A DNA stretch of 29,535 bases from a virus, in the IMG/VR virus record IMGVR_UViG_3300025000_000333, positions 1 to 29,535 of that record. One strand, 5' to 3'. Of the stretch, positions 1 to 29,535 are shown piece by piece (the stretch's first letter is position 1; each line of letters starts with the position of its first letter). Both the position numbers and the translations under genes were made by a program. Under the pieces are notes generated by a model, which was not told where the DNA came from, searched no databases, and saw nothing but the letters and a program-made list of their open reading frames with translations.

Positions 1-1
1 T

Positions 2-61
2 AAGCGGAACTCTCGTGGCGAGGGTAGAGATGGCTTGTCTGGAAGTGTGACTATTTCGTAA
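2..61 (+). CDS. C-terminal end of an upstream phage gene (partial)
   Basis: One frame is open from the window edge to a TAA at 59-61 and reads 19 residues ending in GLSGSVTIS. The next gene starts 28 bases later with its own ribosome binding site, so a coding end here is expected. In head modules the gene before this type of structural protein is commonly a scaffold or protease, but nothing in these residues identifies it. The two other frames also contain early stops, so the frame choice is only plausible. Confidence 0.35.
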   Translation, partial: KRNSRGEGRDGLSGSVTIS

Positions 62-89
62 AATTTAAATTTTTGTTGAGGTAAAAAAT

Positions 90-686
90 ATGGCAAATCT
101 TGATACTCCTTTCGGATTTAAGCCGGTCAAACATTTGAACGGTTCTCCTTGGAATGGTCAGGCAAATGTTTATTACATTCCATCTACGGATAATACTGCA
201 ACTTTTAAGGGTGATGCAGTTAAAAGTGCTGGTTCTGCAGATGCAACTGGCAAGTATCCTACGGTCACCCAGGCTACTGCTGGTGCTGCAGTGAGAGGTG
301 TTATAATTGGTTTTGGTGATAATCCTTATGTAATGATTCAGGCTGACACTCCGCTTCGCGCATATCGGCCGGCAGCTACTGCAATGTATTGTCTGGTAGT
401 TGATGATCCTCAGGTTATTTTTGAAGTCCAGGAAGATAGTGATGCCAACTCTATTACTGCTGCAATGGTTGGACTTTCTACTAACTTTGTAGTCGGCTCC
501 GGTTCAACTGCTACTGGCAAGTCTGCTATGGAACTTGACTCCAGTGACACTGCAACCGACACTAGTGGTAATTGCAGAATTTTGAGGCTTGTGAATCGTG
601 ACGATAATGCTCTTGGTGATTATGCCAAGTGGGAAATTCTTTTCGGCGAACATGAGCTGGGCCTGACTATTTCAACTGATGTTTAA
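90..686 (+). CDS. Conserved phage head-region structural protein
   Basis: This 198-residue protein begins LDTPFGFKPV and is rich in small residues and Thr/Val, as expected for a beta-rich virion protein. It has no signal peptide or membrane segment. From memory of the family, proteins with this N-terminus sit directly before the major capsid gene in many phages and are annotated only as structural or hypothetical. A role in the capsid, such as decoration or a minor head protein, is inferred from position. The start is supported by GAGG at 78-81, eight bases before the ATG. The major capsid gene follows after a 52-base gap with its own strong ribosome binding site, so the two are probably co-transcribed but independently translated. 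Confidence 0.75.
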   Translation: MANLDTPFGFKPVKHLNGSPWNGQANVYYIPSTDNTATFKGDAVKSAGSADATGKYPTVTQATAGAAVRGVIIGFGDNPYVMIQADTPLRAYRPAATAMYCLVVDDPQVIFEVQEDSDANSITAAMVGLSTNFVVGSGSTATGKSAMELDSSDTATDTSGNCRILRLVNRDDNALGDYAKWEILFGEHELGLTISTDV

Positions 687-738
687 TTAGTTGCTTATTA
701 ACTTTGGCTATTTAACCATCATTTAAAGGAGCATATAA

Positions 739-1662
739 ATGGGTATTATTACTACTAGTAATTTTGCAAAAGATCTGGTGCCTGGTGTAAAGACTTGGTT
801 CGGGCAGAAATATAAAGAGTATCCGATTGAATATTTGGACATTTTTGAAAAAGGTAACTCTACGAAGGCTTTTGAAGATGAAGCTGGTGTAACTGGGTTC
901 GGCCTCGCGGCAGTGAAGACTGAAGGTGCGGGGATTGCTTATGATGAGCAGGAACAGGGCTTTGTTAGTCGCTATACTCATGTGACGTACGGCCTTGGTT
1001 TTATTATTACTCGAGAGATGTACGAAGATGGTATAGCTGTCACGGTTGCTTTGCGTCGTGCGAATGCTCTGGCCTTCTCTATTCGACAGACCAAAGAGAT
1101 CATTGGGGCAAACATTCTCAATAGAGCTTTTACTGCTGCTTATACTATGGGAACTAATTCTGATGGCAAGGAGCTTTGTGCTACCGATCATCCGAACAAA
1201 TCCGGCGGTACATGGCGTAATGAGCTTGCGACTGCGGCAGATCTTAGTGAAGCTGCTCTTGAGCAGGCTTGCATTGACATTGCTGCATTCACTACTGATC
1301 GTGGTCTCAAGATTGCGATTATGCCCCAGAAGTTGATAATTCCGACTGCGCTTGAGTTTGACGCTATGCGGATTCTCGAATCTATTGGGCAGTCAGGCAG
1401 CGCAAATAATGACATCAATGCTATTCGTGCATCGAAGAAGTTTCCGCAGGGTATTGCTGTGAATCATTATTTGACGGATAGTGACGCATGGTTTATTAAA
1501 ACCAACTGTCCTGATGGCTTGAAGTATATGGAAAGGCGTCCGGATGCATTTGGGACTGAGAATGACTTTGACACTGAGAATGCAAAGTTCAAAGCGACTT
1601 TCCGTGGCTCGTTTGGTTGGTCTGATCCGCGAGGTATTTTTGGCTCACCTGGTGCTGCATGA
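739..1662 (+). CDS. Major capsid protein (HK97-fold, Mu gpT-like)
   Basis: This 307-residue protein is expected to form the icosahedral head shell. The early segment (DLVPGVKTWFGQKYKEY), the acidic block near residues 33-60, the YTHVTYGLGFIITREMYEDG stretch near residues 80-100 and the C-terminal FKATFRGSFGWSDPRGIFG pattern fit the Mu gpT-like group of HK97-fold major capsid proteins. Length is normal for that group, and there is no N-terminal prohead-peptide extension. AAAGGAG at 725-731 lies just upstream of the ATG and would give strong translation, as expected for the most abundant virion protein. A strong stem-loop without a T-run follows the stop. A minus-strand open frame crosses the 5' end but looks like a shadow. 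Confidence 0.88.
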   Translation: MGIITTSNFAKDLVPGVKTWFGQKYKEYPIEYLDIFEKGNSTKAFEDEAGVTGFGLAAVKTEGAGIAYDEQEQGFVSRYTHVTYGLGFIITREMYEDGIAVTVALRRANALAFSIRQTKEIIGANILNRAFTAAYTMGTNSDGKELCATDHPNKSGGTWRNELATAADLSEAALEQACIDIAAFTTDRGLKIAIMPQKLIIPTALEFDAMRILESIGQSGSANNDINAIRASKKFPQGIAVNHYLTDSDAWFIKTNCPDGLKYMERRPDAFGTENDFDTENAKFKATFRGSFGWSDPRGIFGSPGAA

Positions 1663-1708
1663 TAACTTGGTGTTCATAAGTGAACGGCCAAGACTAAATT
1701 TAATACTG

Positions 1709-1736
1709 GCGTTGGAAGGACCCAATCTTCCAACGC
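1709..1736 (+). terminator. Strong stem-loop after the capsid gene
   Basis: A perfect 10-base stem (GCGTTGGAAG, 1709-1718, against CTTCCAACGC, 1727-1736) encloses an 8-base loop. No T-tract follows, so it is not a classic intrinsic terminator. It may partly stop transcription or protect the 3' end of the capsid mRNA. The next gene has its own binding site (AAGGAAAGGGTGG) starting six bases after the stem, so the hairpin could also tune its translation. Confidence 0.6.
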
Positions 1737-1759
1737 TGCTCTAAGGAAAGGGTGGTAAA

Positions 1760-2164
1760 ATGGGAAAATATTCTTTTGGTAGAACCGGTCCGACTTTTGA
1801 AGGCACTTCATTAGTTCCTGCCTTCGCATCTGTAACGACTACTGCTACACCTGCATCAGGTTCCTGTGCAGTTCAATTTGTTTTCAAAGATGTTTCTGGT
1901 AATGCTGTTACGGCTCCAGTGTCTGGGCTGCTTTATTTGAGTGAAGTAGCTACTGGACTGACAAATGATTTGGCTGATACAACGCTTGCTGTATTGACTA
2001 ATGGTGCACTTAAGAATCTTGGAAGTGCTGGACCGAGTTTGTTTACTACGACTGCGGCCGGACTGTTGGGATTGACTATTACTGCTGTTGCTGATGATTA
2101 TTGGGTTGTGTTTGTTAAGCCTGATGGTTCCTTGATGATTTCTTCTGTTTGTACTGTAAATTAA
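1760..2164 (+). CDS. Small beta-rich virion structural protein
   Basis: This 134-residue protein has no signal peptide or membrane segment. Its middle reads as alternating hydrophobic strands (VQFVFKDVSGNAV, GLLYLSEVATGL) and it ends with DDYWVVFVKPDGSLMISS, an Ig-like or decoration-like beta-sandwich pattern common in small phage structural proteins. It lies between the capsid gene and a strong inverted repeat, so a decoration or head-fibre role is the best guess from context. It is the last product before the signal-peptide cassette and, unlike those proteins, has a soluble cytoplasmic start. The RBS is a purine-rich run at about 1743-1753. The specific function is unknown. Confidence 0.65.
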   Translation: MGKYSFGRTGPTFEGTSLVPAFASVTTTATPASGSCAVQFVFKDVSGNAVTAPVSGLLYLSEVATGLTNDLADTTLAVLTNGALKNLGSAGPSLFTTTAAGLLGLTITAVADDYWVVFVKPDGSLMISSVCTVN

Positions 2165-2193
2165 GTTAGTACTTTGGGCAGATTAGAATAATT

Positions 2194-2252
2194 AAGTAAC
2201 TTTAACTTTCCATAGAAACAAAATAAATTTCTATGGAAACTTAAGTTTACTT
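2194..2252 (+). terminator. Long AT-rich inverted repeat between head module and secreted cassette
   Basis: The core is a perfect 12-base inverted repeat (TTTCCATAGAAA 2207-2218, TTTCTATGGAAA 2228-2239) with a 9-base loop. The flanks (AAGTAACTTTAAC and CTTAAGTTTACTT) extend the pairing imperfectly to about 25 base pairs. No uninterrupted T-run follows. It lies in the 130-base gap after the head genes, the largest gap on the plus strand, and is well placed to separate transcription of the head genes from the secreted cassette. It could be a terminator, an RNase processing site or a protein-binding operator. Confidence 0.55.
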
Positions 2253-2274
2253 AGATCAGCTAGTTTCTTATTAA
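2246..2274 (+). promoter_or_regulatory. Possible sigma70-type promoter for the secreted cassette
   Basis: TTTACT (2246-2251) and TATTAA (2269-2274) each match four of six consensus bases and are separated by 17 bases. They lie directly downstream of the long inverted repeat and about 20 bases before the first start codon of the cassette. In AT-rich DNA such matches arise easily by chance, so this is a candidate only. Confidence 0.28.
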
Positions 2275-2294
2275 TTTAATTTGTGAGGCAAATA

Positions 2295-2741
2295 ATGAAA
2301 ATTATTAATATTATCGTTTTGCTGCTATTGTTAGTTTGTAGTACAAATTCCTTTGCTGCTTGGTCAAGAGTAGGTGGTGTTGAAGCTGGAGCAATAGGTA
2401 GTCATGGTTCTCCTACAGTACAGTTTATTTATGAATTTACTGCTACTGTTGAAAATACTATTGATACACTTACCCTACCGACTACTGGTGGATGTATTAC
2501 TTGGTTGTATCTTGATTTTCTTACGCCTACTCCAGACTCTATTACTACTACAGTAAAAAATAGTTTGGCACTTACTGTAACTGGACCGACAACTGATGCT
2601 TTAACGGCAGATGGAATCTTGTATCAACCAAACACTGGAAATCCTTTATGTCTTGCAAAAGGCTTTACTTATGCATTCACAGGAACAATTGCTGTAGGTG
2701 ATAAATTTCGCGTTATTACTGAAGCAATGGTTAATGATTAA
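2295..2741 (+). CDS. Secreted beta-rich protein of unknown function
   Basis: This protein of 148 residues begins with a clear Sec signal peptide: Lys-2, a Leu/Ile/Val core and a cleavage site after SFA near residue 21. The mature part is about 127 residues, Thr-rich and beta-like. It has two cysteines (in GGCITWLYL and NPLCLAKGF) that could form a disulfide in the periplasm. I do not recognise the family. The ATG at 2295 is preferred over an in-frame GTG at 2283 because GTGAGG at 2283-2288 serves as the ribosome binding site and the signal peptide starts exactly at the ATG. It opens a run of eight consecutive genes with export signals. Confidence 0.75.
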   Translation: MKIINIIVLLLLLVCSTNSFAAWSRVGGVEAGAIGSHGSPTVQFIYEFTATVENTIDTLTLPTTGGCITWLYLDFLTPTPDSITTTVKNSLALTVTGPTTDALTADGILYQPNTGNPLCLAKGFTYAFTGTIAVGDKFRVITEAMVND

Positions 2742-2742
2742 T

Positions 2743-2934
2743 ATGAAAAATACTTATAGCAAATCAATCACATTAGCACTTTTAGTAGTTTTGTTAATAG
2801 CTGGTAGTGCGTGGGCTATGAAACCATCATATTTATTAACACTGTTTTATGGTGATTCCGTGACAAAAACATATTTAGCATTTGGAGCTGAAAAAATAAC
2901 GCTTGGCGGCAACTATGTACTTGTGAGGGAATAA
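2743..2934 (+). CDS. Small secreted protein, unknown function
   Basis: This 63-residue protein has a positively charged start (KNTYSK), a long hydrophobic core and a likely cleavage site after GSAWA near residue 25. About 38 mature residues remain (FYGDSVTKTYLAFGAEK...). It starts two bases after the previous stop and has no good ribosome binding site of its own, so it is probably translated by coupling. Its TAA overlaps the next ATG by one base. An in-frame ATG lies 45 bases upstream inside the previous gene, but only the 2743 start gives the signal peptide. The function is unknown, and the signal could alternatively be an uncleaved membrane anchor. Confidence 0.65.
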   Translation: MKNTYSKSITLALLVVLLIAGSAWAMKPSYLLTLFYGDSVTKTYLAFGAEKITLGGNYVLVRE

Positions 2935-4694
2935 TGAAAAAGATACTTAGTTTTATCATTGTAACGTTGCTGTCCTTACCAGTATTTGTTTTTGCTGATG
3001 TTGATGGTGATTCCGATGCAAATGGTTATTTAGATGTGGCTAAAGGTGGTACAAACTCAGCTACTGCGGCAAATGCAAGAACAGCACTTGGAGTACCCGT
3101 TACAGCAGCAACTCTTGTTGGATCATGTACTGTAGGACCTTGCTTAGATGGTACTTCAGATGGTGGAGACTTAATTAAACTATATGGTCCAAGTGGATTC
3201 TGGATCTCGTTGCAGGCTGGTAATGCTGTGGCAAACAGAAACTGGAGACTTCCAATAGATGCTCCACCTGCTGCCGGCACCACCAGGTTGATTAATGTTG
3301 ATGAGAATACTCAGATGGGCCTCATTGACCCTGCTACCTTCGCTGCTGCTCTCGGAGCAGACGACAACTACGTCACTGATGCAGAGAAAATCGTCATCGG
3401 CAATACCAGCGGCACGAATACCGGGGACCAAACATCAGCTTCAGCTCTTACTGTAACAGCAACTGGATTTGATGGCAACTTAACGATTACCGATGATACT
3501 GTTCAGGAGGTTGCTCAAAAACTTGATGATCTTTCGATAACAGGCGGATACACTAACCTTACGTCCTTTTTAACTCAGACAGCTTGGAGATTGTTCTACT
3601 CTGATGGCTCTGGTGATGTTAAAGAGCTTGCCCTGGGTGCAGATGGCGAATACTTAAAAAGCAATGGTACTGCTGTTGCCCCGTCATGGGCTACTCCTTC
3701 TGGTGCGGCACATGACGCTGTGTCCATCAGCACCGATCTCGGCAATAACTTGCTCGGATTGTCTACCCAGCAGTTGACCCTCGATAGTCAGACGGCGAAT
3801 TACATTTTCGCTGCTCCGAATGGTTCAGCCGGTGTTCCATCATTCCGCGCGTTACTCGCGGCAGATATACCGACTCTCAACCAGAACACCACAGGCACGG
3901 CAGCAGGTCTTTCCGGCACTCCGAACATCACGGTCGGCACTATCTCAGCAGGCGCAGGCGGGGTCACGGTTGATGCTGACGGCGATATGACTGTAAAATC
4001 CATCTCTACCACTGCCTCCGATGGCAGCCGTAGGTCGATCATCCCCAACAACACCAGCATCGCCCCGCTTGCAGACGGCAGTGAGGAAATTTACAACGAG
4101 GACGGATCTCTGAAAGCGGTTGAAAACAACACCGAATACGATATCATGCTCTCCCGCGATATCGGCTCGGCTATCCAGTCGTATGATGCTGATCTGACAA
4201 CATGGGCGGAAGTTACATCTTCGGCAAACGGACGGTCACTGGTGTCTGCTGCTGACTATGCAGCAATGCGGGCGCTACTTGACCTTGAGGCCGGGACTGA
4301 CTTTAACGCCTACGATGCAGATTTAACTACGTGGGCAGGAGTTACCCCTGGCACTGGAGTGGCAACGTCACTGGCTGTAAATCTGGACGCTGAAGGGGGT
4401 GTCGCGCAGTTGATCGAGAAAGGCACCTCCACCCTCGGCACTTCCGAGATTGCCTCTGGTGCCTGTGCTACTGCCGTAACGACAGCGGCTACAAATGCAG
4501 CCACGACAGACGTTATCAACTGGGGGTTCAACGGTGATCCAACCTCTACCACAGGCTACGCCCCGACTGCGAATGGGATGCTGACGATCATCGCCTACCC
4601 GAGTACGGGAAATGTGAATTTCAAAGTCTGCAACCTTACGGCTGCCGCTATCACTCCCGGTGCGATCACCCTCAACTGGAGGATTCAGAGATGA
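2934..4694 (+). CDS. Tail-fibre-like protein with N-terminal Sec signal peptide
   Basis: This 586-residue protein starts with a signal peptide (KK, hydrophobic core, cleavage after VFVFA near residue 21). The mature part then reads as a phage fibre: YLDVAKGGTNSATAANAR with ALG following near residues 32-52 is the AKGGTxAxTAAxAR-ALG element of many tail fibres, and YDADLTTWA occurs twice (about residues 421 and 462). The C-terminal ~110 residues (KGTSTLGTSEIASGACA to the end) form a compact Cys-containing beta-rich domain. The role would be trimeric surface or receptor binding. Base composition shifts inside the gene: the 5' end is AT-rich like its neighbours, while most of the sequence after about 3700 is G+C-rich, which suggests recombination. 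An export signal on a fibre is unusual. Its stop overlaps the next start (ATGA). Confidence 0.75.
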   Translation: MKKILSFIIVTLLSLPVFVFADVDGDSDANGYLDVAKGGTNSATAANARTALGVPVTAATLVGSCTVGPCLDGTSDGGDLIKLYGPSGFWISLQAGNAVANRNWRLPIDAPPAAGTTRLINVDENTQMGLIDPATFAAALGADDNYVTDAEKIVIGNTSGTNTGDQTSASALTVTATGFDGNLTITDDTVQEVAQKLDDLSITGGYTNLTSFLTQTAWRLFYSDGSGDVKELALGADGEYLKSNGTAVAPSWATPSGAAHDAVSISTDLGNNLLGLSTQQLTLDSQTANYIFAAPNGSAGVPSFRALLAADIPTLNQNTTGTAAGLSGTPNITVGTISAGAGGVTVDADGDMTVKSISTTASDGSRRSIIPNNTSIAPLADGSEEIYNEDGSLKAVENNTEYDIMLSRDIGSAIQSYDADLTTWAEVTSSANGRSLVSAADYAAMRALLDLEAGTDFNAYDADLTTWAGVTPGTGVATSLAVNLDAEGGVAQLIEKGTSTLGTSEIASGACATAVTTAATNAATTDVINWGFNGDPTSTTGYAPTANGMLTIIAYPSTGNVNFKVCNLTAAAITPGAITLNWRIQR

Positions 4695-5257
4695 TCCTCA
4701 GACTACTAATTACCCTGCTGCTTCTCCCCTCGCTGGCTTGCGCTGGGCAGGGGATGGGGCCGGGGCCGGGGTTTAAGACGTATTCGGCTGGCGGTGGTTC
4801 ACCTACGGTAGCTGTCGATAATATCACAGCCAGAACCGGAGCATCAAACGGTCAGATTTCCAACGCGATGTTCCGTGGCAACAGCTTTAAACATACTGAT
4901 GGATCAGGGTCATACGAGTTTTATAGTTTCAGCGTAATGATTAACTCTATTGGTGGTGCTAATACAATCGAGTGCAGGCTGAGTGCGTCAACTGATTTTT
5001 CCTCTCCGCTGGCCACCGGGACTCTGGCAGTATCAACAACTGGAGAAAAAGAGGTAATCGCATCCAGTAATCCGACATTAACCGATAACACCACGTATTA
5101 CGCAGCGTGTGGACTATCTACAGCAACGCCTACTGTTTACCTCAAATATGATGCAACTAGCAGTTACGCAGACGGCATTCGGTTATATGGCACCGCTTGG
5201 TCGAGCGTAACGGCTACCGCAGACGGTGACATGCTGTTTAAGGTGACAAAACAATGA
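4691..5257 (+). CDS. Secreted beta-sandwich protein
   Basis: This 188-residue protein has a textbook signal peptide ending LPSLACA near residue 18, followed by a Gly/Pro-rich linker (GQGMGPGPGF). The mature domain (about residues 35-188) is Ser/Thr-rich with regular strands and two cysteines (ECRLS, YAACGLS). It resembles generic carbohydrate-binding or choice-of-anchor beta-sandwiches, but no family signature is certain. The start overlaps the fibre stop as ATGA, and its own stop overlaps the next gene in the same way. The signal peptide closely resembles that of the following gene (LLLPSLACA against LLLPSLASA), suggesting duplication or a shared origin. A role with the neighbouring fibre and beta-helix proteins is inferred from context. 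Confidence 0.65.
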   Translation: MILRLLITLLLLPSLACAGQGMGPGPGFKTYSAGGGSPTVAVDNITARTGASNGQISNAMFRGNSFKHTDGSGSYEFYSFSVMINSIGGANTIECRLSASTDFSSPLATGTLAVSTTGEKEVIASSNPTLTDNTTYYAACGLSTATPTVYLKYDATSSYADGIRLYGTAWSSVTATADGDMLFKVTKQ

Positions 5258-6963
5258 TGATTATTCGGCTGATCCTTTGCTTTTTACTGCTGCCGTCTCT
5301 GGCAAGCGCGGAGCTGTATTATAATCCATCGCTTAAAGGTACTCTCGCGCCGCCAACATCAAATGGCAATGTCTATCACGTAGCCAAAACAGGCAGTGAC
5401 AGTAACAATGGACTGTCCGAGGGGACAGCCTGGCTGACGATGGCGAAGGCGATGGATCGCTACACCAATCGCGGCGGGGCAAATGGTGCTATTGTTCTCG
5501 TTCATGCTGGGACATATTATGAGGGCTTTACCGTCCCTGAAACATGGACGCGGGGTACGACACCGGAGGACGGGATAATTGTCTCAGCGGCTGGTGATGG
5601 AGAGGTGATATTCGATAGATCGTGGACACCTCATTTCGGGGCGTGGTCGGTACATTCTGGCAGCATCTACAAGTCTACAGCCGACAGCATCCCGGCTCTT
5701 GGTATTCGGTCGGTGATTATTGATGATGACTTCTATTCATACCATCCAAAAACCTCTCTTGTTGCCGTAGGCGCAGAGGGCGACTGGTATTTCGACCAAG
5801 CAACAGGCGTAATCTATGTCTACACCCTCAGTTCAAAAGGCGATCCAACCGACGATGATGTGATCATTTCCAACGATGACGGAGGATCGTCCTCGTCTTA
5901 CGGGGTGACGTTTCACGACAACGGAAACTATGTCACGCTCTACGGGGTGACTGTGAGAGGGTCTGCTTCTCATGGAATTTTTGATTCCACCGGAAACACG
6001 AACAACAAGATCGAACAGTGCGAGATAAAATATCACGCAAAGGGTGGCATAGCGTTTGATTCAGCATCCTACTCCAGTGTTATAAAGAGTCTGGTTCACG
6101 GCAACATAATGAGGAATTGGCCTCGGGGAAAATGGAACTCCGTATGCGCTGATATCAATGCTGGGGGGTGGCCCGCTGGGCTTGGTGGAAGCGGTAGCGA
6201 CCACATGACCATATCGGGGAGCATCATTACGGATAACAGCGGAGAGGGTACGCTTTTTTACAAAGGTGCAGGAGAGAATACCTGGGAGGATAACATTGTC
6301 GGAAACAACTGGTCAGCAAATATCTACGCGGATAATTTTGCAAACCCGACCATTAGGCGTAATTTCCTGTTTTCAACTAAGGTTTTCGGAATCGCAGATA
6401 TCGGGGAGCATTGCACAGTAGAGGCCGACCAGCAACGGGTACTGAGGCGGTGCCGCCCCGAAGGTGTAATGACTGCTGACGAAGATTATGGCACAGGCGC
6501 GAACTATACAGGTGGCAAGATTTACAGCAACGTGATTCTCGGATGTCGCCGGGGGGTTACTCATTACGGCGAGGCTACAGGATCAGGCGTTAAGAATACG
6601 AAGGTATACAATAATACTATAGTTCTCCCGAACTCAGATCCTTCCCTTATAGCAGATGTCTTTTATGGAATCTCCTACAGCTATATGGCCGGAAACAACA
6701 CTGGCAGCGAGGTAAAAAATAATGTGATTATCGGCAACGCTGGCGGGTATGGTTCTGTCGTAAAATGGCTGGAAGTGGGGGAGACAGATCCCGGGATAGT
6801 ATGGAATTACAATGTTTATTATCATCCGAACAACGCCACGCCGTTTCGATATCGAGCGACAAACTATAATTTTGCAGACTGGAAAACCCAAACTGGAGGA
6901 GACGCAAACAGTGAAAACACTAGCCCTGGCATTATTCGTACTGATTGGTCTATGTACCAATAG
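5254..6963 (+). CDS. Secreted right-handed parallel beta-helix protein (tailspike/lyase-like)
   Basis: This 569-residue protein has a signal peptide ending LPSLASA near residue 19. Next comes VYHVAKTGSDSNNGLSEGTA at residues 41-60, the characteristic opening of DUF1565/right-handed beta-helix proteins, then a conserved HAGTYYEGF turn. The body has many short Asn/Gly-bounded strands (NNKIEQCEI, NKIYSN-type rungs) typical of pectate-lyase-like coils. Family members are polysaccharide lyases, hydrolases or tailspike depolymerases; no catalytic set can be named here. The protein stops soon after TGGDANSENTSPG. The usual family ending (AVVDAGADLG...GWDAGAFEF) lies in the +1 frame just downstream, inside the next gene, so this protein lacks its normal C-terminal cap. 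Confidence 0.75.
   Translation: MMIIRLILCFLLLPSLASAELYYNPSLKGTLAPPTSNGNVYHVAKTGSDSNNGLSEGTAWLTMAKAMDRYTNRGGANGAIVLVHAGTYYEGFTVPETWTRGTTPEDGIIVSAAGDGEVIFDRSWTPHFGAWSVHSGSIYKSTADSIPALGIRSVIIDDDFYSYHPKTSLVAVGAEGDWYFDQATGVIYVYTLSSKGDPTDDDVIISNDDGGSSSSYGVTFHDNGNYVTLYGVTVRGSASHGIFDSTGNTNNKIEQCEIKYHAKGGIAFDSASYSSVIKSLVHGNIMRNWPRGKWNSVCADINAGGWPAGLGGSGSDHMTISGSIITDNSGEGTLFYKGAGENTWEDNIVGNNWSANIYADNFANPTIRRNFLFSTKVFGIADIGEHCTVEADQQRVLRRCRPEGVMTADEDYGTGANYTGGKIYSNVILGCRRGVTHYGEATGSGVKNTKVYNNTIVLPNSDPSLIADVFYGISYSYMAGNNTGSEVKNNVIIGNAGGYGSVVKWLEVGETDPGIVWNYNVYYHPNNATPFRYRATNYNFADWKTQTGGDANSENTSPGIIRTDWSMYQ
6895..6901 (+). promoter_or_regulatory. Strong ribosome binding site inside the beta-helix gene
   Basis: GGAGGAG lies nine bases before a GTG at 6911 and inside the reading frame of the beta-helix gene. 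It is the main evidence that the +1-frame reading is a separately translated gene and not only the downstream half of a frameshift. Confidence 0.5.
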
Positions 6964-7198
6964 TTCCGCCGTGGATTATACCGTGTTGGATGCTACTGGG
7001 GTGGACATTGCCGATTTCAGATCCAGCGGTCAATCGTCAGCAGTTGTCGATGCCGGGGCAGATTTAGGCACGGAATATTATCTTGATTTTGATGGGTATT
7101 ATCGAGAGTCTGGATGGGATGCCGGGGCATTTGAGTTTGCGGCTGACGATGTTTACGGGGTTTTGCTCGGCACGGTGCTGCTCGGAGATCCGCGATGA
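6911..7198 (+). CDS. Secreted C-terminal cap of the beta-helix protein, encoded separately
   Basis: Starting at GTG 6911 behind GGAGGAG, this frame gives 95 residues. It begins with a good signal peptide (VKTLALALFVLIG, cleavage after TNSSA near residue 20). The mature part contains SSAVVDAGADLG and then GWDAGAFEF, the typical C-terminal ending of secreted right-handed beta-helix proteins (usually SPAIDAGxDLG...GWDIGAYEF). It overlaps the beta-helix gene by 53 bases in the +1 frame. Either the ancestral gene was split and the cap gained its own start and export signal, or a one-base shift (real, programmed or an assembly error) broke a single gene. The good binding site plus signal peptide favour a real separate gene, but the apparent signal could be accidental. 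Confidence 0.5.
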   Translation: MKTLALALFVLIGLCTNSSAVDYTVLDATGVDIADFRSSGQSSAVVDAGADLGTEYYLDFDGYYRESGWDAGAFEFAADDVYGVLLGTVLLGDPR

Positions 7199-7251
7199 TC
7201 GACGGCGACGGGTGTTTCTGAAATTAAAATTTAATACTTGGAGGAAAAGAA

Positions 7252-7638
7252 ATGAAGAGATTTTTGGGAGTAGCCTTGACCGTTGGCCTGTTGACGAGTT
7301 GCTCGGTGAACTATAGTCCGACCGAGGTCACATTTAACCAGAACACTGGCGGCGGGAATGGAACCATGAGGACCGATGCCAAGGGGCTCACCACGGCCAA
7401 CACGCCCACTCAAGACGCCAGCGGCTCGGCGGCAACTGAGGGGGCTATGGCTGCACTTGGGGGCATTAAGGACGCAGTTGCCAATTTCATACCGGCAGTG
7501 ACTACGACTGAAACGACGACTACAACTACTCCGCTTCAGCCGACACCTGCTGCTCCGACATTTCCTGATGTTACTCCGCCGGACGCTCCTGTTGAGGAAA
7601 TTGCTGCGCCTGAAGGCCAGATCGAGGAGGTAGACTGA
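7252..7638 (+). CDS. Pro/Thr-rich lipoprotein
   Basis: This 128-residue protein has a type II signal peptide with lipobox LTSC (Cys-17) and Ser at +2, which in Gram-negative bacteria favours outer-membrane sorting. The mature chain is low in complexity: a Gly/Asn-rich segment, a short Ala-rich helix near residues 63-80 (EGAMAALGGIKDAVANF), then a Thr and Pro stretch (about residues 83-115) and an acidic end. This suits an extended periplasmic linker. It could be an outer-membrane spanin-type subunit, but no adjacent embedded inner-membrane partner is seen, so I do not call it one. GGAGG at 7240-7244 supports the ATG. Its TGA overlaps the next ATG by one base. Confidence 0.7.
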   Translation: MKRFLGVALTVGLLTSCSVNYSPTEVTFNQNTGGGNGTMRTDAKGLTTANTPTQDASGSAATEGAMAALGGIKDAVANFIPAVTTTETTTTTTPLQPTPAAPTFPDVTPPDAPVEEIAAPEGQIEEVD

Positions 7639-8417
7639 TGTTCAGGTTAGTTCTGGTACTTGTCTTATTCTGGACAGTGTCAGCAGGAGCTGTGACAATA
7701 CCTCAGTCTTTGAGTGAGTGTACTGCACTTTGTACTCAATATTTTCCAGGAAACGTTCCAGTTACACCGCCTGTTACTCCACCACCAGGCAACCAGGCAT
7801 TTCCTCATCCGATCACGTTTGAACGATCAACTGATCAAGGGAATGGTTCTGCAGGAATTTTGTTCAGAACTTTACAAGCAGGTTCGATTACTTATGTTTC
7901 AGTTAATGGTGAAGTTGCCAGATTAGGAGTTCCTTATAAAGGTGCTCCAGTTTTTCTGTTGACTAAGTCCGGTGACCAGTATGCGAGACCACTAAGTTTT
8001 GTAATTAAGATGGATGATGGTGTAACTTATACTGCTAAGACCGGAAATGCCACAGGGCCAATAAGTCCATCAGGAAGCTACTCTAATAAAGCAGAATATG
8101 ATTCATATGGAGTTCGGAATGGTGGAAGACAAGCCTGGCGTATTAATAAGCGAGGTGATTCTCTCGGCTCAGGGCCGGTAAAATTTACATTCTCAGACGG
8201 ACTGACTTTTATTGTAAAAGATTCTAATAAGAATTGTCGAGATCGAGAAGATACTTGCAATAGAGATTCTCGTGCAGAGAAAGATGGCTTTCTATATAAG
8301 CCAGGCAATGGATTGCCAAATGGTTCTGGTGATGCAGATCGAGGTACAGCACATGGTGGAATTTATCTTCATGCTCCGTATGGAAATAGCAGTAAAAAAG
8401 TGTTAATGCAATGGTAA
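7638..8417 (+). CDS. Secreted protein with Pro-rich linker, unknown function
   Basis: This 259-residue protein has a signal peptide (MFRLVLVLVLFW, cleavage after SAGA near residue 18). Two cysteines follow (ECTALCTQYF), then a PVTPPVTPPPG linker and a mature domain from about residue 54. The C-terminal third is polar and charged, with a second Cys pair (NKNCRDREDTC) and an ending DRGTAHGGIYLHAPYGN. All four mature cysteines could pair in the periplasm. I do not recognise the family. Composition returns to AT-rich here, unlike the preceding genes, so it was probably not acquired together with the G+C-rich block. The start is coupled to the lipoprotein stop (TGATG). Its last codons contain the start of a tiny zinc-knuckle gene. 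Confidence 0.65.
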   Translation: MFRLVLVLVLFWTVSAGAVTIPQSLSECTALCTQYFPGNVPVTPPVTPPPGNQAFPHPITFERSTDQGNGSAGILFRTLQAGSITYVSVNGEVARLGVPYKGAPVFLLTKSGDQYARPLSFVIKMDDGVTYTAKTGNATGPISPSGSYSNKAEYDSYGVRNGGRQAWRINKRGDSLGSGPVKFTFSDGLTFIVKDSNKNCRDREDTCNRDSRAEKDGFLYKPGNGLPNGSGDADRGTAHGGIYLHAPYGNSSKKVLMQW

Positions 8418-8494
8418 TTTGTTCTCAATGTGGATATAAATATACTGGTCCAAGATGTCCAATATGTAATTATCCGAACGAAGACTGTGATTGA
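8411..8494 (+). CDS. 27-residue zinc-knuckle (double CxxC) peptide
   Basis: An ATG overlapping the last seven bases of the previous gene opens a 27-residue frame. It contains CSQCGYKYTGPRCPIC: two CxxC knuckles eight residues apart, a minimal zinc-ribbon arrangement, and a further Cys near the end (NEDCD). The spacing and the Gly/Tyr/Pro after the knuckles are typical of real zinc ribbons, and chance formation in an unrelated frame is unlikely. It has no signal peptide and would act in the cytoplasm. Function is unknown; phage and host proteins of this kind bind nucleic acid or partner proteins. Translation would rely on coupling to the upstream gene. Confidence 0.6.
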   Translation: MVICSQCGYKYTGPRCPICNYPNEDCD

Positions 8495-8522
8495 GTTTTG
8501 CCTTTACTTCCTGGAGGGAGAT

Positions 8523-8711
8523 ATGAGGGTGATTTCGGAAGACAGTTTGCAGTTATTCAAGAAAAATGACGAAGGTTTGCATTTTGTCAAGGATCGATAT
8601 TGCAAAGAGCCTGGGCCGTGTTTCTCTTTTGATGATCACGGTAGAGCCGGTGTGAGTTGTGATAGGTTTCGCTATCAACCAACAGGTGTAAAATTATGCA
8701 TCAAATTATAA
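8523..8711 (+). CDS. Small cysteine-containing protein, unknown
   Basis: This 62-residue protein starts at the ATG behind GGAGGG (8513-8518); an upstream in-frame ATG at 8430 is rejected because it runs through the zinc-knuckle gene and lacks a binding site. It has no signal peptide. Four cysteines occur (RYCKEPGPC, VSCDRF, KLCIKL), spaced so that a metal site or disulfides are possible. The C-terminus runs 16 bases into the start of the thermonuclease gene, so translation of the two is probably linked. I do not recognise the family. Confidence 0.6.
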   Translation: MRVISEDSLQLFKKNDEGLHFVKDRYCKEPGPCFSFDDHGRAGVSCDRFRYQPTGVKLCIKL

Positions 8712-9163
8712 TCTTATTCTTCTTACTTGTAGCTTCAATTGCTCAAGCCAAGCCAGCTACAGTAGTTAGTGTTACTGATGGTGATACAATCAAAGTAATT
8801 GATGAGACTGGATTAACGACTGTTCGGCTTTATGGAATTGATTCGCCTGAAAAGAAACAGGCTTTTGGGCTTGCAGCTAAAGACTTTGTTGAAGTTATGG
8901 TCAAGGGCAAGGTTGTCGATATTGCACCTGTTGATGTTAAGCATTATGATAGATATGGACGAACAGTAGCTGTTGTTATGCTTGGAACACAATGTGTGCA
9001 AGAACAGCTTTTGCTCGCTGGGTATGCTTGGGTATATCCTCAGTATTGTAAGAAATCGTTCTGTAGAGCTTGGGAAAAGCTACAAGGTATCTCCGCCGGT
9101 AATCGAGTAGGCTTATGGTCTGGGCCTGCTCCGGTTCAGCCTTGGGTCTGGAGGAAGAAATGA
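8696..9163 (+). CDS. Secreted thermonuclease (SNase family)
   Basis: This 155-residue protein belongs to the Ca2+-dependent staphylococcal-nuclease family, which cuts DNA and RNA. A signal peptide ends AQA (residue 18). The OB-fold follows with VTDGDTIKV (Asp-28, Asp-30), VRLYGIDSPE (Arg-44, Asp-49, Glu-52) and YDRYGR (Arg-89). These correspond in order to the calcium ligands and the Arg/Glu/Arg catalytic set of the family. The length is near that of the mature domain plus signal. It would act in the periplasm or outside the cell, not on cytoplasmic DNA. Position at the head of the lysis chain suggests it degrades released nucleic acid or incoming DNA; that is inference. ATGA overlap couples it to the next gene. 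Confidence 0.88.
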   Translation: MHQIIILFFLLVASIAQAKPATVVSVTDGDTIKVIDETGLTTVRLYGIDSPEKKQAFGLAAKDFVEVMVKGKVVDIAPVDVKHYDRYGRTVAVVMLGTQCVQEQLLLAGYAWVYPQYCKKSFCRAWEKLQGISAGNRVGLWSGPAPVQPWVWRKK

Positions 9164-9708
9164 ACTTTGTCAAGATATCTCATTATGGTGCTGATCTTAC
9201 TGTTCCAGAGTTTCTAGTTCCTCTCTGGCCACATGATTTACCTCCTGAGAAGTGGCCATCATTTCTCGGTGCTGGTCAAGGTTGGGGAGATAAAATAGTT
9301 CCTGATCATTTTGGTAAGGCTAGGCTTAATCCTGCAGGCCTTTGTCATGATGTAGAATGGGCTGTGTCAGTAAAGAATTTGTCTGCGTTTTTAGGAGCTA
9401 ATGGTCGGTTCTTCTTGAACTGTGTATCACTTATTCTTGCTTCAGATATGGATGTATGGCCTAAGATAAAGACCATGATTTTTGTTAGCGGATTGTATCT
9501 TATGGCAGTAAGCACTATAGGAATCTTATTTTTTTCTTGGTTTACTAAGGAACGAAAAGAAGATATTGATCCTCTGCAGAATCCTATTGTAAAGGATAGA
9601 TTAAGAAGGTTGGCAATAGCTAGGAATAATCATTGGGCAAAGATCCTCGATACTCGTTTACCTGATAATGAAGACGGGCTTTACAAAGATGACGAAAAGG
9701 AATATTAA
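9160..9708 (+). CDS. Membrane protein with phospholipase A2-like His-Asp box
   Basis: The start at 9160 overlaps the nuclease stop and gives 182 residues. Residues 45-90 read KIVPDHFGKARLNPAGLCHDVEWAV followed by ANGRFFLNCV. This resembles the HDxxY catalytic helix (His-63, Asp-64) and the second helix of short prokaryotic and phage phospholipase A2-like proteins, though Tyr is replaced by Trp. A hydrophobic segment at about residues 105-127 is a probable membrane span, followed by a charged cytoplasmic-type tail (KERKEDIDPLQ). It may damage or remodel membrane lipids or be part of the holin system. The phospholipase reading is tentative; the membrane span is clear. The next gene starts directly after the stop. 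Confidence 0.5.
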   Translation: MNFVKISHYGADLTVPEFLVPLWPHDLPPEKWPSFLGAGQGWGDKIVPDHFGKARLNPAGLCHDVEWAVSVKNLSAFLGANGRFFLNCVSLILASDMDVWPKIKTMIFVSGLYLMAVSTIGILFFSWFTKERKEDIDPLQNPIVKDRLRRLAIARNNHWAKILDTRLPDNEDGLYKDDEKEY

Positions 9709-10206
9709 ATGCCAGAAAATGGAGGATTTACCTTTTTTGCAGGAGTGGCTGGAGCGTTTGGAGTTATTCTTGGATGGGCTCTTTCTCTTGTAGGTCTTGG
9801 TGGAAAGATTCAAAAAACTAAAGGTGAGATAGAACGCGCACATACGCGGCTTGATGCTCATGATATTAAATTTACTGCGAATGACTTAATCCTTGCAGAA
9901 ACAACTCAAACACGAATCAGGATTATTGATTATGATCGTAGGCTATCAGAGATTGAAAATGCGATTAAGTCTGTTCTTAAAATGTTTGAAATGTCTGATG
10001 GGGAACCGAGATTTATTACTAGGCCAACTTGTTCTGATGCGAGAGAAACATGTCATGAGCGTCTTGATGAGAAAATGGCAGCAGGTGCAGAGCGCTTTGG
10101 GAGGCTTGAAAGTGAAGTTAAAGAAGTGAAAGAAGCTCAAGAGAAAAACTTAGAAACTATTCTTAAAGCAATCCAGCAAATAAATAATGGTGATTCACAT
10201 ACATGA
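9709..10206 (+). CDS. N-anchored coiled-coil membrane protein (lysis-associated)
   Basis: This 165-residue protein has one hydrophobic Gly-rich segment at about residues 8-32 (FFAGVAGAFGVILGWALSLV), then a long charged helix with heptad-like spacing from about residue 33 to the end (KIQKTKGEIERAHTRL, EVKEVKEAQEKNLE). The middle contains SDGEPRFITRPTCSD and a second Cys (CHERLDE). A single membrane anchor followed by a coiled coil fits an inner-membrane lysis accessory such as a holin-like or inner-spanin-like protein, or a structural membrane protein. It lies between the His-Asp box membrane protein and the peptidase; it abuts the former and overlaps the latter by ATGA. A specific role cannot be proved from sequence. 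Confidence 0.55.
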   Translation: MPENGGFTFFAGVAGAFGVILGWALSLVGLGGKIQKTKGEIERAHTRLDAHDIKFTANDLILAETTQTRIRIIDYDRRLSEIENAIKSVLKMFEMSDGEPRFITRPTCSDARETCHERLDEKMAAGAERFGRLESEVKEVKEAQEKNLETILKAIQQINNGDSHT

Positions 10207-10928
10207 TACTTAAAGATGGTAGTGAAACTCAAGATTCTCGTTGTGGGTTGATCTTTCAAGCTGATCCTACAGCCCCGAATCTTCTTGCTGTGCCACCGAT
10301 TGACGATGGTATTGATTTGCGATATCGAGAATTGATCAGTAAATATCGAGTAAAGAAATTCAAAGAACCTTTGCTTAATCAAAGTGATTGGAGTGCTTGC
10401 GGAGGATTTGGCTTTACGGCTTTTATGGAACATGAGCCTGGGATAAGAACTCTTGGCGATGAATGGGCGCTTGAGTTTTACTTTAGGTGTCAAGATAATG
10501 ATCAGTGGCCAGGTTCTGAACGCCCTGGATCGAAGCCAATTAGTTATGGCACATCACTTGCAGCAGTAATGCAAACTGCGAAGCAAGAAGGTTTAATAGA
10601 ATCGTATTGTCGAGCACGAACAGTTGATGAGGTGATTCGAGGTATTGATTATTATGGCAGTGCTATACTTGGGCTTGAATGGACTGAAGGTATGATGTAT
10701 CCTCGTGAAGTAGATGGGCTGAGTACTCCTGGTGGAGAGGTTGTTGGTGGCCACTGTACTGCTGGAACATTTATTAATCGCCATCAAAATATTATTGGTG
10801 GTCCAAACTCTTGGCCTGATTGGAATTTACTTCGTAACGGTTACTGGGTGATGGATCTTGATGACTTTGCAGAAGTATTTATGAAGCGCGGTGGCGAGTG
10901 TGCATTTGCTAGGAAGGCAGTAATATGA
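10203..10928 (+). CDS. Papain-like cysteine peptidase
   Basis: This 241-residue protein carries an ordered Cys-His-Asn set. NQSDWSACGGFGF holds an oxyanion-hole Gln (residue 60) and the nucleophile Cys-66. EVVGGHCTAG holds His-184. GPNSWPDWN holds Asn-202, with the Asn-Ser-Trp trio typical of papain (C1) family enzymes. No signal peptide or pro-domain is seen, so it is made in the cytoplasm in near-mature form. It sits directly between the coiled-coil membrane protein and the lysozyme, with start/stop overlaps on both sides, suggesting co-ordinated expression at lysis. It might cut envelope proteins or peptide cross-links, or process a virion protein; the target is unknown. Confidence 0.75.
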   Translation: MILKDGSETQDSRCGLIFQADPTAPNLLAVPPIDDGIDLRYRELISKYRVKKFKEPLLNQSDWSACGGFGFTAFMEHEPGIRTLGDEWALEFYFRCQDNDQWPGSERPGSKPISYGTSLAAVMQTAKQEGLIESYCRARTVDEVIRGIDYYGSAILGLEWTEGMMYPREVDGLSTPGGEVVGGHCTAGTFINRHQNIIGGPNSWPDWNLLRNGYWVMDLDDFAEVFMKRGGECAFARKAVI

Positions 10929-11401
10929 ATATGCAAGTTGATAATAAATTTTATGAATTTTTGAAGTATGTTGAGGGAAGCTATAGACAAGTTTATCTTG
11001 ACTCTGGTGGTGAGCCTACTATTGGTATTGGACATTTATTGACATTATCTGAGCGTAGATCAGGAAAGATTGTAATTGGTAAAGCTGTTGTAGAATATAG
11101 ACACGGATTAACTGATGCACAAGTATTAGATCTCTGTCAACAAGATATTCGGGCTGTGGTTAAGGTAGTGAATCGTGGGGTTAAGGTGCCACTTACGCAG
11201 AATCAGTTCAACACACTTGTGAGCTTCACGTTCAATGTCGGTGACGAAAGCTTTCTAGATTCTACCCTGCTTCGAGTTCTCAATCAGAACCAGTATGGGG
11301 TGGTGCCGAGCCAACTGCGGCGCTGGAAATATGACAACGGCAAGGTAGTTCAAGGCCTAGTTAATCGTAGAGAAAAAGAAATTCAATTATGGCTTTCATA
11401 A
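10925..11401 (+). CDS. T4-type lysozyme endolysin (GH24 muramidase)
   Basis: This 158-residue protein hydrolyses the N-acetylmuramic acid to N-acetylglucosamine bond of peptidoglycan. The catalytic triad is visible as YVEGSY (Glu-17), LDSGGEPTIGIGH (Asp-26, Thr-32). The spacing of nine and six residues equals that of T4 lysozyme (Glu-11, Asp-20, Thr-26). The later VPLTQNQFNTLVSFTFNVG block is also typical. Length is normal for a single-domain GH24 enzyme. There is no signal or SAR-type N-terminal segment, so release across the inner membrane should need a holin, possibly one of the two upstream membrane proteins. Base composition is higher in G+C from about 11160 to 11340 than in flanking parts, hinting at mosaic exchange. 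Confidence 0.92.
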   Translation: MNMQVDNKFYEFLKYVEGSYRQVYLDSGGEPTIGIGHLLTLSERRSGKIVIGKAVVEYRHGLTDAQVLDLCQQDIRAVVKVVNRGVKVPLTQNQFNTLVSFTFNVGDESFLDSTLLRVLNQNQYGVVPSQLRRWKYDNGKVVQGLVNRREKEIQLWLS

Positions 11402-11413
11402 AGAAGGTAAGTA

Positions 11414-11653
11414 ATGTCATATAAATCTGGTGATTATTTAGTAATCTGTGATCAATGTGGCTTTCAGCGTTATGCCTCCGAATGCCGAATGACTTGGGAT
11501 AAGTTGTTTGTTTGTGCTGATACATGTTGGGAAGAAAAGCATCCACATTATACTGATCCAAAACCATTGGGTGAGAAGCAAAGTGTTCCTGTGCATAGGC
11601 CGGAACCAGAAGAGAATTTTATAACTACTCCAATTACATCAGATGATCTTTAA
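11414..11653 (+). CDS. Small zinc-binding phage protein
   Basis: This 79-residue protein contains CDQCGFQRYASECRMTWDKL and then FVCADTCWEEKHPHY, that is CxxC (residues 12-15) followed by CxxxC-W-E-x-KHP. This pattern is common in small conserved phage proteins (usually ...GLRVCxDCWExxHPQD), which are presumed zinc-binding. The C-terminal 30 residues are Pro/Glu-rich and probably unstructured. AGAAGG at 11403-11408 supports the ATG. It lies between the lysozyme and the adaptor gene. The family has no established function that I know of, so a nucleic-acid or assembly role would be speculation. Confidence 0.65.
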   Translation: MSYKSGDYLVICDQCGFQRYASECRMTWDKLFVCADTCWEEKHPHYTDPKPLGEKQSVPVHRPEPEENFITTPITSDDL

Positions 11654-11662
11654 GGAAAAATT

Positions 11663-12331
11663 ATGGCAACTTTTAGCGAATTAAAAGAGAAGGTTGAGCT
11701 TCTTATTAATGATGATTCTTTTGAAGATTATTTGGGAGATTTTATTAATCAAGGAGTTTCTGAAATTGCTGGTGGAATGCCATCTTTGTTAGATGGAATT
11801 GAGAATCCAATACCGAATATACTTACTCCACCATTGCCTGAATTGTTTAGTATAGATACTGTAACAACTTCTACAAGTGCTGCTTTTGTAGATATGCCAG
11901 TTGATTTTCAACGAGACTTACAATTGGTAGTTTCATCTACTGGAAGTGAGATTGATATTGCACATTCGTTTATTGAGTTTGCAGAAACATACCCTTTGCT
12001 GAATAAAACTGGTAGAATTTCTGAAGCTATTGAACATGGAAGAAAATTATATTATCAAGGTATTCCTGCAAGTGCTGAGACTTTAACATTACATTACTAT
12101 AGAATGCCTGTTGATATGGAAGATGATGATGATGTTCCAGATGGAATTCCAGCACATTTACATATATCCTTGCTGGTGAATTTTGCTGCTTGGAAAGCTT
12201 ACGAACATATTGAAGATGGTCTTGAGGGTGAAATACCAAATACACTTAAATATAAAAATAATTTTCTTGCTGCATTAAGAACATTTGAATTAACACTTCC
12301 ATTTTATTCTCGTGGACTTATGCTTAGATAA
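11663..12331 (+). CDS. Head-to-tail adaptor protein (SU10 adaptor-like)
   Basis: This 222-residue protein begins MATFSELKEKVELLIND followed by a helical DYLGDFINQGVSEI stretch, the usual start of phage adaptor proteins that bind under the portal ring. The middle includes FVDMPVDFQRDL (typically LPxDF), then KLYYQGIPASAETLTLHYYR (usually the ...LTLxYYR strand). The C-terminus is helical (LHISLLVNFAAWKAYEHIED; FLAALRTFELTL), which matches the closing helices of the family. The role would be the ring connecting portal and tail. It starts ten bases after the previous stop with AAGGAAAAA as the binding site. The portal itself is not in the window and is expected upstream. Confidence 0.68.
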   Translation: MATFSELKEKVELLINDDSFEDYLGDFINQGVSEIAGGMPSLLDGIENPIPNILTPPLPELFSIDTVTTSTSAAFVDMPVDFQRDLQLVVSSTGSEIDIAHSFIEFAETYPLLNKTGRISEAIEHGRKLYYQGIPASAETLTLHYYRMPVDMEDDDDVPDGIPAHLHISLLVNFAAWKAYEHIEDGLEGEIPNTLKYKNNFLAALRTFELTLPFYSRGLMLR

Positions 12332-12350
12332 TTTAAAACAGGAGTATGCT

Positions 12351-12545
12351 ATGGCATTGGAAGAAGGAAAAAAAGCAAGATTGAAACAACCGACTGTTGA
12401 AGGAGTTGTAGTTGATGTGCAGTACAATAAGAAAGAACGGTGCCTTGAGCATTGCCTTGAATGGACTACGGATGTTAATAATGATGGAATAGTTGAAACT
12501 CATCGTCGATGGTTTCTGGAATTTGAATTGGAAGAGGTGATGTGA
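12351..12545 (+). CDS. Small hypothetical phage protein
   Basis: This 64-residue protein has a charged helical start (MALEEGKKARLKQ) and two beta-like stretches (EGVVVDVQYNKKERC, HRRWFLEFELEEVM). It has no signal peptide and no known motif. The start at 12351 is chosen because AGGAG at 12340-12344 lies six bases upstream; an earlier in-frame ATG at 12312 is inside the adaptor gene. The stop overlaps the next ATG by one base. Its position between adaptor and tail genes suggests an assembly or structural accessory, but no function can be assigned. Confidence 0.55.
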   Translation: MALEEGKKARLKQPTVEGVVVDVQYNKKERCLEHCLEWTTDVNNDGIVETHRRWFLEFELEEVM

Positions 12546-13249
12546 TGAAAGAGAGCAGAGCTGAATTTTCACATGGTCTCTCAGATCAAGGTGCAAGCGT
12601 TAGCAGAGGTGTTGAAGCAATAGAGCAGTCCAAGGCAATTGGTAGGTATGGCGTTGAATGCGTGGGTCCGGTCGAATTATATCGGCAGAGATATATCCTG
12701 TTGCGTGATAGAATTCTTGCTTTCAAGCAGATGGGCAAGGTTCGGCGGTTCCTGCAAAGGTCAAGTATCGCCAATGTCCTGTCCGAGTTTGCTACAATCC
12801 CAATGGAAGTTAAGTGGACTGAGGCATTTGATAATCTTGTTACTACTGCTGGCAAGAATGACATGCTTGACAAGTATCTTGCTGGTTCGTCTTATACTGC
12901 TGCTTGGTATATTGGGCTGATCGGATCGACAAGTTATACAACGGGTGCAGCAGTTACTGATACTATGGCTTCACATGGTGGTTGGGCTGAAGATGTTGAA
13001 TATTCTCAGGCAGCACGACCAACTACGGCATGGAGTGCAGCGGCGGCTGGAAGTAAGGCTCTTTCTGCAGCTTGCGTTTTTTCAATTAATGGTGATGGAA
13101 CTACGATCAAGGGCTGTTTCCTGAACTCAGTTGCTACTAAATCTGGCACTACTGGTACTCTATTCTCAGCTGGCTTATTTACTGGTGGCGACAAGGTTCT
13201 TGCCAACGGTGATACGCTGAATGTCAGTTATACTGCTACCTTGACTTAA
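12545..13249 (+). CDS. Phage virion/tail structural protein (AFDNLVTTAGKN family)
   Basis: This 234-residue protein has a conserved C-terminal part from about residue 91: AFDNLVTTAGKNDMLDKYL, SSYTAAWYIGLIGS, DTMASHGGWAEDVEYS, then SAALVF-like strands and the ending GGDKVLANGDTLNVSYTA. I know this as a widespread phage tail or fibre-associated structural family that usually begins close to the AFDNLVTT element. Here an extra ~90-residue Arg/Gln-rich N-terminal segment precedes it, a possible fusion. The ATG at 12545 is favoured over GTG 12542 because GAGGTG lies at a good distance. It overlaps the previous stop by one base (TGATG). Confidence 0.7.
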   Translation: MKESRAEFSHGLSDQGASVSRGVEAIEQSKAIGRYGVECVGPVELYRQRYILLRDRILAFKQMGKVRRFLQRSSIANVLSEFATIPMEVKWTEAFDNLVTTAGKNDMLDKYLAGSSYTAAWYIGLIGSTSYTTGAAVTDTMASHGGWAEDVEYSQAARPTTAWSAAAAGSKALSAACVFSINGDGTTIKGCFLNSVATKSGTTGTLFSAGLFTGGDKVLANGDTLNVSYTATLT

Positions 13250-13257
13250 GGATTAAT

Positions 13258-16200
13258 GTGGGAGCAGTTCCAACATACGTCAATCAGGGGGCATTTACAG
13301 CTGGTACTGGAGCATTATCTGTTCCGGTGCCAACTGGTTATGCTGATGGGGATATCCTTGTCCTGTTGGTTTCGTCTGCGAACGAAACTATCTCAACTCC
13401 TGGAGGTTGGACTGAAGTAACTAATAGTCCACAAGGTACTGGCACGGCTGGAGCAGCCGGTGGAATTAGGCTAGCTGCTTTCTGGAAATTAGTATCAGGC
13501 TCACAATCTGCTGTTTCGGTTGCAGATTCTGGCAGCGTTACTGCTGGCCAGATGTTTTTATTTAGAGGGATAGATTCTGCAGGACCAATTAATATTACTG
13601 CTGGAAGTGTCAATACTCCAGCATCTACATCATGGTCTTGTCCTGCGGTAACTACTACTATTCCGAATTGTCTTATACTAAACTGTATTGGCCAGGATCG
13701 AGATGCTAACTCAATCACCTCACTCACGGCAGCATCGAATGCTAATCTTGCTAGTCTGACTAAGCGTGCTGATGAGACAGTAAATGCTGGGGCAGGTGGT
13801 GGATTAGGTCTTTATACTGGAAGCAAAGTAGTTGCAGGAGATACTGGCGTAACTTCTGTTACTAGTGCAACAACTACTACAGCTGCATTTATCACTATTG
13901 CCCTGGCTCCACCTACTACGTTTGGAGCGTCACAGTCAGAATCCTCTGCGATAAGCGACATTATTGGTGGTGGTGGCGGAGCACCCATTGAGGCAGCAAG
14001 AGCAGAGACAGCGGCAGTTAGCGAGACAACTGTCGGAGTAATTCCCATAACTGCCGTGCAGGCTGAAACGGCGGCAGTAACTGAAGAGTATCTTCCATAC
14101 AAGAAAGTAACGGTCGTCAGTGTCGTTAATCTTCCATCCAAAGACAACAGTGCTACCGAAAACACAGGAAGATATGGAAGCGCGACCATTACAGTGCCAG
14201 ATGGCGCTGATTTCTGTATCCTGTTTCACGGCTCCCGTGAGGAAAACCCACCATCCACCCCTCCTTTTTTCGATGGCTTCCTTGGGAGTCCGCAAACAGG
14301 CCCCAATTTCTTCGCCCTTGGAGGGCAGACGCTTGCCCTTATTGCTAGAAGTCTGGAGCTTGACCCGTTGGAGTTTAATAATGAATACATTTGGGACGTT
14401 GCTGGATTCTCCTTAGCAGCACCTCCACTTGGAGAGCAGATTTTTGAATGGAGGTTTTACCCGATATCGAGTGATCATTTTTTCAGTTTCGTTTTTTATG
14501 CGAACGTCCACCAAACAGACCCGTTGATGTATCAACCTGCCAATGGACTTTATTATCGGGATGGATGTACCACCACAGGAGATCTCACCGACAGGAATCT
14601 AGTCATAGTAGATGAGGAAGGCGGCCTGGTTGTGGGGGCAGTTACCACAATGGCCGGAGCTACACCCCCAACAATAGAAGGAAATGGGCAGACACTCAGA
14701 TTGCTTCAAGGGGGGACAGCATTAAACGAAATCGCCATGATGGTTGGCGATTACGTGTCAGACACCGCAGACCGTTTCTATTTTGATGCCCTAGTTTATG
14801 GAGGCTACCTCGCTTTCGCCCTACGAAGATCAGTAGGAGAATTACATCGGGCAGCACAGGTTGAATCAATCGGCAGCATATCCGACGCAAGTCTCGGCCA
14901 GGATCAGACTCAATATGTGCATTCAGCTATAATAGAAACTCTTGTAGTAGCTGAAGCTGGAAGTTCTAACAATGCTGAAAGTGTAGATCTGGCAGATACA
15001 TCAGTTATAAGTGTAGTCCATGATGGAGAAGCTGTTCCTTCTGGGGCTGAAATAATTGAAACAGCAGAGATAAATGATGAAGAAGATAGCTTTGCTACAA
15101 ATGAAGGATTTGATCGCGGAGTAGGTGAAGGAGCGGTATGTAGTGATAGTATAGAATCAACTGTTACTATTGAAAGAGGGGCTACTGACTCTTTGCCAGT
15201 TCATCAGATCAATGGACCTTATGTCGATATTCCAACAGAGATAATGTTTTCTGATAGTAGGTCATATCAGATTCATGATTATGCTAATACTGCTAGTGGG
15301 GGTCGGTCAGTCACTATTCACCAGAATACTAATCTCCTGATATTTTGTTATCATACTCTTTTTTATAATCCTGCATGGATTCAGGAAGGAAATTACACAC
15401 TGACTTTGAATGGTACACCATTCGTTCATCTCGCCAACACCAACGCCGCTGGCTACAACGTGATGGTGGCCTATTTCAAGAATCCGGAATCCGGCAATAT
15501 CGCCTGGAATTTCCCTAATCCGAACTTTGGTGGTATCGAAGCATATGCTGATATCATTAAAATTTGCCAATTCACTAATGTTGATATTTCAGGAGATCCT
15601 TTCCGCAGCATCATATCTCCAGAAGGTGTAACTAATGCTTCTTCGCTTACTCTTTCTGGTATTTCATATAATGAAGGAGATATGCTAGTTGGTATTGAAT
15701 ATGGTATGGGTGGCGGCGCATATGGTGAGGTCAGATGCGATGTAGGTAGGCAGCCTAACTTGATTAGTGGTGGTGCCTATAATAGTTCGTATGGTTGGTC
15801 AATCAGAACGACAGTAGGCGTGGTTCCCTGGGGAGCAAGTAGCATTGTTGCTACTACTGCAGATGGAGCAACGCAAGATTATATTTATATGATGGCCTTA
15901 GTTCTTAAGGTAAAACTTGAGGGCTGGATTGCATCACCTGCAACTACAGAGGCCGGATCACTTACACCATCTGATACTTTAACCAGTACTAGTTTTTATA
16001 CTGAAGAAGTAGATAGAACTGATTCTTTAGAAGCAACTGAATTACATAATGGATTTTCTTCTGCTACTGAAGAAGCAGATAGGACTGATAGTGCTGCAAT
16101 TACTGAAGCACAAGTTGGAACACAATCTTATGGAGGTTCAGTTGCAGATAGTTTGACAATTGCTGCTGATCAAATAGCTAGTCGATATGTTTATGGTACA

Positions 16201-16803
16201 GGATATGCATGGGCTATAGTTAGAGCAACACAGAATAGTCATAAGACAGTTGCTTCCTCAGTTAGTGATACATTAATATCCAGTGAAGAAATTATTGCAT
16301 GGCGAGGACTTTATGTTTCTCTAGCAGATACAGCAACAGTTGAAGAGATTACTTCAGTCTATAATGCTGCATCTGGAGTGATAGAAGAAGATCTGGCGTC
16401 CGAAGATACTTCCACAACGATGATGGTTAGTTGGGGATTCACGGTTGAGACTTCATTTGTCGCTGATGTACCAACTAACACTGCTATCATGAACGCTGCA
16501 AGGATAGAGTTGTTCACAATTCTTGATGGTTATTCAGCTATTAGGATTGAATGTTATTTCCCTGAGATGACTGTCACTTATGGGGAAACATCATATACAG
16601 CTACTCTGTTTGTTCCAACAATAGAAGCAATTTTTAATAGTGAGATAATTATGGGAACGTTGCAAGATAATGATATAGAAGCAATTTTTAGTCAGGGTGA
16701 AATTACTGCTGTTCATGAGACACCTGAGATAGAGGCTATAGCGGCTGGCGCAGTTGTTGCGACTCTCAGCCTATCTACATACATCGCAACAAAGGGAGAA
16801 TGA
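13258..16803 (+). CDS. Long multidomain tail/fibre protein with acidic Ser-Asp-Glu repeats
   Basis: This 1181-residue protein starts at GTG with AAGGA five bases before it; an out-of-frame ATG two bases upstream is not used. Residues 1-220 form a domain common at the start of phage tail proteins (YADGDILVLLVSSANE, PGGWTEV, SGSQSAVSVADSG, FRGIDSAGP). Short ESSAISD/ETAAVSET/ETAAVTEE motifs follow. A second globular domain spans about 281-531, another acidic repeat block 531-648, a third beta-rich domain 648-891, and further repeats (TEEVDRTDS, TEEADRTDS) 895-1055. The last 60 residues carry IEAIF motifs. These SxxDT-type linkers are typical of extended virion fibres. Base composition alternates between domains, which indicates domain shuffling. 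No signal peptide, unlike the 2934 fibre. Confidence 0.75.
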   Translation: MGAVPTYVNQGAFTAGTGALSVPVPTGYADGDILVLLVSSANETISTPGGWTEVTNSPQGTGTAGAAGGIRLAAFWKLVSGSQSAVSVADSGSVTAGQMFLFRGIDSAGPINITAGSVNTPASTSWSCPAVTTTIPNCLILNCIGQDRDANSITSLTAASNANLASLTKRADETVNAGAGGGLGLYTGSKVVAGDTGVTSVTSATTTTAAFITIALAPPTTFGASQSESSAISDIIGGGGGAPIEAARAETAAVSETTVGVIPITAVQAETAAVTEEYLPYKKVTVVSVVNLPSKDNSATENTGRYGSATITVPDGADFCILFHGSREENPPSTPPFFDGFLGSPQTGPNFFALGGQTLALIARSLELDPLEFNNEYIWDVAGFSLAAPPLGEQIFEWRFYPISSDHFFSFVFYANVHQTDPLMYQPANGLYYRDGCTTTGDLTDRNLVIVDEEGGLVVGAVTTMAGATPPTIEGNGQTLRLLQGGTALNEIAMMVGDYVSDTADRFYFDALVYGGYLAFALRRSVGELHRAAQVESIGSISDASLGQDQTQYVHSAIIETLVVAEAGSSNNAESVDLADTSVISVVHDGEAVPSGAEIIETAEINDEEDSFATNEGFDRGVGEGAVCSDSIESTVTIERGATDSLPVHQINGPYVDIPTEIMFSDSRSYQIHDYANTASGGRSVTIHQNTNLLIFCYHTLFYNPAWIQEGNYTLTLNGTPFVHLANTNAAGYNVMVAYFKNPESGNIAWNFPNPNFGGIEAYADIIKICQFTNVDISGDPFRSIISPEGVTNASSLTLSGISYNEGDMLVGIEYGMGGGAYGEVRCDVGRQPNLISGGAYNSSYGWSIRTTVGVVPWGASSIVATTADGATQDYIYMMALVLKVKLEGWIASPATTEAGSLTPSDTLTSTSFYTEEVDRTDSLEATELHNGFSSATEEADRTDSAAITEAQVGTQSYGGSVADSLTIAADQIASRYVYGTGYAWAIVRATQNSHKTVASSVSDTLISSEEIIAWRGLYVSLADTATVEEITSVYNAASGVIEEDLASEDTSTTMMVSWGFTVETSFVADVPTNTAIMNAARIELFTILDGYSAIRIECYFPEMTVTYGETSYTATLFVPTIEAIFNSEIIMGTLQDNDIEAIFSQGEITAVHETPEIEAIAAGAVVATLSLSTYIATKGE
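16000..16089 (+). repeat. 66-base-period coding repeat in the long fibre gene
   Basis: ACTGAAGAAGTAGATAGAAC at 16000-16019 recurs as ACTGAAGAAGCAGATAGGAC at 16066-16085 with two base differences. Both are in frame (TEE, Val or Ala, DRTDS), giving a 22-residue unit. They belong to a longer set of degenerate acidic repeats and look like recent tandem duplication. Confidence 0.7.
16621..16690 (+). repeat. Exact 16-base direct repeat near the fibre gene end
   Basis: ATAGAAGCAATTTTTA occurs at 16621-16636 and again at 16675-16690, in the same frame, 54 bases (18 codons) apart. It encodes the IEAIF motif, and a diverged third copy (IEAIAAGAV) follows near 16731. The repeat suggests short tandem duplication in the C-terminal region. 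Confidence 0.7.
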
Positions 16804-16804
16804 T

Positions 16805-17146
16805 ATGGCAAACGAAAACGATATCAGGATGTATAGAGGTGATTCATATGATCTTACTTTTACCATTACTGACAGTGATACAGCTCTTCCTGTATCTCTT
16901 AGTGGGGCAACTTTGAAGATGACTGTTACAACGATTAAAGATCCACCCGATGCTACTACCAAACTGTTCGATATGACAGGAACTATTGATGCAGACCCAA
17001 CAACTGGAATAGTAGTATTCAAGCCAACTTCAGTGAATACAGCAGCGATTGGAAATTATTTTTATGACATTCAATTGACTAGTGGAACGGATGTAAGGAC
17101 TGTTCAAAAGGCAAAATTTGATATAGTTCAGGATAATACGAAATGA
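16805..17146 (+). CDS. Small Ig-like baseplate/tail domain protein (BppU N-terminus-like)
   Basis: This 113-residue protein has the order RMYRGDSYDLTFTITDSD, LSGATLKMTVTT, a DADPTTGIVVF turn and YFYDIQLTSG...QKAKFDIVQDN. The same order occurs in the N-terminal beta-sandwich of phage baseplate upper proteins and related single-domain phage proteins. It is likely a virion part that attaches fibres or tail components. The ATG at 16805 is chosen because GGGAG sits about seven bases upstream, within the last codons of the previous gene; an earlier in-frame ATG lies inside that gene and lacks a site. Its stop overlaps the next start as ATGA. Confidence 0.68.
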   Translation: MANENDIRMYRGDSYDLTFTITDSDTALPVSLSGATLKMTVTTIKDPPDATTKLFDMTGTIDADPTTGIVVFKPTSVNTAAIGNYFYDIQLTSGTDVRTVQKAKFDIVQDNTK

Positions 17147-18528
17147 TCATAAAACTATTTTCTGGAACTACGGGCTGGAACAATATTGCTGATCCAACCA
17201 GACTTAAGATTGATTTTGAGACTGGCATCGTCGAACTGGCAGAAGCTCTTGATGTTGATATAGATGATAATGGGAGACTATCCAGACGATTAGGGCAAGG
17301 TTTGATTGCCGTTGGAGAATATCATTCTTTGTTTTGTGATGGTGGAGATTGCTTCGTTATTCTTGAAACTGTAAGTGATGCAGCCATTTATAAGGTTGAT
17401 ACTAATAATGTTCTTGTTGGTGTTCGTTCAGGCTTGACCAAGAATCTCAGGATGGGATGGTGTCAGACAAGTCTTGGAACATACTATAGTAACGGCGTGC
17501 AGAGTGGATATATTACTGCAGGAGTATCTTATCCCTGGGCAGCACAAACTTATGTAGGTCCGCCGACAACTAAGACATTCGGTACACCTCCACTTGGTAC
17601 GCATCTTGCTTTGTTTTCTTCTAGTATGTGCGTGGTTAATGGGACAATTGTTAATTATTCTGAGCCATTAGGATATGGTTTATTTGATAATGCTAGATCA
17701 AGATTGCGATTTGCTAGTAATGTAAAAATGTTTAAGCCAGTTGATGGTGGAGTGTGGGCGTCAGATAGTAAGCGTACATACTTTCTTGAAGGATCAAATA
17801 TTAGAGAACTCATCAGGCATCCACGTCTTGAATGTCCAGCACATGAATACTCAGAAGCTATTGGTCATATTAATGGTGCAGACTTTGGACTTTCACCAGA
17901 TACAGGAGAATGCGCGGCATGGTCGTGTAATGATGGACTGTGTATAGGTACACCACAAGGGCAGTTAATCGTTGTTACTAAAGATAAACTTAATTATCAG
18001 GCTGGTACTAGAGGTGCGACAGTATTTAATGGGAATACAGTTATCAATACAATTGATGATTCAGTTTGTATTAGAACTAATTTGCGCGGAGCAGCATCTA
18101 GTAAGTATCAGAATTATGGATTTAACTCAATGGTTAAGTTTAATGGTGGGTTGTATGGTGCAAAGAGTGATGGATTGTTTCAGATTGTCAGTGGCAGCAC
18201 TGATAATACTACTTTGATTGCTTCTACATTTACTTTGCCAACTACTGACTTGGGCTCACAGAATAATAAGCATCTTCGTTTCTGGTATATGGGAGTAAAA
18301 ACTGATGGCAAGATACAACTTGACTTGACAGCAGAAGGTAAGACAACTAGTACTAAGTCGTTCAGGATTTCACCTCCAAGGAATGTACATCAAGTTGTTA
18401 GAACACCAATAGGAAGAAATTTGTATGGAAGATATTGGACACCTAAGATATCAAATGTTCTTGGAAGTGACTTCTCAATAGATACAAATGCAGTATTACC
18501 AATTATTAAATCAAGTGGAATTTCATAG
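17143..18528 (+). CDS. Tail structural protein, probably beta-propeller-like
   Basis: This 461-residue protein has an early VDIDDNGRLSRRLGQGL, which matches the xVDI...GRxxRRxG element found near the start of a conserved group of tail proteins in short-tailed phages. Repeated short strands follow (HSLFCDGGDCFVI, YKVDTNNVLVGVRSGL, GGVWASDSKRTYFLEGSNI, RGATVFNGNTVI, FNGGLYGAKSDGLFQI) with the spacing of propeller blades. The last 100 residues form a separate beta-rich part (LRFWYMGVKTDGKIQLDL). It has no signal peptide. The role is probably part of the tail tube or a tail-stabilising ring; that is inferred from neighbours and fold. A clear GGAG before 18538 starts the next gene separately. Confidence 0.65.
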   Translation: MIIKLFSGTTGWNNIADPTRLKIDFETGIVELAEALDVDIDDNGRLSRRLGQGLIAVGEYHSLFCDGGDCFVILETVSDAAIYKVDTNNVLVGVRSGLTKNLRMGWCQTSLGTYYSNGVQSGYITAGVSYPWAAQTYVGPPTTKTFGTPPLGTHLALFSSSMCVVNGTIVNYSEPLGYGLFDNARSRLRFASNVKMFKPVDGGVWASDSKRTYFLEGSNIRELIRHPRLECPAHEYSEAIGHINGADFGLSPDTGECAAWSCNDGLCIGTPQGQLIVVTKDKLNYQAGTRGATVFNGNTVINTIDDSVCIRTNLRGAASSKYQNYGFNSMVKFNGGLYGAKSDGLFQIVSGSTDNTTLIASTFTLPTTDLGSQNNKHLRFWYMGVKTDGKIQLDLTAEGKTTSTKSFRISPPRNVHQVVRTPIGRNLYGRYWTPKISNVLGSDFSIDTNAVLPIIKSSGIS

Positions 18529-18537
18529 GAGATAGTT

Positions 18538-19989
18538 ATGGCTGATTTTGTATCATCCGCAGGAGTAGTTCTGCCTGTTGCAACAGTTACTCCAAACCTT
18601 CCTGATATACATGTCCCTGATCCACCTATCATCATTGGTGGTACGCGTACTTTAGTAGAAACAAAACTGACTTCGACCATGCAATTGGCCGATGATATGA
18701 TGGTGCGACTGGTCGGACTTGACGGTGCGAGTGGATATCTTGGAACACTTAACTCACTGATTACTACTTATTCTGAACCAGTTCTTGATCCACTTTCTAT
18801 TACTCTTTCTACAACTGCTGTAACTATTCCAGAGCGCCCATTGCCTACTGGACTTGCATCATTGATTACTGATTTTGGTACTTTTTCTGAAGTAGCTCCG
18901 ACAATGGCGGCAATGCCATCTATTGACACAACATTGTTGACTCCTGGTACTGCTCCGGTTGCACCTGAAGCTAGTGTCACATGGTCTGAGACTGCGCTTG
19001 CTACTTCTGTATATACTCCATTGTTGGCGAAGATTCTGGCTACGATGGCAGATGATTCTACAGGGCTTGATCCATTAGTAGAACAAGCGATTTATGATCG
19101 CGCTATTGCAAGGAACCTGACTACTAACAGTAAGATGTATAATGAGGTTGAGACATACTTCTCTGTTCGTGGGTGGGATGAACCACAAGGAGCACTTGAA
19201 GGAAAGCTTCTTGAGGCGTCAGCAGAAATTGCTAGAAATGAAACTGATGTTACTGAAAAGGTAATGATTGAACGGGCAGATCTGGCTCAGAAAAATGCTC
19301 ATTTTATCCTTCAGCAGGCAACAGAATTAGAAAAATTAATCAGGGCTACCAGAGATGGAGAATCTCAGCGAGCACTTGATTATTCCAAGATTTCTGCAGA
19401 AATCATTATTCAGTTATATTCAGAAAGTGTCAAAGGTTATGTTGCTACTCTTGAAGCTAAGAAAGCATATATCCAAGCACAGGTTGAAGTTCTGCGGGGA
19501 GTCATTGAAAGTAACAAGGGCTTGCTTGATGTGTATAAGGCACAATCTGAAGTATTCAAAATTGGTGTTGAAGCTAAGGCTAGTATTAACGATGCAATTA
19601 TTAAAGGCTTTGAAGCAGAGATTACTGGATATGAAGCGGAAACTAAAGCACTGACTGCAAGTCAGATGGCTTTGGTTGAAGATAATAAGGCAAAGATTGA
19701 AAAAGCTGATCTTGAATTAAGGCTGATGATTGCACAGATTGATGCTGCAATTCGTGCATATATAGGTGAATCTTCTTTGAAGGAAAAGGTCAGTAATGAC
19801 TTAGCCCAAATTGCCGCTCAGTCTGTAGCTTCTGCATTGAATGCAGTTAATGTTTCTGCTTCAGTTGGTGCTACTGAGAATGAAAGCCGCTCGGAAGATT
19901 ATAACAAGAGTGAATCAATTAGTGAACAGCATAGTTTCCATTCCAGCATCTCTGAATCACATGATTATACTCATGATCCAGCAGCATGA
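18538..19989 (+). CDS. Coiled-coil virion structural protein
   Basis: This 483-residue protein has a Pro/Thr-rich extended N-terminal 170 residues (IHVPDPPII, PERPLPTG). Next comes LDPLVEQAIYDRA near residues 178-190 and a WDEPQGALEGKLLEAS element. A long helical region of about 220-430 follows, rich in Glu/Lys/Ala. I recognise the LVEQAIYDRA...LPxGAL...LL pattern as a conserved phage structural family found beside tail genes. The final 35 residues are Ser/His/Asp/Glu-rich (SRSEDYNKSESISEQHSFHS) and probably disordered or metal-binding. The protein could be an elongated tail or ejection component. The next gene overlaps it as ATGA. Confidence 0.68.
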   Translation: MADFVSSAGVVLPVATVTPNLPDIHVPDPPIIIGGTRTLVETKLTSTMQLADDMMVRLVGLDGASGYLGTLNSLITTYSEPVLDPLSITLSTTAVTIPERPLPTGLASLITDFGTFSEVAPTMAAMPSIDTTLLTPGTAPVAPEASVTWSETALATSVYTPLLAKILATMADDSTGLDPLVEQAIYDRAIARNLTTNSKMYNEVETYFSVRGWDEPQGALEGKLLEASAEIARNETDVTEKVMIERADLAQKNAHFILQQATELEKLIRATRDGESQRALDYSKISAEIIIQLYSESVKGYVATLEAKKAYIQAQVEVLRGVIESNKGLLDVYKAQSEVFKIGVEAKASINDAIIKGFEAEITGYEAETKALTASQMALVEDNKAKIEKADLELRLMIAQIDAAIRAYIGESSLKEKVSNDLAQIAAQSVASALNAVNVSASVGATENESRSEDYNKSESISEQHSFHSSISESHDYTHDPAA

Positions 19990-21875
19990 CAATTCCTATT
20001 AAAATAACATATACCGGGGATGTATTTACTGGTAAGAATTTTGCTAAACAAGCTAGAGTTCAAGTCGGTATGCTGAAGGATGATATGGCTCGACTTGGAC
20101 TTAAGCAAGGCAGACGCTTTGTTCCTGTTGCTCCAGGTGTAACTATTGAGGCACGATCGGTCTTTGGCTTTGATGAAGCAAGAGTGCATGTTACCCCTTT
20201 AGTTGAAAAGAAGTTTGGCAAACCACCAACTATTAAAGAGCTATATGAATGGTACTGGTATGCCATATCAGTTTCTATAGATACTACAGAGACTCTTATA
20301 GCAGGAGGTGGATTATCAGATATTGATGTTGATCCAATTGGTAATGTAATTGTAGTTGGTTATACTAGAACAAGAGATTTTACAGATGCTTCGTCAGAAT
20401 TATCAAATGAAGCATACGTTCAATATTATGATAATGATGGATGGTTTCAGCGTCGTCGAGTATTGGAAGGTGGATTGTTGAGTGGAGTGAATCGTAATGA
20501 GTCAGGAACTGGCGTTGCAATTGATCCTACTGTTCCGACAGAACTTGATACTGATTATGGTGGGGTTTATGTCACAGCAGATATTTATAAGTTGCGTGAT
20601 GATAATTGTTATGATATGAGCTTGATTAAGTATGCCACTGATGGCGTAACAATTAAATGGAAGAAACGATTTTCTCTTGGATATACTGGAATTGATGATC
20701 TATTTAGTTGGGGAGTTGATGCTGATGCTGCTGGTAATGCAGTAGTGATTGGTCGACATGATGCATATGATGAGAGTTATACTTTAATTTATAATGCTGC
20801 TTATGTTGCGTCATTGCAATATGATGGAACACTAGGATGGACTTTACAACTTGGTGATTGTTTGCTTGATGAGAATGGTGATCCAACTGTACAGAATATG
20901 GTTAATCCATATGATGTTGCCGTCAAGTATACAGGTGATATTGTTATAGGTGGAAGCATTCAAGAGCCTACAACTAGCTCAATTCATCCAATGGGACTCT
21001 TGACTAAACTTAATAATAGTGGAGTTGTTCAGTGGCATCGAGTTCTTGAAGGCAGGTTTTTACAAGCTAATGGGCTTTATGGTTGGTATGGTGTAGGAAC
21101 TAGCATGAGCGGACTGAACATCAGGGGATGTGCTATTGACAGTAATGGAGATATTTATTTTGCTTCAATGACAAAGATTGAAATTGCTACTGATAGTGGT
21201 TGGTGGCATTTTCATCTTTCTAAAGTATCTTCTGCTGGTGCATTGCAATGGCAAAGATTTGCAGAGGTTCAATACTACGATGATGCTGATGCCATTCTTT
21301 GTGTTACTCAATTAGATGTTGCCTTCGATGGAGTGTATATTATTTTTCCAAGTTTTCCTAATGGAACTGATGGCTGGGGTGCATATATAATTAAGTTCCA
21401 AAAATCTGACTCTGTTAATCCATTAGCACCACAAGCAGGAGATGTTCTTTGGAAAAAACACATGGCCCTTGAACTTACACAAGCACAAGTTGCTGGACAT
21501 ACAGGAGTTATTCCTAGAGCAATTCGGGCTGTAGGTGCAGATATTTATTTTGCTGGATCAATTATTGCTGATAAGTCTCCACTTACAGCTAAACTTCCTG
21601 GCAGCGGAGGATTTATTGGTAATCAAATGGGATTGGTATTTACTAATCCAGCTTTGGTCATATATGATGACCAAGCAAATATTCCAGTACATCAAGATCC
21701 TGGTCCAGGTGAAGGAACTCCAGGTTATGAGTTTACTTGGCACGATGATGTTACTGTTAATACAACTACAGTGACAGCAACTATATCAACGCCGAGTGAA
21801 GGAGATTATGATTCACCATTATGGACACAAACGAATAAGATTATTAAGAAAACAATTTATACTCAGGGAGAATGA
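19986..21875 (+). CDS. Tail protein with N-terminal virion domain and beta-propeller
   Basis: This 629-residue protein has an N-terminal ~95-residue domain (IKITYTGDVFTGKNFAKQAR to ELYEWYWY) probably for attachment. A long set of propeller-type blades follows: DIDVDPIGNVIVVGYTR, WGVDADAAGNAVVIGRHD, VAVKYTGDIVIGGSI, RGCAIDSNGDIYFASM, AIRAVGADIYFAGSII. The D-x-x-GN-hydrophobic-GxT pattern resembles SBBP/NHL-like propellers. The C-terminal 70 residues form a small tail domain after a Pro/Gly hinge (HQDPGPGEGTPGYEF). It has no signal peptide. It may be a receptor- or glycan-binding fibre; the substrate cannot be read from sequence. Confidence 0.65.
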   Translation: MTIPIKITYTGDVFTGKNFAKQARVQVGMLKDDMARLGLKQGRRFVPVAPGVTIEARSVFGFDEARVHVTPLVEKKFGKPPTIKELYEWYWYAISVSIDTTETLIAGGGLSDIDVDPIGNVIVVGYTRTRDFTDASSELSNEAYVQYYDNDGWFQRRRVLEGGLLSGVNRNESGTGVAIDPTVPTELDTDYGGVYVTADIYKLRDDNCYDMSLIKYATDGVTIKWKKRFSLGYTGIDDLFSWGVDADAAGNAVVIGRHDAYDESYTLIYNAAYVASLQYDGTLGWTLQLGDCLLDENGDPTVQNMVNPYDVAVKYTGDIVIGGSIQEPTTSSIHPMGLLTKLNNSGVVQWHRVLEGRFLQANGLYGWYGVGTSMSGLNIRGCAIDSNGDIYFASMTKIEIATDSGWWHFHLSKVSSAGALQWQRFAEVQYYDDADAILCVTQLDVAFDGVYIIFPSFPNGTDGWGAYIIKFQKSDSVNPLAPQAGDVLWKKHMALELTQAQVAGHTGVIPRAIRAVGADIYFAGSIIADKSPLTAKLPGSGGFIGNQMGLVFTNPALVIYDDQANIPVHQDPGPGEGTPGYEFTWHDDVTVNTTTVTATISTPSEGDYDSPLWTQTNKIIKKTIYTQGE

Positions 21876-21877
21876 TT

Positions 21878-23122
21878 ATGTTTAATGATTTTCAAACAGC
21901 AGTTGAAGAAGAGAAGAAAAGAAAGAAGCCTTTCTTGAATGATGTAGCCAATCTAATGCCTGGGGCTAAACGTGGACAAGAAACTGGCAGATTGATAAGC
22001 GATGCATATGATAAAGGCGGAGTGATGAGTGCTGCTGGAATGGGCTTACGAAGAGCTCCTGGTGATATTGCAGTTGGCTTAAAAGAAATGTTAATTGATC
22101 CAATTAATAAGCCTTTTGCTCCTTGGATTAATGCTGCTGCTGATGTTGGAAAAACTGCCATTACTGGTGAGGTAACTCCGAAAGATCAGAAACTTAATGT
22201 GATAGAAACAAATCAAAATAGTTTAAAAGATATTAATTCTCGTCCTGATAGGATTGGACAAGGAACTAGAGTAGTTGAAAGAAATATGTTACCTTCAGTA
22301 AGTAATGAAAGCCCTAAGATTAATGAAGTTCCTAATGCACAAAGAGATTCAGAGTTAGGGGCAATGACTACAGCAAAAAATGGAAATATAACTACTTATG
22401 ATATTGGTGGAAACACTCTTTCGTTTGAAGGAAATAAAGATGCTCAAACTAGAACTAATTTAGGAAAAATAAATTCAAATGGTCCTCAGCGAGTTGGCAA
22501 TATGGATGTATCATTTGATTCTAGTGTATCTCCGGAAGCAAGGAAAAGATTCTTAGAAAATCCTGTTGCACCGACTGGACAGATGGCACAATATGAAAAG
22601 TATATGAACACTCCGCGAGGTCAGAATTTCGGCGTTACTAAGATTGATAATACACCACCTACACCTATGGGATGGAAAACACATAAAGATATTCTGCTAC
22701 AAAATTTAGCTAATCAACAATCAAGAGAGAATAATTTAGTTAATCTTGAAGAACAAAGACAACGAGCTGCTATAGATAAAGATAAAAATCGAATATATGA
22801 GCAAGGAGTTATTGCAGAAAATAAGTTACGTGATATTCAAGGACAAGTATTGCAGAATCCTCCAGTTAAAGAAAACCCATTAAAGCCTTTAGTAATTGAA
22901 GAGCCAGATCCGAATGATCCTAGTGGGATGACTAAGAGACAAGTAATTAAAATGCCAAATGCTGAAGGTACTGGATATGTTAATGATACACCTAATCAAA
23001 CGGCAGTAAATCAACTTGATGAAAATCATCCTGCCATTAAATTTTTAAAAGAAAATCCGTCACAAGCAAATAATTTCAAAGCAAAATATGGCTACTTGCC
23101 TTCTTGGGCAACAATAAAATAA
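21878..23122 (+). CDS. Hydrophilic internal/tail protein of unknown function
   Basis: This product has 414 residues from the ATG at 21878, chosen because GGGAG at 21866-21870 is seven bases away. The ATG at 21872 overlaps the previous stop but has only one base between the site and the codon. The N-terminus is charged (EEEKKRKKPFLND). A Gly/Ala/Pro-rich moderately hydrophobic stretch follows at about residues 30-100 (GGVMSAAGMGLRRAPGDIAVGLKEML; WINAAADVGKTAI). The rest is Asn/Gln/Glu-rich, with a predicted helix near 275-325. It precedes the giant ejection-type protein, so an internal or ejected virion protein is a reasonable guess. The C-terminal FKAKYGYLPSWA resembles short ends of internal core proteins, but no family is certain. 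Confidence 0.55.
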   Translation: MFNDFQTAVEEEKKRKKPFLNDVANLMPGAKRGQETGRLISDAYDKGGVMSAAGMGLRRAPGDIAVGLKEMLIDPINKPFAPWINAAADVGKTAITGEVTPKDQKLNVIETNQNSLKDINSRPDRIGQGTRVVERNMLPSVSNESPKINEVPNAQRDSELGAMTTAKNGNITTYDIGGNTLSFEGNKDAQTRTNLGKINSNGPQRVGNMDVSFDSSVSPEARKRFLENPVAPTGQMAQYEKYMNTPRGQNFGVTKIDNTPPTPMGWKTHKDILLQNLANQQSRENNLVNLEEQRQRAAIDKDKNRIYEQGVIAENKLRDIQGQVLQNPPVKENPLKPLVIEEPDPNDPSGMTKRQVIKMPNAEGTGYVNDTPNQTAVNQLDENHPAIKFLKENPSQANNFKAKYGYLPSWATIK

Positions 23123-23153
23123 TCTACAGTAATAAATTATATAGGAAATAAAT

Positions 23154-26100
23154 ATGAGTACAAATCCTTTCGATCAATTTGATCCTGTAGATGAAAATCC
23201 TTTTGATCAATTTGATGAAAAGCCTGAACGTACTTTAGGCTCTACATTAAAAGACACTGGTGTGTCTCTTGCTAAAGGTGTTATTGGTGCAGGCCAAGGA
23301 ATTGTGGGGCTTGCTGATATTCCAACTGGTGGAAGAGTTGGTCGTGGACTTGAGTATATTGGAATAAAACCAGAAGAATGGCAGGCAGATCTTTCTGAAG
23401 AATATTCTCTTGCACAACAAGAAGCAAATAAAAAGGTTGATGAGGCAAAAGGCTTTGTTGATACAGCTCAAGCAATGTTGGAAAATCCAAGTACTATTGC
23501 TCATGGTATTGTTGAAACATTGCCATCTGTTGCTGCTGGTGGTGTATTAGGTCGTGGTGCTCTTGCTCTTAGTAGCAAATTATTACCAAAGGCCGTAACT
23601 GCATTAGGCAAAACTGGATCTGCTATTGCTGCTGGATCAGTTGGTGAGGGGGCAATATCTGCTGGACAAACTGCAGAGCAAATAAGAAATGCAACACCTG
23701 ATGATCTTTTGACTGCTAAACAATCTGCACTTGCAGTAGTTTCAGGATTAGGTACATCAGCATTTGGTATAGTCGGTGGCTCATTAGCCAAGAAACTTGG
23801 TTTTGCTGATATAGATACAATGGTAATTTCTGGCTTAAATCCTGCTAAGAAAGAAGGGTTTAAAGGTGTTGTGAAATCTATTATTGGTGGTGGTATAACT
23901 GAAGGTGTGTTTGAGGAATTGCCACAAACTATTCAAGAGACAATATTTACTAATGCAGCTCTTGATAAGCCTTTGATGGAGGGAGTACCTGAAGGAGCTG
24001 CACAAGCTATTATTCTTGGTGGAGTGATGGGTGGTGGTGCAAATTTACTTCCAGGAGTAGATAAGCCAGCTGAAAAGACTGAACAAGAGTTAGAACTTGA
24101 TAGGCAGGCAGCAAATATTCTCAATCTGAAAGATGACGAACTTGATAAAAGTATTCAAAAGTTAACTACTGATATTAATTCAAACCAGGAACTTATTAAT
24201 GATCTTGATAAACTTGAAGCAAAGGCAAGGAAAGAAAATGTTGATCCGGCTGAATTGATTAGAAAGACAGTTGAAGATAATAAAAATAAGCAGAGTCTTC
24301 TGGATCGGATTAATTCAGGAATTCAGAAGAAAGAAGAACTTGCTAAGAAAGAATATGAAGCACTTTCTCCTGAAGAGAAGGAAGTAAAAGAGATTGAAAA
24401 TAAGTTAGCTACTCACAGATATGAATCTGCAAGCCAGCTTAATGAAAGAATTACAAATATTGATAATGAGATTACAACTCTCTCTGAACAATATAATCGT
24501 AAGTTTGACCCTTATGCATTAGATGCTAAGACATCACCAAGTGCAGAAGAAAGAAAAGTAATTGAAGATAAACTTATTCAATTGAACAAAAGGCGTAATG
24601 AGTTACTTGATAAAGAAACGCCTGAGGTTAAGAAGGCTTTTGCACCATACACTACTAGAGATGGTAGGCAGAAATATCTTGAGGAGCTTTTTGGAACTGC
24701 TAATAGTAATCAAAGTGATAAGGTAGGATTTGAGAAGGATACTGCTGAATCTGCAGAAATTATTAATTCATTGCCAGATCAAAAAGTTGCAAAAGATATT
24801 ACTGATTATTATAATGAAATAATTAATCTTAAGACTCAAGAAAACCAAGTAGATCCTAAGCGTGAAAGGATTTTACAAAATGCTAGTCAGTATGCTGATG
24901 ATCTGCAGGCAAGATTTAATGAGTTGAAAGACCAAGGAGTGATTAATCAACGCTATAATAGTATTGTTGATTATGTGAATGAAATAAATGATATTAAAGA
25001 TAATGAAAGAAAACAAAGTTTACTTCAGGAAGTTGCAACAACTCCAGAAGATCTTGAAAAATTACGAGTAATTAGTGATTATCAAAATCAAATAACTAGT
25101 TTTCTTAATCAAAAGTTTAGTCCAGATGAAAGAAGTATTATTGAAAATTATTGGCAAGAAGTTAAAGGTGAGTTAGAAGTAGCTCGTGAAAAAATGACTC
25201 CTGGAACTGAGGCTTATATGAAGCGTAAGTTCTTTGAGACTAAACTTAATGAAATTGAAAATAATGTTAAGAGTGATACTACAGTACAAAGTGAAGCAAA
25301 ACAAAATGCTGTTCCATCTTTAGCTGAGCAAAATAAACGTCAGGCATGGTTTCAACAAATTGCTAAAGACCTCGGAGATGTTCCGTCAGTAAATAGGCAG
25401 GCAGTTCAAACTGAGGTTCCTAGAAACTTGCCCGGAGGTTTGCCGAGTGGGTTCACTAATGAACGGCAAGTAGGTAGTGTTCCACAGTTTCAAGTAAACG
25501 AAAATCAAGAAGCATTAGGCAAAGTAAGTCTTGAAGACATTAAAAAGACTTTTCCAAATCAAACAGTTACTCAACATGAAAATGGTTCAGTAGCTATTCA
25601 GTTCAAGAATGGACAAGACTTAACAATCAATAGTATTCAAAATGCAGGCGAAGGATTTATTAAGTTAGCAATTGAAACTGGTCAAATGTCAAAAGGTAAA
25701 AGTATCTTTGGAATTACTGTTGGCAATGAAATTCTTCTTGATGAAAACTTTGCAGACAATAAGACTCTTTGGCATGAAAACAAGCATGTCCTTGACAACC
25801 TGGGGTTGATTACAGAAGCAGATGATAGCGCGCTTAATAGAGAGTTTAACAAGCTGCGGAAGGCAGGTAAGCTTGCCTTTGCTTTGAGTACTTATAATGA
25901 TCCAAAGAAGAGTGAGAATGAGAATAAGAAGCAGCGTATGATTGAGAATCGTGCGAACATGTTTGCTCAGATTATGGTCAACAGAGCTGAATATCGTAAC
26001 ACTGCGTTTGGTAAAGTGATTCAACGAGTAATGGACTTCTTTCAGCAGATGTTAAGCTTTGGCAAGCAAACAGTATCGGGATTGGCTCGTGAAGTAGAAA

Positions 26101-28553
26101 GTGGAAAGATTTATGAGCGGAAAGCTGAGGCACTCCGTGAAGGTATGCCGATGTTCGAGGTTCGTGAAGCCCCAACTCAGAAGATTAGTGATGATGTTTA
26201 TCATCAAATGTTCAGCGAACGAAATAGTTTGGTACGTACAATTGGTCAGATGCTTCGTATGCGTGGACATGAAATTAAGCAACTCATCGACAAGGGATTG
26301 GGATCTATATCAACTAGACTTAAAAATGTAGATCCTATGCTTCGGTCAGAGATTAGAAACCTCGATTTTCGAACTTCACAAAAGATTGTAACTGCTTTAC
26401 GAATTGCACATCCATTATTAGAAAAGACTAAACAAATGAGTCCGCAAGACAAATTTGTTTGGGATGCAGCGAGACGTAATTCAGACGAGGTTAAGATAAA
26501 AGAGCTGGCAACAAAATATAACATGATCGCTGATCAAGAAAAGCTGCGATCAGTCCTGGATCAGATTCGTCAGGATGCAATTGATGTTGGTTATGATGTT
26601 GGTTTTATCGAAGAATACTGGCCACGCGTAATCAAGGATCAGGAAGGATTCTTGCAAGCAACTAAAGGAATTTCTCAACGCCCCGTTATTACTGATGCAA
26701 TCAAAGTTTATGCAGACAAACTTGGGATGACAGTTGAAAAGTTTGAGATTGAATATCCTGAACAGGCAGCAGATATTGCAAGCAACACAATACTAGGGAG
26801 GAACCTCGGACTTGGTGGCCCAGGCAACATTCAAGCCAGGCAATATGAAACTGTTCCGCCAGAGTTGAATAAGTTTTACATGGATAGTGATGCAGCATTG
26901 ATGCAATACATCTATAGTATGACAAAGAAAATAGAAGCACGGAAGTTCTTTGGTAAGGTTCCAGAAAGAATAGCAAGCCTAAAAGCTGAGAAGAAACGAA
27001 AGCAGGTAATGCTCACAGAGTATGAAAAATCCAACAATACTGCACGCATAGATGATGTTTCAGGCGACCTAATTAGGATTGAACAAGAATTGGATAAGTA
27101 CAAACTGCAAAGAGACTATACTGAGAATATTGGAACATATATTAATGACTTGCGAATGTCTGGTCGAATTCAAGCAGATGATGAAAAAGTAGTTAGAGAT
27201 ATTCTTGATGCGAGATTCCACGAACATGGAGCTACAGGAATAGTTAATGCCTACAAGAATATGTCATACATAGACGTAATGGGATCGCCTATATCTGCAC
27301 TGACTCAGATTGGAGATTTGGCTTGGGCGATGTATGTTGGCAAAGTATGGACACCACGTGGCTTAGCTGATACAATTAAGAATGTTGGTAAGGCCATAAC
27401 TAAGAAGTCTGAAATAACTAAGGAAGACTTAGGCATTGAAAGGATAGCTCAGGAGTTTGCAGACGGAACAACGTTAGGGAATGCAGTCAGTTGGGTATTT
27501 AAAAAAGTTGGACTGGAACGAATAGATTCTATCGGCAAGGAGACTTTGATCAACAATGCGTTTAGTAACTACAAGGTTATGGCTAGCACTGAGGCTGGAC
27601 GACAGACATTATTGAAACAAATCAAGCCAATCTTTGGTACACAGTCGGAAGGTATAATAAATGATTTGCTTGCCGGAAATCCAACAGACAACGTGAAGAT
27701 GTTGTTGTATCATAGATTGTTAGATTTTCAACCGGTTGCACTTTCTGAAATGTCAGAGCAATATCTCAAGAGTGGAAATGGTCGAGTGTTTTATATGCTC
27801 AAGACATATACACTAAAGCAGTTTGATGTTTTCAGAAATGAAGCCTGGCACAAAATTAAGACTGGCGAACGGGATCAGGTTATTGAAGGAATTGGTAACA
27901 TGATAAAGCTGGTAAGTTTGCTTACACTTGCTAATGCAGGCGCGGATGAACTTAAAGACTGGATGTTGGGTAAAGAAACTAAGTTTGAAGATCACGTGAT
28001 TGAAAACTTCTTAACCATGGGCGGAGCATCAAAGTATGTAAGGATGCAAACTACTAGGGAAGGTTTAGGATCTGGATTAATCGGACAGATCTTGCCTCCC
28101 TTCAGGTTTGTAAACTCCATCAGTAAGGATCTTAACCAATTGTATGGATCTTACATTACGGGAGATACAATTGATTTTGATCATGCCAGAATTGTTGAAT
28201 CAATCCCAATTGGTGGTAAGCTCTATTATTGGCACTACGGTCGTGGAGAAGACTATAAGAAGAGTAGCAATGAACAAGAGTTTGGTAAGGTCAGCAAGGA
28301 AGTAGACATCTTCAAGAAGCAGCTTGAAAACTCGGAAGACAAGCGAACTTTCTTGAATTCAAACCTGGATGGATTCAAGCAAATGAAATTGCATGAAAAT
28401 TTTCAATCTGCCCTCAATCGGAACCAGGCAGTAATTAATAAGTTGAAAAAGATTGATCAGACAACAAATGTTCGGGAAAGGCTTGGACAGTTGCAACAGC
28501 AACGGGAGATGATATTGAAAAGATATTTTGAGGTTACAGGTACGGTGCAATAA
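23154..28553 (+). CDS. Giant internal/ejection-type protein with zincin metallopeptidase motif
   Basis: This 1799-residue protein begins with two NPFDQFD repeats (residues 4-10, 15-21), known from large internal proteins of short-tailed phages. Residues ~30-300 are Gly/Ala-rich helices that could insert into membrane during DNA ejection. Residues ~305-755 are highly charged and coiled-coil-like. A gluzincin signature follows: LWHENKHVLDN (HExxH, His-874 to His-878) with IENRANMFAQIM 53 residues later (Glu-931 as probable third ligand). The C-terminal half has EEYWPRVIKD near 1154 and GKLYYWHYGRG near 1689, features of large phage polyvalent proteins. It is likely packed in the particle and injected with DNA, perhaps opening the envelope or cutting host proteins. 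A hairpin terminator follows directly. Confidence 0.75.
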   Translation: MSTNPFDQFDPVDENPFDQFDEKPERTLGSTLKDTGVSLAKGVIGAGQGIVGLADIPTGGRVGRGLEYIGIKPEEWQADLSEEYSLAQQEANKKVDEAKGFVDTAQAMLENPSTIAHGIVETLPSVAAGGVLGRGALALSSKLLPKAVTALGKTGSAIAAGSVGEGAISAGQTAEQIRNATPDDLLTAKQSALAVVSGLGTSAFGIVGGSLAKKLGFADIDTMVISGLNPAKKEGFKGVVKSIIGGGITEGVFEELPQTIQETIFTNAALDKPLMEGVPEGAAQAIILGGVMGGGANLLPGVDKPAEKTEQELELDRQAANILNLKDDELDKSIQKLTTDINSNQELINDLDKLEAKARKENVDPAELIRKTVEDNKNKQSLLDRINSGIQKKEELAKKEYEALSPEEKEVKEIENKLATHRYESASQLNERITNIDNEITTLSEQYNRKFDPYALDAKTSPSAEERKVIEDKLIQLNKRRNELLDKETPEVKKAFAPYTTRDGRQKYLEELFGTANSNQSDKVGFEKDTAESAEIINSLPDQKVAKDITDYYNEIINLKTQENQVDPKRERILQNASQYADDLQARFNELKDQGVINQRYNSIVDYVNEINDIKDNERKQSLLQEVATTPEDLEKLRVISDYQNQITSFLNQKFSPDERSIIENYWQEVKGELEVAREKMTPGTEAYMKRKFFETKLNEIENNVKSDTTVQSEAKQNAVPSLAEQNKRQAWFQQIAKDLGDVPSVNRQAVQTEVPRNLPGGLPSGFTNERQVGSVPQFQVNENQEALGKVSLEDIKKTFPNQTVTQHENGSVAIQFKNGQDLTINSIQNAGEGFIKLAIETGQMSKGKSIFGITVGNEILLDENFADNKTLWHENKHVLDNLGLITEADDSALNREFNKLRKAGKLAFALSTYNDPKKSENENKKQRMIENRANMFAQIMVNRAEYRNTAFGKVIQRVMDFFQQMLSFGKQTVSGLAREVESGKIYERKAEALREGMPMFEVREAPTQKISDDVYHQMFSERNSLVRTIGQMLRMRGHEIKQLIDKGLGSISTRLKNVDPMLRSEIRNLDFRTSQKIVTALRIAHPLLEKTKQMSPQDKFVWDAARRNSDEVKIKELATKYNMIADQEKLRSVLDQIRQDAIDVGYDVGFIEEYWPRVIKDQEGFLQATKGISQRPVITDAIKVYADKLGMTVEKFEIEYPEQAADIASNTILGRNLGLGGPGNIQARQYETVPPELNKFYMDSDAALMQYIYSMTKKIEARKFFGKVPERIASLKAEKKRKQVMLTEYEKSNNTARIDDVSGDLIRIEQELDKYKLQRDYTENIGTYINDLRMSGRIQADDEKVVRDILDARFHEHGATGIVNAYKNMSYIDVMGSPISALTQIGDLAWAMYVGKVWTPRGLADTIKNVGKAITKKSEITKEDLGIERIAQEFADGTTLGNAVSWVFKKVGLERIDSIGKETLINNAFSNYKVMASTEAGRQTLLKQIKPIFGTQSEGIINDLLAGNPTDNVKMLLYHRLLDFQPVALSEMSEQYLKSGNGRVFYMLKTYTLKQFDVFRNEAWHKIKTGERDQVIEGIGNMIKLVSLLTLANAGADELKDWMLGKETKFEDHVIENFLTMGGASKYVRMQTTREGLGSGLIGQILPPFRFVNSISKDLNQLYGSYITGDTIDFDHARIVESIPIGGKLYYWHYGRGEDYKKSSNEQEFGKVSKEVDIFKKQLENSEDKRTFLNSNLDGFKQMKLHENFQSALNRNQAVINKLKKIDQTTNVRERLGQLQQQREMILKRYFEVTGTVQ

Positions 28554-28560
28554 AAAGATT

Positions 28561-28603
28561 GCCAGAACTTACAAGTTATCGTAGGTTCTGGCTTTTGTTT
28601 TAT
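28561..28603 (+). terminator. Bidirectional intrinsic terminator between convergent genes
   Basis: GCCAGAAC (28561-28568) pairs with GTTCTGGC (28585-28592) and is followed on the plus strand by TTTTGTTTTAT. Read from the other strand, the same stem is followed by AATCTTTTT. It sits exactly between the ends of the giant protein gene and thyX, so it can stop both. The loop is 16 bases and may fold further. Confidence 0.8.
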
Positions 28604-29457
28604 AAGAACTCTTCCCAAGGCATCATATTCATTACTCGTTGCATATCGGGATGAGCTGACTTAGCTGTTCGCAGTTTTCTGATATGTGCCCATTCAGCTG
28701 CATCTGCTGTGACTACGATCTCAGTCTTCAGGGCATTGGGCAGGACGGCTCGGGCTTGCTGAGGGCTAAAATCTGATGATACCAAAGCACGATACACCTG
28801 TTCGCTATCAGCGCAATGTTGACTGAACCAATGACGTGCCGTAGTTCCCCAGTCATCAAAACCTTCTGGCTCAATAAACTCCATATCCTTGCCGCCGTAG
28901 TTCACATACCTGGTTGATTCCTGAGCAAAACTACAAGGTCTGTGTCTTACCAACTCGTGACTGACTCCCCGATCACAGATGAATTTTGCTGAGTAGCGGT
29001 GGAGTTCTTTGGGGATTTCATCATGCTTGCAAATGCTCCAATCATCTGGATACTCTCTCATTGCCTCTTTTCCAAAACCAAATAAGTCTCCATATACTTT
29101 CGTAAAAGGTTTGAATACACTATCATAGTAAGACCATGTTTGTTCCCAAGCGGTGAGATTTCCACCTACAAATAAATTTCCATTAACTTCTTTGGCCGTA
29201 AGATATTTGCCGATAACATTTTTTATGTTCTGGTGATTCTTCGCAAAGGTTGTCCGCACCACAAAATTCGAGTGCTCAACCATAGCTAGATGACCTGCAT
29301 TGATCAGCTTCTTAACAAATCCTTCAGCACTATCTTCAGTGATCTTGTCTTCTGACTTATAGCAAGTTCTGCCAGCCATCTCGATGAACTTAAGTGATGC
29401 ATTATATTCAGTAGGTACTGCCCCATAAAATTGAATGCTTGGTTTGATTATTTTCAT
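28600..29457 (-). CDS. thyX: Flavin-dependent thymidylate synthase ThyX
   Basis: This enzyme makes dTMP from dUMP using methylene-tetrahydrofolate and FAD/NADPH, supplying phage DNA replication. The ThyX signature RHRPCSFAQESTRY (RHRxxSxxxxSxRY, residues 171-184) is intact. MVEHSNF (60-65) matches the conserved ExHxxF-type element, and the C-terminal RTAKSAHPDMQ matches the family's substrate-binding helix. Length (285 residues) is usual. I chose the fourth-codon-cluster ATG at 29457 because GGAG (29467-29470) lies nine bases upstream and the previous gene stops at 29462; an ATG at 29478 would add seven residues. It is the only complete minus-strand gene and probably belongs to an early/nucleotide-metabolism operon. 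Confidence 0.95.
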   Translation of the reverse strand: MKIIKPSIQFYGAVPTEYNASLKFIEMAGRTCYKSEDKITEDSAEGFVKKLINAGHLAMVEHSNFVVRTTFAKNHQNIKNVIGKYLTAKEVNGNLFVGGNLTAWEQTWSYYDSVFKPFTKVYGDLFGFGKEAMREYPDDWSICKHDEIPKELHRYSAKFICDRGVSHELVRHRPCSFAQESTRYVNYGGKDMEFIEPEGFDDWGTTARHWFSQHCADSEQVYRALVSSDFSPQQARAVLPNALKTEIVVTADAAEWAHIRKLRTAKSAHPDMQRVMNMMPWEEFL

Positions 29458-29461
29458 ATTC

Positions 29462-29535
29462 TCATTCTCCATCCTCATGAGCTAATGCTGCTATCAAATC
29501 ATTATGCAAATCTTCTCTGGGATCAATTTCTTCTT
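29462..29535 (-). CDS. C-terminal end of the gene upstream of thyX (partial)
   Basis: On the minus strand a frame is open from the window edge to a TGA at 29462-29464, giving an acidic ending DPREDLHNDLIAALAHEDGE. It stops five bases before the thyX start and contains the thyX ribosome binding site in its last codons, so the two form an operon. The other frames close early. Too little is present to name the protein. Confidence 0.55.
   Translation of the reverse strand, partial: EEIDPREDLHNDLIAALAHEDGE

What the first reader, a model, noticed from the sequence alone, without database searches (positions are those of the whole stretch)
2295..9163. A run of phage genes whose products nearly all carry export signals
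Nine of eleven gene products from 2295 to 9163 start with an apparent Sec or lipoprotein signal peptide (ends SFA, SAWA, VFA, ACA, ASA, SSA, LTSC, AGA, AQA). They include a fibre-like and a beta-helix protein. Virion proteins are normally made and assembled in the cytoplasm, and the structural genes on both sides lack signals. This could be a secreted adhesin/depolymerase or envelope-modifying system carried by the phage: matrix digestion after lysis, superinfection exclusion, receptor decoys or lysogenic conversion. Signal peptides are seen directly; the system idea is inference.
Basis: partly seen in the sequence, partly recalled or inferred. Interest (0 to 1): 0.82.

Follow-up and report, generated by a model that had tools for sequence, protein, structure and literature searches.

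The report
Phage cassette of exported fibre-like proteins
A lytic-looking tailed phage and its close relatives carry a swappable block of genes, next to the lysis genes, whose fibre-like, sugar-binding and polymer-cutting products carry signals that send them out of the infected cell's cytoplasm, unlike ordinary phage tail parts; this suggests the phage alters the outside of its host or the lysis debris as well as building particles.

Summary
Eight products between 2295 and 9163 have good Sec or lipoprotein signals. The ninth (GTG 6911, "SSA") is doubtful: what follows it is the C-terminal end of the beta-helix protein 5254-6963, in a shifted frame. The enrichment is far from chance: 2/151 non-redundant genes upstream of the capsid gene carry signals, against 25/100 in this interval among relatives (Fisher p=2e-9). 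It is confined to the close clade (4/252 in relatives at 35-57% capsid identity). Relatives reveal a three-gene exported cassette: a fibre-like protein, a lectin-like protein with a constant N-terminus, and a variable body (beta-helix, GH123, M28 peptidase, TIG/lectin) often ending in an invariant tag, RGTVPLG[DN]M[RQ]. Signals persist while N-termini diverge, and can be type I, lipobox or, in one related phage, twin-arginine-like. One fibre has a signal-less homologue starting at the predicted cleavage site. The cassette also occurs in contigs lacking this capsid family. No integrase was found. Best reading: a mobile envelope- or matrix-acting exported cassette used around lysis. Export is well supported; its purpose is inferred. 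Assembly of these fibres onto virions after lysis is the main rival. No proteomics exists.

The parts
739..1662 (+). major capsid protein (anchor for comparing relatives)
   Evidence: Phage_capsid_4 6.8e-11, Mu-like gpT 2.9e-7; phrog_371
1760..2164 (+). capsid-decoration-like protein, left border of the variable interval
   Evidence: conserved in 27 loci next to the capsid gene; its weak signal call is discounted
2295..2741 (+). exported small protein g1, 148 aa, signal MKIINIIVLLLLLVCSTNSFA
   Evidence: homologue in L048 keeps the signal
2743..2934 (+). exported 63-aa protein g2, signal ...AGSAWA
   Evidence: 94% identical homologue in L048 and L028
2934..4694 (+). slot 1: exported tail-fibre-like protein, 586 aa, signal ...VFVFA then GGTNSATAANARTALG
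   Evidence: homologues in other contigs keep signals with diverged N-termini
4691..5257 (+). slot 2: exported, possibly lectin-like protein, 188 aa, signal ...LACA then constant GQGMGPGPGFKTY
   Evidence: fold not determined
5254..6963 (+). slot 3: exported right-handed beta-helix protein, 569 aa, N-terminal part of a gene whose frame appears broken near its 3' end
   Evidence: Beta_helix 2.6e-13; signal ASA
6911..7198 (+). C-terminal end of the slot-3 beta-helix protein in a shifted frame, ending in GTVLLGDPR; its apparent signal (SSA) is doubtful
   Evidence: against chance origin:
7252..7638 (+). lipoprotein g7, 128 aa, lipobox LTSC, Pro-rich tail (outer-spanin-like by character only)
   Evidence: conserved before g8 in 22 loci
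7638..8417 (+). exported conserved protein g8, 259 aa; some homologues have a zinc-ribbon-like N-terminus instead of a signal
   Evidence: Ig-like core only at middling Z
8523..8711 (+). short conserved protein g9 without signal
8696..9163 (+). exported staphylococcal-nuclease-family protein, signal AQA
   Evidence: SNase 2.2e-18; thermonuclease structures E 2.5e-10; signal kept in homologues
9160..9708 (+). protein with a C-terminal membrane segment, between the exported genes and the lysozyme
9709..10206 (+). N-terminal membrane segment plus likely coiled coil (inner-spanin- or holin-like by character only)
   Evidence: own reading of the sequence
10203..10928 (+). peptidase-like protein
   Evidence: phrog_16701 4.1e-17
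10925..11401 (+). lysozyme-type endolysin
   Evidence: phrog_7 7e-41
11414..11653 (+). conserved 79-aa CxxC protein g15, right border of the interval
   Evidence: present in 38 loci
11663..12331 (+). SU10-type head-tail adaptor, no signal
   Evidence: PF24175 4.3e-16

Best explanation
The interval holds a mobile, modular cassette of proteins that the infected host exports through Sec (and lipoprotein or perhaps Tat routes in relatives). A fibre-like protein (slot 1), a lectin-like protein with a constant mature N-terminus (slot 2) and a beta-helix or other polymer-binding or -cutting protein with, in most copies, a constant C-terminal tag (slot 3) are made beside the lysis genes, travel to the periplasm or outer membrane, and are set free at lysis. 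There they most likely bind and trim surface or matrix polymers, so that receptors on debris are masked or removed and progeny can disperse; the exported nuclease would clear released DNA or cut incoming DNA. Shown: the signals, their conservation, the modular exchange, the cargo families. Inferred: actual export, timing, the partners of the tags, and the benefit to the phage.
For: Signals enriched 25/100 vs 2/151, vs 4/252 in distant relatives and 2/844 upstream genes. Slot-1 homologues at about 45-73% identity keep a signal despite diverged N-termini. L009 fibre SP|AQQTILGGAGVLWG has a signal-less homologue in L101 starting MAQQTILGGSGVLWG. Slot-1 fibre of L010/L036 has a lipobox, LTAC, which would anchor it in a membrane. 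L073 has a twin-arginine-like signal on another protein of the interval. Cargo: beta-helix, M28 peptidase, GH123, LamG. Invariant RGTVPLGDMR on bodies 19-32% identical, with synonymous codon changes. Cassette in contigs without this capsid family. No integrase in 17 records.
Against: No proteomics or expression data. The signals rest on a rule-based caller. The mature slot-1 proteins resemble virion fibres, and one kept the same N-terminus as a signal-less form, so a virion role is not excluded. In L073 an SU10-adaptor-family protein also has a signal. How a fibre would cross the outer membrane before lysis is unknown. The window's slot-3 gene seems frame-broken. The lipobox and twin-arginine cases rest on very few sequences.
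Confidence: 0.5

Rival explanations
1. The exported proteins are true virion fibres and tip adhesins that are folded (perhaps disulfide-bonded) in the periplasm and docked onto particles when the cell lyses; the constant N- and C-terminal tags are docking peptides.
For: Slot-1 proteins have fibre-like modules and a signal-less homologue with the same N-terminus; constant tags on variable bodies look like docking ends; the cassette can follow other fibre-like genes; mature parts contain cysteines; an SU10-adaptor-family protein has a signal in L073.
Against: A lipobox form of slot 1 would be membrane-anchored; M28 and GH123 cargo are unusual for particles; signal-less fibre-like genes also exist beside the cassette; assembly of tail fibres outside the cytoplasm is not known to me for tailed phages.
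Confidence: 0.22
2. Superinfection exclusion or receptor masking during infection, in the manner of the T5 Llp lipoprotein, is the main role, with the nuclease as a second barrier.
For: Lipoprotein g7 and the lipobox slot-1 form; the exported SNase-family protein.
Against: No exclusion family was hit; large multi-protein cassettes with hydrolases are more than masking needs; not tested.
Confidence: 0.12
3. Lysogenic conversion: the cassette is expressed from a prophage to change the host surface.
For: Exported phage proteins are typical conversion factors (general knowledge).
Against: No Phage_integrase match in 17 related records up to 68 kb; the genes sit beside the lysozyme, suggesting late expression (inference). 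Contigs may be incomplete and other integrase types were not searched.
Confidence: 0.06
4. The signals are not used: hydrophobic N-termini are accidental or serve particle assembly uncleaved.
For: No experimental proof of cleavage; the 6911 signal lies in an out-of-frame region.
Against: Conserved across diverged homologues, with type I sites and lipoboxes, and near-absent from control genes.
Confidence: 0.05

Closest known systems
Phage tail fibres and branched receptor-binding systems with variable tips on constant attachment ends
   Same: fibre-like stalk modules, variable binding or beta-helix domains, short constant ends
   Different: every slot begins with an export signal; one slot-1 form carries a lipobox
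Phage tailspike depolymerases (right-handed beta-helix)
   Same: slot 3 of the window and of several relatives is a right-handed beta-helix
   Different: known tailspikes are virion parts without Sec signals (general knowledge); here the same slot also holds GH123, M28 or TIG/lectin bodies
T5 Llp, receptor-blocking phage lipoprotein (general knowledge)
   Same: phage-made exported protein acting at the envelope during lytic growth, by analogy
   Different: no sequence comparison was made; multi-gene, modular, with hydrolases
Secreted thermonucleases (staphylococcal nuclease family)
   Same: g10 matches SNase with a signal peptide
   Different: encoded in a phage late region beside lysis genes

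Membership tests
Sec signal-peptide proteins | positive n-region, hydrophobic core, AXA-type site or lipobox | tested here: met
   eight of the window's products by a rule-based caller; the nuclease signal has no lysine or arginine before its core; SignalP not available
Sec signal-peptide proteins | cleavage and extracytoplasmic location | not testable with these tools
   needs proteomics or reporter fusion
Tail-fibre-like proteins (slot 1) | shared fibre modules with signal-less phage fibres | tested here: met
   L009 vs L101, 74% over 27 aa at the N-terminus; module shared with many contigs
Tail-fibre-like proteins (slot 1) | presence in the virion | not testable with these tools
   no isolate or proteome
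Right-handed beta-helix tailspike/depolymerase | beta-helix fold | tested here: met
   PF13229 2.6e-13
Right-handed beta-helix tailspike/depolymerase | catalysis on a surface polysaccharide | not testable with these tools
   no solved relative by sequence
Staphylococcal nuclease family (g10) | family match over the nuclease domain | tested here: met
   PF00565 2.2e-18; alignment to thermonuclease
Lysogenic conversion module | carried by a temperate phage (tyrosine integrase) | tested here: not met
   0 of 17 records match PF00589; contigs may be incomplete
Two-component spanins (g7, g12) | Pro-rich outer lipoprotein plus inner-membrane coiled-coil partner | tested here: inconclusive
   signal, lipobox and membrane segment present; no family match; genes not adjacent

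The most novel reading that the evidence does not exclude
Tailed phages of this group export a complete set of fibre, adhesin and enzyme proteins through the host's secretion routes and assemble or display them outside the cytoplasm, using constant short end-tags as connectors, so that part of the phage's host-recognition apparatus is built in the periplasm or on the outer membrane rather than in the cytoplasm.
Probability: 0.25. Interest if true: 0.87.

Novelty: new variant of a known kind. Interest (0 to 1): 0.66.

Why it matters
Textbook tailed phages make receptor-binding proteins in the cytoplasm and keep them on the particle. A mobile cassette that exports fibre-like proteins and polymer-cutting enzymes during lytic growth would be a different way for a phage to act on host surfaces, debris and biofilm, and gives a concrete set of genes and a short conserved tag to test. 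The signal-less and signal-bearing homologous fibres are a ready comparison.

Tried and rejected
Chance or start-codon artefact: rejected by control rates, except for the 6911 signal. Signals as a general trait of this capsid family: rejected; nearly absent in distant relatives, including a contig of the isolate Zavarzinia marina. Isolate homologues: tblastn of the slot-1 protein hit only short segments in two uncultured phages; slot-2 proteins, g8 and an L012 fibre found none. Literature: eight searches found no description of exported tail-fibre cassettes (open-licence papers only); one rumen-phage paper reports 0-2 signal peptides per genome (PMC5723332). Fold of g8: pLDDT 71.7, pTM 0.43, no Foldseek match with E below 0.001, best VIA-align Z 6.5 to common Ig-like domains, so no identity claimed. 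Fold of a tagged slot-3 protein: pLDDT 47.5, not interpretable. A slot-2 pattern match in L162 looks like chance. An apparent loss of the slot-1 signal in L036 was my gene caller's start error; the upstream start gives a lipobox. Relatives of the M28, slot-2 and signal-bearing adaptor proteins beyond their own contigs: none found. Phospholipase- or spanin-like labels for g11, g12 and g7 were considered and not claimed.

Full report
What is there. The window is an uncultured virus record of 29.5 kb with a gpT/Phage_capsid_4-type capsid protein (739-1662), an SU10-type adaptor (11663-12331), a lysozyme (10925-11401) and large downstream virion-type genes. Its nearest annotated relatives by capsid are about 50-56% identical, among them Alcaligenes phage QDWS535, phage DSL-LC04 and uncultured Manatee Spring phages. 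The claimed run, 2295-9163, lies between a decoration-like protein and the genes leading to the lysozyme.

Checking the observation. With a rule-based caller, eight products carry signals: 2295, 2743, 2934, 4691, 5254, 7638 and 8696 (signal peptidase I type) and 7252 (lipobox). The ninth, read from a GTG at 6911, is different. It begins inside the beta-helix gene in another frame; the sequence after it matches the C-terminal end of another exported beta-helix protein (L097, E=3e-8) and ends GTVLLGDPR, a diverged copy of a tag that ends slot-3 proteins in relatives. The simplest reading is one beta-helix gene whose frame is broken near its 3' end. The same arrangement is in two other contigs, from two sample series. 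An accidental signal with a Shine-Dalgarno is rare (3 in 1,646 kb-frames), so a used second start stays possible.

Is it more than chance? Eighty related loci were fetched by capsid. After clustering at 60% identity, signals occur in 2 of 151 genes up to the capsid gene, 25 of 100 between capsid and the conserved CxxC protein g15, and 6 of 139 after it (Fisher p=2e-9 and 3e-6). With a second start-finding rule, control genes give 2/844; loci with capsids 95-100% identical give 93/340; loci at 35-57% identity give 4/252 (these counts are not clustered). The signals are a trait of the close clade, not of the capsid family.

The cassette. Reading the relatives gives a repeated order: slot 1, a fibre-like protein; slot 2, a protein whose mature start is constant (GSHSV..., GSQE..., or GQGMGPGPGFKTY) with a variable, often lectin-like body; slot 3, a variable body ending in RGTVPLG[DN]M[RQ] in most copies; then a lipoprotein, g8, g9 and the nuclease. 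Slot-3 bodies include beta-helix (window, L015, L043, L118), M28 peptidase (L009), GH123 (L014, without the tag) and TIG/lectin-like (L048, L011, L117). In one alignment the bodies are 19-32% identical while the last ten residues are invariant, with synonymous codon differences between contigs, so selection appears to act on the peptide. A degenerate DNA search for the tag hit 13 stretches in the viral collection, nearly all from one numbered series of metagenomes and several being contigs already held. Contigs L117/L123, L118 and L093 carry the cassette but no capsid of this family; L117 has its own terminase and portal next to it, L093 head-morphogenesis genes. L093 and L123 are short, so absence of the capsid there is weak evidence; L117 and L118 are about 50 kb. 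The cassette therefore seems to move between phage backbones.

Why the signals look used. Slot-1 homologues keep a signal while the N-terminus changes. In L009 the mature fibre begins AQQTILGGAGVLWG; in L101 a homologue without any upstream signal begins MAQQTILGGSGVLWG. In L010/L036 the slot-1 signal is a lipobox. In L073 a LamG-like protein in the same region has a twin-arginine-like start. Different routes with the same outcome argue for selection on location. A lipid-anchored fibre could hardly be a particle part.

Mechanism and rivals. The genes sit beside the lysozyme, and no integrase was found in 17 records, several of 60-68 kb, so late lytic expression is likely (inference). I favour export to the periplasm or outer membrane and release at lysis, acting on surface or matrix polymers and on released DNA. 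The chief rival is that fibres are folded outside the cytoplasm and docked on particles after lysis; the signal-less twin, the docking-like tags and the signal-bearing SU10-adaptor-family protein of L073 keep it open. Lysogenic conversion and unused signals are less likely.

Limits. No SignalP, proteomics or isolate; the caller is crude and misses some starts, so counts in relatives are approximate. Two structure predictions gave no usable identity. The literature search covers open-licence papers only. The host is unknown; short signals and lipoproteins suggest a diderm bacterium (inference).

Noticed in passing
L073:11265-11945: A protein of the SU10 head-tail adaptor family (PF24175, 3.9e-17) carries a Sec-type signal, next to a normal signal-less adaptor at 10573-11265.
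   Followed up: partly
L073:12759-13595: LamG-like protein with a twin-arginine-like signal (TRREFLK) in a phage late region.
   Followed up: no
window:7638-8417 and homologues in L048, L009, L017, L034, L036, L040: g8 homologues swap the signal plus CxxxC N-terminus for a zinc-ribbon-like MPTCPKCKHTW start while the rest stays conserved.
   Followed up: partly
L014:6132-8399: Exported GH123-family glycoside-hydrolase-like protein encoded by the phage.
   Followed up: no
L009:5595-6623: Exported M28 metallopeptidase encoded in the same slot; no relative found in the viral collection.
   Followed up: partly
L025:5474-5851: Small lipoprotein with an HELEH metalloprotease-like motif before the conserved lipoprotein; no Pfam match.
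   Followed up: partly
L022:9903-10244 and many close relatives: Small exported FN3-like protein (APGWQRNLTVEWGYEPP...) occupies the place of slots 1-3 in relatives with signal-less fibre genes.
   Followed up: no
window:28600-29457 (-): ThyX-type thymidylate synthase on the opposite strand at the right end (Thy1, 1.6e-36).
   Followed up: no
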